From Streptococcus infantarius subsp. infantarius ATCC BAA-102 (GTDB lineage Bacteria > Bacillota > Bacilli > Lactobacillales > Streptococcaceae), in the NCBI RefSeq assembly GCF_000154985.1, contig NZ_DS572684.1, positions 1-64,000 of the forward strand: a DNA stretch of 64,000 bases. Reading direction: 5' to 3'. Below the pieces are notes generated by a model. That model was given only the letters and a program-made list of their open reading frames with translations, was not told the DNA's origin and searched no databases. A program made the position numbers and the translations under genes. Below, in pieces: positions 1 to 64,000 of this stretch; the first letter of the stretch is position 1; each line of letters begins with the position of its first letter.

Positions 1-30
1 AAAATGGTTAGCCAGTCACTTTGGGCTTGA

Positions 31-61
31 TATAGCGCCATTAGCTATATTTTGCTATAAT
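31..61 (+). promoter_or_regulatory. mtaR promoter region with inverted repeat
   Basis: A TATAAT -10 box lies at 56-61. Just upstream, the inverted repeat TATAGC-N7-GCTATA spans 31-49 and covers the expected -35 position. The half-sites resemble the TATAGTT half of the streptococcal MET box. Autoregulation by the LysR protein encoded just downstream is an inference. Confidence 0.5.
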
Positions 62-96
62 AAAGATGATTGATTTTTTAGAAAGAATGATTGACA

Positions 97-1014
97 ATGA
101 ATATACAACAATTACGATATGTTGTAGCTATTGCAAACAGTGGGACCTTTCGTGAAGCAGCTTCGAAGCTTTTTGTCAGTCAGCCAAGTTTGTCAGTAGC
201 TATTAAGGACCTTGAAGGTGAATTAGGTTTTCAAATTTTTACACGTACAACGACAGGTGCTGTCTTAACGAGTCACGGAATGACTTTTTATGAAAAAGCT
301 TTGGAGGTTGTTAAGAGTTTTGACTCATTTGAGAAACAATTTTCACAATCGTCGGCTGATTCAGATGAGTTTTCTATTGCTAGTCAGCACTACGATTTTT
401 TACCGCCTTTGGTAACAACCTTTTCTAAGGCTCATCCAGAGCATAAGGATTTTCGTATTTTTGAGTCAACAACTATTCAAATTTTTGATGAGGTAGCTCA
501 AGGTGATAGTGAGATTGGGATTATTTATTTAAATAATCAAAATCGCAAAGGACTTTTGCAACGTATGGAAAAATTAGGCTTGGAATTTGTCGAGTTAATC
601 CCTTTTAAGACTCATATTTATCTGGCTAAGACTCATCCTTTGGCACAAAAGGAAAGTCTTGTAATGGAGGATTTGAAGGAGCTACCAACGGTCCGTTTCA
701 CCCAAGAAAAAGACGAGTACCTTTATTATTCTGAGAATTTTGTTGATACCAGTGATAGTCCACATGTTTTTAATGTGACTGACCGTGCAACCTTAAATGG
801 TATTTTAGAGCGTACAGATGCCTACGCAACTGGTTCAGGTTTCCTAGATAGCCGTAGTTTTAATGGTATTACTGTTATTCCACTTGAAGACAAGCTAGAT
901 AATAAAATGGTTTATATCAAGCGTCGTGATAAAAATTTATCGGCTTGTGCTTTGAAATTCATCACTGTCATGAAAGATTATTTTGAAAAATTCAGTCCAA
1001 AGGTGACCAAATGA
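97..1014 (+). CDS. mtaR: LysR-family regulator, MtaR/MetR/CpsY type
   Basis: This is a LysR-type transcriptional regulator of 305 aa, the usual family length. The N-terminal winged HTH (about residues 3-62) has the typical pattern of AASKLF, QPSLS, IKDLE and FTR. The rest is the LysR substrate-binding domain. I chose ATG at 97 (MNIQQLRYV) because it is the family-typical start and has a GAAAG ribosome site about 11 nt upstream; a TTG at 91 is also in frame. The gene overlaps lspA by 4 bp. An mtaR-lspA pair is, from memory, the arrangement in group B streptococcus, where MtaR controls methionine transport. Related proteins in S. mutans (MetR, CysR, HomR) control sulfur amino-acid genes, and metE-metF with MET boxes lie 25 kb downstream here. 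The LysR assignment is very sure. The MtaR subtype rests on context and could instead be called CpsY. Confidence 0.85.
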
Positions 1015-1484
1015 AAAACTATAGAAAACTTTATTTTCCATTAGCTGCTGTGATGTTGATTTTGTTGGATCAATTAAGCAAGCAATGGATTGTCAATCAT
1101 ATTCCTTTAAATGCCATTCGCAAATGTGTGCCAGGTATTTTTAGCTTAACTTATTTACGTAATTATGGTGCAGCTTTCTCTATTTTGCAGAATCAGCAGT
1201 GGTTTTTTACGGTGATTACACTTGCTGTTGTCGGAGCCGCTTGCTATTATTTTATTAAAAATATTAATGGCAATTTTTGGTTCTTATTTGGACTTTTGCT
1301 GATTATTTCGGGTGGAATCGGTAATTTTATCGACCGTTTGCGACTTGGTTACGTTGTTGATATGGTTCATTTGGATTTTATGAATTTTGCTATTTTTAAT
1401 GTGGCGGATTCGTATTTAACAGTTGGGGTAGTGATTTTATTTATCGCCCTATGGAAAGAGGAGGAAAATGGAATTAATCATTAA
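1011..1484 (+). CDS. lspA: Lipoprotein signal peptidase (signal peptidase II)
   Basis: Membrane aspartyl protease that removes the signal peptide from diacylated prolipoproteins at the lipobox cysteine. At 157 aa with four hydrophobic segments it has the usual size and topology. The family signatures are present: NYGAAFS (51-57), [15 protein letters not shown] (104-118) and FNVADS (129-134). D117 and D133 match the catalytic aspartate pair. The start overlaps the upstream LysR gene by 4 bp (ATGA), and the 3' end overlaps the pseudouridine synthase by 17 bp, so the three genes probably share a transcript. A lipoprotein substrate occurs in this window, the binding protein at 61.9 kb. Confidence 0.97.
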
Positions 1485-2364
1485 AGAAGCTGGCGCTCGT
1501 TTAGATAAGGCGTTAGCAGACTTAACAGACTTGTCACGTAGCCAAGCTAATGATGAAATTAAAAAAGGAACAGTTTTAGTAAACGGCAAAGCTGTTAAAG
1601 CAAAATATGCTGTCAAAGTTGGCGATGTTGTGACTTATGAAGTGCCAGAAGAAGAGGTACTTGAATATAAAGCTGAAAATATTCCACTTGATATTGTTTA
1701 TGAAGATGAAGATGTCGCAGTGGTTTACAAACCTCAAGGCATGGTTGTTCATCCATCTGCAGGTCACACGTCAGGTACTTTGGTCAATGCTTTGATGTAT
1801 CATATCAAAGATTTGTCATCTATCAACGGTGTGATTCGACCAGGGATTGTTCACCGAATTGATAAAGACACTTCAGGGCTTTTGATGATTGCCAAAAATG
1901 ATACTGCCCACAATGCACTTGCTGCTGAATTGAAGGATAAAAAATCCCTTCGTAAATATGTGGCTATCGTACATGGTAATATTCCAAATGATCGTGGTGT
2001 TATTGAAGCACCGATTGGACGTTCTGAGAAAGACCGTAAAAAACAAGCTGTTACGGCTAAAGGAAAACCAGCTGTAACTCATTTCAAAGTTTTAGAACGC
2101 TTTGGTAACTATACTTTGGTTGAATTGACGCTTGAAACAGGTCGAACTCACCAAATCCGTGTGCACATGGCTTATATTGGACACCCAGTTGCAGGAGATC
2201 CATTGTACGGACCACGTAAGACATTGAAAGGTAATGGTCAATTCTTGCATGCCCAAACACTTGGCTTTACACATCCAAAAACAGGTGAAACAATGACTTT
2301 TACAGCTGAAGTGCCAGTGATTTTTAAAGAAACACTTGAAAAATTGCGAAGCGGAAAAGCTTAA
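1468..2364 (+). CDS. RluA/RluD-family 23S rRNA pseudouridine synthase
   Basis: Isomerises specific uridines of large-subunit rRNA to pseudouridine. The 298-aa protein has an N-terminal S4 RNA-binding domain (about residues 10-60, with the [10 protein letters not shown] stretch) and a C-terminal RluA catalytic domain. The catalytic motif HRIDKDTSG is at 129-137, with D132 as the expected nucleophile, and [11 protein letters not shown] is the second family signature. The start is preceded by AGAGGAGG inside the lspA 3' end. The lspA-rluD order is common in Firmicutes (ylyB). The exact target uridines cannot be told from sequence. Confidence 0.95.
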
Positions 2365-2471
2365 AACATATGATAAAAATTGCAGTGATAAACCTTTTGG
2401 AAAGTCCTGCTTTTTTTATTCGTTTTTGCGAAAAATCACGAAATATTTTTTTGCTGAAAATAATAAATCCC

Positions 2472-2500
2472 TTGTCAAATGATGAAAGATTTGGTATTAT
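2472..2500 (+). promoter_or_regulatory. Promoter of the pyr operon
   Basis: TTGTCA (2472-2477) and TATTAT (2495-2500) are separated by 17 bp. They lie just ahead of the PyrR attenuator leader. This is a sequence-only prediction. Confidence 0.6.
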
Positions 2501-2524
2501 ATAAGAGTAAATATTATCCTTTAA

Positions 2525-2630
2525 TACTGTCCCGTGAGGCAGGCAAGGAGAGAACGGTAAAAGAAGCGTGCAACTGGTATAGTTGTACCTATATTTTGTG
2601 GAATCTCCTTGGTAACGAGGAGATTTTTTG
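2525..2630 (+). promoter_or_regulatory. PyrR-dependent attenuator in the pyr leader
   Basis: The leader holds the elements of PyrR transcription attenuation. A binding hairpin has stem CTGTC/GGCAG (2527-2531 with 2538-2542) closing the hexaloop CCGTGA, which fits the PyrR loop consensus CNGNGA. A middle hairpin, GTGCAACT/AGTTGTAC, lies at about 2568-2588. An intrinsic terminator at 2602-2629 has 7-bp arms AATCTCC/GGAGATT followed by a T-run. In the known system, UMP-bound PyrR holds the first hairpin and termination follows. Confidence 0.88.
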
Positions 2631-2651
2631 TATATTAAGAGAGGTTTGTTT

Positions 2652-3173
2652 ATGAAAACAAAAGAAATTGTTGATGACGTAACAATGAAACGTGCGATTA
2701 CACGTATCACTTATGAGATTATTGAGCGTAATAAAAATCTTGACAATATTGTTCTTGCAGGAATTAAGACACGTGGTGTCTTCATTGCTCGTCGTATTCA
2801 AGATCGCTTGAAACAATTGGAAGGTATTGATATTCCGCTTGGTGAACTTGATACAAAACCTTTCCGTGATGATATGAAAGTTGAAGAAGATACAACTGAT
2901 ATGCCAGTTGATATTACTGGTAAAGATGTTATCTTGATTGATGATGTTCTTTATACAGGACGTACAATTCGTGCGGCTATTGATAACTTAGTAAGTCTTG
3001 GTCGTCCAGCTCGTGTTAGCCTTGCTGTTCTTGTTGACCGTGGACACCGTGAACTCCCAATTCGTGCTGATTATGTTGGTAAAAACATCCCAACAAGTGC
3101 TATCGAGGAAATCATTGTTGAAGTGATCGAAGTAGATGGTAAAGATCGCGTTAGCATTGTAGATCCAAGCTAA
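2652..3173 (+). CDS. pyrR: Bifunctional pyr operon attenuator / uracil phosphoribosyltransferase
   Basis: RNA-binding regulator that senses UMP/UTP and promotes termination in the pyr leader; it also has uracil phosphoribosyltransferase activity. The 173-aa length is typical. The PRPP-binding motif [13 protein letters not shown] is at 93-105. I start at ATG 2652, which has GAGAGG 7-8 nt upstream; an in-frame TTG at 2628 falls inside the terminator and is rejected. It is the first gene of pyrR-pyrP-pyrB-carA-carB and lies directly behind its own target hairpin. Confidence 0.97.
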
Positions 3174-3204
3174 GCAGTATTAGAATTGAGGAGGATGATA
3201 AAAA

Positions 3205-4467
3205 GTGGAAAACGTAAGATATGATGTGCATGATATGCCAAAACCAGGAATGCTGTTTGGATTATCATTTCAACATTTGTTTGCAATGTTTGGTTCAACA
3301 GTTTTGGTACCAATCTTAGTTGGTATTGATCCAGCGATTGCTCTATTTTCAAGTGGTTTAGGTACTTTAGCACATTTGACAGTAACCAAATATAAAATCC
3401 CAGCTTACATGGGTTCAAGTTTTGCTTACATTGCAACTATGCAAATGTTAATGAAGACTGACGGGATTGCAGCGGTAGCACAGGGGGCTATCGCGGGTGG
3501 TTTGGTTTACTTAATCGTTGCCTTGATTGTAAAATTTGCCGGAAATGCATGGATTGATAAAGTTCTTCCACCTATTGTGGTTGGACCAATCATCATCGTT
3601 ATTGGTCTTAGTCTTGCGACAACAGCTGTTAACGATGTTATGCTAAAAAATGGTGCTTACAATTTTACTTACCTTTTAGTTGGGATGGTAACTCTTCTTG
3701 CGGTTATTCTCTTTAACATGTATGGTAAAAAGATTATCGGTGTTATTCCAATCTTGCTTGGATTGATTGTTGGTTACATTTTTGCATTGGTAGTTGGTGC
3801 GGTAACTGGTCAAAGTATTGTTGATTTGTCAGGTGTGGCAAAATCAGCTTGGTTCCAAGTTCCAAGTTTTGATATTCTCTTTGTTGATTATCATTTCAAA
3901 CTTTACCCAAGTGCTATTTTGACAATGGCTCCAATCGCTTTTGTAACAATGACTGAACACTTTGGTCACGTGATGGTTCTTAACAGCTTAACAGGACGTG
4001 ATTTCTTTAAAGATCCGGGTCTTGACCGTACGCTTACAGGTGATGGTTTGGCACAAATTATCGCTGGTTTCTTCGGTGCTCCACCGGTAACATCATATGG
4101 TGAAAATATTGGTGTTATGGCCCTTAACAAAATCTACTCAGTATATGTTATTGCTGGAGCAGCAGTAATTGCTATAGTGATGAGCTTTATCGGAAAAATC
4201 TCAGCTCTTCTTTCATCAATTCCAACACCAGTTATCGGTGGTATTTCAATTGCCCTCTTTGGTGTTATCGCATCAAGTGGTCTTAAAATTTTAGTTGAAA
4301 ATAAAATTGATTTTGACAATAAGAAAAATCTTTTGATTGCAAGTGTTATCCTAGTGTCTGGTATCGGTGGTTTGACATTGCAAGTTGCTGGTTTACAAAT
4401 TACAGGTGTTGCTTTCTCAACACTTCTAGGTATTATCTTGTATCAAATTCTTCCAGAAAAGGACTAA
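3205..4467 (+). CDS. pyrP: Uracil permease
   Basis: Nucleobase:cation symporter (NCS2 family) for uracil uptake in the cytoplasmic membrane. The protein has 420 aa and many hydrophobic helices. Family hallmarks are the [15 protein letters not shown] region near residues 23-37, and [14 protein letters not shown] and [25 protein letters not shown] in the second half. The start is GTG at 3205 with a strong GAGGAGGA about 9 nt upstream. It sits between pyrR and pyrB with a 4-nt gap to pyrB, so salvage uptake and de novo synthesis share one PyrR-controlled transcript. Confidence 0.95.
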
Positions 4468-4471
4468 AAAA

Positions 4472-5398
4472 ATGGCAATTACAGATGGCGTTGTTTCACT
4501 AAAGCATTTGGTAACAATGGAAACTTTATCAAATGAAGAAGTGCTAGGCTTGATTAAACGCGGAATCGCGTTTAAGAACAATGAAGCCGACTTTAGTTTG
4601 GACAGACAGTATTTTGCAGCTAATCTTTTCTTTGAACCATCAACACGTACACACAAATCTTTCGAAGTTGCAGAAAGAAAACTTGGTTTAGATGTTATCG
4701 AATTTGATGCTAAAACAAGTTCAGTCAACAAAGGGGAAACTTTGTATGACACGATTTTGACAATGAGTTCTCTTGGAATTGATATTTGTGTAATTCGCCA
4801 CTCAATGGAAGATTACTACAAAGAATTAATTGATAGCCGAACAATTCAAACAGCAATCGTTAATGGTGGAGACGGTTCAGGTCAACACCCAAGTCAATGT
4901 TTGTTAGACTTGATGACGATTTATGAAGAGTTTGGTAGTTTTGAAAATCTAAAAGTGGCTATCGTTGGTGACATCACGCATTCACGTGTTGCAAAATCTA
5001 ATATGCAAATCCTAAAACGCTTAGGAGCAGAGTTGTATTTTGCAGGTCCAGAGCAGTGGTATTCAAGTGAATTTGATGTGTATGGAAAATACGTGGCTAT
5101 CGATGAGATTGTTGATCAAGTTGATGTTATGATGATGTTGCGAGTCCAACACGAACGTCATGATAGTGAACGTGGTTTTTCAAAAGAAACTTATCACAAA
5201 ACATTCGGTCTTACATATGACCGATATGATAAAATGAAGCCTTCTGCAATCATCATGCACCCAGCACCAGTTAATCGTGATGTTGAGATTGCTGATCACT
5301 TGGTAGAAGCACCAAAATCAAGAATTGCTCGACAAATGCAAAATGGTATGTTTGTCCGCATGGCAATTCTAGAAGCTGTACTTAACGGTAAAGCTTAA
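4472..5398 (+). CDS. pyrB: Aspartate carbamoyltransferase catalytic chain
   Basis: Condenses carbamoyl phosphate with aspartate, the committed step of pyrimidine synthesis. It has 308 aa. The carbamoyl-phosphate-binding motif FFEPSTRT is at 53-60, the GSGQHPSQ loop follows, and [10 protein letters not shown] lies near residue 264. No regulatory chain (pyrI) is adjacent, as is usual for Gram-positive enzymes. The ribosome site AAAAGGA lies inside the end of pyrP, so the two are probably translationally linked. Confidence 0.97.
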
Positions 5399-5434
5399 CA
5401 ATTATTTTGAAGTGTCTGCTAATAAACGTTAAAG

Positions 5435-5450
5435 TGCTCCCGTGAGAGCA
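5435..5450 (+). promoter_or_regulatory. Second PyrR-like hairpin between pyrB and carA
   Basis: The hairpin has stem TGCTC/GAGCA around the hexaloop CCGTGA (5440-5445). The loop and its closing C-G pair are identical to the PyrR-binding hairpin in the pyrR leader. No T-run or terminator follows. The carA ribosome site GAGAGGA starts 4 nt after the hairpin, so PyrR could act on carA translation or mRNA stability here. That role is an inference. Confidence 0.5.
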
Positions 5451-5466
5451 AACGAGAGGAATAAAA

Positions 5467-6555
5467 ATGGCAAAAAGACTTTTAATTTTAGAAGATGGAA
5501 CAATTTTTGAAGGGAAGGCTTTTGGAGCTGACCTTGATGTAACTGGTGAGATTGTTTTTAACACTGGTATGACAGGTTACCAAGAATCAATCACAGACCA
5601 ATCTTACAACGGTCAAATTTTGACTTTTACTTACCCACTTGTTGGTAACTATGGGATTAACCGTGATGACTATGAATCAATTACACCAACTTGTAAAGGT
5701 GTTGTCGTATCTGAAAACGCCCGTCGTGCCAATAACTGGCGTAATCAAATGACTTTGGATGAGTTCTTGAAGGCTAAAAATATTCCAGGAATCTCAGGAA
5801 TTGATACTCGTGCCCTTACAAAAATCATTCGTAAGCATGGTACTATGAAAGCGACTCTTGCAAATGCTGGTGATACGATTGAGCATTTACAAGATCAATT
5901 GCGAGCTACAGTGTTGCCAACCAATAACATCGAACAAGTATCAACTAAAACTGCTTACCCAGCACCAGGTGTTGGAAAAAATATTGTTTTGGTGGACTTC
6001 GGACTTAAACATTCTATTCTACGTGAATTTTCAAAACGTAAATGTAATGTGACAGTTGTTCCTTACAACATTTCAGCTGAAGAAATTCTTCACCTTAATC
6101 CAGATGGTGTGATGCTATCAAATGGTCCTGGTAACCCAGAAGATGTTCCAGAAGTTCTAGATATGATTCGTGGCGTACAAGGGAAAATTCCGATTTTTGG
6201 AATCTGTATGGGACACCAATTATTTAGCCTTGCTAATGGTGCTAAAACCTATAAAATGAAATTTGGTCACCGTGGATTTAACCATGCCGTTCGCGAAATT
6301 GCAACAGGTCGTATTGATTTTACAAGTCAAAACCACGGTTACGCAGTTGATCGCGACACACTTCCAGATTGCCTTATGGTAACTCACGAAGAAATCAATG
6401 ATAAATCCGTAGAAGGTGTTCGTCACCGTGATTTTCCAGCTTTCTCAGTGCAATTTCACCCAGACGCTTCGCCTGGTCCACATGATGCAAGTTATCTCTT
6501 TGATGATTTCATCGAATTGATTGATGCATTCCAAGCTGAAAAAGCTAATCGTTAA
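5467..6555 (+). CDS. carA: Carbamoyl-phosphate synthase small subunit (glutaminase)
   Basis: Class I glutamine amidotransferase subunit that supplies ammonia to CarB. It has 362 aa: an N-terminal CPSase small-chain domain (about 1-150) and a C-terminal GATase domain. The nucleophile is C247 in FGICMGHQ. The His motif reads QFHPDAS, with H331 and D333 where many homologues have HPE. Streptococcal CarA proteins often carry this Glu-to-Asp change as far as I remember, so I do not read it as loss of function. The ribosome site GAGAGGA precedes ATG 5467. A 106-bp gap containing a weak AATGAC/GTCATT hairpin separates it from carB. Confidence 0.96.
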
Positions 6556-6661
6556 AAAGTCATTCGACATCAAAATCTTGTCGGTAAATTGCAAAATGAC
6601 TGACAGCAAGGTCATTAACATATTTAAAGTCAATCAGAGAGTTGACAAATAGGAGAAAATA

Positions 6662-9600
6662 ATGCCAAAACGTACAGATATTAAAAAAATTATGGTGATT
6701 GGTTCTGGTCCGATTATTATCGGTCAGGCAGCAGAATTTGACTATGCCGGAACACAAGCTTGTTTAGCCCTCAAAGAAGAAGGTTACAACGTAGTTCTAG
6801 TTAACTCAAACCCTGCGACAATCATGACTGATAAAGAGATTGCAGATAAGGTTTACATTGAACCTTTGACAACAGAATTTGTTACTCGTATCCTTCGCAA
6901 AGAACGTCCAGATGCTTTGCTTCCAACTTTGGGAGGACAAACTGGTCTTAACATGGCGATGGAATTGTCAAAAGCTGGTATTCTTGATGAACTTGGTGTT
7001 GAGTTGTTGGGAACAAAACTATCAGCTATTGAACGAGCAGAAGACCGCGATCTCTTCAAACAGTTGATGGAAGAACTCAACCAACCAATTCCAGAATCTG
7101 AAATTGTAAATACTGTTGATGAAGCTGTTGCATTTGCAGAATCAATCGGTTATCCTGTTATCGTTCGTCCAGCCTTCACTCTTGGAGGTACTGGTGGCGG
7201 TATGTGTGATAACGAAGAAGAACTTCGCGAAATCGCTGAAAATGGTTTGAAATTATCACCAGTAACACAATGTTTGATTGAACGTTCTATTGCTGGCTTC
7301 AAAGAAATTGAGTATGAAGTTATGCGTGATGCTGCTGACAATGCTCTTGTTGTTTGTAATATGGAAAACTTTGATCCAGTTGGTATCCATACTGGGGACT
7401 CAATTGTATTTGCACCAACACAAACTCTTTCAGATATTGAAAACCAAATGTTGCGTAACGCTAGTCTAAGCATCATTCGTGCCCTTAAAATTGAAGGTGG
7501 ATGTAACGTTCAGCTAGCTCTTGACCCAAATAGTTTCAAATACTATGTTATCGAAGTTAACCCACGTGTGTCACGTTCATCAGCCCTCGCTTCAAAAGCA
7601 ACTGGTTACCCAATCGCGAAATTAGCTGCTAAAATCGCTGTTGGTTTGACTCTTGATGAGATGGTGAACCCAGTAACTGGTACAACATATGCTATGTTTG
7701 AACCAGCTCTTGACTATGTGGTTGCTAAAATTCCTCGTTTCCCATTTGATAAGTTTGAAAACGGTGAACGTCGCCTAGGAACACAAATGAAAGCAACAGG
7801 TGAAGTTATGGCAATCGGTCGTAACATTGAGGAATCACTTCTTAAAGCTTGTCGCTCACTTGAAATTGGTGTTCATCATAATGAAATGCCAGAGCTCACA
7901 AATGTTACTGATGATGAATTAGTTAATAAGATTGTTCGTGCTCAAGACGATCGTTTATTCTACCTTTCTGAAGCAATTCGTCGTGGCTATACTATTGAAG
8001 AATTATCAAAATTAACAAAAGTTGATCTCTTCTTCCTTGATAAATTGCTCCACATCTTTGAACTTGAACAAGAATTGGCGAGTCATGTCGGAGATGTTGA
8101 CGTTCTTAAAGAAGCAAAACGTAATGGTTTTGCAGACATTAAGATTGCAGAACTTTGGAATATGACCGCCGATGATGTGCGTGCCATTCGTACTGAAAAT
8201 AAAATCATTCCAGTTTATAAAATGGTTGACACGTGTGCAGCTGAGTTTGAATCAGCAACACCATATTTCTATTCAACATATGAATGGGAAAATGAATCAG
8301 TCAAATCTGATAAAGAATCTATCATCGTTCTTGGTTCAGGTCCAATTCGTATTGGGCAAGGGGTTGAATTTGACTATGCCACTGTTCACTCAGTTAAAGC
8401 CATTCAAGCAGCTGGATATGAAGCCATTATCATGAACTCAAATCCAGAAACGGTATCAACAGATTTCTCAATCTCTGATAAACTTTACTTCGAACCATTA
8501 ACATTCGAAGATGTTATGAATGTTATCGAACTCGAACAACCAAAAGGTATTATCGTGCAATTCGGTGGTCAAACAGCTATCAATTTGGCAGAATCATTGT
8601 CAAAAGCTGGTGTTACTATCCTTGGTACACAAGTTGCTGACCTTGACCGTGCTGAAGACCGTGACCTCTTTGAGCAAGCTTTGAAAGAATTGGATATTCC
8701 TCAACCACCAGGACAAACAGCTACCAACGAAGAAGAAGCGGTTGAAGCTGCTCACAAGATTGGTTTCCCAGTTTTGGTTCGTCCATCTTATGTTCTTGGT
8801 GGGCGTGCGATGGAAATTGTAGAAAATGAAGATGACCTTCGTTCTTACATGCGTACTGCCGTTAAAGCAAGTCCAGACCATCCGGTTCTTGTTGACTCAT
8901 ATATCGTTGGTCGTGAGTGTGAAGTGGATGCTATTTCAGATGGTAAAGATGTGCTTATTCCAGGTATTATGGAACACATCGAACGCGCTGGTGTTCACTC
9001 AGGTGACTCAATGGCTGTTTATCCACCACAAACACTTTCTAAAAAAGTACAAGAAACCATTGCAAACTACACAAAACGTTTGGCAATTGGTTTGAACTGC
9101 TACGGTATGATGAACATTCAATTTGTCATTAAAGATGAAACAGTTTATGTTATCGAAGTTAACCCTCGTGCTAGTCGTACAGTTCCATTCTTATCAAAAG
9201 TAACTAACATTCCAATGGCACAAGTTGCAACTAAATTGATTCTTGGACAAAGTCTTGCTGATCTTGGTTATGAAGATGGACTTTACCCAGAATCTGATTT
9301 TGTGCATGTCAAGGCGCCAGTCTTCTCATTCACAAAACTTGCTAAGGTTGATAGTCTTTTAGGCCCTGAAATGAAATCAACTGGTGAAGTTATGGGTTCT
9401 GATTTGACTCTTGAAAAAGCACTTTACAAAGCTTTTGAAGCGTCATATCTTCACTTGCCATCATTTGGTAATGTTGTCTTCACAGTATCTGATGATACTA
9501 AAGAAGAAGCTCTTGGCTTGGCAAAACGCTTTGCTAACATTGGCTACAGCATTTTTGCAACACACGGAACAGCTAAGTTCTTTGCTGAACATGGACTTGA

Positions 9601-9841
9601 TTCAACAATCATTGATAAGATTGGTCAGGATGATGACAATGATATTCCTGCACTTGTTCGTACAGGTAAAATACAAGCGATTGTGAATACAGTCGGTACA
9701 AAACGTACACTTGACGAAGATGGTGCGATTATTCGTAGCTCTGCTATTGAACACGGTGTGCCTCTCTTTACCGCGCTCGATACAGTAGATGCTATGATTC
9801 GTGTCCTTGAAAGTCGAGGATTTACAACACAAGCCATCTAA
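6662..9841 (+). CDS. carB: Carbamoyl-phosphate synthase large subunit
   Basis: Makes carbamoyl phosphate from bicarbonate, ammonia and two ATP for pyrimidine and arginine synthesis. At 1059 aa it has the expected tandem architecture: two homologous ATP-grasp halves (about 1-400 and 550-930), an oligomerisation region between them, and a C-terminal MGS-like allosteric domain (about 935-1059). Both halves start with the repeated IGSGPI..GQ..EFDYA pattern, and each carries the VIEVNPR signature. It is the last gene of the pyr operon, followed by a terminator. GGAG lies 8 nt before the ATG. Confidence 0.98.
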
Positions 9842-9866
9842 TTTTAAGTCTAAATATATATTTGAA

Positions 9867-9897
9867 AAGTCTGAGACAAAATGTCTCAGGCTTTTTT
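9867..9897 (+). terminator. Rho-independent terminator after carB
   Basis: Stem AGTCTGAGACA/TGTCTCAGGCT with an AAA loop, followed by TTTTTT. It ends the pyr operon. Confidence 0.85.
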
Positions 9898-9972
9898 CTC
9901 TTACAAACTTGTAAGAATGCAATGCTAAAAAAATTCTATAATATTTGATAAAGATAGTGGTCAGGTTTGTTC

Positions 9973-10001
9973 TTGACAGTAAAATATCAAAAATGTATAA
10001 T
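9973..10001 (+). promoter_or_regulatory. Consensus promoter of the MacAB-like operon
   Basis: TTGACA (9973-9978), a 17-bp spacer and TATAAT (9996-10001) form a perfect sigma-A promoter. The palindrome CTTACAA-AC-TTGTAAG at about 9899-9914 lies upstream and could be an operator or part of the carB terminator region. Confidence 0.8.
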
Positions 10002-10050
10002 TGTTCTATCTGAGTGATACAACTATACAAGAAAGAATATGAGGATTATT

Positions 10051-11256
10051 ATGTCTAGAAGAAGTAAATCAAGTATGTCAAAAAAAACTAAGGTGATGAT
10101 TGGTGCAGCGGCAGCGTTCTTTGTTCTTGCAGGTGGAGGCTTAATGCTTGTGCAACAATCAAAAGCAAAAGCTGCGAACGCTGAAGTTTCTTATAAAGCT
10201 GTAAAAGTAACAGAAGGAACGGTTTCATCAACAACACTCTTAACGGGACAAGTAAAGGCTCTTCAAGAGCAGTATGTTTATTTTGATAGCAGTAAAGGCA
10301 GCTCTGCTAAGGCAACTGTTGCTGTAGGAGATCAAATTACAACTGGTCAACAATTGGTTCAATACGACTCAACCACAGCTCAAGCAACATATGACACAGC
10401 CGTTCGTGCTCTTAATAAAGTTGGACGCCAGATTGACCATCTGAAAAAATATGGTAATCTTCCAACAACATCAACAACGACTGATGACGAAACTGGTGAA
10501 GAAAAGACAGTTACTCAACAACCAACTGCTCAACAAACAGCAGATTACAATCAACAATTACAAGACTTGAATGATGCTTATGCAGATGCACAAGCAGAAG
10601 TGAATAAAGCGCAACAAGCTTTAAATGAAACAATCATTACTAGCGATGTGTCTGGTACAGTTGTTGAAGTAAATAACGACATTGATCCAGCATCTAAAAA
10701 TAGTCAAACTCTTGTCCATGTTGCTACTGAAGGTCAACTTCAAGTTAAAGGGACGTTGACAGAGTATGATTTAGCAAATATTAAAACAGGTCAAAATGTT
10801 AAAATCAAATCAAAAGTATATCCTGATAAAGAGTGGACAGGTACGATTTCATATATTTCAAATTATCCAAATCAAACAGCCTCTTCTGAATCAAATGGCT
10901 CATCAAACAGTGCAGCTTCATATGATTACAAGATTGATTTGACTGGAGACACAGCAAATCTTCAACAAGGCTTTACAGTTTCTGTGGAAGTTGTCAACGA
11001 AAATAAAAACAAATTAGTTCCTGTTGATGCTCTTGTATCTGAAGGTGACAAGAAATTTGTTTGGGTTTACGATAAAGCGACTAAGAAAATCAGCAAAGTT
11101 GAAGTAGCCGTTGGTAATGCAGATGCTTCTCAACAAGAAATTTTAAGTGGTTTGGAAGTCGGACAAACAGTTATTTCAAACCCTGAAAAATCAATGAAGA
11201 ATGGTGAGAAAGTAGATAAAGTCACTACTGAAGATGCCGCTACAACAGAAAAATAA
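10051..11256 (+). CDS. Membrane-fusion (HlyD/MacA-like) subunit of an ABC efflux system
   Basis: Adaptor protein of a MacAB-like tripartite-type ABC exporter. It is 401 aa with an N-terminal membrane anchor (about residues 14-34) after a basic head, then lipoyl/barrel-sandwich halves flanking a Gln/Thr-rich coiled-coil hairpin (about 110-200), and a C-terminal beta-barrel with a basic/acidic tail. I start at ATG 10051, which has GAGG 6 nt upstream; ATG 10039 in frame would add four residues. The ABC ATPase follows after 14 nt and the permease after that. The substrate cannot be told from sequence. Related streptococcal systems export peptides or antibiotics. Confidence 0.85.
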   Translation: MSRRSKSSMSKKTKVMIGAAAAFFVLAGGGLMLVQQSKAKAANAEVSYKAVKVTEGTVSSTTLLTGQVKALQEQYVYFDSSKGSSAKATVAVGDQITTGQQLVQYDSTTAQATYDTAVRALNKVGRQIDHLKKYGNLPTTSTTTDDETGEEKTVTQQPTAQQTADYNQQLQDLNDAYADAQAEVNKAQQALNETIITSDVSGTVVEVNNDIDPASKNSQTLVHVATEGQLQVKGTLTEYDLANIKTGQNVKIKSKVYPDKEWTGTISYISNYPNQTASSESNGSSNSAASYDYKIDLTGDTANLQQGFTVSVEVVNENKNKLVPVDALVSEGDKKFVWVYDKATKKISKVEVAVGNADASQQEILSGLEVGQTVISNPEKSMKNGEKVDKVTTEDAATTEK

Positions 11257-11270
11257 GAGGTGAGTAAGTA

Positions 11271-11981
11271 GTGAAAGATGAGAAAAAAGCATTAATTCAG
11301 CTAAGTAATGTCGTAAAATCCTATAGTAATGGTGATCAAGAGCTTAATGTCCTCAAAGGAATTGATTTGACAGTCTATGAAGGTGAATTCGTAGCAATTA
11401 TGGGTCCATCTGGTTCTGGTAAATCAACTCTAATGAACATCATTGGTTTGTTAGACAAACCAACCTCAGGTGATTATAGTTTAAATGGAACACAAGTAGA
11501 AGAACTCAAAGAAAAGCAATTAGCCAAAGTTAGAAATCAAGAAATCGGATTTGTTTTTCAACAATTTTTCCTTCTTTCAAAATTGTCTGCTTTGCAAAAT
11601 GTTGAGCTTCCGCTTGTTTACGCCGGGGTAAATTCGTCAAAACGACGTCAATTAGCCAAACAATTTTTGGAAAAAGTTGAGCTCAGCGAACGCATGAAAC
11701 ATTTGCCATCAGAGTTATCAGGTGGTCAAAAACAACGTGTAGCTATTGCGCGTGCCTTGGTGAATAATCCATCAATCATTCTTGCTGATGAGCCAACCGG
11801 TGCACTTGATACCAAGACAAGTGACCAAATCATGCAATTATTGACTGAGCTTAATCGTGAAGGAAAAACAATTGTTATGGTTACGCATGAACCTGAAATT
11901 GCTGATTTTGCTACACGAAAAATTGTTATTCGCGATGGTGAGATTACGCGAGACACGACAGAAAGTGTCAGAATTGATTAG
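11271..11981 (+). CDS. ABC transporter ATP-binding protein, MacB/LolD-like
   Basis: Energises the exporter formed with the adjacent membrane-fusion protein and permease. It has 236 aa. Walker A GPSGSGKS is at 45-52, the signature is LSGGQKQRVAIARAL (about 145-159) and Walker B with its D-loop is ILADEPTGALD (about 166-176). The start is GTG 11271 with AAGAGGTG about 9 nt upstream; the ATG at 11278 is out of frame. Closest family is the LolD/MacB-type ATPase that partners FtsX-like permeases. Confidence 0.93.
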   Translation: MKDEKKALIQLSNVVKSYSNGDQELNVLKGIDLTVYEGEFVAIMGPSGSGKSTLMNIIGLLDKPTSGDYSLNGTQVEELKEKQLAKVRNQEIGFVFQQFFLLSKLSALQNVELPLVYAGVNSSKRRQLAKQFLEKVELSERMKHLPSELSGGQKQRVAIARALVNNPSIILADEPTGALDTKTSDQIMQLLTELNREGKTIVMVTHEPEIADFATRKIVIRDGEITRDTTESVRID

Positions 11982-11993
11982 GGGAGGATTATA

Positions 11994-13222
11994 ATGGAAA
12001 ATTGGAAATTCGCCCTAAGTTCAATTATGGGGCACAAGATGCGTTCGTTTCTGACGACTTTAGGGGTTATTATTGGTGTAGCTTCAGTCGTGGTTATCAT
12101 GGCTTTGGGGCAAGGAATGACTAATCAAGTCACTAATATGTTTGCTTCAGACAGTCAAGATGTTCAGCTCTATTACACAACAAAAAAGACTGATAATATT
12201 GATGTTTTTGACGATACAGATCCTAGAGAAGCTGATAAGGGGCCAGCTATTAAAGAAGAATGGCTACAAAAAATTACTAGTGAGCTGCAAGATGTTGAAA
12301 ATTATTATTTAACCAATAGTACAACGTCAACAGTTGAGGGCAATCAGAAAAAGTCAAAAAATGTTAACATAACAGGAGTTAACAGAACCTACTTTACGGT
12401 TAAAAGTACAAAGTTCTTGCAGGACGAAGCTTGGAAACTGGCGATTACAGTCGATTTTCTCGTATTGTCATGTTGGATACCAAGCTTGCAGTTAAATTAT
12501 TTGGTAGCAATGAAAATGCACTAAATCAACATGTATCAATTGGTTCAAAAAATTATTTGGTTGTTGGTGTTTATAAAGATCCAAATGCTGGATCTCAGCA
12601 ATATGGCATGCAATCAGGTGGGAATGCTGTCATGACCAATACTCAATTAGCTGCTGAGTTTAATGTGGATGAAGTTCAAGCGGCATTTGTTCATGTTGAA
12701 GACGTCAAACAAACAACAAAAGTCGGAAAAGAAGCGGCTCGTCTCTTGACGCAGTTGTCAGGGGTGAGAACTGGTCGTTTTACAATCTTCGACATGTCAC
12801 AAGTTATTTCGCAAGTCAGCTCTGCTTACAGCATGATGACAGCAGTTATTGGTGCTATCGCAGGTATTTCTCTTCTTGTTGGTGGTATTGGGGTTATGAA
12901 TATCATGTTGGTATCTGTTACCGAGCGTACACGAGAAATTGGTTTACGAAAAGCTCTTGGAGCAACCCGTCAAAAGATTTTGACACAATTTTTGATTGAA
13001 TCAATGGTATTGACAATTTTAGGTGGTTTAATTGGACTTTGTCTAGCTTCTGGTTTAACAAGCCTTATTGGAAATAGCATTCCAAATGTAAAACCATCAA
13101 TCTCATTAAACATTGCTTTAGGAAGTCTTATCTTCTCAGCGATAATTGGTGTTATTTTTGGACTTTTGCCGGCTAATAAAGCAAGTAAACTAGATCCGAT
13201 TGAAGCTCTTCGCTATGAATAG
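11994..13222 (+). pseudogene. MacB/FtsX-like ABC permease, frameshifted
   Basis: The reading frame from ATG 11994 encodes an N-terminal permease segment with the first transmembrane helix (SFLTTLGVIIGVASVVVIM). It leaves the family sequence at about 12417-12421 and stops at 12524. From there the next frame continues the family sequence to 13222, with the three C-terminal helices and the conserved VTERTREIGLRKALGA motif. Restoring one G in TTCTTG-CAGG rejoins both parts into a normal 409-aa permease. So this is a one-base deletion, either a real inactivation or a sequence error. The short upstream product would lack the C-terminal helices. If the lesion is real, the adaptor and ATPase upstream have no working permease. 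Confidence 0.85.
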
Positions 13223-13242
13223 TGAGAAAGTTATAAGAATTC

Positions 13243-13271
13243 TTGTTTAATAGGATCAACCCTTGTATAAT
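13243..13271 (+). promoter_or_regulatory. Promoter for the VTT-protein gene
   Basis: TTGTTT (13243-13248), a 17-bp spacer and TATAAT (13266-13271). It lies 38 bp ahead of the ATG. Confidence 0.6.
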
Positions 13272-13308
13272 GGTTTTAAAGTAACAAATAAAAATAAAGG
13301 GTGATACA

Positions 13309-13898
13309 ATGTATGGTGCTTTAAAAAACTGGTTAAATTTCTAGGAATTTTTTCAATTGTTTTAACGCTTCTATTTTTAGTTTATCTGTTTAAGAATTTG
13401 GATATTTTAAATGATCCAGATGCCTTAACAAGAGCTCTAAAAGGTCATCTTATTCTTGGGAGTTTTGCTTTTCTTCTTCTACAAATCATCCAAGTAGTTA
13501 TTCTAATTATTCCTGGGGGAGTGACCACAGTTGTGGGGTTTATGGCTTTTGGACCTATTCTAGGCTTTATCCTAAATTATGTTGGGATAGTAATTGGAAG
13601 TATCATTCTATTCTTGTTAACTCGCCGCTACGGCAAACCATTCATCATGCTCTTTATTGATGAGCAAACTTATGCCAAATATGAGGAAAAGTTAGCTTCA
13701 TCAACCTACGAAACAGTTTTTGCGCTGAACATGGCTTCACCAATCTCGCCAGCAGACATTTTGGTTATGATTACAGGTTTATCTAAGATGTCTTTTAAAC
13801 GATTCCTTTATATTATTTTACTTTGCAAGCCGATTTCAATCGTTGCTTTTAGTTACTTCTGGATTTACGGCGGGCAATTTATCAGAAGTTTGCTTTGA
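13309..13898 (+). pseudogene. VTT/TVP38 (DedA-like) membrane protein with a frameshift near the start
   Basis: The downstream part (13398-13898) clearly encodes a TVP38/TMEM64-type integral membrane protein with several hydrophobic helices and the family glycines (IPGGVTTVVGFMAFGP; SPISPADILVMITG). The natural start is ATG 13309, with AAAGGG upstream, but that frame ends after 11 codons. Adding one A to the A6 run at 13323-13328 joins the start to the rest and gives a normal 196-aa protein whose first helix is restored. Thus the N-terminus is split by a one-base homopolymer deletion, which may be an error or a slippage site. The function of the family is poorly defined; it is linked to lipid scrambling or membrane homeostasis. 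Confidence 0.75.
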
Positions 13899-13916
13899 TT
13901 TTGTTATAATAGATAT

Positions 13917-14666
13917 ATGACTATTGCAATTACAACGAGTTTAAGGGAAAATGATGATTTATTAAAAAGAGCAAGAATAATCGGAGAGAAGCTTTCTTTG
14001 CCTATCATCAAACGGCAAAAGCAATCAGTAACAAAGCTTTTAAAGGGAAGAGAAGGTCTTCTTCTGGTTTATGATAATAAGCTTTGCCTGGTAAATCAAG
14101 ATGGTAGTGAACTTGTTTTTCATCCAGACACTGCTATGCTACGTATTAAAAGCTCACATGATGCTTTAATTGATTTGTTGGGAAAAGAACCTTTGCGAAT
14201 TCTTGATAGCACGATGGGCTTAGCAAGTGATAGCATTGTCATGGCTTATGCGGGCCACACTGTCACAGCGGTGGAAAGCCACCCAATCATTCATTTTATT
14301 GTATCAGAAGGATTACAGCATTATCAGTCTGATTCAGAAGTTTTAAATAAAGCCATGCGTTCAATTCACACGGTTTGTGCGAAGAATTTAGCTTATTTAA
14401 AAACATTGCCAGATAATTCTTATGATGTCATTTACTGTGATCCAATGTTTTCTGAGAGAATTACGGAGTCTAAAAATTTAGATGGCTTACGCCAATATGC
14501 TAACGACACAGCTTTTTCAGAAGAATTTTTGAGAGAAGCAAAGCGCGTTGCAAGAAAGAAAATTATCATTAAAGCTCATTTTAGAGATAAGGTATTTGAA
14601 ATCTATGGGTTTAAGCAATTTGTGCGACCGAATCAGAAGTTCCATTATGGTGTAATTGAGATTTAA
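13917..14666 (+). CDS. Class I SAM-dependent methyltransferase, YpiP-like
   Basis: Predicted RNA or protein methyltransferase of 249 aa. A short N-terminal domain (1-85) precedes a Rossmann methyltransferase fold: motif I RILDSTMGLASDS (about 94-106), an acidic residue in TAVESHP, and motif IV YCDPMFS (about 178-184). The DPMF variant of the DPPY motif suggests amino-group methylation, perhaps of rRNA. The target is unknown. ATG 13917 lies only about 8 nt downstream of a TATAAT box, so the mRNA may be leaderless or nearly so. Moderately sure of the fold, not of the substrate. Confidence 0.8.
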   Translation: MTIAITTSLRENDDLLKRARIIGEKLSLPIIKRQKQSVTKLLKGREGLLLVYDNKLCLVNQDGSELVFHPDTAMLRIKSSHDALIDLLGKEPLRILDSTMGLASDSIVMAYAGHTVTAVESHPIIHFIVSEGLQHYQSDSEVLNKAMRSIHTVCAKNLAYLKTLPDNSYDVIYCDPMFSERITESKNLDGLRQYANDTAFSEEFLREAKRVARKKIIIKAHFRDKVFEIYGFKQFVRPNQKFHYGVIEI

Positions 14667-14720
14667 TTGGTAATATATTACTATCTGAATAATTTTATAT
14701 TACTATATTGAGGAGAAAAA

Positions 14721-15491
14721 ATGGTTTCAGTAACACAACGTATAAAACAAGTGAAACAACCTTGGGGAGGATATATCCGACCCAAGACAGCATTTCATGT
14801 CCAACAATTTGATGATGAGACAGCGTTAAATGATGAAGAGAACATACATCCTATTCTTGTTGGATTGTTGGTTGATTATCTTACTCGATTTATGAATGGA
14901 GCACCGTTAGAGGATGCATTTAAAGTTTCTTTACAAGGGGCTAAAAATATTTCTGAGTATGAATTGGCAAAGGCGTTTTTAAAGCACGTTACAGGTTTAG
15001 ATGATGAATCGATACGTTGTGCTCATAAACTTGTTGAATTTGATGTATATTATCGTGTACAAATGTCATCCTTTTATAGGAGTATGCAAAAAGAAAATAG
15101 TCCTGTTCTAACTGATGAGACTATTGAGAATGTACGTACAATGGTCCTAAGATCACTTGCATTTATTGAAAATTATGGACCAGTTACTAAAGATGGTTTT
15201 ACTTTTGAGGGAGCTTATACTGATGTTATTACTATAGGTGATGGTGACTATTTAACTGCTGATACTCTTTGGGATTTTAAAGTATCAAAGAAAGAGCCAA
15301 ATAAAGACCAGACACTTCAAATATTGATTTATTATATAATGGGAAAGCATTCTAATTATCTAGAGTTTAACAATATTCAGAATCTCGGAATTTTCAATCC
15401 GAGACTTAATAAAGCATATTCACTATCTGTAAGCGATATTTCTGATGAAATAATTACTGAAGTTTCAGAAAAAGTTATTGGTTATAAGTAA
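14721..15491 (+). CDS. Orphan PD-(D/E)XK nuclease-like protein
   Basis: I do not recognise a named family. The 256-aa protein has an alpha-helical N-terminal half (about 40-150). The C-terminal half carries what looks like the RecB/Cas4-type nuclease core: TDV with D168, then LWDFK with D185 and K187, then a QILIY stretch (Q200, Y204) matching the QxxxY motif that follows the catalytic Lys in RecB-like nucleases. GAGGAG precedes ATG 14721. It is more AT-rich than its neighbours and has its own flanking gaps, which may indicate transfer. It sits alone between a methyltransferase and rpsP, with no recognisable partner gene. The nuclease call is inferred from motifs only; DNA repair, phage defence or a phage-derived role are all possible. 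Confidence 0.55.
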   Translation: MVSVTQRIKQVKQPWGGYIRPKTAFHVQQFDDETALNDEENIHPILVGLLVDYLTRFMNGAPLEDAFKVSLQGAKNISEYELAKAFLKHVTGLDDESIRCAHKLVEFDVYYRVQMSSFYRSMQKENSPVLTDETIENVRTMVLRSLAFIENYGPVTKDGFTFEGAYTDVITIGDGDYLTADTLWDFKVSKKEPNKDQTLQILIYYIMGKHSNYLEFNNIQNLGIFNPRLNKAYSLSVSDISDEIITEVSEKVIGYK

Positions 15492-15555
15492 TATGAATTG
15501 TAAACTAAGTAATCTACAATGCTTATATTGTTTAACAATTTGAAAAAAATTTTAA

Positions 15556-15592
15556 AAGGTGTCAAGTTTTTTTCTTGACACCTTATCTTTTT
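15556..15592 (+). terminator. Terminator overlapping the rpsP promoter
   Basis: Stem AAGGTGTCAAG/CTTGACACCTT with a T-rich loop, then ATCTTTTT. Its right arm contains the TTGACA -35 box of the next promoter. Confidence 0.8.
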
Positions 15593-15602
15593 ATGATATA
15601 AT
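15575..15602 (+). promoter_or_regulatory. rpsP-khpA promoter
   Basis: TTGACA (15575-15580), a 16-bp spacer and TATAAT (15597-15602). A 66-nt leader precedes rpsP. Confidence 0.8.
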
Positions 15603-15668
15603 AAATTAAGTGAGTTAGTAGCAGAGCTATTAACCTAAACAAAAAAATAGAAAAGAGACTTTATACTA

Positions 15669-15941
15669 ATGGCAGTAAAAATCCGTTTAACTCGTATGGG
15701 TTCTAAGAAAAAACCTTTCTACCGTATCAACGTAGCTGATTCACGTACTCCACGTGACGGTCGTTTCATCGAAACAGTTGGTACTTACAACCCACTTATC
15801 GAAGAAAACCAAGTATCACTTAAAGAAGAACGTGTTCTTGAATGGTTGTCTAAAGGTGCTCAACCTTCAGATACAGTTCGTAACATCCTTTCACGTGAAG
15901 GCGTTATGAAAAAATTCCACGATTCAAAATTTTTAAAATAA
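15669..15941 (+). CDS. rpsP: 30S ribosomal protein S16
   Basis: Small-subunit ribosomal protein of 90 aa, full length. The N-terminus [18 protein letters not shown] and the segment [11 protein letters not shown] are diagnostic for S16. Codon use is strongly biased, as expected for a ribosomal gene. It forms a two-gene operon with khpA 17 nt downstream; rpsP-khpA-rimM-trmD is a common Firmicutes order, here interrupted by the P-type ATPase and tRNAs. Confidence 0.98.
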
Positions 15942-15958
15942 TAGAGTAAACTAAGCCT

Positions 15959-16201
15959 ATGGATACCATTGAAAATCTTATTATCGCTATTGTGAAACCT
16001 TTGATTTCACAACCAGATAATCTTACCATTAAAATTGAAGATACACCTGAGTTTTTAGAATATCATCTTGATTTGGATGCACAGGACATCGGTCGTGTTA
16101 TCGGTAAAAAAGGTCGTACCATTACAGCGATAAGATCGATTGTCTATTCGGTACCAACTCAAGGTAAAAAAGTAAGACTCGTTATTGATGAGGAAAACTA
16201 G
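15959..16201 (+). CDS. khpA: KH-domain RNA-binding protein
   Basis: Small RNA-binding protein of 80 aa that in pneumococcus partners KhpB (Jag) in post-transcriptional control of cell elongation. The KH domain fills residues 25-78. The RNA-contacting GxxG loop is GKKG at 49-52. The start at 15959 has no strong ribosome site, which suggests translational coupling to rpsP. It is followed by a terminator with a UUCG loop. Confidence 0.92.
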
Positions 16202-16202
16202 A

Positions 16203-16236
16203 GAGACTGAACTTCGGTTCGGTCTCTTTACATTTT
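16203..16236 (+). terminator. Terminator with UUCG tetraloop after khpA
   Basis: An 11-bp stem (AGAGACTGAAC/GTTCGGTCTCT) around TTCG, followed by a T-rich tail. Confidence 0.85.
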
Positions 16237-16252
16237 TCTAAAACGTTCTCAT

Positions 16253-16280
16253 TTGAATTTTTTCCTATTTATGCTATAAT
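16253..16280 (+). promoter_or_regulatory. Promoter of the riboswitch-ATPase unit
   Basis: TTGAAT (16253-16258), a 16-bp spacer and TATAAT (16275-16280), immediately ahead of the riboswitch. Confidence 0.65.
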
Positions 16281-16287
16281 AGTGGTA

Positions 16288-16400
16288 ATATGAGGGAGTA
16301 GCTAGCGAACTAGGTTCGTTATATTGTCGTCAATACGAAAGAAATTTCTGGCAATATATGAAATAGCGAGACTTGTTTTAGTAAAACAGGTCTCTTTTTT
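16288..16400 (+). ncRNA. yybP-ykoY (Mn2+-sensing) riboswitch
   Basis: The leader contains the conserved GGGAGTAGC element (16294-16302) and the second conserved element TGTCGTCAATAC (about 16326-16336), followed by the CTGGCAATAT segment. These are the two sides of the metal-binding junction of the yybP-ykoY class. An expression platform follows: a 13-bp terminator hairpin (16368-16394, GAGACTTGTTTTA arms) with a T-run. In the known class Mn2+ binding favours read-through into exporter genes. The downstream gene is a P-type cation ATPase, as in other streptococci. Confidence 0.85.
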
Positions 16401-16424
16401 GTTGCAAAAGAGACCAGAAGGAGG

Positions 16425-19037
16425 ATGCTATGTTCTTTTTATCGAAAGTCTTCTGATGAGACAATGGAAGAGTTGAATACTTCCTTGAACGGATTGTCGT
16501 CGCAAGAAGCAGCTAAACGCAAAGAGCGCTACGGGGCTAATGAGCTCAAGGAAGCTGATCGACCTAGTGCATTGCAAATTTTTATTGACCAATTCAAGGA
16601 TTTGATTGTCATTATTTTGATTGTTGCAGCCTTGATTTCTGGTGCGACTGGTGATTTAAAGTCAACGATTGTTATTATTGCGGTATTGATTTTGAATGCG
16701 ATTTTGGGGACCACTCAGACGCTCAATGCACAAAAATCAGTTGATTCTTTGAAGTCTTTGTCTGTCCCTAAGGTTAAGGTTATTCGTGACGGTCAGAAGC
16801 AAGAAATTGATTCTACGGATGTGACTATTGGTGACTTGGTTGTCTTTGAAGCAGGTGACATGATTGTCGCTGACGCTCGTATTGTTGATGCGAGTTCGCT
16901 TCAGGTTAACGAATCAGCTCTGACAGGTGAAAGCCATGCGGTTGATAAGACGGTTGACCCTATTGCAGGAGAAGTGGTTATCGGTGACCAGACCAATATG
17001 GTCTTCACTAGTTCTCAAGTTACTTATGGTAATGGCTCTGCTATTGTCACAGACATCGGTGAAAATACTGAAATCGGTAAGATTTCATCACTAATCAAGG
17101 GAGCTACTAGCCGTAAATCACCCCTTCAACGTTCTATTGACGAATTTTCAAAACATTTGTCAATGGGAATCATGATTATCTGTGTGATTGTCTTCGGTTT
17201 GGTTTATTGGAATTCTGGGAATTTCATGTCAGCGGCCATGTTTGCAATTGCCCTTGCAGTAGCAGCGGTTCCAGAAGCGCTAGCTTCTATTATTACGATC
17301 GTGGAATCTCTCAGTTGTCAAAAATTGGCTAAAGAAAATGCCATTATGAAGAGTCTTAATTCTGTTGAAACTTTGGGTTCAGTCTCAGTGATTGCCTCAG
17401 ATAAGACAGGAACGTTGACTCAAAATAAGATGACGGTCAATGACATTTACCTCAACGAAACATTGGTAAAACCTGACCAGCTTGATTTGACTGACAAAGC
17501 AGCTCAATTCTTGATGAACACTATGGTTTTGACTAATGATTCGTTTATCAATGGTGATCAAAAAGTTGGTGACCCAACGGAGCTTGCGTTGATTGAACTA
17601 GGTCGTAAGTACGGTATTACCGAACAAAATCATCGTGAAAAATACCCACGTGTTGCCGAATTACCATTCGACTCTGTCCGTAAATACATGTCAACTCTTC
17701 ATGATATTGATGGACAGCGTGTCCTCCTTGTCAAAGGTGCACCGGATGAATTGCTTCGCCAGACAACTCACGTCTTGATTAATGGTGAGGTTCGCGAAAT
17801 CACATCTGATGACCAGGTTAATATCCTTAATCAAAATAATAAGTTTGCTGAAGAAGGACTTCGCGTACTTGGCTACGCCTTCCGTTATTTTGACGATGAT
17901 GAACTTGATTTTAAACATGAGGATCATTTGACTTTCGTTGGGTTGACGTCGATGATTGACCCACCGCGTGAAGAATCAAAAGAAGCAGTTGCTAAGGCTA
18001 TCCGTGCCGGTATCAAACCGATTATGATTACAGGTGACCATGTCGTGACTGGTCGTTCTATCGCCCGTAAGATTGGTATTTTCCAAGAAGGTGATATGGT
18101 TCTTGACGGGGCTACTCTTGAAAAAATGTCCGACGAAGAATTGGCACGCGATCTTGAGAAGATTTCAGTTTATGCGCGTGTTGCGCCTGAGCATAAAATT
18201 CGTATTGTCAACGCTTGGCAAGCCAAAGGTAAGGTTGTTGGGATGTCCGGTGATGGTGTCAACGATGCGCCAGCCCTTAAACAAGCTGATATCGGTATCG
18301 CTATGGGGATTACTGGTTCAGAGGTTTCAAAAGACGCTGCAGACATGATTTTGACGGATGATAACTTTGCAACTATCATTAAAGCAGTTACTGTTGGACG
18401 TAACCTATTTGCTAACATTAAGAATGCCATCAAGTATCTTTTGACTGGTAATAGCTCAGCTATTATCGTAGTTATTCTAACAACCTTTATGGCTTTCTTT
18501 GATAGTAAGTTTGTCGTGCCTTTCTTAGCAATTCAACTGCTCTTCATCAACTTGGTGACGGATTCACTTCCAGCCATTTCCATCGGTATGGAGGAAGGAA
18601 CGGAAGCTGTTCTTGATGATGCGCCACGCGATCCAAATGAGTCTATTCTCACAGCCAAGACCTTCAAAGAAGTTATTAGTGGAGCAATTCTTATTGCCAT
18701 CGCCGTTATGGTTGCTTATCTCATCGGTGTTAATACTGGTAAGGGCTACGCAACAACCTTTGCATTCTTGGTGCTCTGTCTTGGACGTCTTTTCCATGGA
18801 TTCAGTTGTCGTAGTGACCTTCCATTAAGTAAAATTGGTATTTTCTCTAATAAGAATACTGTCTATGCATTCTTGGTTGGTCTTGCTCTTGTTGCTCTTA
18901 TTGTCTTTGTTCCAGCCATCGGTGGCATGTTCGGTGTTGTAAGTCTATCACTAAGTCAAATTTTGACAATTTTAGGCCTAGCGTTTGCTCCTACATTGGT
19001 TGTTCAAGCCATTAAAATGATTCGTTACAGCAAATAA
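16425..19037 (+). CDS. P-type cation-transporting ATPase (P2, Ca2+/Mn2+ export type)
   Basis: Membrane pump that probably exports Ca2+ or Mn2+. The 870-aa protein has the cation-ATPase N-domain (1-60), TM helices, the actuator TGES motif (in ALTGESHAV), the TM4 ion-binding motif PEALAS, the phosphorylation motif DKTGTLT (D326) and hinge MSGDGVNDAPALKQADIGIAMG. The Mn2+ riboswitch upstream supports a role in Mn homeostasis; pneumococcal MgtA is the parallel I recall. The start is uncertain. ATG 16425 directly follows the AGAAGGAGG ribosome site with almost no spacing. ATG 16430 has ideal spacing but its frame stops after 8 codons unless one T is removed from the T5 run. ATG 16464 in frame is a third option. 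Confidence 0.9.
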   Translation: MLCSFYRKSSDETMEELNTSLNGLSSQEAAKRKERYGANELKEADRPSALQIFIDQFKDLIVIILIVAALISGATGDLKSTIVIIAVLILNAILGTTQTLNAQKSVDSLKSLSVPKVKVIRDGQKQEIDSTDVTIGDLVVFEAGDMIVADARIVDASSLQVNESALTGESHAVDKTVDPIAGEVVIGDQTNMVFTSSQVTYGNGSAIVTDIGENTEIGKISSLIKGATSRKSPLQRSIDEFSKHLSMGIMIICVIVFGLVYWNSGNFMSAAMFAIALAVAAVPEALASIITIVESLSCQKLAKENAIMKSLNSVETLGSVSVIASDKTGTLTQNKMTVNDIYLNETLVKPDQLDLTDKAAQFLMNTMVLTNDSFINGDQKVGDPTELALIELGRKYGITEQNHREKYPRVAELPFDSVRKYMSTLHDIDGQRVLLVKGAPDELLRQTTHVLINGEVREITSDDQVNILNQNNKFAEEGLRVLGYAFRYFDDDELDFKHEDHLTFVGLTSMIDPPREESKEAVAKAIRAGIKPIMITGDHVVTGRSIARKIGIFQEGDMVLDGATLEKMSDEELARDLEKISVYARVAPEHKIRIVNAWQAKGKVVGMSGDGVNDAPALKQADIGIAMGITGSEVSKDAADMILTDDNFATIIKAVTVGRNLFANIKNAIKYLLTGNSSAIIVVILTTFMAFFDSKFVVPFLAIQLLFINLVTDSLPAISIGMEEGTEAVLDDAPRDPNESILTAKTFKEVISGAILIAIAVMVAYLIGVNTGKGYATTFAFLVLCLGRLFHGFSCRSDLPLSKIGIFSNKNTVYAFLVGLALVALIVFVPAIGGMFGVVSLSLSQILTILGLAFAPTLVVQAIKMIRYSK

Positions 19038-19065
19038 TAAGACAAAGTGAAATGTTATTTAGTTG

Positions 19066-19108
19066 AAGGATTGAGCTCTGCTGTATAATGCGGAGCTCAA
19101 TCCTTTTA
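19066..19108 (+). terminator. Strong terminator after the P-type ATPase
   Basis: A perfect 13-bp stem AAGGATTGAGCTC/GAGCTCAATCCTT with a 14-nt loop, followed by a T-rich tract. Confidence 0.85.
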
Positions 19109-19186
19109 GTTTGTTTTAGTTAGTTTTGTCAAATAATTAGCCCAAAATTATGGAAATATTTCTTTCTAATTTTTTTAGAAAATAGG

Positions 19187-19215
19187 TTGACAGTGACTCG
19201 TATTTTCGATATACT
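19187..19215 (+). promoter_or_regulatory. tRNA promoter
   Basis: TTGACA (19187-19192), a 17-bp spacer and TATACT (19210-19215), 13 bp ahead of tRNA-Gln. Confidence 0.8.
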
Positions 19216-19228
19216 AGTAACTGTTTTT

Positions 19229-19300
19229 TGGGGTATAGCCAAGCGGTAAGGCAAGGGACTTTGACTCCCTCATGCGTTGGTTCGAATCCAGCTACCCCAG
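19229..19300 (+). tRNA. tRNA-Gln (anticodon TTG)
   Basis: A 72-nt cloverleaf. The acceptor arms TGGGGTA/TACCCCA pair fully. The anticodon loop CTTTGAC carries TTG, and the T-arm GTTCGAATC is standard. CCA is not encoded. Streptococci charge this tRNA through GatCAB amidation of Glu-tRNA(Gln). Confidence 0.96.
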
Positions 19301-19330
19301 TAAACCTCATTGGTTTTATACATTGATTTT

Positions 19331-19402
19331 GGTCCGTTGGTCAAGGGGTTAAGACACCGCCTTTTCACGGCGGTAACACGGGTTCGAATCCCGTACGGAC
19401 TA
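19331..19402 (+). tRNA. tRNA-Glu (anticodon TTC)
   Basis: A 72-nt cloverleaf with acceptor GGTCCGT/ACGGACT (first pair G-U), anticodon loop CTTTTCA carrying TTC, and T-loop GTTCGAATC. CCA is not encoded. It is cotranscribed with tRNA-Gln 30 nt upstream. Confidence 0.96.
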
Positions 19403-19407
19403 TCTTG

Positions 19408-19435
19408 ACCAGTTGCAGAGCGCAGCTGGTTTTTT
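19408..19435 (+). terminator. Terminator after the tRNA pair
   Basis: Stem ACCAGTTGC/GCAGCTGGT followed by TTTTTT. Confidence 0.85.
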
Positions 19436-19483
19436 CATTGCTATCATGGTACAATGGTAAAGACTAAGTTAAGTGGAGTAAAC

Positions 19484-20002
19484 ATGAATTATTTTAATGT
19501 TGGAAAAATTGTTAACACACAAGGTCTCCAAGGTGAGATGCGTGTGTTGTCTGTGACGGATTTTACAGAAGAACGTTTTAAAAAAGGTTCAAAATTAGCA
19601 ATTTTTGATGATAAAGACCGTTTTATTATTGAAGTTGAGATTGCTAGTCACCGTAAACAAAAGAATTTTGATATTATCAAGTTTAAAGGCATGTATCATA
19701 TCAATGATATTGAAAAATACAAAGGTTGCACTTTGAAAGTAGCTGAAGAAAACTTGTCAGAGCTTGAAGACGGTGAATTTTACTATCATGAAATTATCGG
19801 GCTTGATGTTTATGAAAACGACGTTTTAGTCGGACAAGTCAAAGAAATTCTTCAACCTGGTGCAAATGATGTTTGGGTGGTTAAACGTAAAGGTAAACGC
19901 GACTTGCTATTACCATACATTCCACCAGTTGTTTTAAATGTCGATATTGCTGCCAATCGTGTAGATGTGGATATTTTGGAAGGACTTGACGATGAAGATT
20001 GA
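19484..20002 (+). CDS. rimM: Ribosome maturation factor
   Basis: Assists assembly of the 30S head by binding S19. The 172-aa length is normal. The N-terminal RimM beta-barrel begins [17 protein letters not shown], and the C-terminal PRC-barrel holds [22 protein letters not shown] start at ATG 19484, which has AGTGGAG 6 nt upstream; an in-frame ATG at 19454 is too far upstream and lacks family residues. The 3' end overlaps trmD by 11 bp. Confidence 0.96.
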
Positions 20003-20705
20003 TATCTTAACGCTCTTTCCTGAAATGTTTGCGCCTTTAGAATACTCTATTGTCGGGAAAGCTAAGGAAAAAGGGTTGCTTGACATTAACTATCACAATT
20101 TCCGTGATAATGCTGAAAAAGCCCGTCATGTTGATGATGAACCATACGGTGGTGGACAGGGAATGTTGCTTCGTGCACAGCCTATTTTTGACACGATTGA
20201 TAAAATCGATGCGAAGAAACCTCGTGTTATTCTTTTGGATCCAGCGGGTCGCACTTTTGATCAAAGCTATGCTGAAGAGTTGGCACAGGAAGATGAGTTG
20301 ATTTTTATCTGTGGCCATTATGAAGGTTATGATGAACGTATCAAGACTTTGGTAACGGATGAAATCTCACTCGGGGATTTTGTTTTAACGGGTGGTGAAT
20401 TGGCTGCGATGACGATTGTGGATGCAACGGTTCGCCTAATTCCAAATGTTCTTGGAAAAGAAGCGAGTCACCAAGATGATTCGTTCTCATCTGGTTTGCT
20501 CGAGTTCCCACAATACACTCGTCCTTATGACTTCAGAGGTATGAAAGTTCCTGATGTTTTGATGAGTGGGCACCACGAAAATATTCGCAAATGGCGAATT
20601 GAACAAAGTCTTCGTAAGACTTTAGAGCGTCGACCGGATTTGTTGGAAGATTATGCTTTTACAAAAGAAGAAGAGGCTATTTTCCGCAAGATTCTCAAAG
20701 AGTGA
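19992..20705 (+). CDS. trmD: tRNA (guanine-37-N1) methyltransferase
   Basis: SPOUT-class enzyme that makes m1G37 next to the anticodon and so prevents frameshifting. It has 237 aa. The N-terminus [13 protein letters not shown] is diagnostic. [10 protein letters not shown] and the knot motifs [10 protein letters not shown] and [13 protein letters not shown] are present. It overlaps the end of rimM by 11 bp, which points to coupled translation. The start at 19992 is supported by the family N-terminus and by AGGA in the rimM tail. Confidence 0.97.
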
Positions 20706-20780
20706 GACGTGCAAGAATAGAATATGTGATATAATAGAGGACATGCAGGCTGTATGTCTCTTTATTTTTGGGGAGGTTTT

Positions 20781-21293
20781 ATGCGAACGAAGGAAGTCCT
20801 TGTTCTGTCTTATCAGGAAAGTTGGAAAGATGATTTTAAGAAGATTGCCAAAGAGCTTAAAGCTGCTCTAGGTGACTTAATTCTTAAAATAGAACATGTG
20901 GGAAGTACTTCTGTTCAAGGGCTTTCGGCAAAGCCAATTATTGACATCGATTTGGTGATTGCTATAGACACAGACTTGTCTGAGGTGATTCAAGAATTAG
21001 CAGTGATTGGTTATGTTCATGAGGGAAATTTAGGGATCGAAGGTAGAGAAGCTTTTGCTTACTCAGGCAAAGAGCATCTTCAAGTTCATCATATTTATGT
21101 TTGTCCTGAAAATTCGCCTGAACTGAAGCGTCATCTTGCTTTTCGTGATTATTTACGTAGTCATCCTGAGGCTGTTTTGGCTTATGGCGAGGTAAAAGAA
21201 AAAGCAGCGAAGCTATTCCCTAAAGATATTGATAAATACATTGCCTATAAATCGTCGATTATCGAAGAAATATACAAGGAGTTGGAAATATAA
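20781..21293 (+). CDS. GrpB/UPF0157 family protein
   Basis: Nucleotidyltransferase-fold protein of 170 aa with unknown function. The family motif HVGSTSVQGLSAKPIIDIDL is at about 39-58 and HHIYVC follows in the middle. I choose ATG 20781, which has GGGGAGG directly upstream; ATG 20754 lies upstream of that ribosome site. It is transcribed together with the reductase gene that starts one base after its stop codon. No known link between the two. Confidence 0.85.
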   Translation: MRTKEVLVLSYQESWKDDFKKIAKELKAALGDLILKIEHVGSTSVQGLSAKPIIDIDLVIAIDTDLSEVIQELAVIGYVHEGNLGIEGREAFAYSGKEHLQVHHIYVCPENSPELKRHLAFRDYLRSHPEAVLAYGEVKEKAAKLFPKDIDKYIAYKSSIIEEIYKELEI

Positions 21294-22295
21294 ATGTCAG
21301 AAAATCGTGAAATCTATGATATTACTATCATTGGTGGTGGACCTGTTGGTTTGTTTGCAGCCTTTTACGCTGGTTTGCGTGGCGTTTCGGTGAAAATCAT
21401 TGAAAGTTTATCTGAACTTGGTGGACAACCTGCAGTTCTTTATCCAGAAAAAATGATTTATGACGTTGCTGGTTTTCCTGGAATTACAGCAGCTGATTTG
21501 ACTGAAAATCTGATCAAGCAACTAGATCGTTTTAAAGATAGCACAGCTATTTGCCTTAAAGAAGAAGTCAAAACATTTGAAAAAGATGGTGATATTTTTA
21601 CTATCGAAACAAATAAAGGTCAACATTTTTCACGAGCTATCGTGATTGCATGTGGTAATGGTGCTTTTGCCCCTCGTACACTTGGTTTGGAAGGTGAAGA
21701 AGCTTATGCTGACAACAACCTTTTCTACAACGTTCACAAACTTGACCAATTTGCTGGTAAAGATGTAGTCATTTGTGGTGGTGGTGACTCAGCTGTTGAC
21801 TGGGCGAATCACTTAGATGGCTTGGCTAAAAGTGTAACTATTGTGCACCGTCGTGATGCTTTTCGTGCTCATGAACACAGTGTAGAAGTTTTGAAAGAGT
21901 TAAATGTTAACATTTTGACACCTTATATGCCATTTGAACTTTCTGGTGATGGTCAATTTGTTAAGAGCTTAACTGTTCAAAAAGTGAAGTCTGACGAAAC
22001 AATTGAATTGCCCCTCGATGCTTTGATCGTAAGTTTTGGATTTTCAACATCAAATAAAAACCTTAAAAATTGGAATGTGGATTACAAACGTTCAAGTATT
22101 GCGGTGTCACCGTTGTTTGAAACAAGTCAAGCAGGTGTTTACGCAATTGGTGATGCGGCCGATTATGAAGGTAAAGTTGATTTGATTGCGACTGGTTTTG
22201 GTGAAGCACCAACAGCGATTAATCAAGCTATCAAGTATATCTTCCCTGATCGTGATAACCGTGTTGTTCACTCAACATCATTAATCAATGAATAA
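21294..22295 (+). CDS. Ferredoxin/flavodoxin-NADP+ reductase, thioredoxin-reductase-like
   Basis: FAD- and NAD(P)H-dependent reductase of the YumC type, 333 aa. The FAD-binding Rossmann motif is [12 protein letters not shown] (about 12-23), the NAD(P) motif is [12 protein letters not shown] (about 162-173), and the second FAD motif is [10 protein letters not shown] near 285. The CxxC redox pair of true thioredoxin reductase is absent, which supports the ferredoxin-NADP reductase type 2 call. AAGGAG lies about 12 nt upstream of the ATG. Confidence 0.9.
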
Positions 22296-22300
22296 AAACA

Positions 22301-22335
22301 AAAAGCCTTGTAAGAATCATTCTTACAAGGCTTTT
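22301..22335 (+). terminator. Terminator after the reductase gene
   Basis: Long hairpin AAAGCCTTGTAAG/CTTACAAGGCTTT with a 7-nt loop and T-run. Confidence 0.9.
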
Positions 22336-22374
22336 TCTGAAATTCTTGAGAATCTTTTCTGAAAATTGACGGTC

Positions 22375-22456
22375 TGATAGAAAAATGATAGAATTTGATA
22401 GAAAGTGCTTGACATTGACTGGGAATATAGTATAATTCTAACTGTAAACGATTTCA
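22375..22456 (+). promoter_or_regulatory. fru operon control region: operator repeats, promoter, cre
   Basis: Three direct repeats of TGATAGAA start at 22375, 22386 and 22396, one helical turn apart, just upstream of the promoter TTGACA (22409-22414), 16 bp, TATAAT (22431-22436). A 14-bp catabolite-responsive element, TGTAAACGATTTCA (22443-22456), fits the cre consensus at every fixed position and lies over the transcription start. The repeats are the likely FruR operator (inference), and CcpA should repress through the cre. Confidence 0.75.
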
Positions 22457-22463
22457 AAAGGAG

Positions 22464-23216
22464 GTGGCGAGGATTCTAAAGTCTAAACGAAAGCAATTAA
22501 TCATGGAAAAACTTTCGCATGATAAGTTTGTTCGGCTAGATGATTTAGTGAGCCTGCTAGATACCTCTGAGTCCACTGTTCGCAGGGATTTAGATGAGCT
22601 CGAAAGTGAGCGAAAACTTCACCGAGTACACGGTGGAGCAGAACTTCCTCACTCTCTCCAAGAGGAATTTACCAATCAACAAAAATCTATCAAAAACATT
22701 CAAGAAAAAATGCAGGTTGCTAGAAAAGCAGCATCCTTGATTTCAAATGATGATGTTATTTTTGTAGATGCAGGGACAACCAATGAATTGTTGTTAGGCT
22801 ATTTGAATCAAGACAATTTAACTGTTGTAACCAACTCGATTCACCATGCGGCTAAGTTGGTTGATAAAAATATTCAGACCATTATTATTGGTGGTCATGT
22901 AAAAAAATCAACAGATGCCAGCATTGGAGCTGTGGCTTATGAGCAAATTAAGCAGTTGAACTTTGATAAGGCTTTTTTAGGTATCAACGGCATTGATGAG
23001 GAATTTTTAACGACACCAGATATGGAGGAAGCTGTTATCAAGAAAACTGTAATTGAAAATGCTAGAAAGTCATACATCGTTACAGATTCATCAAAAATCG
23101 GTAGGGTATCCTTTGCCAAGGTCGATAAGATTGAGAATGCTACAATTATTACCAATCAATCTAGCGGAGCACTGATGAAAAAAACAAAAGAAAATACGAG
23201 GGTAATTGAAGTATGA
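22464..23216 (+). CDS. fruR: DeoR-family regulator of the fructose operon
   Basis: Repressor expected to sense fructose 1-phosphate and control fruRKA. It has 250 aa: a DeoR HTH at about 10-60 (SESTVRRDLDELE, then HRVHGGAE) and a C-terminal sugar-phosphate-sensing domain (DAGTTNELL; VTNSIHHA). The start is odd. GTG 22464 sits inside the ribosome site AAGGAGG, while ATT 22473 lies 8 nt downstream of it and matches where homologues begin (M-LKSKR). So a rare ATT start, or a mutated ATG, is likely. The 3' end overlaps fruK by 4 bp. Confidence 0.92.
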   Translation: MARILKSKRKQLIMEKLSHDKFVRLDDLVSLLDTSESTVRRDLDELESERKLHRVHGGAELPHSLQEEFTNQQKSIKNIQEKMQVARKAASLISNDDVIFVDAGTTNELLLGYLNQDNLTVVTNSIHHAAKLVDKNIQTIIIGGHVKKSTDASIGAVAYEQIKQLNFDKAFLGINGIDEEFLTTPDMEEAVIKKTVIENARKSYIVTDSSKIGRVSFAKVDKIENATIITNQSSGALMKKTKENTRVIEV

Positions 23217-24124
23217 TTTACACAGTAACGCTGAATCCATCAATCGATTTTATCGTGCGTTTGGATCATTTAGAACTTGGTAGCGTTAACCGCATGACTA
23301 GCGATGACAAATTTGCTGGTGGTAAAGGTATCAATGTTAGTCGTATCTTGCAACGTTTGGATGTCGATAATACTGCAACTGGTTTTATCGGTGGATTTAC
23401 TGGACGTTTTGTTGAAGATGGCTTGACTGCAGAAGGTATCAAAACAAACTTTGTTCAAGTTTCTGAAGATACACGTATCAATGTTAAAATCAAAGCTGGT
23501 GAAGAAACAGAAATCAATGGTGCTGGTCCAAAAATTTCAGATGAAAAACTTGAAGAACTAAAAGCTATTCTTGCTGGACTTTCAAGTGAAGATACTGTTG
23601 TTTTTGCAGGTTCAGCTCCAAGTAGCCTTGGTAACCAAGTTTACAACACATTGATTCCAATTGCTAAAAAAGCTGGTGCAGAAGTAGTTTGTGACTTTGA
23701 AGGTCAAACTCTTTTAGATTCATTAAACTACCAACCACTTTTAGTAAAACCAAATAATCACGAATTAGCAGATATCTTTGGTGTAGAATTGAATGGTCTT
23801 GAAGACATCGAAAAATACGCCCGCGAAATTCTTGCAAAAGGTGCTAAAAACGTTATTATTTCAATGGCTGGTGATGGTGCTTTACTAGTAACACCAGCAG
23901 CAGCTTACTTTGCAAAACCAATCAAAGGCACTGTTAAAAATTCTGTTGGTGCTGGAGATTCAATGGTTGCCGGATTTACTGGTGAATACGTGAAATCAGG
24001 TGACCCAATCGAAGCGCTTAAATGGGGTGTTGCCTGCGGTACAGCAACGACATTCTCAGATGATTTAGCAACAGCTGAATTCACTAAAGAAACATATCAA
24101 AAAGTAGAGGTAGAAAAACTATGA
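23213..24124 (+). CDS. fruK: 1-phosphofructokinase
   Basis: PfkB-family kinase that converts fructose 1-phosphate, delivered by FruA, into fructose 1,6-bisphosphate. It is 303 aa. The substrate motif GGKGINVSRIL is at about 38-48 and the C-terminal ATP/anion-hole motif NSVGAGDSMVAGF at about 243-255 holds the catalytic Asp. It overlaps both fruR and fruA by 4 bp. Confidence 0.97.
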   Translation: MIYTVTLNPSIDFIVRLDHLELGSVNRMTSDDKFAGGKGINVSRILQRLDVDNTATGFIGGFTGRFVEDGLTAEGIKTNFVQVSEDTRINVKIKAGEETEINGAGPKISDEKLEELKAILAGLSSEDTVVFAGSAPSSLGNQVYNTLIPIAKKAGAEVVCDFEGQTLLDSLNYQPLLVKPNNHELADIFGVELNGLEDIEKYAREILAKGAKNVIISMAGDGALLVTPAAAYFAKPIKGTVKNSVGAGDSMVAGFTGEYVKSGDPIEALKWGVACGTATTFSDDLATAEFTKETYQKVEVEKL

Positions 24125-26049
24125 AAATTCAAGACTTGCTCAGAAAAGATGTCATGATTCTTGATTTGAAAGCAACTTCAAAAGAAGCTGTTATCGATGA
24201 AATGATTACAAGCCTTGTTGAACACGGAGTTGTCACAGACTTTGATACTTTTAAACAAGGTATCATGAACCGTGAAGCTCAAACATCAACTGGTTTAGGT
24301 GATGGTATCGCTATGCCACACAGCAAAAACGCTGCTGTAAAAGAAGCAACAGTCCTTTTTGCTAAATCTACTGCTGGTGTTGACTATGAAGCCTTGGATG
24401 GACAACCAACATACCTATTCTTCATGATTGCAGCACCAGACGGAGCAAACGATACTCACTTGGCTGCTCTTGCTGAATTGTCAAAATACCTTTTGAAAGA
24501 TGGTTTTGCTGATAAATTGCGTCACGTCTCAACAGCTGATGAAGTCATCGCAACTTTTGACTCTGCAGAAGAAGATAATAAAGCAAAAGAAGAAGTTAAA
24601 GCAGCTCCAGTATCAGATGACAAACCACTTATTGTTGCTGTAACAGCATGTACAACTGGTATTGCACACACTTACATGGCAGAAGAAGCCCTCATCAAAA
24701 AAGGTGACGAAATGGGTGTCACTGTTCGTGTTGAAACAAATGGTGCCTCAGGTGTCGGTAACCGTTTGACAGCTGATGAAATCGCTCGTGCTAAAGGTGT
24801 TATTGTTGCTGCAGATAAAGCAGTGGAAATGGCACGTTTTGATGGTAAACCATTGGTATCTCGTCCAGTTGCTGACGGTATCAAGAAAACTGAAGAATTA
24901 ATTAACATCATCCTTGATGGTAAAGCTGACACTTACAAAGCTGCAGCAGGTTCTTCTACTGAAGAAAAAGAATCAAGTGAAAAACTTAGCCTTGGCGCTG
25001 CATTCTACAAACACTTGATGAGTGGTGTTTCTCAAATGTTGCCATTCGTTATCGGTGGTGGTATCATGATTGCACTTGCATTCTTGATTGATAACATTTT
25101 GGGTGTGCCAAAAGATCAACTTTCTAACTTGGGTACATATCACCAAGCAGCTGCTTACTTCAAAACAATTGGGAACGCAGCATTTGGTTTCATGCTTCCA
25201 ATCTTGGCAGGTTACATTGCTTACTCAATAGCTGAAAAACCAGGTCTTGTAGCTGGTTTCGTAGCTGGTGCGATTGCTTCAAGCGGTGCTGCTTGGGGTA
25301 ATCTTGAAGGAACTCCTTCAGGTTTCCTTGGAGCTCTTGTAGGTGGTTTCCTTGCTGGATGGTTAGTTAACCTTGTTAAAAAAGCTTGTGCTGGTTTGCC
25401 ACGTTCACTTGAAGGTATCAAATCAATCTTGCTTTATCCATTGCTTGGTGTCTTCTTGACAGGTTTTGCAATGTTGTTCGTCAACATTCCAATGGCTGCT
25501 ATTAACACTGGTTTGAACAACTTCCTTGGAGGTCTTCAAGGTGCATCAGCAGTTCTTCTTGGAGCTATTCTTGGTGGTATGATGGCTATCGATATGGGTG
25601 GACCATTTAACAAAGCTGCTTATGTCTTTGGTACAGGTACTCTTGCTGCATCAGTAGCGACAGGTGGTTCAGTGGCTATGGCATCAGTTATGGCTGGTGG
25701 TATGGTTCCACCACTTGCAGTATTTGTTGCAACTCTTCTTTTCAAAAACAAATTCACTGAAGAAGAACGTAACTCAGGTTTGACAAACATCATCATGGGT
25801 CTTTCATTTATCACAGAAGGAGCTATCCCATTTGGTGCTGCTGACCCTGCTCGTGCAATTCCAAGTTTTATGGTTGGTTCTGCTGTAGCTGGTGGTCTTG
25901 TCGGAGCATTCGGTATTAAATTGATGGCTCCACACGGTGGTATCTTTGTTATCGCATTGACAAGTGCTCCAATTCTTTACCTTGTCTTTGTTATCATTGG
26001 TGCAATCGTTGCAGGTCTTCTCTTCGGAGCCCTTAAAAAAGCAAAATAA
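24121..26049 (+). CDS. fruA: PTS fructose transporter subunit IIABC
   Basis: Takes up fructose and phosphorylates it at C1. The 642-aa fusion has an EIIA domain (1-145; phospho-His H67 in AMPHSKN), an EIIB domain (about 168-265; phospho-Cys C177 in TACTTGIAHT) and an EIIC membrane domain (about 285-640, roughly ten hydrophobic segments). The order A-B-C is the standard Gram-positive FruA layout. It is the last gene of fruRKA and is followed by a terminator. Confidence 0.97.
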   Translation: MKIQDLLRKDVMILDLKATSKEAVIDEMITSLVEHGVVTDFDTFKQGIMNREAQTSTGLGDGIAMPHSKNAAVKEATVLFAKSTAGVDYEALDGQPTYLFFMIAAPDGANDTHLAALAELSKYLLKDGFADKLRHVSTADEVIATFDSAEEDNKAKEEVKAAPVSDDKPLIVAVTACTTGIAHTYMAEEALIKKGDEMGVTVRVETNGASGVGNRLTADEIARAKGVIVAADKAVEMARFDGKPLVSRPVADGIKKTEELINIILDGKADTYKAAAGSSTEEKESSEKLSLGAAFYKHLMSGVSQMLPFVIGGGIMIALAFLIDNILGVPKDQLSNLGTYHQAAAYFKTIGNAAFGFMLPILAGYIAYSIAEKPGLVAGFVAGAIASSGAAWGNLEGTPSGFLGALVGGFLAGWLVNLVKKACAGLPRSLEGIKSILLYPLLGVFLTGFAMLFVNIPMAAINTGLNNFLGGLQGASAVLLGAILGGMMAIDMGGPFNKAAYVFGTGTLAASVATGGSVAMASVMAGGMVPPLAVFVATLLFKNKFTEEERNSGLTNIIMGLSFITEGAIPFGAADPARAIPSFMVGSAVAGGLVGAFGIKLMAPHGGIFVIALTSAPILYLVFVIIGAIVAGLLFGALKKAK

Positions 26050-26104
26050 TTAAAAGTCATTACAATACAACTAATACAAAAAATTATTAATCTAACAACG
26101 ATAA

Positions 26105-26131
26105 AGGGATTCCTTCGGGAATCTCTTTTTT
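26105..26131 (+). terminator. Terminator with UUCG loop after fruA
   Basis: A 9-bp stem AGGGATTCC/GGAATCTCT around TTCG, with a T-run. Confidence 0.88.
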
Positions 26132-26149
26132 AAGTATTAGAAGATTCTT

Positions 26150-26303
26150 GTTATAGTTAAAAACTATAACAAATTCTAAGTGCATAGTTAAAAATTATAG
26201 CAAAGCATAAAAATATAGAATGGCTAGAACCATTGAAAAATAAAGGTTTATCGTTTAAAATATTAACTATAAAATTTTTGGATTGTATAGTTTTAAACTA
26301 ATA
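26150..26303 (+). promoter_or_regulatory. metE promoter region with multiple MET boxes
   Basis: A perfect palindrome with 9-bp arms GTTATAGTT/AACTATAAC around AAA lies at 26150-26170. A degenerate copy lies at 26182-26201. A half-site TTAACTATAA is at 26263-26272, and TATAGTTTTAAACTA is at 26286-26300. These match the streptococcal MET box (TATAGTTT-N-AAACTATA) recognised by MetR/MtaR. TTAACT (26263) and TATAGT (26286), 17 bp apart, may be the core promoter. Activation by the regulator encoded at 97-1014 is the natural inference. Confidence 0.75.
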
Positions 26304-26321
26304 CGGTTATAGGAGGTAACT

Positions 26322-28556
26322 ATGGTTAAGGTTTCGAATTTGGGATATCCGCGTTTGGGTGAAAATCGTGAGTGGAAAAAATTGATTGAGTCTTATTGGG
26401 CAGGTAATATTTCACAAGATGAATTGCAAGCAGAAGCGAAAGCATTGCGCTTATCATTTTTGAAAAAACAAGCTGATGCAGGTATTGATTTTATTCCTGT
26501 GGGTGATTTTTCACTTTACGATCATATTTTGGATTTGTCTGTGCAATTTGGCGTGATTCCAAATCGTTTTGCCAAGGAAGAGATTAATCTGGATTTGTTC
26601 TTTGCGATTGCGCGTGGTAACAAGGAAAATGTTGCTTCATCAATGAAAAAATGGTTCAACACCAACTACCACTACATTGTTCCAGAATGGTCAAAAGTTA
26701 AACCGCACTTGACAAATACACGCTTGCTTGATTTGTACCTTGAAGCTAAAGAAGTTGTTGGTGATAAGGCTAAGCCAGTTATTACTGGGCCAATCACTTA
26801 TGTCGCCTTGTCATCTGAGGTTAGCGATTTTACTTCAGCAGTGAAAAAACTCTTGCCACTTTACAAACAAGTCTTTACAGAATTGGTTGAAGCTGGTGTA
26901 ACATACATTCAAGTTGATGAACCGATTTTTGTAACGGACGAAGGGGTAGATCTTCTTGAAGCAGCAAAATGCGTTTATGCTTATTTTGCCAAAGAAGTGC
27001 CACAAGCCAAGATTATCTTCCAAACTTATTTTGAAGCTTTGATTGATGCTAAAGAGTTATCAGAACTTCCGGTTGCAGCATTTGGTCTTGATTTTGTTCA
27101 TGGCCTTGATGAAAATCTTGAAGCGGTTGAAGCTGGTTATTTTGAAAATAAAGAAGTGTTTGCAGGAGTTGTTGATGGTCGTAACATCTGGGCAACTGAT
27201 TTTGAAAAAACATCAGAATTGCTCGAAAAGCTACAAGCTAAAGTTGGCAATCTTGTGATTCAAGCATCTTGCTCACTTCTTCATGTGCCAGTTACCACAA
27301 AAAATGAAACTGACCTTGATCCTGTTCTTAAAAATGGTCTTGCTTTTGCAGACGAAAAATTGCAAGAACTTGAACTTTTGAGTCAATACTTGGATGGTCA
27401 AGAATCTGAAGCTTACAAGCAACATGTGGTTGACTTTGACGCTTTACAAGCAGCTGATTTCCGAAATGTGACTCTTGAAAGTTTAGAAAATGTGCCGACT
27501 GAGCGTGTGGATTATAAAGTTCGCCGCAAGGTGCAACAAGAAAAGCTAGGTTTGCCAACACTTCCGACAACGACAATTGGGTCATTCCCTCAATCACCAG
27601 AAGTTCGTCGTACTCGTCTGGCTTGGAAACGTGGCAATATCTCTGATGTTGAATATGAAGATTTTATCAAATCAGAAATCGCTCGTTGGATTAAGATTCA
27701 AGAAGACTTAGATATCGATGTTTTGGTACACGGTGAATTTGAACGTGTGGACATGGTTGAATTTTTCGGTCAAAAATTAGCTGGTTTTACCACAACTAAA
27801 CTTGGTTGGGTGCAATCATACGGTTCTCGTGCGGTTAAACCACCAATTATTTACGGTGATGTGAAACACATCCAACCTTTGTCAGTAAAAGAAGTGGTTT
27901 ATGCGCAAAGTTTGACTGACCGTCCTGTGAAAGGAATGTTAACTGGACCTATTACCATCACTAACTGGTCATTTGAACGTTCAGATATCTCACGCGCAGA
28001 CCTTTTCAATCAAATTGGTCTTGCTATCAAAGACGAAATCAAGTTGCTTGAAGATGCAGGCATTGCTATTATCCAAGTGGATGAAGCTGCGCTTCGTGAA
28101 GGTTTGCCACTTCGTAAAGCTAAACAAAAAGCTTATCTCGATGACGCTGTGCATGCTTTCCGCATCGCAACATCGTCTGTCAAAGATGATACTCAAATTC
28201 ACACTCACATGTGTTACTCTAAGTTCAATGAAATCATCGATTCTATTCGTGACTTGGATGCTGATGTGATTTCTATTGAGACAAGTCGTAGCCACGGTGA
28301 TGTGATTGAATCATTTGAAACAGCGGTTTACCCACTTGGAATTGGTCTAGGGGTTTACGATATTCACTCACCACGTGTGCCAAGTAAAGAGGAAGTTATT
28401 GCAAATATTGAACGTCCACTTCGTAAATTATCATTGGAACAATTTTGGGTTAACCCTGACTGTGGTCTTAAAACACGTCGTGAACCAGAAACAATTGCCT
28501 CACTTAAAGTATTAGTAGAAGCAACTAAGGAAGTTCGAGCAAAAAACGGAAAATAA
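26322..28556 (+). CDS. metE: Cobalamin-independent methionine synthase
   Basis: Transfers the methyl group of 5-methyltetrahydrofolate (polyglutamate) to homocysteine. The 744-aa length is typical and includes two similar barrels; the N-terminal one starts [14 protein letters not shown]. Zinc ligands are visible in HTHMCYS (H629, C631) and NPDCGLKTR (C714). The strong AGGAGG ribosome site precedes ATG 26322. It is followed 13 nt later by metF, which makes the methyl donor, so both steps are coexpressed under the MET boxes. Confidence 0.98.
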
Positions 28557-28569
28557 GGAAGGTTGAGCT

Positions 28570-30426
28570 ATGTCAGGATTATTAGAACGTTTAAAAACAG
28601 ATATTTTAGTCGCTGACGGTGCTATGGGAACTCTTCTTTATGCTAATGGTCTTGATAATTGTTACGAAGCTTATAATTTGACGCATCCAGAAAAAGTTTT
28701 AGCGATTCATAAAGCTTATATTAACGCTGGTGCTGATGTCATTCAGACAAACACCTATGCGGCCAAAAGACATCGACTAGGAGGTTACGGCTATGGTGAC
28801 AAGATTAAAGAAATTAATCAAGCAGGCGTCAAAATTGCAAGACAAGCAGCAGGCGAGGATACCTTTGTTTTGGGAACAGTCGGTGCTCTTCGTGGTCTCA
28901 AACAATGCGAATTATCGCTTGATGAGATTATCAAGGAAACTTTAGAACAAGTTGGTTATTTGCTTGAAACAAAGGAAATTGATGGTCTTTTATTTGAAAC
29001 TTACTACGATGAAGAAGAAATCATCGAAATTTTAAAGGCAGTCAGACCTTTAACAAAATTGCCGATTATTACCAATATTTCCATTCATGAAGCGGGAATA
29101 ACCGAAAATGGTCGTCCATTGGTTGAAATCTTTGGAAAACTAGTGATGCTCGGGGCAGATGTAGTAGGACTCAATTGTCATTTGGGACCTTATCACATGA
29201 TTCAATCACTCAAGCAAGTGCCGCTGTTTGCTCAGTCGTATTTGTCGGTTTATCCAAATGCCAGTTTGTTATCCTTTGTTGATGACAATGGTAGTGGGCA
29301 ATATGGATTTAGCCAGAACGCAGATTACTTTGGGAAAAGTGCAGAGCTTCTTGTGGCTGAAGGAGCACGTCTGATTGGTGGGTGTTGTGGTACAACGCCT
29401 GACCATATCAGAGCAGTTAAGCGTGCAATAAAAGGCTTGAAACCAGTCTCACGCAAATTTGTTACACCGATGGTTGAAGAAGCAGAACTGATTAAGGCGG
29501 TTAAGCAATCAGAAACTATTGTCGACAAGGTAAACCGAAAAGTGACCATTATAGCAGAGCTGGATCCTCCAAAAACACTTGATATTAGAAAGTTTACTAA
29601 AGGGGTAAAAGCTTTGGACGAGGCTGGAGTATCTGCAATTACGCTGGCTGATAATTCGCTAGCTAAGACACGTATTTGTAATGTTAGTATTGCCTCGCTT
29701 TTGAAAAATGAGATTTCAACACCGTTTTTACTACACTTATCTTGTCGCGACCACAATATGATTGGGCTTCAATCACGTCTTTTGGGGATGGACGTGTTGG
29801 GCTTTCATCAGGTACTAGCGATTACAGGGGATCCATCTAAAATAGGAGATTTTCCGGGAGCAACCAGCGTCTATGATGCCACGAGCTTCAAGTTATTGGA
29901 GCTGATTAAGCAACTTAACAAGGGAATAGGTTACAGTGGCGCAAGCATTAAAAAAGAAACAACTTTTACAGCAGCAGCGGCTTTCAATCCTAATGTGAAA
30001 AATTTATCACGTTGCGGTCGATTGATTGAAAGAAAGATTGCTGCTGGAGCAGATTGTTTTATTACACAGCCTATTTTTAATAGTGAGATTATTGAAAATT
30101 TAGCAAAGCTAACACGAGATTATGAAACGCCATTTTTTGTTGGTATTATGCCAATTACTAGCTATAACAATGCTATTTTCCTTCACAATGAAGTACCCGG
30201 CATTCAGCTATCAGATAACTTTCTAGCAAAACTAGAAGCTGTCAAAGATGACAAGGAAAAATGCCAACAATTGGCTTTAGAAGAAAGTAAACAATTAATT
30301 GATCATGCTTTAAAATTCTTTAACGGCATTTACCTCATTACACCATTTATGCGATATGATTTAACTGTTGAATTGGTTGAATATATCCATCAGAAAGTTG
30401 AACAAAGTCACCAAATAATACCTTAA
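28570..30426 (+). CDS. metF: Bifunctional homocysteine S-methyltransferase / 5,10-methylenetetrahydrofolate reductase
   Basis: A fusion protein of 618 aa, like B. subtilis YitJ. The N-terminal homocysteine methyltransferase domain (about 1-290) starts VADGAMGTLLY and holds the zinc cysteines in GLNCHLG and GGCCGT (about 273-274). The C-terminal part (about 320-610) is a FAD-dependent MTHFR with AELDPPKT and ITGDPSK motifs. It supplies 5-methyl-THF to MetE and may methylate homocysteine from another donor. AAGGAAGG precedes the ATG. Operon with metE; a terminator follows. Confidence 0.93.
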   Translation: MSGLLERLKTDILVADGAMGTLLYANGLDNCYEAYNLTHPEKVLAIHKAYINAGADVIQTNTYAAKRHRLGGYGYGDKIKEINQAGVKIARQAAGEDTFVLGTVGALRGLKQCELSLDEIIKETLEQVGYLLETKEIDGLLFETYYDEEEIIEILKAVRPLTKLPIITNISIHEAGITENGRPLVEIFGKLVMLGADVVGLNCHLGPYHMIQSLKQVPLFAQSYLSVYPNASLLSFVDDNGSGQYGFSQNADYFGKSAELLVAEGARLIGGCCGTTPDHIRAVKRAIKGLKPVSRKFVTPMVEEAELIKAVKQSETIVDKVNRKVTIIAELDPPKTLDIRKFTKGVKALDEAGVSAITLADNSLAKTRICNVSIASLLKNEISTPFLLHLSCRDHNMIGLQSRLLGMDVLGFHQVLAITGDPSKIGDFPGATSVYDATSFKLLELIKQLNKGIGYSGASIKKETTFTAAAAFNPNVKNLSRCGRLIERKIAAGADCFITQPIFNSEIIENLAKLTRDYETPFFVGIMPITSYNNAIFLHNEVPGIQLSDNFLAKLEAVKDDKEKCQQLALEESKQLIDHALKFFNGIYLITPFMRYDLTVELVEYIHQKVEQSHQIIP

Positions 30427-30430
30427 TCAA

Positions 30431-30456
30431 GAGAGATAGAGATTATCTCTCTTTTT
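30431..30456 (+). terminator. Terminator after metF
   Basis: Stem GAGAGATA/TATCTCTC with a 5-nt loop and T-run. Confidence 0.82.
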
Positions 30457-30573
30457 CTCCTAAAAAATCATTTTTTTGCTTGACTTGGAGTTAGCTCCAA
30501 GGTGTATGATAGGGATACTTGAAAAAAGCTGAGAAGTTTTTAAAAATGATTGTCAAATAAAAAGGAGAAATAT

Positions 30574-32433
30574 ATGGTACTTGAAACAATTGCATCGCCA
30601 CAAGATTTAAAAAAATTGTCTCGTGAGGACTTGCAACGTGTGGTTGATGAAGCTCGTCAAGCTTTGCTTGAAAAAACAAGTCAGCATGGCGGACACAACG
30701 GACCAAACTTTGGTATGGTTGAAATGACAGTTGCTATGCACTACGTCTTTAATTCACCGGTTGATAAATTTATCTTTGACGTTTCTCACCAATCATACGT
30801 TCATAAAATGTTGACTGGGCGTGCGCAAGCCTTTCTTGACCCAGATCACTATGATGACGTGTCTGGTTATACAAATCCCAAAGAAAGTGAACATGATTTG
30901 TTTACCATTGGGCATACTTCAACCTCTTTGTCACTGGCTTCAGGTGTGGCAAAAGCGCGTGATTTAAAAGATGAAGTTTACAATGTTGTTGCTGTTATCG
31001 GTGATGGTTCACTGTCAGGTGGAATGGCTTATGAAGGCTTGAACCAAATCACAACAGAAGGAACCAATACGATTGTTATTGTTAATGATAATGACCAATC
31101 AATCGCAGCAAATCCAAGTGGAATGGCTTATGAAGGCTTGAACCAAATCACAACAGAAGGAACCAATACGATTGTTATTGTTAATGATAATGACCAATCA
31201 ATCGCAGCAAATCCAACTGGTGGCATTTACACAGCACTTCGTGATTTGCGTGAAAACAATGGCAAAGCTGCTAATAATTTCTTTGAGGCATTTGGTTTTG
31301 ATTATCATTATCTTGAAGCAGGAAATGATTTGACTCAATTAATTGCTCTTTTTGAAGAAGTAAAAGATGCGAATCACCCAGTTTTGTTACATATTCATAC
31401 ACAAAAAGGTCACGGCGTGTCATTTATGGAAGAAAATCGCGAAGCCTTCCATGCTGGAGGACCTTACATTCCAGAAACTGGAGAATACCTTCGTCACACA
31501 ACTTCAGGTGAAACTTACAACAGCATTACGACAGAATTTGTTTTAGACAAAATTGAAAAAGATCCAACGGTTGTTGCTGTAAATGCAGGAACTCCGATGT
31601 TTATGTTGAATCAAGAGCAACGTCAAAAGGCTGGTAAACAATTTGTTGATGTAGGGATCGCTGAAGAAGAAGCAGCGACTATGGCAGCTGGTCTTGCTAA
31701 AAATGGTGCAAAACCAATCTGGTACGTCGCAGCACCATTTATGCAACGTACATATGACCAATGGTCACATGACATCGCACTTAATAATCTTCCGGTGACA
31801 ACCTTGGTTTACTCAGCGTCAGTTAGTGCCATGAATGATGAAAGTCACCTTGGTTTCTTCGATATTCCATTCTTGGCTCACATTCCAAATGTGGTTTACT
31901 TGGCGCCAACAAGTAAAGAAGAGCATCTAGCGATGCTTGATTGGGCTGTTGAACAAAATGAACACCCAGTTGCTATTCGTATTCCAGTTGGTCCACTTCG
32001 TGAGACTGGAGTAGCTGATACGACAGATTATTCAATTCTTAACAAGAACCAAGTCACTCAAAAAGGTAGCAAGGTTGCTATCTTTGGTCTTGGTAATTTC
32101 TATGGTTTAGCTGAAGAAGTGGCTAAAGAATTGGCCGACAAACACGGAATCACAGCAACCCTTGTTAATCCAAAATTCATCACAGGATTAGACGAAGAAT
32201 TACTTGATAGCTTGGAATCTGAACACCAAGTTGCGGTGACTTTAGAAGATGGTGTGCTTGAAGGTGGCTATGGTCAAATGATTGCAAGTTACCTTGGAAA
32301 TACAGACATCAAGATTCAAAATTACGGTGTAGAGAAAGCCTTCCATGACCGTTACAATCCTAAAGAACTTTTAGCAGAAAATGGTGTGACGGTTGATAAT
32401 ATTGTCAAAAATATTTTAGCAAGTCTTGCTTGA
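30574..32433 (+). CDS. DXS-like transketolase-family TPP enzyme with internal duplication
   Basis: Thiamine-diphosphate enzyme related to 1-deoxyxylulose-5-phosphate synthase and transketolase, 619 aa from ATG 30574 (AAGGAG upstream). The TPP motif GDGSLSGG..NDND is present, followed by the pyrimidine-binding domain (from about 320) and a transketolase C-terminal domain (from about 490). Oddity: residues 149-181 are repeated exactly as 182-214 because of a perfect 99-bp tandem duplication inside the TPP-binding motif. Without it the protein would be 586 aa. The mevalonate kinase gene at the window end implies a mevalonate pathway, so a true DXS role is doubtful; the natural reaction is unknown. 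Whether the duplicated form folds is uncertain. Confidence 0.85.
   Translation: MVLETIASPQDLKKLSREDLQRVVDEARQALLEKTSQHGGHNGPNFGMVEMTVAMHYVFNSPVDKFIFDVSHQSYVHKMLTGRAQAFLDPDHYDDVSGYTNPKESEHDLFTIGHTSTSLSLASGVAKARDLKDEVYNVVAVIGDGSLSGGMAYEGLNQITTEGTNTIVIVNDNDQSIAANPSGMAYEGLNQITTEGTNTIVIVNDNDQSIAANPTGGIYTALRDLRENNGKAANNFFEAFGFDYHYLEAGNDLTQLIALFEEVKDANHPVLLHIHTQKGHGVSFMEENREAFHAGGPYIPETGEYLRHTTSGETYNSITTEFVLDKIEKDPTVVAVNAGTPMFMLNQEQRQKAGKQFVDVGIAEEEAATMAAGLAKNGAKPIWYVAAPFMQRTYDQWSHDIALNNLPVTTLVYSASVSAMNDESHLGFFDIPFLAHIPNVVYLAPTSKEEHLAMLDWAVEQNEHPVAIRIPVGPLRETGVADTTDYSILNKNQVTQKGSKVAIFGLGNFYGLAEEVAKELADKHGITATLVNPKFITGLDEELLDSLESEHQVAVTLEDGVLEGGYGQMIASYLGNTDIKIQNYGVEKAFHDRYNPKELLAENGVTVDNIVKNILASLA
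31019..31216 (+). repeat. Perfect 99-bp tandem duplication inside the DXS-like gene
   Basis: Copies 31019-31117 and 31118-31216 are identical. The unit length keeps the frame and adds 33 residues. It begins with GTGGAATGGC and ends with AATCCAA. Perfect identity implies a very recent event or an assembly artefact. Confidence 0.97.
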
Positions 32434-32447
32434 TTTAAATAGGAAAA

Positions 32448-32480
32448 AGAGTCTTAGAGAGTTTCGTCTAAGGCTCTTTT
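32448..32480 (+). terminator. Terminator after the DXS-like gene
   Basis: An 11-bp stem AGAGTCTTAGA/TCTAAGGCTCT (one G-U) and TTTT tail. Confidence 0.82.
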
Positions 32481-32564
32481 CAAGAATTTGTGTCATTAAC
32501 GGTTAAGAGTCTCTTTTTTATCAAAAATTTGTTATACTGAAAGGTGACTTTTTGAAAGGACTGA

Positions 32565-33224
32565 ATGTATTTGGCAAAGGTAAGAAAAAGGAAGAAAAGA
32601 AGAAGGGTTAGTGGAAGACGACGTCGAAAAAATGTCCCTCGTTCTGTCTTATATGGCATAACCTTTCTAGCCTTTTTGGCTTTTTTGACCTTGATTTTCT
32701 TCGCCTATCACTCGCAGGAAGCAGCAAATCCAACCTCCGCAGACACTAGTCAATCATCTCAAGACACGACGACCATATCTTTCATTCAAATTATTGGTGA
32801 ATTAGCTCGTCAAATCGCTGCGCAAAATGACCTTTACGCTTCGGTCATGATTGCGCAAGCCATTTTAGAATCGAACAGTAGTCAGTCAAAACTGAGTCAA
32901 GCACCCAATTATAATTTCTTTGGCATCAAAGGGGATTATAAGGGGCAGTCGGTGACTATGCAGACTTGGGAGGATGATGGCAATGGGAATTCTTACACCA
33001 TTGATGCTCAATTTCGTTCTTATGGTAGTCTGGAGGAATCTCTGCAGGATTATGCTCAGTTTCTTCAAAAAGATTTGTATGTTGGTGTGCATAAATCAAG
33101 AACTGCTTCTTATCAAGATGCGACAGCAGCACTAACGGGAACTTATGCCACTGATACGTCTTATGGTAGCAAATTAAATCAACTCATTTCAGAATACGAT
33201 TTAACTATCTATGATAGTTGGTAA
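32565..33224 (+). CDS. Membrane-anchored GH73 glucosaminidase-domain protein
   Basis: Putative peptidoglycan hydrolase (endo-beta-N-acetylglucosaminidase family) of 219 aa. A very basic N-terminus (KRKKRRR and GRRRRK) precedes one transmembrane helix (about 28-48), then a Ser/Thr linker and the glucosaminidase domain (about 70-215). The expected catalytic Glu is in AQAILESN, and YNFFGIKGDYKG and QFRSYGSLEESLQDY are family motifs. Start ATG 32565 has GAAAGGA just upstream; TTG 32571 is an alternative. It has no repeat or LysM cell-wall domain, so it probably acts from the membrane, e.g. in daughter-cell separation. Confidence 0.85.
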   Translation: MYLAKVRKRKKRRRVSGRRRRKNVPRSVLYGITFLAFLAFLTLIFFAYHSQEAANPTSADTSQSSQDTTTISFIQIIGELARQIAAQNDLYASVMIAQAILESNSSQSKLSQAPNYNFFGIKGDYKGQSVTMQTWEDDGNGNSYTIDAQFRSYGSLEESLQDYAQFLQKDLYVGVHKSRTASYQDATAALTGTYATDTSYGSKLNQLISEYDLTIYDSW

Positions 33225-33343
33225 GCATACTTTTTTGAGTCAAAAAAAGAATTGTCAGTATTGCTTTAAAGTTCAAAGAAAAGCGTGCAAAATAGAGTTG
33301 AAATATGCTATAATGAAAAGTGATATACAAAGAGGAGATAAGT

Positions 33344-33724
33344 ATGGAATTAGTACGTGAAAAAGAATTTGTCAACCAATACCATTATGATGCAAGAAAT
33401 CTTGAATGGGAAAAAGAAAATGGTACACCGAAGACTAATTTTGAAGTCACATTTCAATTAGTGAAAAAAGACACAGACAATAATCAAACAACAATCGTTT
33501 CTGTTTTACAATTTATGGTCGTAAAACAAGAGTTTGTCATTAGCGGTGTTGTTTCACAAATGGTTCACATTCAAAATCGTATTGTCAATGAACCAAGTGA
33601 ATTCACTAAGGACGAAGTTGAATATTTGGCAGCGCCTTTACTTGATATTGTGCAACGCCTAACATACGAAGTAACCGAAATTGCCCTCGATCGTCCAGGG
33701 GTTAAATTGGAGTTTAGAAGTTAA
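33344..33724 (+). CDS. DUF1149 family protein
   Basis: Small conserved streptococcal protein of 126 aa, function unknown; resembles SecB-like or stress-related folds in some annotations. It starts [22 protein letters not shown] 33344 has AGAGGAG directly upstream; an earlier in-frame ATG (33320) lacks one. A TATAAT at 33309-33314 gives it its own promoter. The stop overlaps the DegV start by 1 bp, so the five genes through the ABC-F ATPase likely form one operon. Confidence 0.85.
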
Positions 33725-34572
33725 TGAAATTAGCAGTTATAACAGATACAACCGCAGTTTTGTCAGATGACCTTAAGGCAAAAGAAAATCTTTTTGTCTT
33801 AGATATCCCAATCATGATTGGTGGTATTTCTTACGTTGAAGGTAAAGACTTGAGCCTTGATGATTTTTACAGAAAAATGGCTATGTCACCAACCTTACCT
33901 AAGACAAGCCAACCAAGTCTAGCAAAATTAGATGAAATTTTGACACAACTTTCAACTGAAGGCTATACACACGTTGTAGGATTGTTTTTGTCATCAGGCA
34001 TTTCAGGATTTTGGCAGAATATTCAATTCTTAATTGAAGATTATCCTGAATTAATGATTGCATTTCCAGATAGTAAAATCACTTCAGCACCATTAGGTAG
34101 CATGGTTAAAAACACACTTAATTGGGCTGAAAATGGTCTTTCATTTGATGATATTTTGGCTAAATTGCAAAAGCAAATCGATGGAACAGGTGCCTTTATC
34201 ATGGTTGATGATTTAAATCACTTGGTAAAAGGTGGACGTTTGTCAAATGGTTCAGCTTTGATTGGTAACTTGCTTAGCATCAAACCAATTCTTTATTTTA
34301 ATGACGAAGGTGTTATTGAAGTTTATGAAAAAGTGCGAACTGAGAAAAAAGCTATCAAACGTCTTGTTGATGTTTTGTCTGACGTGACTGAAAATGGAGA
34401 ATACGAAGTTTTCATCATTCATTCTCGCGCAGAAGAAAAAGCTCAATATTTCTATCAAGCTTTGGCTGAAAGAGGTCAAACGAAGAATCTTGAAATCGTA
34501 TCATTTGATGGCGTAATTGCTACTCATTTAGGGGAAGGTGCCGTTGCATTTGGTTTCACACCAATTGTCTAA
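33724..34572 (+). CDS. DegV family fatty-acid-binding protein
   Basis: Lipid-binding protein of 282 aa; FakB-type members present fatty acids to the kinase FakA. The N-terminus [14 protein letters not shown], the fatty-acid loop KTSQPS (about 60-65) and [14 protein letters not shown] are family hallmarks. Start overlaps the upstream stop (TAATG). Whether this copy works with FakA cannot be told from sequence. Confidence 0.9.
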
Positions 34573-34595
34573 GTGCTAGAGAGGAAAAGAAAAAC

Positions 34596-35363
34596 ATGAG
34601 TATTAAAGTTATCGTAGCAGGTTTTAAAGGGAGAATGGGTTCAGCAGCAGTTAACATGGTTAAGGGAGATGACGATTTAACCTTAGCAGCTTTGCTTGAT
34701 CCATTTGCAACAGAAAAAGAAATTGATGGCGTCCCAGTATTCACTGATAAATCACAACTAGTTGGTTTTGATGCTGATGTGTGGGTTGATTTTACAATGC
34801 CAGCTGTTGCTTATGAAAACACTCGTTTTGCTTTAAAAAATGGCTTTGCTCCAGTTGTTGGGACAACAGGATTTTCTGAAGACGAAATTACCGAATTGAT
34901 TGCTCTTTCTGAAGAAAAAAAAACAGGTGGTTTGATTGCTCCAAACTTTGCAATTGGTGCTATTTTACTCATGGAATTTGCCGCTAAGGCTGCCAAATAT
35001 TTTCCGGACCTTGAAATCATTGAACTACATCATGACAATAAGAAAGATGCTCCTTCAGGTACAGCTGTGAAAACAGCGGAATTGATTCGTGAAGTTCGTC
35101 AACCTAAAAAACAAGGGGTTGCAGATGAAGTTGAAACGTTAAAAGGAGCGCGCGGGGCTGATTTTGATGGTATGCGTATCCATAGTGTTCGTTTACCTGG
35201 CTTGGTTGCGCACCAAGAAGTTATTTTCGGTGCCCAAGGTGAGGGATTGACACTTCGTCATGATTCTTATGATCGTATTTCGTTTATGAGTGGTGTTAAT
35301 ATTGGAATTAAAGCAGTTGTCAAACGAGATAAGCTCGTTTATGGTTTGGAAAAATTACTATGA
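34596..35363 (+). CDS. dapB: 4-hydroxy-tetrahydrodipicolinate reductase
   Basis: NAD(P)H-dependent step of the lysine/diaminopimelate pathway, providing the peptidoglycan lysine. It has 255 aa. The nucleotide-binding motif [15 protein letters not shown] is N-terminal, VGTTGFSE follows, and the substrate/catalytic motif [15 protein letters not shown] is at about 147-161. GAGAGGAAAAG precedes the ATG. It overlaps cca by 4 bp. Confidence 0.97.
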
Positions 35364-36565
35364 AATTAAACAATCTGCCTTCTGAATTTCAGGAGGCTTT
35401 ACCAATCTTGAAAAAAATTCGTGAAGCAGGCTATGAGGCATACTTCGTTGGCGGTAGCGTTCGAGATGTCTTACTAAATCGCCCAATTCACGATGTCGAT
35501 ATTGCAACAAGTTCTTACCCAGAAGAAACAAAAAGTATTTTTCACCGTACCGTTGATATTGGGATTGAGCATGGGACTGTGCTTGTTCTTGAAGAAGGTG
35601 GTGAGTATGAAATCACTACTTTCCGTACGGAAGATGTTTATGTAGATTATCGTAGACCAAGTAGCGTATCTTTTGTTCGCTCACTTGAAGAGGACTTAAA
35701 ACGTCGTGACTTTACGGTAAATGCTTTTGCACTTGATGAAACAGGTTTGATTATTGATAAATTTAATGGCTTAGCTGACCTGAAAGCCAAATTGTTACGT
35801 GCGGTTGGAAATCCAGCTGAGCGTTTTAATGAAGATGCCCTTCGCATCATGCGTGGTTTCCGTTTTTCAGCTAGTCTTGATTTTGATATTGAACCTGAGA
35901 CTTTTGCTGCCATGGCAGCACATGCGCCCTTACTGGAAAAAATTTCAGTAGAGCGCTCTTTTATTGAATTTGACAAATTATTGATGGCACCTTTCTGGCG
36001 TAAAGGGATTAAAGCCATGATTGCAAGTGAAGCTCAAAAATACCTTCCTCATCTTGAGAATGCTCATGATCATTTGCAACAATTCTTAGATGATTTGGCA
36101 GACGATTATCACTTTAAAACATCAGAACAAGCTTGGGCAGCTTTGCTATTAGCATTGGATGTCAAAGATGTTCGTGCCTTTTTGCGAGCTTGGAAAACAT
36201 CAAGTCAATTCCAAAAAGATGTTGAAAAGATTGTGTCAATCTATCGTTTCCGTTTGACAAATGAGCTTGATAAGATGGAAATGTATTGCTATGGTTGTAA
36301 TCTTATCGAACAAGCAGAAGACCTTCGTTTAGGTTTTGGTCTACCAGTTGATTTTGCGACGATTGAGCGCTTGGATAAGGAATTAACCATTCATGACAAA
36401 CATGAGATTGTGGTCAACGGTGGTATGCTGATTAAAGAAATGCAGTTTAAACCAGGACCTGAGCTTGGTCAAATCCTAAAAGCAATCGAACAACATATTG
36501 TCCTTGGTGAGCTTGCCAATGATAAAGAAGCTATTTTTGAATTTATTAGAAAGGAAAGTAAATGA
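35360..36565 (+). CDS. cca: CCA tRNA nucleotidyltransferase
   Basis: Adds or repairs the 3' CCA of tRNAs without a template, needed here because the two tRNA genes in this window lack encoded CCA. It has 401 aa. The class II signature GGSVRD (about 32-37) and the metal-binding DVD in HDVDIATS are present, followed by RRDFTVNA and the [12 protein letters not shown] helix. The dapB-cca pairing is common in streptococci. Both ends overlap neighbours by 4 bp. Confidence 0.97.
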
Positions 36566-38430
36566 GCGATTTTATCGTAGAACACTTAACGAAATCCGTT
36601 GGTGACAAGACAGTATTTAGTGATATTTCCTTTATTATTCATGATTTTGATCGTATCGGGATTATTGGGGTTAACGGAACTGGTAAGACAACCCTTTTAG
36701 ATGTTATTTCGGGACGTCTTGGTTTTGATGGTGATGTGTCGCCGTTTTCAGCTAAGAATGGATATAAAATTGCCTATTTGACGCAAGAACCTGAATTCGA
36801 TGATAACAAAACGATTTTGGATACAGTTTTGTCATCGGATTTGCGTGAAATGACTTTGATTAAGACTTATGAAACTTTGATGGCTAATTATGATGAAGCC
36901 AATCAAGATAAGCTTGAAAAAGTTATAGCAGAAATGGATTCGCTTGACGCTTGGGCTATCGAGAGCGAAGTGAAGACAGTTTTAACAAAACTAGGTCTAG
37001 AAGATTTGTCACAAAAAGTTGGTGACTTGTCTGGTGGGCTTCGTCGTCGTGTTCAGTTAGCGCAAGTTTTGTTGAATGATGCTGATTTGCTTCTGTTGGA
37101 CGAACCGACTAACCATTTGGACATTGATACCATCGCTTGGTTGACGAATTACTTGAAAACTTCTAAAAAGACAGTTCTCTTCATCACCCACGACCGTTAT
37201 TTCTTAGATAATGTCGCAACCCGTATCTTTGAGTTGGCTAATAGTCAATTGACAGAATACCAAGGAAATTATCAGGATTGTGTGCGTTTGCGTGCGGAGC
37301 AAGATGAGCGTGATGCGGCTACGCTTCATAAAAAGAAACAACTTTATAAGCAAGAGTTGGCTTGGATGCGTACGCAACCACAAGCGCGTGCGACAAAACA
37401 ACAAGCGCGTATCAATCGTTTCAATGATTTGAAAGCTGATTTGTCTGGAACGACTCAATCAACAGAGCTGGAAATCAATTTTGAAACAAGTCGTATCGGG
37501 AAAAAAGTAATTAATTTTGAAAATGTGTCTTTTGCTTTTCCGGATAAACAAATTTTGACTGACTTTAACCTTTTGGTGCAAAATAAAGACCGCATTGGTA
37601 TCGTTGGTGATAATGGTGTCGGAAAATCTACGCTTCTTAATTTGATTAATGGTGATTTGCAACCAATAAGCGGAAAACTTGAAATTGGTGAAACAGTTCG
37701 CATTGGTTACTTTTCACAGTTGCCAAAAGACATGGACGAAGACAAACGTGTCATCAATTATTTGCAAGAAGTAGCAGATGAAGTTAAGACAAGTGTCGGA
37801 ACAACAAGTGTGACGGATTTGTTAGAACAATTCCTTTTCCCACGTTCGACTCATGGAACATTGATTTCAAAATTATCTGGTGGTGAGAAAAAACGTCTTT
37901 ACCTTTTGAAGATTTTGATTGAAAAACCAAACGTTCTGCTTCTTGACGAACCAACCAATGACCTTGATATCGCAACTTTAACAGTTCTTGAAAGTTTCTT
38001 ACAAACTTTCCAAGGCCCCGTTATCACTGTTAGTCACGACCGTTATTTTCTTGACAAAGTGGCTAATAAAATTTTAGCTTTTGAAAATGGTCATGTGCGA
38101 GAATTTTTTGGTAACTACACCGATTATCTTGATGAAAAAGCATTTGAAGAAAATGCGGTAGTTCAAGTTAAGAAAGAAGCACAACAAAAGACAGAAAAAG
38201 AGAAAACGAAGAAAAAACGTATGTCTTACTTTGAAAAACAAGAGTGGGAAGTCATCGAAGATGAAATCGCCAAGCTTGAAGAAGACATCGAATCTATCGA
38301 AGCTCAAATGCAAGAAAATGCCAGCGATTATGGCAAACTAGCTGAGCTTCAACGTTCATTGGATGAAGCCAATGAAAACTTACTTGAAAAATACGAAAGA
38401 TATGAATACCTAAGTGACTTAGCAGAATAA
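36562..38430 (+). CDS. ABC-F family ATPase, Uup-like
   Basis: Soluble ribosome-associated ATPase of 622 aa with two ABC domains and no membrane segment. Walker A motifs are [11 protein letters not shown] (about 33-43) and [11 protein letters not shown] (about 347-357), with signatures [13 protein letters not shown] and [14 protein letters not shown] charged linker and a C-terminal coiled coil (about 530-620, Lys/Glu rich) match the Uup group. It acts on translating or stalled ribosomes. It overlaps cca by 4 bp at its start. Confidence 0.9.
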
Positions 38431-38471
38431 GCAAGGTCACTTCTTTCATATAAACATTAGAAAGGAAGACT

Positions 38472-40211
38472 ATGAAACTCATTTGGACTTATTTGAAAAG
38501 ATATCCCAAATGGCTAGTTCTCGATGTTATTGGGGCGCTTACCTTTGTAGTGGTTAACTTAGGCTTACCAACAGCTCTTGCTCGAATGATTGACCAAGGG
38601 GTTACAGTTGGAAATAAGGATAAGGTTTATTTCTGGGCACTGGTTATGCTGGTTGTCATCATCTTGGGGATGATCGGACGTGTGATTCTTGCTTATGCAG
38701 CAGGAAAAATTACCACAAACATGATTAAGGATATGCGTAATGACATGTATGATAAGTTACAGCAATATTCACATCAAGAATATGAACAAATCGGTGTGTC
38801 TTCCTTGGTAACACGGATGACCAGTGATGCTTTTATCTTGATGCAGTTTGCTGAGCAGACGTTACGTATGGGAGTCATTACACCTTTGATGATGATTTCT
38901 AGTGTGGTGATGATTTTAGTAACCAGTCCAACACTTGCTTGGATTGTAGCAGTTGCTATTCCATTTTTGGTTCTGGTTGTTTACTATGTGGCAACTCGTA
39001 CGCGTCCTTTATCAGAAAAACAACAATCAACTCTTGATAAAATCAACCAATATGTTCGTGAAAATTTAACTGGTTTACGTGTCATTCGTGCTTTTGCGAG
39101 AGAAGATTTTCAAGAACAGCGTTTTGGTAGCAAAAACGATGAATATAAAGACTTATCAAGCCGCTTATTTATTTTAACTGGTTTGACTGAACCACTCTTT
39201 GTTCTAATCATTATTTCAATGATTGTTGCTATTGTTTGGTTTGCTTTGAACCCATTGGCACATGGTGAGTTACAAATCGGTAACTTGGTAGCCTTTATTG
39301 AATATAGTTTCCACGCCTTATTCTCATTTCTTTTGTTTGCCAATTTCTTTACCATGTATCCTCGTATGGTGGTTTCAAGCGAACGTATTTCGGAAGTTAT
39401 GGCGATGCCAATTTCCATTGACCCTAATGATGATGGTGTGACTGAGACAGCTACAAAAGGTTATTTGGAATTTGACAAGGTAACCTTTGCTTACCCAGGT
39501 GAAACGGAAAGCCCAGTATTAAAAGACATTTCCTTTAAGGCAAAACCTGGTGAAACCATTGCCTTTATCGGGTCTACGGGTTCTGGTAAGTCATCACTGG
39601 TTAACTTGATTCCACGTTTTTATGACGTGACGCTTGGTAAGATTTTGGTTGATGGCGTTGATGTTAGGGATTATCAACTGAAAGCACTTCGTCAAAAGAT
39701 TGGCTTTATTCCGCAAAAAGCTCTGCTATTTACAGGAACCATCGAAGAAAACTTGAAGTATGGTAAGTCTGATGCGACAAGTGAGGAATTGCAAGCGGCA
39801 GCTGATATCGCACAAGCTAAAGAATTTATCGAAAGTCGTGATGAGCGCTATCAAACACATTTGGCTGAAGGCGGAAGTAATTTGTCTGGTGGGCAAAAGC
39901 AACGTTTGTCAATTGCGCGTGCAGTGGTTAAGAAACCAGACATCTATATCTTTGATGATTCTTTCTCAGCGCTTGATTATAAGACAGATGCTCAGTTGCG
40001 TGCTCGATTGAAAGAAGTGACGCAAGAAGCGACTGTTTTGATTGTGGCGCAACGTGTGGGAACTATCATGGATGCCGATCAAATCATTGTGCTTGATAAA
40101 GGTGAAATTGTTGGGCGCGGCACACATGATGAACTGATGCAATCAAATGACATCTATCGTGAAATTGCCAACTCACAATTGAACAAAGCAGAAGAAATGA
40201 AAGGAGAATAA
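38472..40211 (+). CDS. ABC exporter half-transporter, subunit 1
   Basis: Type IV ABC exporter with fused six-helix membrane domain (about 1-320) and ATPase domain (about 340-575), 579 aa. Walker A GSTGSGKS, signature NLSGGQKQRLSIARA and a Walker B ending in FDDS, i.e. Asp in place of the catalytic Glu. This degenerate ATP site is typical of one half of heterodimeric exporters; the partner is the next gene, 2 nt downstream. Substrate unknown; related pairs export drugs or peptides. Confidence 0.92.
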   Translation: MKLIWTYLKRYPKWLVLDVIGALTFVVVNLGLPTALARMIDQGVTVGNKDKVYFWALVMLVVIILGMIGRVILAYAAGKITTNMIKDMRNDMYDKLQQYSHQEYEQIGVSSLVTRMTSDAFILMQFAEQTLRMGVITPLMMISSVVMILVTSPTLAWIVAVAIPFLVLVVYYVATRTRPLSEKQQSTLDKINQYVRENLTGLRVIRAFAREDFQEQRFGSKNDEYKDLSSRLFILTGLTEPLFVLIIISMIVAIVWFALNPLAHGELQIGNLVAFIEYSFHALFSFLLFANFFTMYPRMVVSSERISEVMAMPISIDPNDDGVTETATKGYLEFDKVTFAYPGETESPVLKDISFKAKPGETIAFIGSTGSGKSSLVNLIPRFYDVTLGKILVDGVDVRDYQLKALRQKIGFIPQKALLFTGTIEENLKYGKSDATSEELQAAADIAQAKEFIESRDERYQTHLAEGGSNLSGGQKQRLSIARAVVKKPDIYIFDDSFSALDYKTDAQLRARLKEVTQEATVLIVAQRVGTIMDADQIIVLDKGEIVGRGTHDELMQSNDIYREIANSQLNKAEEMKGE

Positions 40212-40213
40212 GA

Positions 40214-41983
40214 ATGTCCAAACGAAATGTTTTTCTACGTTTATGGGATTATCTCCGACAATATAAAGGTGCACTTTTCTTAGCTGTTTTTCTAAAAATC
40301 TTTAGTAGTGTCATGAGTGTACTTGAGCCATTTGTGCTTGGTCTTGCTATCACAGAATTGACATCAAATCTTTTGGATATGGCTAACGGTGTGGCTGGAG
40401 CACACATTAATATTTCTTACATTGCCATTATTTTGGTGCTCTACTTTGTCCGAGGTATGGGGTATGAGCTAAGTAGTTATGGTTCAAACTTTTTCATTAC
40501 CAAAGCGGTGCAAAAGAGCATTCATGATTTACGTCATGATTTAAGTGAAAAAATTAATAAGATTCCAGTTTCTTATTTTGATAGTCAACAATTTGGTAAT
40601 GTTTTGGGACGTTTTACGTCAGATGTGGAAACAGTATCAAATGCTCTTCAACAAAGTTTCCTTCGAATCATTGAAGCTTTCACAACGATTACTTTAGTTA
40701 TTTGCATGGTGCTTTATCTTAATTGGCATCTTGCCTTGGTTGTCATTGCCATTATTCCAATCACTTACTTCAGTGCTAAATTTATCTTGGGCAAATCACA
40801 ACCTTACTTTAAGGAACAAGCTGACGCTCTTGGGGATATGAATGGTTTTGTTCAGGAAAATCTATCTGGTTTTAATGTCATTAAACTTTATGGTCGTGAA
40901 GACATTTCTAGCCAAGAGTTCCGTGAGATTACTCAGAATTTACAAGAAGTTGGCTTTAAAGCTAGTTTCATTTCCGGGATTATGATGCCAGTTTTAAGTG
41001 CGATTTCGGATATGGCTTACCTGATTATTGCGGTTTTGGGTGCTTTACAAGTTCTTTCAGGTCAACTGACTGTTGGTAATATGCAAGCTTTTGTTCAATA
41101 TGTATGGCAAGTGAGTCAACCGGTTCAAACTATTACTCAATTGGCTAGTGTGCTTCAAAGTGCTAAATCATCACTTGACCGTATTTTTGAAGTTCTTGAT
41201 GAGCCAGAAGAAGCAGCACAAGTAACTGAAAAACTAGAACATGACCTGTCTGGTCAAGTAACCTTTGAAAATGTATCCTTCCAATATGTTGCTGATAAAC
41301 CATTGATTCGTAACTTTAACTTAGAGGTTAAACCTGGTGAAATGGTTGCCATTGTTGGACCAACCGGTGCTGGTAAGACAACGCTAATTAATCTTTTGAT
41401 GCGATTTTACGATGTAACGGATGGTTGCATTAAGGTCGATGGTCACGATATTCGTAATTTGTCACGCCAAGATTATCGCAAACAATTTGGAATGGTCTTA
41501 CAAGATGCTTGGCTTTATGAAGCAAGTATCAAAGAAAACCTTCGTTTTGGGAATTTGAATGCGACAGATGAGGAAATTGTGGCAGCAGCAAAAGCTGCTA
41601 ATGTTGATCACTTTATCCGCACTCTTCCAGGCGGCTACAACATGGAAATGAACCAAGAATCAAGCAATGTCTCACTTGGTCAAAAACAACTCTTGACCAT
41701 TGCGCGTGCTTTGTTAGCTGATCCTAAGATCTTGATTTTGGATGAAGCAACTTCATCTGTAGATACGCGTCTTGAGTTATTGATTCAAAAAGCTATGGAA
41801 AAATTGATGGAAGGTCGCACAAGCTTTGTGATTGCTCACCGTCTATCAACCATTCAAGATGCTGATAAAATCTTGGTGCTTAACAATGGTCAGATTGTTG
41901 AGCAAGGAAACCATGAAAGCCTTCTAGCCGCTAAAGGTTTCTATTACGATTTATATAATAGTCAATTTGCTAAAAACAATTAG
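40214..41983 (+). CDS. ABC exporter half-transporter, subunit 2
   Basis: Partner of the upstream half-transporter, 589 aa, with the same fused layout. Walker A is GPTGAGKTTLI and Walker B ends LDEATSSVD with the catalytic Glu. The signature is NVSLGQKQLLTIARA, where SLGQ replaces SGGQ. Together the pair has one consensus and one degenerate ATP site. A very similar pair (rcrP/rcrQ) lies 5 kb downstream, an apparent ancient duplication. Confidence 0.92.
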   Translation: MSKRNVFLRLWDYLRQYKGALFLAVFLKIFSSVMSVLEPFVLGLAITELTSNLLDMANGVAGAHINISYIAIILVLYFVRGMGYELSSYGSNFFITKAVQKSIHDLRHDLSEKINKIPVSYFDSQQFGNVLGRFTSDVETVSNALQQSFLRIIEAFTTITLVICMVLYLNWHLALVVIAIIPITYFSAKFILGKSQPYFKEQADALGDMNGFVQENLSGFNVIKLYGREDISSQEFREITQNLQEVGFKASFISGIMMPVLSAISDMAYLIIAVLGALQVLSGQLTVGNMQAFVQYVWQVSQPVQTITQLASVLQSAKSSLDRIFEVLDEPEEAAQVTEKLEHDLSGQVTFENVSFQYVADKPLIRNFNLEVKPGEMVAIVGPTGAGKTTLINLLMRFYDVTDGCIKVDGHDIRNLSRQDYRKQFGMVLQDAWLYEASIKENLRFGNLNATDEEIVAAAKAANVDHFIRTLPGGYNMEMNQESSNVSLGQKQLLTIARALLADPKILILDEATSSVDTRLELLIQKAMEKLMEGRTSFVIAHRLSTIQDADKILVLNNGQIVEQGNHESLLAAKGFYYDLYNSQFAKNN

Positions 41984-42031
41984 CCATTGAATATCTTTCA
42001 TAAAGATGATATGATTATTAAGTAATAATAA

Positions 42032-42115
42032 CGATGTTTGGGAAAAGCCATCGCTAAAAAAAACCAGCCTAATGACTGAAATTAGCGCCCCTGTGGATTC
42101 CCATAGGGACTTTTT
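42032..42115 (+). ncRNA. preQ1-I-like riboswitch with terminator
   Basis: A small hairpin CGATG/CATCG (42032-42036 with 42049-42053) has a 12-nt loop containing TTTGG and is followed by the A-rich tail CTAAAAAAAACCA. The loop TGG can pair with the tail CCA as an H-type pseudoknot, the layout of preQ1-I aptamers. A hairpin CTAAT/ATTAG follows, then a terminator at 42088-42115 (CCCTGTGG/CCATAGGG and T-run). It precedes queC, a preQ0 synthesis gene, which supports the call. Class assignment is by eye. Confidence 0.7.
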
Positions 42116-42149
42116 CTTTGCCCAGATATCTTAGAAAAGAGATATTGAA

Positions 42150-42800
42150 ATGAAACGTCAATCAGCACTTGTCGTCTTTAGTGGCGGACAAGATTCCACA
42201 ACTTGCCTATTTTGGGCTTTAGAGCATTATGAACATGTCGAAACAGTGACTTTTAATTATGGTCAACGTCACAGTCTTGAAATCGAAGTTGCCAAACATA
42301 TTGCTGCTGAGCAAGGTGTTAAAAATCACTTGCTTGATATGTCATTGCTAGGGCAATTAACTGAAAATGCATTGACACGTGATATTGAGATTGAAAATCC
42401 TGATGATGATTTGCCAAATACTTTTGTTGATGGACGCAATCATTTGTTCTTATCATTTGCTGCGGTGCTAGCCAAACGTCTTGGTATTACAGATATTATT
42501 ACTGGGGTGTGTGAAACAGACTTCTCAGGATATCCTGATTGTCGGGACGCTTTTGTCAAATCACTAAATGTCACTTTAAATCTTGCTATGAATTACAATT
42601 TTGTGATTCATACACCATTGATGTGGCTTGATAAGTCTGAAACTTGGGAGTTGGCCGATCAACTTGGAAAATTTGATTATGTTCGTGAAAATACTTTTAC
42701 TTGCTATAATGGCATTAAAGGCAGCGGTTGTGGAGAGTGTCCTGCTTGTAAACTTCGTCAAGCTGGTCTGGAAAAATATTTAGCTAGAAGAGGGAAATAA
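42150..42800 (+). CDS. queC: 7-cyano-7-deazaguanine (preQ0) synthase
   Basis: ATP-dependent step that turns 7-carboxy-7-deazaguanine into preQ0 for queuosine. It has 216 aa. The PP-loop SGGQDSTTC is at 11-19, and the C-terminal zinc site is made by the four cysteines of [14 protein letters not shown]. It normally leads queC-queD-queE-queF. Here queD and queE are missing and only the queF 3' end remains, so this enzyme may lack its substrate unless the genes lie elsewhere. Confidence 0.95.
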
Positions 42801-43001
42801 TGTTTTCAGTACCAAGGTAAAGACATGATTGATTTACTTCAACCACGTTATCTTGAGGTTTGGGGAAAATTCACTCCACGTGGTGGCTTGTCAATTGATC
42901 CGTATTTTAACTACGGAAAACCTGGTACCAAGTATGAAAAAATGGCAGATTATCGTTTGATGAACCATGACTTGTATCCAGAAAACATTGATAATCGTTA
43001 A
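42801..43001 (+). pseudogene. queF: queF remnant (3' end only) at a queD-queE-queF deletion scar
   Basis: From about 42813 the sequence encodes [19 protein letters not shown] and continues through the QueF C-terminus ([30 protein letters not shown], ending DNR), in the frame that stops at 43001. The catalytic Cys/Asp region of QueF (NADPH-dependent preQ0 reductase) is absent. Directly before it, ATG 42800 starts MFSVP, which resembles a queD beginning and runs to a stop at 42820. The simplest reading is a deletion from the start of queD into queF. The remaining 58-codon ORF (ATG 42825) is unlikely to be functional. Confidence 0.85.
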
Positions 43002-43006
43002 AAAAT

Positions 43007-43033
43007 AACCCTCGGATTTTTCCGAGGGTTTTG
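43007..43033 (+). terminator. Terminator, probably bidirectional
   Basis: A perfect 10-bp stem AACCCTCGGA/TCCGAGGGTT around TTTT, with T-run on the + side and A-run on the other. It separates the queF remnant from the convergent HdeD-like gene. Confidence 0.85.
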
Positions 43034-43037
43034 TTGA

Positions 43038-43535
43038 TTATAATTTAAATGAAAAACTAATACCAGAAACGCCGACAGTCATTAGAAGAAGACCAGCCAA
43101 ACGACCGATAAAAATAGCTGACAAAGTTGGATTAAATAGGAGGAATAATCCCAGAAGAATGGCGAGAACTGCTGAACTTAAGAAACGATTGGCATCAAAG
43201 AATCCAGCTTTTTTCATTTGAAAACCACCAATCAAACGTAAGATACCACTAATTAAAATCCAATAAGCAGCGATGGTCATGACTGCACTTGATAGAGACA
43301 TAACTGAGCTTGATAGCAGGATGATTCCAAAAACAATGGACAAAATACCTTGTAGCAAGTACCAAAGTGAACGATTAACTCTACTTGAATACATAAAGAG
43401 GCTTGTGAAGCCAGACAAGAAAATAATAATGGCGATAATCCAACCAATCATGGCTGTAGTCGTGAAGGGATGAATAAAGAGAAAAAGTCCGATAAGTAGG
43501 GCGATAATCCCTGACCAAAGTGATAAACCTTTCAT
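43038..43535 (-). CDS. HdeD/DUF308 family membrane protein
   Basis: Integral membrane protein of 165 aa with six hydrophobic segments, matching the HdeD/DUF308 repeat topology. Members are linked to acid resistance in enterobacteria, but the streptococcal role is unknown. The start is ATG at 43535 with AGGAGGT 7 nt upstream on the minus strand. It is one of only three minus-strand genes here and is divergent from gdhA. Confidence 0.85.
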   Translation of the reverse strand: MKGLSLWSGIIALLIGLFLFIHPFTTTAMIGWIIAIIIFLSGFTSLFMYSSRVNRSLWYLLQGILSIVFGIILLSSSVMSLSSAVMTIAAYWILISGILRLIGGFQMKKAGFFDANRFLSSAVLAILLGLFLLFNPTLSAIFIGRLAGLLLMTVGVSGISFSFKL

Positions 43536-43696
43536 AATGTTACCTCCTATATTGTCACCTTAATCATACCACAAATCATGAAAAAAAGATTGTTAGAAGT
43601 TATAGCTTAAAGAGTTAGAAAAAAAACTAAGTGACATAAGATGTAACGTTTTATAACATCAAAATGAAAGTTTTTTTAAAAAGATACTGTAAATGC

Positions 43697-43725
43697 TTGA
43701 CAGAAATATTCAGAAAATTTATAAT
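43697..43725 (+). promoter_or_regulatory. Consensus promoter of gdhA
   Basis: TTGACA (43697-43702), 17 bp, TATAAT (43720-43725). Confidence 0.82.
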
Positions 43726-43736
43726 ATTTAATGTAA

Positions 43737-45122
<1,386 letters not shown>

Positions 45123-45202
45123 CATATTACCTTAGAACCGTACAGACGGATTCAACAAGCCATTTTGTCTTAAATTAATTCTCTAATATCAAATAACCGA
45201 AT

Positions 45203-45228
45203 AGAGCTCACCTAGGTGGGCTCTTTTG
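45203..45228 (+). terminator. Terminator after gdhA
   Basis: Stem AGAGCTCACC/GGTGGGCTCT with a TA loop and TTTT. Confidence 0.8.
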
Positions 45229-45278
45229 GTTGCTTGAAAAATTTGCTATAATATTTCTATCGAAAGAGAGGTCTTCTT

Positions 45279-45788
45279 ATGATTGAAGTGAGAGAAGTAA
45301 CTGTTAAAGATGCTAAAAATCTGCTTGAATTCTGTAATCAGGTTGGTTCAGAGATAGATAATCTTTCTTATGGCAGTGAAGGGATGGGACTTTCTGTTGC
45401 TGAGGAAGAGAAAATCTTAGCAAAATTTCAAAATGCCAAGATATGTCATTTTTTATTAGCTGAAGAAAATGGCCAAATTTTTGAAACATGCAATTGTAGA
45501 AGTTTTCGAAAAAAACGTTTGTCACACCGTGCAGAAATTGGAATTGCAGTTAAAAAAGCCTATTGGAATAAAGGCATTGGGCGTAAACTCTTAACACGCT
45601 TAATTGATCTTAGTCGACAATCAGGTCTTAAAATTCTCTCACTTGAGGTTCGTACGGATAATAAGGGAGCTATTCACCTCTATGAAAGTTTAGGTTTTCG
45701 TAGGATTAGAACCTTTGAAGGCTTTATGGAAATTGATGGCAAGTCTATCGATTTTGACATTATGGAATTATTTTTGGAGAAATCATGA
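45279..45788 (+). CDS. GNAT family N-acetyltransferase
   Basis: Acetyl-CoA-dependent acetyltransferase of 169 aa. The acetyl-CoA loop lies in KKAYWNKGIGRKLLTRLI (about 90-107), and the C-terminal GAIHLYESLGFRR is the usual motif B. The substrate is unknown. It overlaps the next gene by 4 bp. Pairing with a deformylase suggests a link to protein N-terminal processing, but this is weak. Confidence 0.88.
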   Translation: MIEVREVTVKDAKNLLEFCNQVGSEIDNLSYGSEGMGLSVAEEEKILAKFQNAKICHFLLAEENGQIFETCNCRSFRKKRLSHRAEIGIAVKKAYWNKGIGRKLLTRLIDLSRQSGLKILSLEVRTDNKGAIHLYESLGFRRIRTFEGFMEIDGKSIDFDIMELFLEKS

Positions 45789-46195
45789 TTAAAGAAATTG
45801 TAAAAGATACCTTTTTCTTGGCGCAAAAATCGCAAGAAGCTACAAAAGAGGATTTGTATCTAGCTCAAGATTTGCAGGATACCTTAAATGCGAATCGTGA
45901 TAATTGCATTGGAATGGCAGCGAATATAATTGGTGTTAAAAAACGCGTGATTATTGTCAATATGGGCTTGGCAGATTTGGTGATGTTTAATCCAGTTATG
46001 ACGAACAAATCTCTTCCTTTTGACACTGAAGAGTCTTGTCTATCACTTTTAGGGTCTCGTCCAACACGACGTTACCAAAAAATCGATGTTACTTTTATGG
46101 ACAAGAATTGGAATAAACAAAGCTTAACATTAACTGGTTTAGCAGCACAAATCTGCCAGCATGAACTAGACCACTTAGAAGGTATTATCATCTAG
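45785..46195 (+). CDS. def: Peptide deformylase
   Basis: Metalloenzyme that removes the N-formyl group from nascent proteins, 136 aa. Its three motifs are visible: GMAANIIGV (motif 1), EESCLSL with the metal-binding Cys, and QHELDHLEG, the HExxH zinc/iron site. It is the short form, and streptococci usually have a second, longer deformylase elsewhere. It overlaps the GNAT gene by 4 bp. Confidence 0.92.
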   Translation: MIKEIVKDTFFLAQKSQEATKEDLYLAQDLQDTLNANRDNCIGMAANIIGVKKRVIIVNMGLADLVMFNPVMTNKSLPFDTEESCLSLLGSRPTRRYQKIDVTFMDKNWNKQSLTLTGLAAQICQHELDHLEGIII

Positions 46196-46225
46196 AAAAG
46201 TTGTTAATGCAGCTTTTCTTTTTTT
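46195..46225 (+). terminator. Terminator after def
   Basis: Stem GAAAAGTTG/CAGCTTTTC (one G-U) and a long T-run. Confidence 0.75.
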
Positions 46226-46247
46226 ATTGGTCAAAAAAATAATTTCC

Positions 46248-46291
46248 ATGAGAACTTTTTTCTTGACATTAGTTCTCATAAGAACTACAAT
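46248..46291 (+). promoter_or_regulatory. rcrRPQ promoter with MarR-type operator
   Basis: Promoter TTGACA (46263-46268), 17 bp, TACAAT (46286-46291). The palindrome AGTTCT-CATA-AGAACT (46271-46286) fills the spacer. An inverted copy of its half, ATGAGAACT, lies at 46248-46256 upstream of the -35 box. RcrR autorepression is expected by analogy with S. mutans. Confidence 0.8.
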
Positions 46292-46339
46292 ATATTTTAC
46301 AAGAATAAATCTTGAAAATTTTCAGAAAGTGAGGAAAAG

Positions 46340-46780
46340 ATGCGAGACAAAGATCCCTTTTCACAATTTAGATACTTTATTAATTTGATGGAGAATCGGG
46401 TACATGAGCTCGGTGAGCAGCATGGTGTTGAAAATCTCGCTGGTCCGCAGGGTTTTGCAGTTCTTTATTTACGTGAAAATGAAGACAAGGAAGTTTTCAT
46501 CAAGGACATTGAACGTAAGCTTAAGATTTCAAAATCTGTGACCAGTAATTTGATTAAGCGAATGGAGAAGAATGGCTTTATTGAGGTGGTTCCGTCAGAG
46601 GTTGATAAGCGTTATAAGCGTGTCGTCTTGACTGAGCTAGGCAAAGCAAAATCCAAAGACATCGATGCTTTTCATACTGCTATTCATAAACAAATTTTTG
46701 ATGGTATTAGCCGTGAAGAACTAGAAATTTCTGGTCGTGTCTTTGATCGCATTTTGAAAAACTTAGAAAACAAGGAGTAA
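46340..46780 (+). CDS. rcrR: MarR-family regulator of the rcr operon
   Basis: Winged-helix repressor of 146 aa. The recognition region (about 55-95) includes LKISKSVTSNLIKRMEKNGF and the wing EVVPSEVDKRYKRVVLT. It is followed 3 nt later by two ABC exporter genes and then relP-relR-relS, which is the rcrRPQ-relPRS arrangement known in S. mutans, where the module ties competence and stress tolerance to (p)ppGpp. GTGAGGAAAAG precedes the ATG. Confidence 0.92.
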   Translation: MRDKDPFSQFRYFINLMENRVHELGEQHGVENLAGPQGFAVLYLRENEDKEVFIKDIERKLKISKSVTSNLIKRMEKNGFIEVVPSEVDKRYKRVVLTELGKAKSKDIDAFHTAIHKQIFDGISREELEISGRVFDRILKNLENKE

Positions 46781-46783
46781 CGC

Positions 46784-48598
46784 ATGTTAAAAATTTTTAA
46801 ACGTTTAACGGCAAAAGAAATCATTATGATTATTATTGCCGTCTTATTTGTGTGTTTGAATGTTTTCTTGGATTTAAAAATTCCAGATTACATGTCTGAT
46901 ATCACATCCTTGCTCTCGACTCAAGGAACAAAAGCAAAAGATATTTTTGCTTGGAATCTTGATGCCCCAGGTATGCGTATGGTCTTGCTTTCTTTAGGAA
47001 GTTTTGCAGCCTCTGTAGTTGTCGGATTCTTAGCCGCACGTATTGCAGCAAGTTTCAGTACGCGTTTGCGTGATGATATTTTCCATAGTGTTTTGGACTT
47101 TTCGGATGCGGAAATCAAGAAATTTTCAATTCCAAGTCTTTTGACACGTACAACAAATGACATTACTCAAATTCAGTTGGTCTTTACCACGGGACTTCAA
47201 GTTATTACCAAAGGACCAATTATGGCAATCTGGGCAATCACTAAGATTGCTGATAAAAACCATGAGTGGTTGATGGTGCTGGTTGTAGCAGTGGCTGTCA
47301 TGATTTTGATGTTGATTTTCTTGATCATGATGGTAATGCCAAAACAACGCATGATTCAAAAATTGACTGATAAATTGAACAGTATCACGCGTGAATCATT
47401 GACCGGTATCCGTGTTGTCCGTGCTTACAATGCCGAAAGTTATCAAAATGGTAAATTTGCTAAAGCTAATGATAACGTGACAAACTTTAACCTCTTTATC
47501 AACCGTTCAATGGCTTTGATGTCGCCAGTCATGACAAGTATTTCAAGTGGAATGACTTTGGCCATTTATTGGATCGGTGCCTTCTTGATTGAAGATATTG
47601 CTATTCCAAAAGATCCAACTAAAATTGCTGGTGCCATGCAAGATAAGGTAAATATCTTCTCAGATATGGTGGTTTATTCATCATATGCCATGCAAGTTGT
47701 TATTGGCTTTATGATGATGATTATCGTTTTCTTCATTCTTCCTCGTGCAGTTGTTGCTGCTGGTCGTATTAATGAAGTCTTGGATACAAAACCATCTGTT
47801 ATTTATCCTGAAGAAAGTAAAGTTCAGCCGGTCGAAAAAGGTTCTGTTGAATTCAACGATGTATCTTTCCGCTACAGTGATCATTCGGAAGCTGTTTTGG
47901 AACATGTTTCCTTCAAAGCTAAAGCAGGTGATACAGTTGCCTTTATCGGATCAACTGGTTCTGGGAAATCAACTTTGGTTAACTTGATTCCTCGTTTTTA
48001 CGATGCAAGCGAAGGAACAATCAAGGTAGATGGTGTTGATGTTCGTGATTACGATCATGATACCCTTCATAAGATTGTTGGTTACATTCCGCAAAAAGCT
48101 GTGCTCTTTAGTGGAGACATTGCTTCAAATATGGACATGGGTGACAGCAATAGTTCACCGCTTGATGATGACAAGATGTGGGAAGCACTTGATTTGGCAC
48201 AAGGTAAAGATTTCGTTGAAAGTAAAGAAGGTCAATTGAAAGCCCAAGTCTCTCAAGGTGGTCAAAACTTCTCAGGTGGTCAAAAACAACGCTTAGCGAT
48301 TGCGCGTGCACTTGCCCGTAAACCGGAAATTATCATCTTTGATGATTCATTCTCAGCGCTTGATTATAAGACTGACCGAATCCTTCGTTCTCAATTGAAA
48401 GAACGTACAGCTGACATGACTAAGTTGATTGTTGCCCAACGTATTTCAACAATCATGGATGCCGATCAAATCTTGGTCTTGGATGAAGGTAAAGTGGTTG
48501 GTCAAGGTACTCACGAAGAATTGCTTGCAAATAATGAAGTTTATCGTGAAATTGCCTACTCACAATTATCTAAGGAGGAATTAGAAAATGGAAAATAA
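46784..48598 (+). CDS. rcrP: ABC exporter half-transporter RcrP
   Basis: Fused membrane-ATPase exporter subunit of 604 aa: six hydrophobic helices (to about 330), Walker A GSTGSGKSTLV, signature NFSGGQKQRLAIARA, Walker B ending FDDS (degenerate). It pairs with RcrQ, which carries the catalytic Glu. In S. mutans the pair affects stress tolerance and competence; the cargo is not established. It overlaps rcrQ by 11 bp. Confidence 0.93.
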   Translation: MLKIFKRLTAKEIIMIIIAVLFVCLNVFLDLKIPDYMSDITSLLSTQGTKAKDIFAWNLDAPGMRMVLLSLGSFAASVVVGFLAARIAASFSTRLRDDIFHSVLDFSDAEIKKFSIPSLLTRTTNDITQIQLVFTTGLQVITKGPIMAIWAITKIADKNHEWLMVLVVAVAVMILMLIFLIMMVMPKQRMIQKLTDKLNSITRESLTGIRVVRAYNAESYQNGKFAKANDNVTNFNLFINRSMALMSPVMTSISSGMTLAIYWIGAFLIEDIAIPKDPTKIAGAMQDKVNIFSDMVVYSSYAMQVVIGFMMMIIVFFILPRAVVAAGRINEVLDTKPSVIYPEESKVQPVEKGSVEFNDVSFRYSDHSEAVLEHVSFKAKAGDTVAFIGSTGSGKSTLVNLIPRFYDASEGTIKVDGVDVRDYDHDTLHKIVGYIPQKAVLFSGDIASNMDMGDSNSSPLDDDKMWEALDLAQGKDFVESKEGQLKAQVSQGGQNFSGGQKQRLAIARALARKPEIIIFDDSFSALDYKTDRILRSQLKERTADMTKLIVAQRISTIMDADQILVLDEGKVVGQGTHEELLANNEVYREIAYSQLSKEELENGK

Positions 48599-50360
48599 GA
48601 AAAAAGTATCCTTCTATGGCAGAATGAAGCCATACATTAAAGGTTTTCAATTTCCATTTATCCTTGCGGTAATTGGAGCCATAATCTCAGCGACTGTTAC
48701 TGTTATCGGTCCTGATAAATTAAAAGAAATTACAAATATCATTATGAAAGGTTTGACACCAACGGCGACTGGTATGATTCCAGGAATCGACTTGGATAAA
48801 GTTGGTAAAATTGCATTAACTTTGGCAATTTTATACGTTATTTCAGCAGTAGTTGGTTATATTCAAAGCTTTACCGTAGCGACTATCGTTCAACGTTTTT
48901 CACAACGTTTACGTAAAGCTATTCAGACCAAAATTAACAAGGTTCCATTGAGTTACTTTGATAGTCATTCACAAGGAGATACCCTTTCTCGTGTGACAAA
49001 TGACGTTGACTTGCTTGGTCAATCGCTTAACCAAAGTTTGGGAACTTTAGTGACATCAACCATTTTATTGATTGGTTCAATTTTCATGATGTTCCATTCA
49101 AATGTCAGCATGGCTTTAACAGCGATTGGGTCTGTTCTGATTGGTTTTGTTTTGGTTATGGTTATCATGGGCTCATCACAACCATTGTTCAAACGCCAAC
49201 AAAATAACTTGGCTGCGATTAACGGTTATGTTGAAGAAATTTACTCTGGTCATAATGTGGTAACAAGTTATAACGCTGCTGGTGAAACAAGCGAAACCTT
49301 TAAAAAATTAAACACCAATCTTTATAAATCAATGTGGCAATCACAGTTCTTGTCAGGTATTATGATGCCGCTTATGATTTTCGTTGGGAACTTTGGTTAT
49401 GTTATGGTCTGTGTGGTTGGTGCTGTTAAAGTTATCAATGGTGATATTACCATGGGTGATGTGGTTGCATTTATGATTTATGTTCGTATCTTCTCACAAC
49501 CATTGTCACAAATTGCGCAAGCTTTCACACAAATGCAATCAGCAACAGCTGCTATGAGCCGAGTCTTTGAATTTCTTGAAGAAGAGGAAATGGAAGATGA
49601 ATCACACAAAGAACGTCAATTGTCTGATGTTAAAGGTGAAGTTACCTTTGATAATGTCTTCTTTGGTTATTCTAAAGATAAAACCATTATCCATGATTTC
49701 TCTGCCGTGGCAAAACCTGGTCAAAAGGTTGCTATCGTTGGACCAACTGGTGCTGGTAAGACAACCATTGTTAACCTTCTTATGAAATTCTATGAAATTG
49801 ATAAAGGTCAAATTGCTATCGATGGTGTTGACACATGTTTGATGTCACGAGAAGAAGTCCATGACCAATTCTCAATGGTGCTTCAGGATACTTGGCTCTT
49901 TGAAGGAACAATCAAAGAAAACTTGATTTATAACCAAGAAAATATCACTGATGAACAAGTAGTAGCAGCAGCTAAAGCAGTTGGTGTTCACCACTTTATC
50001 ATGACGCTTCCTGATGGCTATGACACATACCTTGATGATTCTGTTACCCTTTCAATCGGTCAAAAACAACTCTTGACCATTGCGCGTGCCCTCTTGAAAG
50101 ATGCTCCGCTTCTTATTCTAGATGAAGCAACATCATCAGTCGATACACGTACAGAAGAGTTGATTCAAAAAGCCATGGATAAATTGATGGAAGGTCGCAC
50201 ATCATTTGTGATTGCCCACCGTTTATCAACGATCAAGAATGCTGATTTAATCCTTGTCATGAAAGATGGTAACATCATTGAACAAGGTAGTCATGATGAA
50301 TTGATGACAGAAGGTGGCTTCTATGCTGACCTTTACAATTCACAATTTGAAGTAGCCTAA
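48588..50360 (+). CDS. rcrQ: ABC exporter half-transporter RcrQ
   Basis: Second subunit, 590 aa, with Walker A GPTGAGKTTIV, signature VTLSIGQKQLLTIARA (SIGQ variant) and Walker B LDEATSSVD. The consensus ATP site complements the degenerate one of RcrP. Starts inside the end of rcrP, so translation is coupled. A terminator follows, yet relP has its own TATAAT box at 50428-50433. Confidence 0.93.
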   Translation: MENKKKVSFYGRMKPYIKGFQFPFILAVIGAIISATVTVIGPDKLKEITNIIMKGLTPTATGMIPGIDLDKVGKIALTLAILYVISAVVGYIQSFTVATIVQRFSQRLRKAIQTKINKVPLSYFDSHSQGDTLSRVTNDVDLLGQSLNQSLGTLVTSTILLIGSIFMMFHSNVSMALTAIGSVLIGFVLVMVIMGSSQPLFKRQQNNLAAINGYVEEIYSGHNVVTSYNAAGETSETFKKLNTNLYKSMWQSQFLSGIMMPLMIFVGNFGYVMVCVVGAVKVINGDITMGDVVAFMIYVRIFSQPLSQIAQAFTQMQSATAAMSRVFEFLEEEEMEDESHKERQLSDVKGEVTFDNVFFGYSKDKTIIHDFSAVAKPGQKVAIVGPTGAGKTTIVNLLMKFYEIDKGQIAIDGVDTCLMSREEVHDQFSMVLQDTWLFEGTIKENLIYNQENITDEQVVAAAKAVGVHHFIMTLPDGYDTYLDDSVTLSIGQKQLLTIARALLKDAPLLILDEATSSVDTRTEELIQKAMDKLMEGRTSFVIAHRLSTIKNADLILVMKDGNIIEQGSHDELMTEGGFYADLYNSQFEVA

Positions 50361-50362
50361 AA

Positions 50363-50388
50363 AAGAGACCTAGTGGTCTTCTTTTTTG
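50363..50388 (+). terminator. Weak terminator between rcrQ and relP
   Basis: Imperfect stem AAGAGACC/GGTCTTCTT followed by TTTTT. It could allow partial read-through into relP. Confidence 0.6.
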
Positions 50389-50460
50389 ATAGAAAGTTTG
50401 ATTCATCCTTATTTTAAAATAATTTGCTATAATGACAATGACATATAGTTAGGAAAAATT

Positions 50461-51096
50461 ATGACAGAATCTATATATGGAAAATACGCTGATTACCTGC
50501 CATTGATTTTAGAAGACTTTAGTCAGCGTATTCAAGAAAGAAATGACCTGGTCAAAAAAGAGACGGGTTACAAGTTATTTGAGCATTTGATTTCACGTGT
50601 TAAAACACCTGAAAGTATGGTCGAAAAGTGCCAACGAAAAGGCTTTGAAGTGTCGACGGAGTCAGCTTTACGACAAATTCGTGACAGTATCGGTTTACGT
50701 ATTGTTTGTGGCTTTGTTGATGATATTTACCGTTTGGTAGATGTAATTCATTCTTTTGAAGATTGCAGGATTGTCGTTGAAAAAGACTACATCAAAAATG
50801 CCAAACCAAATGGTTATCGTTCTTATCACATGATTGTAGAGGTTGAGACCCCTTATCCTGATTGTCTTGGAAATGAGCAGGGCTCATACTTTATTGAAAT
50901 TCAGCTTCGTACCATTGCTATGGATTCTTGGGCGAGTTTGGAACATCAGATGAAATACAAGCATGACATCAAAGACCCTAAGCGTATCGTACGTGAGCTG
51001 AAACGCTGCGCTGATGAATTGGCTTCTTGTGATTTGAGCATGCAAACCATTCGCAATTTGATTCAGGAAAGTTCTCAGGTTGAAGGAGACGACTAA
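50461..51096 (+). CDS. relP: Small alarmone synthetase (GTP pyrophosphokinase)
   Basis: Makes (p)ppGpp from ATP and GDP/GTP. At 211 aa it is a single RelA/SpoT synthetase domain without hydrolase or TGS/ACT regions. The synthetase motifs are RDSIGLRIVCGFVDDIYRL, KPNGYRSYH (about 115-123) and EIQLRTIAMDSWASLEH. It lies 2 nt before relR, matching relPRS of S. mutans. Confidence 0.93.
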   Translation: MTESIYGKYADYLPLILEDFSQRIQERNDLVKKETGYKLFEHLISRVKTPESMVEKCQRKGFEVSTESALRQIRDSIGLRIVCGFVDDIYRLVDVIHSFEDCRIVVEKDYIKNAKPNGYRSYHMIVEVETPYPDCLGNEQGSYFIEIQLRTIAMDSWASLEHQMKYKHDIKDPKRIVRELKRCADELASCDLSMQTIRNLIQESSQVEGDD

Positions 51097-51098
51097 TT

Positions 51099-51779
51099 AT
51101 GAAAGTACTTATAGCAGAAGACGAAGTTCAGATGAACCGTGTGTTGACAACCGCTCTTAAACATGAAGGGTATGAGGTTGATTCGGTTTTTGATGGACAA
51201 GCAGCTGTTGATAAAGCTAAAGAAAACGCCTATGATGTTATGGTCATGGACATTATGATGCCAAGAAAAACAGGGATTCAAGCTGTGCAAGAAATTCGTC
51301 AAACCGGTAATCAATCTCACATCATCATGCTAACAGCCATGGCTGAAATTGATGACCGTGTGACAGGGCTTGATGCAGGAGCGGATGATTATCTTACTAA
51401 ACCATTTTCGCTAAAAGAATTGCTTGCGCGCCTTCGCTCGATGTCACGCCGAGTGGATACCAATTTTACGTCAAATATTTTAAAACTAGGTAGCGTTACT
51501 CTAAATGTTGGTGAGCAGGAATTGGCTAGTCAAAATACCATCCGCCTAGCAGGGAAAGAAGCTAAGATGCTTGAGTTTTTCATGTTAAACCCTGGCAAGA
51601 AACTCTCAACAGAGCAGCTTTTCAATCACGTCTGGGCAAGTGATAAGGATGACCCAGAGATTGATGAGGGTTATGTCTTTATTTATGTCTCTTATCTCCG
51701 TCAAAAACTCCAATCCGTGGGAGCAAATCTTGTGATTGAAGGAGAAGACATGGGTGATTATGAATTGAAAGAATTATAG
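51099..51779 (+). CDS. relR: OmpR-family response regulator
   Basis: Two-component regulator of 226 aa: receiver domain (1-118; phospho-acceptor D51 in VMDIMMP, with K in LTKPF) and a C-terminal winged helix (about 130-225). It sits between relP and its kinase relS. In S. mutans RelRS controls relP, linking (p)ppGpp production to an external cue. Confidence 0.93.
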   Translation: MKVLIAEDEVQMNRVLTTALKHEGYEVDSVFDGQAAVDKAKENAYDVMVMDIMMPRKTGIQAVQEIRQTGNQSHIIMLTAMAEIDDRVTGLDAGADDYLTKPFSLKELLARLRSMSRRVDTNFTSNILKLGSVTLNVGEQELASQNTIRLAGKEAKMLEFFMLNPGKKLSTEQLFNHVWASDKDDPEIDEGYVFIYVSYLRQKLQSVGANLVIEGEDMGDYELKEL

Positions 51780-51787
51780 GTGGCGCT

Positions 51788-53014
51788 ATGTTTCGTAAAC
51801 TTCGTCTACGTTTTATTGCTACTGCCTCTTTAGCGATTCTAATTGTGCTGTTTTCTGTTGTTGGGGTTTTGAATTCAGCTCGTCATGTTCAAACTGTTGA
51901 TGAGATTAATAAAATCTTGACTCTCCTTTCTGATAATGGTGGAAGTTTTCCTAGCATTTCAAAGACAACAAGTGAGCTTGGTGACACTGTATCAGTAGAC
52001 ACTCTTTTTCAATATCGTTATTTTAGTGCTAAAATGGACCACGACGGCAATATCATCTCCTTAAATTCTAGTAATATTTCTGATTTGACGGACCAAGAAG
52101 TCAAAGAATTTTTGGAAAGAATCAATCATTCTAAGGATACGAGAGGGGATTTTTCTTACCACCACCACACTTATTCTTACATGGTAGCTGAGACTAGTCG
52201 TCGTAGCGATTTAATCGTGGTACTAGATTCGACTAATCAATTTAGAGATAATATGGCTTTGGTGCATTTGTCGATTTGGATGTCAGGGATTAGTTTTATT
52301 TTCTTTGTTTTAGTGATTTCAATTGTGTCTGGTAAGGTGATTAAGCCATTTATTCGCAATTATGAGCGGCAACGTCGTTTTATTACCAATGCAGGGCATG
52401 AATTGAAAACGCCTCTTGCTATCATTTCAGCTAACAATGAACTGGTTGAGTTGATGAATGGTGAGTCAGAGTGGACTAAAAGCACTAATGATCAAGTGGA
52501 ACGAATGACTGGTTTGATTAATAGCTTAGTTGCCATGGCACGCTTGGAAGAACAGCCTGAGTTGGTCCTTACTAATGTGAATTTTTCAGATATTGCTAGA
52601 GATGCTGCCGAAGACTTTAAAGGGCCAGTTATCAAGGATGGCAAAGAATTCGTTATGGATATTCAGCCAAATATTCATGTTAAGGCTGAAGAAAAATCGT
52701 TGTTTGAACTTGTAACACTTTTGGTTGATAATGCCAATAAATATTGTGATCCAGCTGGTAAGGTTTCGGTGACTCTTAGCAAGAACAGATTGTCAAAAGC
52801 TAAACTTGAAATTTCTAATACCTACACCAAAGGAAAAGACGTTGATTATACGAAATTCTTTGAGCGTTTTTACCGAGAAGATGAATCGCATAACAACAAG
52901 ACTTCGGGTTATGGCATTGGTTTATCAATGGCACAAACCATGGTCAAACTTTTCAAGGGCAATATCTCTGTAAATTATAAAGACGATACCATCACATTTG
53001 TGGTTAGTTTGTAA
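51788..53014 (+). CDS. relS: Sensor histidine kinase
   Basis: Membrane kinase of 408 aa partnering RelR. Two transmembrane helices (about 9-29 and 158-178) enclose an extracytoplasmic sensor loop. The H-box is GHELKTPLA with H204, then N-box ELVTLLVDNANKY and G-box YGIGLSMAQ. The signal is unknown; oxidative stress has been suggested for S. mutans. Confidence 0.93.
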   Translation: MFRKLRLRFIATASLAILIVLFSVVGVLNSARHVQTVDEINKILTLLSDNGGSFPSISKTTSELGDTVSVDTLFQYRYFSAKMDHDGNIISLNSSNISDLTDQEVKEFLERINHSKDTRGDFSYHHHTYSYMVAETSRRSDLIVVLDSTNQFRDNMALVHLSIWMSGISFIFFVLVISIVSGKVIKPFIRNYERQRRFITNAGHELKTPLAIISANNELVELMNGESEWTKSTNDQVERMTGLINSLVAMARLEEQPELVLTNVNFSDIARDAAEDFKGPVIKDGKEFVMDIQPNIHVKAEEKSLFELVTLLVDNANKYCDPAGKVSVTLSKNRLSKAKLEISNTYTKGKDVDYTKFFERFYREDESHNNKTSGYGIGLSMAQTMVKLFKGNISVNYKDDTITFVVSL

Positions 53015-53029
53015 ATAATGACAAACAAA

Positions 53030-53058
53030 AAGGCAGCAAATCTTGCTGCCTTAATTTT
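53030..53058 (+). terminator. Bidirectional terminator after relS
   Basis: Perfect 10-bp stem AAGGCAGCAA/TTGCTGCCTT; it serves relS and the convergent aldo-keto reductase gene. Confidence 0.85.
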
Positions 53059-53904
53059 TTATGCTTTATAACCAGATAAGCGTTTGACTTGTTCGGTGCT
53101 TTCATTTGGTCCATAGTTGTTTGGAAAACGGTCGAGTTTTGCGATGGTATCAAGGTCATTTTGGCTGAGTTCAAAATCAAAAACGTTAAAGTTTTGTCTG
53201 ATACGATCTAGGTGAACAGATTTTGGAATGGTCAAAATATCATTTTGAATTTGCCAGCGAAGAATGACTTGAGCAACGGTTTTACCATATTTTTCAGCAA
53301 TGCTATTTAAGGTAAGATCCTTGAAGATATCATCCTTTCCTTGGTTAAATGGACTCCAAGCTTGTGTTGCAATACCAAATTCTGCATTAGCCTTACGAAG
53401 TAAGTTTTGTTGTTTGTAAGGATGAAGTTCAATCTGGTTGAGGGCTGGAACAATTTCAGTATTTAAGGCAAAATCAGCGATGCGTCCAGTTGAGAAATTG
53501 GAAACACCGATTGCTCGAATGCGACCTTCTTTATAAAGGTCAGTCATAGCACGCCAAGCGCCATAAGTATCACCGTATGGTTGGTGAATGAGATAGAGGT
53601 CAAGGTAATCAGTACCAAGTTTTTTAAGACTTTCTTCAAAAGCTTTTTTGGTTTCGTCATAGCCAAGCTGATTAATCCAAGCTTTTGTAGTGATGAAAAT
53701 CTCTTCTCGTTTGGTACCTGAAGCTTTAATGGCATTGCCGACAGCCTCTTCATTACGATAAAGCGCAGCTGTGTCAATCAGGCGATAGCCCACTTCAAGA
53801 GCATTTTCCACGGCTTTTTGACATTCATCTTGGTCAAACATTTGCCAAACACCAAAGCCGAGTTTGGGGATTTGAACACCGTTGTTTAAGGTTTTAAATT
53901 CCAT
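53059..53904 (-). CDS. Aldo-keto reductase
   Basis: NAD(P)H-dependent carbonyl reductase (AKR5-like), 281 aa. The catalytic tetrad is complete: D44, Y49 (DTAALYRNE), K74 (ITTKAW) and H107 (YLIHQPYG). The cofactor signature IPKSVHLDRIRQN is near 230. Possible substrates are methylglyoxal or diketogulonate-type sugars; sequence alone does not decide. GGAGG lies upstream of the start at 53904 on the minus strand. It is followed in the same direction after 65 bp from the LysR gene. Confidence 0.9.
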   Translation of the reverse strand: MEFKTLNNGVQIPKLGFGVWQMFDQDECQKAVENALEVGYRLIDTAALYRNEEAVGNAIKASGTKREEIFITTKAWINQLGYDETKKAFEESLKKLGTDYLDLYLIHQPYGDTYGAWRAMTDLYKEGRIRAIGVSNFSTGRIADFALNTEIVPALNQIELHPYKQQNLLRKANAEFGIATQAWSPFNQGKDDIFKDLTLNSIAEKYGKTVAQVILRWQIQNDILTIPKSVHLDRIRQNFNVFDFELSQNDLDTIAKLDRFPNNYGPNESTEQVKRLSGYKA

Positions 53905-53969
53905 AAGCGTCCTCCTTTTTTCTTTATTCTAGCATAAAAGGCTTACAAGCTTAAAAGATAAGACTTGAA

Positions 53970-54884
53970 CTAGAAAAGTTGACTCTTGTCTGAGAATTCT
54001 TTTAAGCTGAGTTTGATTTCATTGATGAAACTTGCTCCGATATCAGAGAGTTTTTTCTTACGATTAGTCACATAACCTAGTGTGTGTTTAGGACTATTTT
54101 GCAAAGGTATGAGAACAATCTGGTCTTTAACAAAACTATTAACAATGCCAAGACCTGAAGCGTAAGCGTCTGTTGCACAGAGTAAATTCATGACAGTTCC
54201 ACGGTCATTGCTGTAGAGAATGCGTTGTTGGTCATGAATATCAAGAGCATCTTCATCAAAATTCAGTCCAGAATGTTCTTGACGAAAGCGTATTTGATTA
54301 TAGCCTTTTAAGTCTGTTTCTGAAATGACAGATTTGTGAGCCAATGGATGATCACGGCGTAAAAAGACACGCGTTGGAAATTCGCCAAGCGAGGTAAATT
54401 CCAAATCATGATATTGCAAAGCTGATGTTAAAATATGTTCATTCTCATCATCTAGGTAAATAATCCCAAGGTCAGCTTCAAAAGAAGCGACACTGTCCAA
54501 GACTTTTTTAGTGGTCGTTTCAATGGTTTGAAATTCCTGATAATCCTGCTTGAATTCTTGGGCGACTTTAGCAAGAGGAATCGAGAGAAAATCATAGTGG
54601 TGTGAGGCAACCGTAAAGCTTTTTTTGAATTCGTCATGATAGCGTTGCTGCAGCAAATCCAATTCACCAATGATACGCTTAGCATATTTCAAAAAATCAT
54701 GACCGTCTTCGGTTAAGCGAGCCCCTGTATTGGAGCGCGTGAAGAGTTGAACACCTAATTCATTTTCTAAATCTTTAATTGAGCAAGACAAGTTGGGCTG
54801 AGTCATGTATAATTCCTTAGCAGCTTGGCTAAATGAGCCTACACGAGCGACGACTTCGACATAACGACATTGTTGGAAATTCAT
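53970..54884 (-). CDS. LysR-family regulator, HomR type
   Basis: Regulator of 304 aa, paralogous to the MtaR-type protein at the left end (shared QPSLS/QPNLS recognition helix, [16 protein letters not shown] and IIYL.. segments). It is divergent from a micro-protein gene and the amino-acid transporter operon at 55.4 kb. In S. mutans HomR, a paralogue of MetR and CysR, activates the cystine transporter operon tcyDEFGH, as I recall; the five-gene layout here fits. Three palindromes near its likely targets are candidate binding sites. LysR is certain, HomR is inferred from context. Confidence 0.85.
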   Translation of the reverse strand: MNFQQCRYVEVVARVGSFSQAAKELYMTQPNLSCSIKDLENELGVQLFTRSNTGARLTEDGHDFLKYAKRIIGELDLLQQRYHDEFKKSFTVASHHYDFLSIPLAKVAQEFKQDYQEFQTIETTTKKVLDSVASFEADLGIIYLDDENEHILTSALQYHDLEFTSLGEFPTRVFLRRDHPLAHKSVISETDLKGYNQIRFRQEHSGLNFDEDALDIHDQQRILYSNDRGTVMNLLCATDAYASGLGIVNSFVKDQIVLIPLQNSPKHTLGYVTNRKKKLSDIGASFINEIKLSLKEFSDKSQLF

Positions 54885-55027
54885 AAAACATCATCCCTTC
54901 TTGTAATAATTGTTACTTATTATAGATAAAAAAGATTAAAAAATCAGCAAAATTCTGATAAGAATATCTAAAGCCTTGATAAAAAAATCCTATAGCGGGT
55001 GATAAATGACCTTAATTATTACTTGAT

Positions 55028-55084
55028 TTTATGGCTAGTGATAAAAAGAATAGATTTTTCTAAAGTAGCATAAGCTGTTACAAT
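55028..55084 (+). promoter_or_regulatory. LysR-type box 1 and promoter of the micro-protein
   Basis: Palindrome-like TTTATG-GCTAGT-GATAAA (55028-55045), then AATAGATTTTTC (55049-55060), and the -10 box TACAAT (55079-55084). No good -35 is seen, as expected for an activator-dependent promoter. Confidence 0.6.
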
Positions 55085-55117
55085 AAGCTTAGAAAGCTAC
55101 TCGGAGGTGAGGTGTCA

Positions 55118-55312
55118 ATGCTCTTAACAGAAAAGCACTTAAGAAATAGCTCAATTGCTGTTACAATTATTCTTGTCATATCTCTTCTTATTTTTTTAAA
55201 ATTTTCTTCCTTTAAAGCCTATCAAACTAATAAAGAATCATCTCAAATTCGAAAGGAAGACATTATTCGCATTAATAGTCTAAAGAGTTTGACACATTTA
55301 CCTTATGAGTAA
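55118..55312 (+). CDS. Small single-TM protein, 64 aa, function unknown
   Basis: I do not recognise this protein. From ATG 55118 (GGAGGTGAGG about 9 nt upstream; in-frame GTG at 55112) it encodes 64 aa. One hydrophobic helix covers about residues 12-30, followed by a polar, basic tail of about 34 aa. It has its own promoter, a LysR-type box and a strong terminator, so it is a separate short transcript between the HomR-type gene and the transporter operon. In S. mutans I recall a small unnamed gene at the same place. It may be a regulator or accessory of the transporter; a pure leader-RNA role is also possible. Confidence 0.6.
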   Translation: MLLTEKHLRNSSIAVTIILVISLLIFLKFSSFKAYQTNKESSQIRKEDIIRINSLKSLTHLPYE

Positions 55313-55314
55313 AA

Positions 55315-55350
55315 AGAAAGCTGAGAAAAGTTTCTTAGCTTTCTTTTTTT
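55315..55350 (+). terminator. Terminator after the small ORF
   Basis: A 14-bp stem AGAAAGCTGAGAAA/TTTCTTAGCTTTCT and T7. Confidence 0.85.
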
Positions 55351-55374
55351 GGCTTTTTGTTATCATAACTCATT

Positions 55375-55434
55375 TTTATGGCTGAGCATAAATAAAATAG
55401 ATTTTTCAAGACTTCTAAAGCGTGATAGTATAAT
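55375..55434 (+). promoter_or_regulatory. LysR-type box 2 and promoter of the transporter operon
   Basis: Perfect inverted repeat TTTATG-GCTGAG-CATAAA (55375-55392), the 12-mer AATAGATTTTTC (55396-55407) at the same 3-nt offset as in box 1, and TATAAT (55429-55434) without a clear -35. Confidence 0.68.
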
Positions 55435-55465
55435 TGCCATACCAAATGAAAAGGAGATTACGCTA

Positions 55466-56497
55466 ATGACAACAAAGAGAGAATGGGTTTTAAAAGCATT
55501 TAAAAATGAAACAGTTGACAAGGTTCCAGTCGGCTTCTGGTATCACTTTACAACTGATGAGGAACGAAGTGATGGTTTTAATCCAGAAATTTTTAATAAA
55601 AATATTGCTGGTCACAAAAAATTTGTCGCTGACGTTAATCCTGATTTTGTCAAAATCATGAGTGATGGTTTCTTCACTTATCCAAACGAACAAATTCGTG
55701 AAGGAATTACTTCCATTAAAGAACTCAAAGGTATCACATCAATCGGTGAAAATCATCCATGGATTGAAAAGCAAATTGAGCTCGCTAAAAAAATCCGTGA
55801 CGATTTTCCTGAAGATATTGCCTCTTTTTATAATATTTTTGCCCCCGCGACTTATCTCAAATGGCATCTCGCAGGAAAAGGTGGTAATGGTGATACGATT
55901 ATCGAAAATTTTATCAAAGAAGATGCTGAATTGACAAAACAAGTTTTGGATGTGATTGCTTTTGATATCGGAGTTTTGACAAAACGCTTAATTGAAGAAG
56001 CTGGGGTTGATGGCATTTATCTCAGTGTTCAGAATTTGCAGGATTCACGTTTGAGTCATGGCGAATACGATCACGTGATTAAACCGAGTGAACTCCATAT
56101 TTTGCATCGTGCTATTTCAGCAGGTGGAACAAACATTCTTCATATCTGCGGTTATGAAGGGGCTACCAATGATATTTCTTACTATACAGATTATCCAGCA
56201 GATGTCATTAATTGGGCGATTGAATTGGAAGGTGTTAGTCTAGCAAAAGGGCGTCAGCTATTTGGTGGCAAAACTGTTCTTGGTGGTTTTAACAATACAG
56301 AGTCGGGTCTTTTGTATAAAGGTAGTAAAGAAGCCATTCAAGCAAGAGTCAGAGAATTGCTTAATGAAACTGGACATCAAGGCGTGGTTATCGGAGCTGA
56401 TTGCACAGTTCCAAGTGATATTGCATCAGAGCGTATTGCTTGGGTCAAAGAAGCCGTCGCAGATGAACTTGTTCTCAAAGAAGCAGTCGGATTTTAG
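55466..56497 (+). CDS. UroD-fold Zn-thiol methyltransferase-like protein (TcyD position)
   Basis: The 343-aa protein belongs to the uroporphyrinogen decarboxylase superfamily. It is unlikely to make haem precursors, because streptococci lack that pathway. It carries the H-x-C...C zinc pattern of MtaA/MtbA-type and MetE-type thiol methyltransferases: H226 and C228 in LHICGYE, and C313 in GADCTVP. ATG 55466 has AAGGAG 9-10 nt upstream; upstream in-frame codons are not supported. It leads an operon with a binding protein, two permeases and an ATPase (TcyDEFGH layout of S. mutans). I infer a role in methyl-thiol or sulfur-compound metabolism coupled to uptake; the substrate is unknown. Confidence 0.75.
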   Translation: MTTKREWVLKAFKNETVDKVPVGFWYHFTTDEERSDGFNPEIFNKNIAGHKKFVADVNPDFVKIMSDGFFTYPNEQIREGITSIKELKGITSIGENHPWIEKQIELAKKIRDDFPEDIASFYNIFAPATYLKWHLAGKGGNGDTIIENFIKEDAELTKQVLDVIAFDIGVLTKRLIEEAGVDGIYLSVQNLQDSRLSHGEYDHVIKPSELHILHRAISAGGTNILHICGYEGATNDISYYTDYPADVINWAIELEGVSLAKGRQLFGGKTVLGGFNNTESGLLYKGSKEAIQARVRELLNETGHQGVVIGADCTVPSDIASERIAWVKEAVADELVLKEAVGF

Positions 56498-56549
56498 AGA
56501 TTTCGGAAATCAAGGAAAGTTTTAGGTAAAAAGAAAAGGAGTGGGGTAT

Positions 56550-57413
56550 ATGAGTAAGAAAAAATGGATTATTTCAGGTGGAGTTGTTTTAGCGATTGTG
56601 GCAGCGACAGTTGTGGGACGTCAATTAACAGGTAAGACATCAGCAAGTGCAGACAGTTCACAATCAAGTTCTGATAAAGTGACGACCTTACAAGTCGCTC
56701 ACACTCAAAACTATGTCCCTTATGACTTTGTTAATGATAAAGGGGAAAGTGATGGATTTGAAGTTGCGGTCTTAAAAGCCGTAGATGATAAATTAAAAAA
56801 TTATAAATTTGAATACACTGGGACAAGTGATGAAGATTTGTTAATCGGACTTGAATCTGGCAAGTACGACATCGGAGTCAAAGGTGCTTGGTACACTGAA
56901 GAACGCGCCCAAAAATTTGTTATTCCTGACCAAGCTATCGGAGCTAGTGTGATTGGCTTTGCTGTTCGAAAAGCTGACGAAAACAAATATAAAGATATTG
57001 ATTCCTTTGCTAAAGCAGGTGGTAAATTAGTTCCAATCTCACCACAAAACGCACAGTATAATGTTATTCAAGAATACAACAAAAAAGCTAAACACCCGAT
57101 TGAACTCAAAGAATCTGAAAGCTTCTCAGTTGCTGACGCATATGCTTGGGTTCTTGAAGGTCGTTACGATGCTTATTTCTCAATTAAATTGTCATTTGAA
57201 GAAGCCGTCCAAAAAGAAGACGGTGCTTATCATCAATACGCTGATCAATTGACATGGTTCCCATATAAGGGAATTGAAACTTACCCATTGATTCATAAAA
57301 ATGATACTAATAAAGCATTTGCAAAAGAATACGATAAAGCCATCAAGGAATTGCAAAAAGATGGCACAATCGCTAAACTTTCAAGAAAAATACTTTGGAG
57401 AAGATGTCTTTAG
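56550..57413 (+). CDS. Amino-acid ABC transporter substrate-binding protein, altered C-terminus
   Basis: Extracellular solute-binding protein family 3, 287 aa. An N-terminal hydrophobic segment (about 5-23) has no lipobox Cys, so it is membrane-anchored or cleaved by signal peptidase I. The binding domain starts LQVAHTQNYVPYDFVND. ATG 56550 has AAAGGAG about 9 nt upstream. The last residues (SRKILWRRCL) do not fit the family. An extra A at about 57383-57384 shifts the frame; without it the end would read SEKYFGEDVFSYVTD and stop at 57430. So the last 9-10 residues are altered, by mutation or sequence error. Likely cystine or related sulfur amino acid as substrate, from context. Confidence 0.85.
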   Translation: MSKKKWIISGGVVLAIVAATVVGRQLTGKTSASADSSQSSSDKVTTLQVAHTQNYVPYDFVNDKGESDGFEVAVLKAVDDKLKNYKFEYTGTSDEDLLIGLESGKYDIGVKGAWYTEERAQKFVIPDQAIGASVIGFAVRKADENKYKDIDSFAKAGGKLVPISPQNAQYNVIQEYNKKAKHPIELKESESFSVADAYAWVLEGRYDAYFSIKLSFEEAVQKEDGAYHQYADQLTWFPYKGIETYPLIHKNDTNKAFAKEYDKAIKELQKDGTIAKLSRKILWRRCL

Positions 57414-57438
57414 TTATGTAACAGATTAGGAGGTACCT

Positions 57439-58131
57439 ATGGTTTCTTATGAACCGTCTCGTGTAATAAGAGTAATTCCAGATATTTTATCAGCTCTACC
57501 TCTTACCTTATGGGTCTTGGCATTAACTGTTTTGTTAGGAAGTTTATTAGGTTTCTTGTTAGCTTATGCACAACTATCAGACGAACATGGCTTTTCCGTT
57601 TTAGCTAGAGGCTATGTCTTTATACTAAGATGTACACCACCAATTGTTCTTATCTTCCTTGTTTTTTATGGTTTACCTCGTTTTTTAGAATGGTGGTTAG
57701 GGATTGATGTAAATGGCTGGTCACGTTCGATATTTGTGATTTTAGCAATGACTTTGCTCTTTGCGGCAAGTATTTCAGAAGTCTTTAAATCTTCGTATTT
57801 AGCCTTGCCAAAAGGTCAACTAGAAGCTGGTCTTAGTATTGGTTTAAGTGAGCCGCAGACTTTTGTGCGTATTCTTTTGCCACAAGCTTTCAGAATTGCC
57901 CTTCCTAACATCACTAGTGCGGTGATTAATTTATTAAAAGATATTGCACTTGCCTATACGATTGGTTTGGTGGATTTGATGGGTGAAGGCAACCTCATCA
58001 TTTCTAGAAATATGGGCAATTATTCATTAGAAACTTACACAGCGGTTGCCGTTATTTATTGGATTTTAGCACTGATATTATCTGTAGTGACTCATATTGT
58101 CGAAAATCAATTGGAAACAAAAGGGGGCTAA
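57439..58131 (+). CDS. Amino-acid ABC transporter permease 1
   Basis: HisM-type permease of 230 aa with about five hydrophobic helices. The EAA-like loop is SLALPKGQLEAGLSIGLSEPQ-like at about 123-142. Partner of the next permease. AGGAGGT precedes the ATG. TcyF position of the S. mutans operon. Confidence 0.9.
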   Translation: MVSYEPSRVIRVIPDILSALPLTLWVLALTVLLGSLLGFLLAYAQLSDEHGFSVLARGYVFILRCTPPIVLIFLVFYGLPRFLEWWLGIDVNGWSRSIFVILAMTLLFAASISEVFKSSYLALPKGQLEAGLSIGLSEPQTFVRILLPQAFRIALPNITSAVINLLKDIALAYTIGLVDLMGEGNLIISRNMGNYSLETYTAVAVIYWILALILSVVTHIVENQLETKGG

Positions 58132-58141
58132 GGAGGAGATT

Positions 58142-58825
58142 ATGGATTTTTCTTATATTGTTGAAACATTTGTTAAAGCCCTTGCTGGTATTCCAGTGAC
58201 GCTTGGCATTATGGTGGTTTCCATTTTGTTGAGCTTTTTCCCAGCTCTTTTCTTGGCAATTGGTCGTATCTATAAGGTAAAAGGTGTAACTACTTTTTCA
58301 GTGATATACCTTGCTTTTATCCGCTCTACGCCAGCTATTTTATTAATTTTATTCTTTTATAGTTTATTTCCTAGTTTATTAAACCAATTTTTAAAAGCTC
58401 TTGGCATCAATATTTTTGAGTTAAATCCGATTTATTATGCCTATGTTATCTTTGGACTTATGACAACTGGGAGTCTTTCAGAAATTATTCGCTCTGCAAT
58501 TTTGACGGTTAATAAGGGGCAGTTAGAGGCAGCTCTTGCGATCGGTTTGACGGCAAAGCAGGCTTATCTGAGAATTGTCTTTCCCCAAGCCATTCGTCAG
58601 GCATTGCCAAATCTCTGTAATTTGGTGATTAATCTTGTCAAAGGTACCTCTCTTGTTTTTGTGATGACAGTGAAAGATATTACAGCGATAGCGAAAGTGG
58701 AGGCGGCTTATGGTTATCATTATTTTGAATCTTATTTTGTTATTTTCATTATCTACATTGTTATATGTGGAGTGATTCAGTACATCTTTAAATTTCTGGA
58801 AAAACAAAGCCAACTGGTGGGATAA
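58142..58825 (+). CDS. Amino-acid ABC transporter permease 2
   Basis: HisM-type permease of 227 aa, with EAA loop VNKGQLEAALAIGLTAKQAY near residue 122. I start at ATG 58142, after AAGGAGGAG; upstream in-frame codons overlap permease 1 and precede the ribosome site. Forms a heterodimer with permease 1. TcyG position. Confidence 0.9.
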   Translation: MDFSYIVETFVKALAGIPVTLGIMVVSILLSFFPALFLAIGRIYKVKGVTTFSVIYLAFIRSTPAILLILFFYSLFPSLLNQFLKALGINIFELNPIYYAYVIFGLMTTGSLSEIIRSAILTVNKGQLEAALAIGLTAKQAYLRIVFPQAIRQALPNLCNLVINLVKGTSLVFVMTVKDITAIAKVEAAYGYHYFESYFVIFIIYIVICGVIQYIFKFLEKQSQLVG

Positions 58826-58840
58826 TGTGAGGAGAAATTT

Positions 58841-59599
58841 ATGCTAACAGTTAAAAATATTGAGAAATCTTTTGGAGAAAAGAAAGTTTTAGATGGGATT
58901 AGTTTGACGGTTAATCAAGGAGATGTTGTCGTTATTTTGGGACCATCGGGATCAGGAAAAACAACCTTTTTAAGGTCATTAAATTATTTAGAACATGCGG
59001 ATTCGGGTGAATTAGAACTGGATGGAAAGACTTATGATTTAGCTAAAATCAACCGCAAAGATGTGCTAGAGATTCGTAAAAAGACTGCTTTTGTTTTTCA
59101 AAATTATAATCTGTTTGCTAATAAAACAGCGCTTGAAAATATTTTAGAAGGTTTGGTGATTGCCAGAAAAGTTCCAAAGGAAAAGGCAATTCCTATTGCT
59201 GAAAATGCCCTAAAAAAAGTAGGACTTCTTGATAAAAGGGATTATTATCCAAGTCAGTTATCAGGTGGTCAGCAGCAACGTATTGGGATTGCGCGTGCTA
59301 TTGCTGTTAAGCCAGAAGTGATTTTGTTTGACGAGCCGACGTCAGCACTTGACCCTGAATTAATCGGTGATGTTCTTGATGTCATGAAAGAATTGGCGCA
59401 AGAAGGAGTAACCATGGTTGTCGTGACGCATGAAATGAGTTTTGCACGTGATGTCGCAACGCATGTTATTTTTATGGAGGGTGGGCATATCATTGAAGAA
59501 GGTGACCCGAAAGAATTCTTTACACGACCAAAAGAAGAACGCACAAAACAATTTTTGACACGGATTATTCCAGAATTAAATATTGACCCAGTGATATAG
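58841..59599 (+). CDS. Amino-acid ABC transporter ATP-binding protein
   Basis: Polar amino-acid ATPase of 252 aa: Walker [12 protein letters not shown] (about 33-43), signature [15 protein letters not shown], Walker [19 protein letters not shown] lies upstream of the ATG. Last gene of the five-gene operon (TcyH position). Confidence 0.93.
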
Positions 59600-59685
59600 A
59601 TGGCTCTTCTGAAATTATTGAAAAAGAAAAAGTAAAAAGCTATGTTATGACTGGTTTTATCAACTGAACTAACTACCTAAATAAA

Positions 59686-59715
59686 AGGAGGCTGATACAT
59701 TTCAGCTTCTTTTTA
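59686..59715 (+). terminator. Terminator after the first amino-acid ABC operon
   Basis: Stem GAGGCTGA/TCAGCTTC with 6-nt loop and T-run. Upstream, 59600-59685 has no supported gene. Confidence 0.75.
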
Positions 59716-59736
59716 AGTGTTGTGCTATAAAAAATA

Positions 59737-59793
59737 CTTATGGCACAGCATAAAATATTTAGAGTACACGACTATAGAAGAATTCTTTATAAT
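59737..59793 (+). promoter_or_regulatory. LysR-type box 3 and promoter of the second amino-acid ABC operon
   Basis: Inverted repeat (C)TTATG-GCACAG-CATAA(A) at 59737-59754, and TATAAT at 59788-59793 with no clear -35. Spacing to the -10 is like boxes 1 and 2. Confidence 0.65.
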
Positions 59794-59819
59794 ACCTTTA
59801 TAACGTTTGGAGGAATATT

Positions 59820-60503
59820 ATGTTAGATTGGGGCTTTGTTTATGAGAATATTCCCTTGTATCAACAAGCTTTGGTGCTTACGATTCGTTTGGCTCTATTT
59901 GGCATCTTGGGAGCGATTATTTTAGGCTTTTTCATTAGTTTGATTAAGTACTACAATGTAGCTATTTTAAGTCAAATTTGCCAGATTTATATTGAATTGT
60001 CTCGTAACACGCCGCTTTTGATACAGCTTTATTTTCTCTATTATGGCTTGCCTAAAGTTGGAGTGGTTTTACCATCGGAGCTTTGTGCGATTGTTGGTCT
60101 AATCTTTTTAGGTGGTTCTTACATGGCGGAGTCATTTCGTTCAGGGTTGGAAGCAGTGTCCAAAAGACAGTATGAAGTTGGTTTGAGCATCGGATTATCA
60201 CATCTTCAGAATGTTTTTTATGTCATCCTTCCTCAAGCAATCGCAGTTGCACTTCCGTCGTTGGTTGCTAATATCATCTTTCTTGTCAAAGAGACGTCTG
60301 TCTTTTCAATTGTTGCACTTGCTGATTTGATGTACATTGCTAAGGATTTGATTGGACTTTATTATGAGACCGATGAGGCATTGTTAATGTTGGTAGTTGC
60401 TTACTTGATTATTCTTTTACCGATTTCACTATTGGCAAGGATACTAGAAAGGAGGTTGCATCATGCAGGTTTCAGGACTCCAGGTGCTGTTTCAGGGAAA
60501 TAA
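59820..60503 (+). CDS. Amino-acid ABC transporter permease A
   Basis: HisM-type permease of 227 aa. Conserved features are ELSRNTPLLIQLYFLYYGLPK and the EAA loop VSKRQYEVGLSIGLSHLQ near residue 115. TTTGGAGG precedes the ATG. Its 3' end overlaps permease B by 41 bp. Confidence 0.9.
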   Translation: MLDWGFVYENIPLYQQALVLTIRLALFGILGAIILGFFISLIKYYNVAILSQICQIYIELSRNTPLLIQLYFLYYGLPKVGVVLPSELCAIVGLIFLGGSYMAESFRSGLEAVSKRQYEVGLSIGLSHLQNVFYVILPQAIAVALPSLVANIIFLVKETSVFSIVALADLMYIAKDLIGLYYETDEALLMLVVAYLIILLPISLLARILERRLHHAGFRTPGAVSGK

Positions 60504-61140
60504 TCTTTTGCGACTCCTTAAAGGACTGTTAGTTACGATTAATATTTCCCTAGTGTCCATTCTTATTTCAGTGGTTTTAGGATTCTTGTTTGGTTTTATA
60601 ATGATTTCACGCTTTAGAGTGATTCGCTTTATTTCACAAATCTATCTAGAATTTATTCGAATCATGCCACAATTAGTCTTGCTCTTTCTTGTTTATTTTG
60701 GTTTAGCTAGAACTTTTAATCTCAATTTATCTGGTGAAGTAGCAGCACTTATTGTCTTTTCAATGTGGGGAACAGCTGAGATGGGAGATCTTGTTCGCGG
60801 AGCGTTGACATCACTACCAAAACACCAAATTGAAAGTGGTCTTGCTCTGGGATTAAACAATCGACAGTTATTCATTTACGTTGTTATGCCACAAATTTTA
60901 CGACAATTATTACCCCAAGCGGTTAACCTAATGACACGAATGATTAAAACAACGTCATTAATTGTTTTGATTGGTGTTGTCGAAGTGGTAAAAGTTGGTC
61001 AAGAGATTATTGAAGCTAATCGTTTGACGGTACCTAGCACCGCAATTTGGATTTATGGCTTAATCTTTATGATGTATTTTGCTGTTTGTTTTCCAATCTC
61101 GAGATTGTCAGTTTATTTAGAAAAACGTTGGAAGGAGTGA
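60463..61140 (+). CDS. Amino-acid ABC transporter permease B
   Basis: HisM-type permease, 225 aa. EFIRIMPQLVLLFLVYFGLAR and EAA loop LPKHQIESGLALGLNNRQ. The ATG at 60463 follows AAGGAGG; it lies within the end of permease A, so translation is coupled. Confidence 0.9.
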   Translation: MQVSGLQVLFQGNNLLRLLKGLLVTINISLVSILISVVLGFLFGFIMISRFRVIRFISQIYLEFIRIMPQLVLLFLVYFGLARTFNLNLSGEVAALIVFSMWGTAEMGDLVRGALTSLPKHQIESGLALGLNNRQLFIYVVMPQILRQLLPQAVNLMTRMIKTTSLIVLIGVVEVVKVGQEIIEANRLTVPSTAIWIYGLIFMMYFAVCFPISRLSVYLEKRWKE

Positions 61141-61145
61141 ATCAT

Positions 61146-61892
61146 TTGGCAACAATTTTAGAACTTAAAGATATTGAAAAATCTTATGGCGAGCAAAAGA
61201 TTCTCAATCAAGTTTCATTTTCCGTTGAAGAGGGTGAAGTTTTAGTCATTCTAGGTCCATCAGGTTGTGGAAAATCAACATTACTTCGTTGTATCAATGG
61301 TTTGGAACCAATTCAAGCAGGAAGAGTTGAACTTGAAGGCAAGGAAATTTTAAAAGAGTCTAAAAATCTTCCTCTTGTTCGCCAAAAAATCGGCATGGTA
61401 TTTCAATCCTACGACCTTTTCCCACACTTAACAGTTCTAAAAAATCTTTTATTAGCACCAGTAAAGGTTCAAAAAAGGTCAGTAGAGGAAGTGAAGGACG
61501 ATGCATTAAAACTACTTAAGCGAGTTGGTTTAGAAGGAAAAGAAAATAGTTATCCTCACGAGTTATCTGGCGGTCAGATGCAAAGGGTTGCTATTGTGAG
61601 AAGTTTACTTTTAAATCCTGAAGTGCTTCTATTTGATGAAGTTACAGCGTCACTTGACCCTGAAATGGTTAGAGAAGTTTTAGAGTTGATTGGGGAACTT
61701 GCACATGAAGGTAGGACAATGATTATTGTGACGCATGAGCTACAGTTTGCAAAAGCGATAGCAGATCGTGTGATTTTTCTTGAAAAGGGACAAATTGTAG
61801 AAGAAAGTGATGCGAGATTATTTTTCAGGCAAGCAAAAACTCAACGTGCGCGTGATTTCTTGAGTGTCTTTGATTTTTCTACAGTTGGTTAA
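61146..61892 (+). CDS. Amino-acid ABC transporter ATP-binding protein
   Basis: Polar amino-acid ATPase of 248 aa. Walker A GPSGCGKSTLL (about 34-44), signature LSGGQMQRVAIVRSL, and Walker B VLLFDEVTASLD, where Val replaces the usual Pro. I start at TTG 61146 (ATILELKDIEKSYG follows), with GGAAGGAG 6-7 nt upstream; the longer ORF upstream overlaps permease B and lacks similarity. Confidence 0.92.
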   Translation: MATILELKDIEKSYGEQKILNQVSFSVEEGEVLVILGPSGCGKSTLLRCINGLEPIQAGRVELEGKEILKESKNLPLVRQKIGMVFQSYDLFPHLTVLKNLLLAPVKVQKRSVEEVKDDALKLLKRVGLEGKENSYPHELSGGQMQRVAIVRSLLLNPEVLLFDEVTASLDPEMVREVLELIGELAHEGRTMIIVTHELQFAKAIADRVIFLEKGQIVEESDARLFFRQAKTQRARDFLSVFDFSTVG

Positions 61893-61921
61893 ATAGGTAA
61901 TAAAATTTTAAGGAGTTATAT

Positions 61922-62794
61922 ATGAAAATTGTAAAACGTTTTTTAGCGATTGTTAGTCTTTTATTAATTGTTTTTGCTGCAGGATGCTCAACTTCAAAAT
62001 CCTCAACAACTAAAAATTCATCTTCAGCTACGTCAACAGCCAAAGCTCGCTCTCTTGATGCAATCAAGAAGAGCGGTACCATTAAAATTGGAGTTTTCTC
62101 AGATAAAAAACCGTTTGGTTATGTTGATGACAAAGGAAAATACCAAGGATATGATATTTATTTTGCAAACCGTTTAGCAAAAGATTTGGGAGTTAAAGTT
62201 AAATATGTTTCAGTGGACCCAGCAAGTCGTGTTGAGTATTTGACATCAGCTAAAGTAGATATTATTCTTGCCAACTTTACAGTGACTGATGAACGTGCGA
62301 AACAAGTTGATTTTGCTTTGCCATACATGAAAGTAGCGTTAGGTGTCGTATCGCCAAGTAATCAATTAATTTCTGACGTTGATGCTTTAGAAGGAAAAAC
62401 TTTGATCGTTGGCAAAGGAACGACAGCTGAAACATACTTTGAAAAACATTATCCAAAAGTAAATCTTTTAAAATTTGATCAGTACAGCGAAGCATATCAA
62501 GCACTGTTAGATGGTCGAGGTGACGCTCTATCAACTGACAATACAGAAGTTTTAGCATGGGCTTTGGAAAATAAAGGTTACAAAGTTGGCATTACAAGTT
62601 TGGGTGACACAGATACCATTGCTCCAGCAGTTCAAAAAGGAAATACTGAGCTTCTTGATTGGATTAATGATGAAATTAAATCTTTGGGTGATGAAAACTT
62701 CTTCCACGAAGACTATGACAAGACATTAGCTCCAGTTTACGGTGATGCTGCAAAAGCAGATGACTTGGTTGTAGAGAGTGGTGAAGTTGATTAA
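61922..62794 (+). CDS. Amino-acid-binding lipoprotein
   Basis: Family 3 solute-binding protein of 290 aa. The lipoprotein signal peptide ends in the lipobox FAAGC with C22 as lipidation site, followed by a Ser/Thr linker and the binding domain starting at about residue 55. AAGGAG precedes the ATG. Part of the second ABC operon; cystine, cysteine or glutamine-like substrates are plausible, and the LysR box upstream favours a sulfur compound. Confidence 0.92.
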   Translation: MKIVKRFLAIVSLLLIVFAAGCSTSKSSTTKNSSSATSTAKARSLDAIKKSGTIKIGVFSDKKPFGYVDDKGKYQGYDIYFANRLAKDLGVKVKYVSVDPASRVEYLTSAKVDIILANFTVTDERAKQVDFALPYMKVALGVVSPSNQLISDVDALEGKTLIVGKGTTAETYFEKHYPKVNLLKFDQYSEAYQALLDGRGDALSTDNTEVLAWALENKGYKVGITSLGDTDTIAPAVQKGNTELLDWINDEIKSLGDENFFHEDYDKTLAPVYGDAAKADDLVVESGEVD

Positions 62795-62818
62795 AAAATC
62801 AACAATGTAAAAATTAAG

Positions 62819-62847
62819 AAATCTGAGATTGATTGTCTCAGATTTTT
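62819..62847 (+). terminator. Terminator after the second amino-acid ABC operon
   Basis: A 10-bp stem AAATCTGAGA/TCTCAGATTT and T-run. Confidence 0.88.
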
Positions 62848-62949
62848 TCGTGATTTATTTGAATGCTATAACATTTTTTAGTAAGAGTCGCTTTTTTTTC
62901 GGAACAATGATAAAATGGAGTGTAGACTAAAAAATTATAAGAGAAGAAA

Positions 62950-63828
62950 ATGACTAAGAAAATTGGCGTCGGAAAGGCGCATAGTAAGATTATTTGGATG
63001 GGTGAACATTCAGTTGTTTACGGCTATCCTGCTATTGCGATTCCTCTTCAAGGAATTGAAGTAGAATGTCGTATCTATCCAGCTGATAAAAAAATTCACT
63101 TTGATTATTATAATACCCTATCAACTGCTGTTTATGCGGCACTTGAGTACCTAAATCATACTGATGTTTCAATCACTTATGATATTCGTTCAGAGATTCC
63201 CCAAAAACGAGGCATGGGTTCATCAGCTGCTATTTCAATTGCAGCCATTCGTGCCGTGTTTGATTATTTCGAGCAAAGTATTGACATGGATACTCTTGAA
63301 ATTTTGGTAAATAAAGCAGAAATTATTGCACATTCAAATCCGAGTGGCCTTGATGCTAAGACATGTTTGAGTGACAAGGCAATAACCTTTATTCGAAATA
63401 TTGGTTTTAGCACGCTTGATTTGTATTTAGATGCTTATCTGGTTATTGCAGATACAGGTATTTATGGCAATACGCGTGAAGCAGTTGAAAAAGTTGCACA
63501 AGCTGAAGAAAATAATTTGCCACATTTGGCTGCTTTAGGAGACTTGACAGAAATGGTTCAAAAAGCGATTCAAGACAAGTCTATTTCTGAAATTGGTCCC
63601 TTGATGACAAAAGCACACAGTCACTTACAAGCAATTGGCGTTAGCATTGAAAAAGCTGACCAATTAGTTCAGATTTCTTTAGAAAACGGCGCTCTAGGTG
63701 CCAAAATGAGTGGTGGAGGTCTTGGAGGATGTATTATCGCTCTTACACAGACCAAAGCACAAGCAGAAAAAATTAGTAAAGCATTAACAGAAGGAGGAGC
63801 GGTTCAAACGTGGATCGAAAAATTGTAA
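62950..63828 (+). CDS. mvk: Mevalonate kinase
   Basis: GHMP-family kinase of 292 aa, first phosphorylation of mevalonate toward isopentenyl diphosphate. The GHMP motif IPQKRGMGSSAAISIA is at about 86-101, the N-terminal motif WMGEHSVVYGYPAIA at about 17-31, and GAKMSGGGLGGC near the C-terminus. AAGAGAAG precedes the ATG. It overlaps mvaD by 19 bp. It shows that this organism uses the mevalonate route. Confidence 0.96.
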   Translation: MTKKIGVGKAHSKIIWMGEHSVVYGYPAIAIPLQGIEVECRIYPADKKIHFDYYNTLSTAVYAALEYLNHTDVSITYDIRSEIPQKRGMGSSAAISIAAIRAVFDYFEQSIDMDTLEILVNKAEIIAHSNPSGLDAKTCLSDKAITFIRNIGFSTLDLYLDAYLVIADTGIYGNTREAVEKVAQAEENNLPHLAALGDLTEMVQKAIQDKSISEIGPLMTKAHSHLQAIGVSIEKADQLVQISLENGALGAKMSGGGLGGCIIALTQTKAQAEKISKALTEGGAVQTWIEKL

Positions 63829-64000
63829 CGGTAAAATCATATGCCAATATCGCTATTATCAAATACTGGGGGAAAGCTGACGCAGCTAAGATGATTCCAG
63901 CAACCAGCAGTATTTCATTGACACTGGAAAATATGTTTACCACAACAAGTGTTTCCTTTCTGCCAGATTCAGCCAGCCACGATGAATTTTACATCAATGG
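63810..64000 (+). CDS. mvaD: Diphosphomevalonate decarboxylase, 5' part
   Basis: The first 63 codons of mevalonate diphosphate decarboxylase; the gene continues beyond the window. The start of the frame encodes VKSYANIAIIKYWGK, the signature of the family, followed by PATSSISLTL. The start is GTG 63810 within the end of mvk, with AAGGAGGA about 11 nt upstream. Confidence 0.93.
   Translation, partial: MDRKIVTVKSYANIAIIKYWGKADAAKMIPATSSISLTLENMFTTTSVSFLPDSASHDEFYIN

Follow-up and report, generated by a model that had tools for sequence, protein, structure and literature searches.

Three palindromes of the form TTTATG-N6-CATAAA stand before three transcription units in the stretch of DNA analyzed here (the window, 64,000 nucleotides in length), and a gene for a LysR-type protein lies beside them. 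Which regulator acts through these sites, and on which genes? Judging from sequence comparison, we consider it very likely that the LysR protein encoded at 53970-54884 is HomR of this S. equinus-group Streptococcus, acting on all three units through a composite operator. The principal features are given below, with scores from a matrix trained on homR-upstream sites only.

53970..54884, reverse strand: homR, LysR-type regulator, HTH_1 plus LysR substrate-binding domain (Pfam)
55028..55045, forward strand: copy 1 palindrome, microprotein promoter, TTTATGGCTAGTGATAAA, one mismatch to TTTATG-N6-CATAAA, matrix score 23.2
55118..55312, forward strand: microprotein, 64 residues, one hydrophobic stretch by eye
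55311..55348, forward strand: terminator-like hairpin 3' of the microprotein, 17-pair stem
55375..55392, forward strand: copy 2 palindrome, tcyDEFGH promoter, TTTATGGCTGAGCATAAA, exact match, matrix score 21.8
55466..59599, forward strand: tcyDEFGH-like operon (URO-D family protein, solute-binding protein, two permeases, ATPase)
59737..59754, forward strand: copy 3 palindrome, second ABC operon promoter, CTTATGGCACAGCATAAA, one mismatch, matrix score 14.7
59820..62794, forward strand: second amino-acid ABC operon (two permeases, ATPase, solute-binding protein; three of the four proteins scanned)

The homR product has an N-terminal HTH_1 domain (PF00126, 9.5e-21) and a C-terminal substrate-binding domain (PF03466, 1.3e-13), the domain pair of a LysR-type protein. 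Orthologues are present in 43 of 284 genomes of the genus and form one clade (42 rows, support 100/98). In genome G157, homR and tcy are arranged as in the window, and the C-terminal decapeptides printed for SMU.932, 933, 961, and 962 are encoded there as well. The clade, together with the arrangement and peptides of G157, shows that homR is an orthologue of the LysR gene that adjoins tcyDEFGH in S. mutans-like genomes. We take HomR to be the name of that gene's product, in line with its published target list.

The tcyDEFGH-like products have C-termini that match SMU.932/933-type peptides of S. mutans in mutans-group genomes. The microprotein has no family match in NCBIfam or Pfam, and dN is lower than dS in all six pairs computed, which overlap one another. 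Terminator-like sites such as the hairpin behind its gene are no more numerous over the whole region than in shuffled sequences. A plasmid search and Rfam returned no matches.

The three palindromes reported by the sequence-only reading were found by direct inspection at 55028, 55375, and 59737. A −10 box follows their ends after 33, 36, and 33 nucleotides, in agreement with the 33–36 originally given, and a simple sigma-70 scan listed no −35 partner for any of the three boxes, as expected from the description of these promoters as having no good −35. The 12-mer said to be common to copies 1 and 2, AATAGATTTTTC, is located at 55049 and 55396 and nowhere else in the window. With at most one mismatch, TTTATG-N6-CATAAA has three matches in the window compared with a shuffle mean of 0.73, and three were reached in 4 of 100 shuffles. 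With at most two mismatches, the eight matches are close to chance (shuffle mean of 9.4). The palindrome alone is therefore mildly unusual and by itself is weak evidence, whereas conservation is strong evidence.

LysR-type operators typically combine a T-N11-A dyad around −65 with a second element close to −35. The palindrome had been taken for such a dyad, but its length of 18 bp is even, and so it cannot itself be one. Rather, it brings together a pair of half-sites from a longer array, and the three palindromes are the middle part of a composite operator. The order of this operator is a GCYATAA-N7-TTATRGC dyad, another GCYATAA, a AGATTATRCAAG-like element at the −35 position, and the −10 box. 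The T-N11-A dyad is made up of the left arm of the palindrome and an upstream half-site 13 nucleotides before the palindrome start, and arithmetic from the site positions places its center at about −66. The corresponding parts in the window are as follows.

55015..55021, forward strand: copy 1 upstream half-site ATTATTA, 4/7 to GCYATAA, weak
55052..55063, forward strand: copy 1 second element AGATTTTTCTAA
55079..55084, forward strand: −10 TACAAT, microprotein promoter
55362..55368, forward strand: copy 2 upstream half-site ATCATAA, 5/7 to GCYATAA
55399..55410, forward strand: copy 2 second element AGATTTTTCAAG
55429..55434, forward strand: −10 TATAAT, tcyD
59724..59730, forward strand: copy 3 upstream half-site GCTATAA, 7/7 to GCYATAA
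59761..59772, forward strand: copy 3 second element, diverged, AGAGTACACGAC
59788..59793, forward strand: −10 TATAAT, second ABC operon

Across 53 sites, the upstream half-site matches a mean of 5.89 of 7 positions at one offset, compared with 1.55–2.75 at 19 other offsets, and it lay outside the matrix used to find these sites. A dyad at a fixed offset and centered near −66 is that of a LysR-type operator, although copy 1 is a weak example (4/7). The sites compared also have the second element and the placing of the −10 in common. For tcyD, an alternative −10 (TAGTAT) lies 3 nucleotides earlier, at the same position as in other species.

The genus set of 284 genomes was divided by a cut-off into 43 HomR+ and 241 HomR− genomes. 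The strict box pattern occurs in 30 of 43 HomR+ and 24 of 241 HomR− genomes, or in 25 and 9, respectively, when AGT..ACT sites are left out. Such AGT-N2-ACT sites (e.g., CTTATAGTTCACTATAAG), seen in HomR+ and HomR− genomes, were set aside by eye as another family. Among the matches listed, several are found beside MerR-like genes (L188, L196, L202, L203) or, at L184 and L187, beside genes of the same neighborhood as the MerR-like-gene loci.

Among the genomes sampled, a matrix scan places a box before the SMU.961-962-type CMD/dehydrogenase operon in 17 of 19 HomR+ and 0 of 31 HomR− genomes. Orthologues of the second ABC operon have a box in 9 of 18 HomR+ genomes (the other nine lack it) and in 0 of 22 HomR− genomes. 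For tcyD, the counts are 28/30 and 0/8, with sites that partly overlap the matrix training set. Since the genomes are related to one another and the HomR− samples are partial, p-values would make the HomR+/HomR− contrast look stronger than it is. The tsuA gene is present in 13 of 43 HomR+ and 0 of 37 HomR− genomes, and eight of these 13 have a box of at least 12 before it. The metB gene is a weak target, with a box of at least 12 in 8/43 HomR+ versus 1/30 HomR− genomes and of at least 10 in 17/43 HomR+ genomes. The box also precedes an SBP-GNAT-GST unit that adjoins an M20 peptidase gene. One genome, G098, is HomR− by the cut-off, yet has boxes before metB (10.7) and a panE-like gene.

The presence of the box thus follows that of HomR at multiple operons and in many species, which favors a HomR regulon. 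This pattern bears out the earlier view of the LysR protein as regulator of the tcyDEFGH-like and second ABC operons, and the search before orthologous streptococcal operons that had been proposed finds the motif conserved, even far from homR. Membership of the microprotein is a weaker point: there is a box at its promoter, but the microprotein is found in just 9 of 42 homR regions. A box at homR itself was rejected as a universal feature, given that the homR-upstream site scores at least 15.6 in 28 of 42 regions, 13.0 in one, and at most 10.2 in the other 13. Some genomes without the homR-upstream box (G219, G220, G295) carry a box before tcyD and the dehydrogenase operon elsewhere. Relatives of the regulator in enterococci and elsewhere in the order have no site that reaches 11 in the six loci scanned. 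Like the regions with no homR-upstream box, the unboxed second ABC operons, the weak metB signal, and G098, this counts against the HomR explanation. What the analysis establishes is the letters of the sites, a conserved composite layout, and the joint occurrence of box and HomR.

These comparisons suggest that HomR binds the boxes and activates transcription from them. One HomR dimer would recognize the GCYATAA-N7-TTATRGC dyad about 66 bp before the transcription start, and a second dimer would occupy the GCYATAA that follows, together with the AGATTATRCAAG-like element at the −35 position. Bound to its inducer, presumably O-acetylserine or O-acetylhomoserine, HomR would recruit RNA polymerase at promoters with a −10 that lack a good −35. 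The microprotein, tcyDEFGH, and the second amino-acid ABC importer would all answer to it. The homR gene would itself probably be turned on by CysR/CmbR in this species, a cascade like that in S. mutans, where CysR activates homR according to passages of PMC5131005. The same passages name metBC, tcyDEFGH, and thiosulfate genes as targets that HomR activates in S. mutans, and in the relatives studied the box precedes all of these classes.

The boxes could instead be bound by a different LysR paralogue, CysR/CmbR foremost, acting alone or with HomR, in which case the link to HomR would be indirect or shared. The CmbR consensus printed in PMC5131005, GYGATAAAAAWWAYTTATMAC, has the same ATAA-N7-TTAT (T-N11-A) skeleton as the HomR box. 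Its best match in the window (18/21 at 59724) overlaps copy 3, a 16/21 match overlaps copy 2, and the only other match of at least 17/21 is the following site.

54976..54996, forward strand: candidate CysR/CmbR box between homR and copy 1, 17/21 to the CmbR consensus of PMC5131005

This candidate is retained in L093-L098, and no match of at least 16/21 to the consensus falls on the copy 1 palindrome. The matches make HomR as the sole binder slightly less sure and raise the standing of CysR/CmbR. However, paralogues of HomR's LysR group are widespread in the genus, yet the same operons have no box in the HomR− genomes examined (0/31, 0/22, 0/8). Unlike the CmbR/CysR box, the HomR box has the outer GCY and RGC, an extra half-site, and the AGATTATRCAAG element, and it is tied to the presence of HomR. 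We consider the involvement of such a paralogue in place of, or together with, HomR to be unlikely.

The MET box of MetR/MtaR is of the TATAGTTTNAAACTATA type. It is likewise a LysR-family operator of the same metabolic field and is seen before metE in the window, but the three sites differ from its dyad by direct reading, as had been claimed. A fourth window match, at 26194 before metE (matrix score 15.2), was rejected: the spot forms the last part of a TATAGTTAAAAACTATA-type MET box, and none of 27 HomR+ relatives reaches 12 before metE (highest 11.5). Because an excerpt of PMC3616900 lists metEF under HomR, the lack of a conserved box at metE counts against the HomR explanation. RegPrecise names HomR for S. 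pneumoniae and L. lactis (PMC3616900 and PMC7051946, each in part), and this name may cover another paralogue.

That HomR binds the three sites but chiefly represses is very improbable. CmbR is a reported repressor in S. pneumoniae, but passages of the same source (PMC5131005) describe S. mutans HomR as an activator, and the promoters downstream of the sites have no −35. Chance palindromes or a functionless local promoter duplication are scarcely credible, even though three such matches arose in some shuffles and the promoter stretches of copies 1 and 2 agree at 51 of 90 aligned bases, since the box is conserved across species and unrelated operons, which already refutes chance.

The YtlI/ytmI operon of B. 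subtilis serves the salvage of S-substituted cysteine. It is similar in that a LysR regulator controls a cystine-type importer, with GNAT, M20, and flavoenzyme proteins as partners; its gene order is different, and the window system includes a URO-D family member. The S. mutans HomR regulon (PMC5131005 and PMC13160496, both in part) likewise has a LysR regulator adjoining tcyDEFGH-type genes, with CysR above homR. In comparison, the window has a further, separate unit for the microprotein as well as the second ABC operon, and in other species a box stands before the CMD/dehydrogenase operon. The operator had been called new-looking, but HomR-target motifs are reported for S. mutans in the literature passages available. 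These passages do not give the letters of a box; the HomR motif is probably already published. The system is a known kind of sulfur-nutrient switch, for which sequence comparison resolves the operator more finely and widens the predicted regulon.

A broader role is possible, albeit doubtful: HomR may act as a master switch through which the cell scavenges unusual organic sulfur, not just cystine. One composite operator would join the tcyDEFGH importer and its URO-D family protein with the SMU.961-962-type CMD/acyl-CoA-dehydrogenase-like pair, and also with the SBP-GNAT-GST unit beside the M20 peptidase and a thiosulfate importer. The four co-accumulating S. mutans proteins SMU.932, 933, 961, and 962 have been interpreted as separate ClpX substrates. 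If the broader role is true, then shared HomR control, rather than four degradation signals, might largely explain their rise upon ClpX loss, although the two readings are compatible. With its composite operator defined, the three-copy motif becomes a testable regulon, the operator can be used to scan streptococci, and the SMU.961-962-type pair gains a predicted regulator and a sulfur context. Separately, the panE-like gene is another candidate target of the box (L192-L194).

The sequence-only reading had placed three copies of the palindrome TTTATG-N6-CATAAA near a HomR-like regulator gene, each followed by a -10 box, and had proposed them as operators of that regulator. Direct reading of the window finds the palindromes where they were reported:

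53970-54884 (-), homR, LysR-type regulator gene
55028-55045, copy 1, before the microprotein
55118-55312 (+), microprotein, 64-residue ORF
55375-55392, copy 2, before tcyDEFGH
59737-59754, copy 3, before the second ABC operon

With up to one mismatch these are the sole matches in the window, but 4 of 100 shuffles reach as many, and thus the palindrome alone is not decisive. The reported -10 spacing was confirmed (33, 36 and 33 nt after copies 1, 2 and 3), as were the poor -35 regions, in that a plain sigma-70 scan pairs none of the three -10 boxes with a -35. The sequence AATAGATTTTTC occurs in the window at 55049 and 55396 only.

A close HomR orthologue (E ≤1e-75) is present in 43 of 284 genus genomes (HomR+; the remaining 241 are HomR-). 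In a tree these orthologues form one clade (42 rows, support 100/98); three enterococcal rows stand beside it, and the paralogues are separate. Weaker matches of ∼31-38% identity are widespread in the genus and were taken as paralogues. The closest named matches of the LysR protein are from S. equinus Sb05 (98%) and S. vicugnae (97%). In 42 of 43 regions (genome G253 was left out) the best site in the interval 60-330 nt before homR was picked, and a symmetric matrix was made from the best 28 of these 42 sites, whose own scores prove nothing because they were picked by score. In shuffled intergenic stretches the 99th percentile is 11.5 and the highest score 16.6, and simulated sequence yields 0.17 matches of at least 14 per 64 kb. 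Copies 1, 2 and 3 score 23.2, 21.8 and 14.7, and a spot before metE scores 15.2.

Alignments reveal a second element 3' of the palindrome, consisting of AAA, a short A/T stretch and AGATTATRCAAG. Downstream of the palindrome, 59 selected sites, which come from six operon types and in addition include the three window copies, give the consensus aAA.atAGATTat.CAa followed by Tg.TA..ATA, and 37 of them have their best -10 match 33 nt away. The metB sites deviate: they carry AATAGAATAG, and their -10 is 43-44 nt away. Because this element aligns across sites, the 12-mer that copies 1 and 2 were noted to share belongs to the operator, of which copy 3 carries a diverged form. A third element, the half-site GCYATAA, is fixed in position, 13 nt ahead of the palindrome; there it averages 5.89 of 7 matches versus 1.55-2.75 at 19 other offsets (53 sites, metB omitted and window copies included). 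Since the matrix did not use these upstream bases, the half-site is independent support. The half-site and the left palindrome arm make up the T-N11-A dyad GCYATAA-N7-TTATRGC; taking -12 as the first position of the -10 hexamer puts the dyad centre near -66. Copy 3 matches the half-site at 7/7 positions, copy 2 at 5/7 and copy 1 at only 4/7.

The distribution of the box follows that of HomR. The strict pattern YTTATRGYNNRCYATAAR is found in 30/43 HomR+ versus 24/241 HomR- genomes, or in 25 versus 9 when AGT..ACT sites are removed. The proposal pointed to orthologous operons as the place to look, and there the box (matrix score of at least 12) is present in HomR+ genomes and absent from the HomR- genomes examined for three operons. 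Before the CMD and acyl-CoA-dehydrogenase-like operon it occurs in 17/19 HomR+ genomes (misses G299 and G247) and 0/31 HomR- genomes (11 + 20; 31 of 43 carriers examined). For the second ABC operon the counts are 9/18 and 0/22 (22 of 75 examined); in genomes G133, G061 and G104 the box is present even with the operon away from tcy. For tcyD, where the test overlaps the training set wherever tcyD adjoins homR, they are 28/30 (G247 and G205 lack it, and G205 offers only 74 nt of upstream sequence) and 0/8 (8 of 79 examined). The doubtful match in G292 overlaps the start codon; non-adjacent tcyD genes are independent and positive in G219 (16.9), G220 (23.1) and G295 (18.1). The genomes compared are related and the HomR- samples partial; we infer regulation, here and throughout, from sequence.

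Other genes extend this pattern. The thiosulfate importer gene tsuA (E ≤1e-60) is present in 13/43 HomR+ versus 0/37 HomR- genomes, with a box of at least 12 in 8/13 and at least 10 in 11/13. Orthologues (≥61%) of a third solute-binding protein are likewise in 12/43 versus 0/37; among 11 tested, the box reaches 12 in 8 and 11 in 10, G299 has none, and six tested homologues of 40-44% have no box. Before metB, a score of at least 10 is reached in 17/43 versus 2/30 genomes (G066, at the start codon, and G098), and at least 12 in 8/43 versus 1/30. In genome G215 the 18-mer TTTATAGCAGTCCATAAA stands both before tcyD (locus L125) and before the third solute-binding protein (L206), which, judging from this match, makes it a second case of a duplicated HomR promoter. 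Two adjacent URO-D family matches per genome occur in HomR- genomes such as G186 and G116, and the match examined has no HomR box within 420 nt.

According to the accessible sections of PMC5131005, HomR of S. mutans activates metBC, tcyDEFGH and thiosulfate genes, and CysR activates homR; the box precedes all three target classes. Excerpts of PMC3616900 place homR under CmbR control and list HomR at metEF; no conserved HomR box precedes metE in the relatives compared. Control of these sites by CysR/CmbR, a LysR paralogue, jointly with or in place of HomR, is possible, since the CmbR consensus (as given in PMC5131005) shares the ATAA-N7-TTAT skeleton with the operator and has matches overlapping two copies. 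Among its 17 window matches of at least 16, the best (18/21) overlaps copy 3, the second best (17) is found at 54976-54996, in the stretch separating homR from copy 1, and one of 16 overlaps copy 2. No box precedes the corresponding operons of the HomR- genomes examined, which favours HomR. An L. lactis protein is called HomR in the part of PMC7051946 consulted, so more than one protein may go by this name. A 2010 paper reported two conserved motifs, according to a passage of PMC13160496, and we assume that the operator core is largely in print already.

Since a hairpin with a T run (55311-55348) separates the microprotein from tcyD, the microprotein seems to be transcribed as a separate unit. 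Its promoter combines palindrome and second element with a -10 that is preceded by TG and spaced at 33 nt, but its upstream half-site is weak. A microprotein match occurs in 9/42 homR regions; in a close relative (L095) the frame ends prematurely, at 26 residues, and the palindrome before it is present. In six computed, overlapping pairs dN is below dS. Aligned mutans-group genomes have one HomR promoter, directly before tcyD. The arrangement fits a duplicated promoter whose copies enclose a small gene; loss of the microprotein elsewhere would fit too.

By inspection, the ORFs that immediately precede homR resemble an alarmone synthetase and a two-component pair, as in the S. mutans neighbourhood. 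The window's homR-tcy arrangement recurs in genome G157 (locus L119), which carries the C-terminal decapeptides that the available text of PMC10782952 gives for SMU.932, 933, 961 and 962 of S. mutans. There these four are among the ten most raised proteins of a clpX mutant and are treated as ClpX substrates, with GFP-tag support; the main text has zero occurrences of mRNA, qRT-PCR or transcript level. The two operons to which they belong share the HomR box in G157 (20.8 and 23.8), and raised HomR activity in the clpX mutant would be a simple addition to, or substitute for, the ClpX-substrate reading. Genes SMU.932-936 are predicted amino acid ABC transporters in the consulted portion of PMC10900908.

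In its own frame the tcy solute-binding protein of the window (56550-57429) ends KILWRRCL; the normal end, as relatives have it, resembles EKYFGEDVFSYVTD in the next frame. Judged from the two frames, a frameshift, genuine or caused by a sequencing error, lies close to the 3' end. A CTTATGGCTAGCTATAAA-type site precedes a 2-dehydropantoate 2-reductase-like gene at L192, L193 and L194 and is also found in G098, HomR- by the cut-off used. At L200 (genome G148), TTTATGGTATACTATAAG occurs three times within repeated small ORFs, with the same 18-mer in other HomR- genomes, and is apparently a coding repeat rather than an operator. A sister palindrome, CTTATAGT-N2-ACTATAAG, was seen by eye at L184, L187, L188, L196, L202 and L203, adjoining MerR-like regulators with amidohydrolase-like and other genes, and probably marks another regulon.
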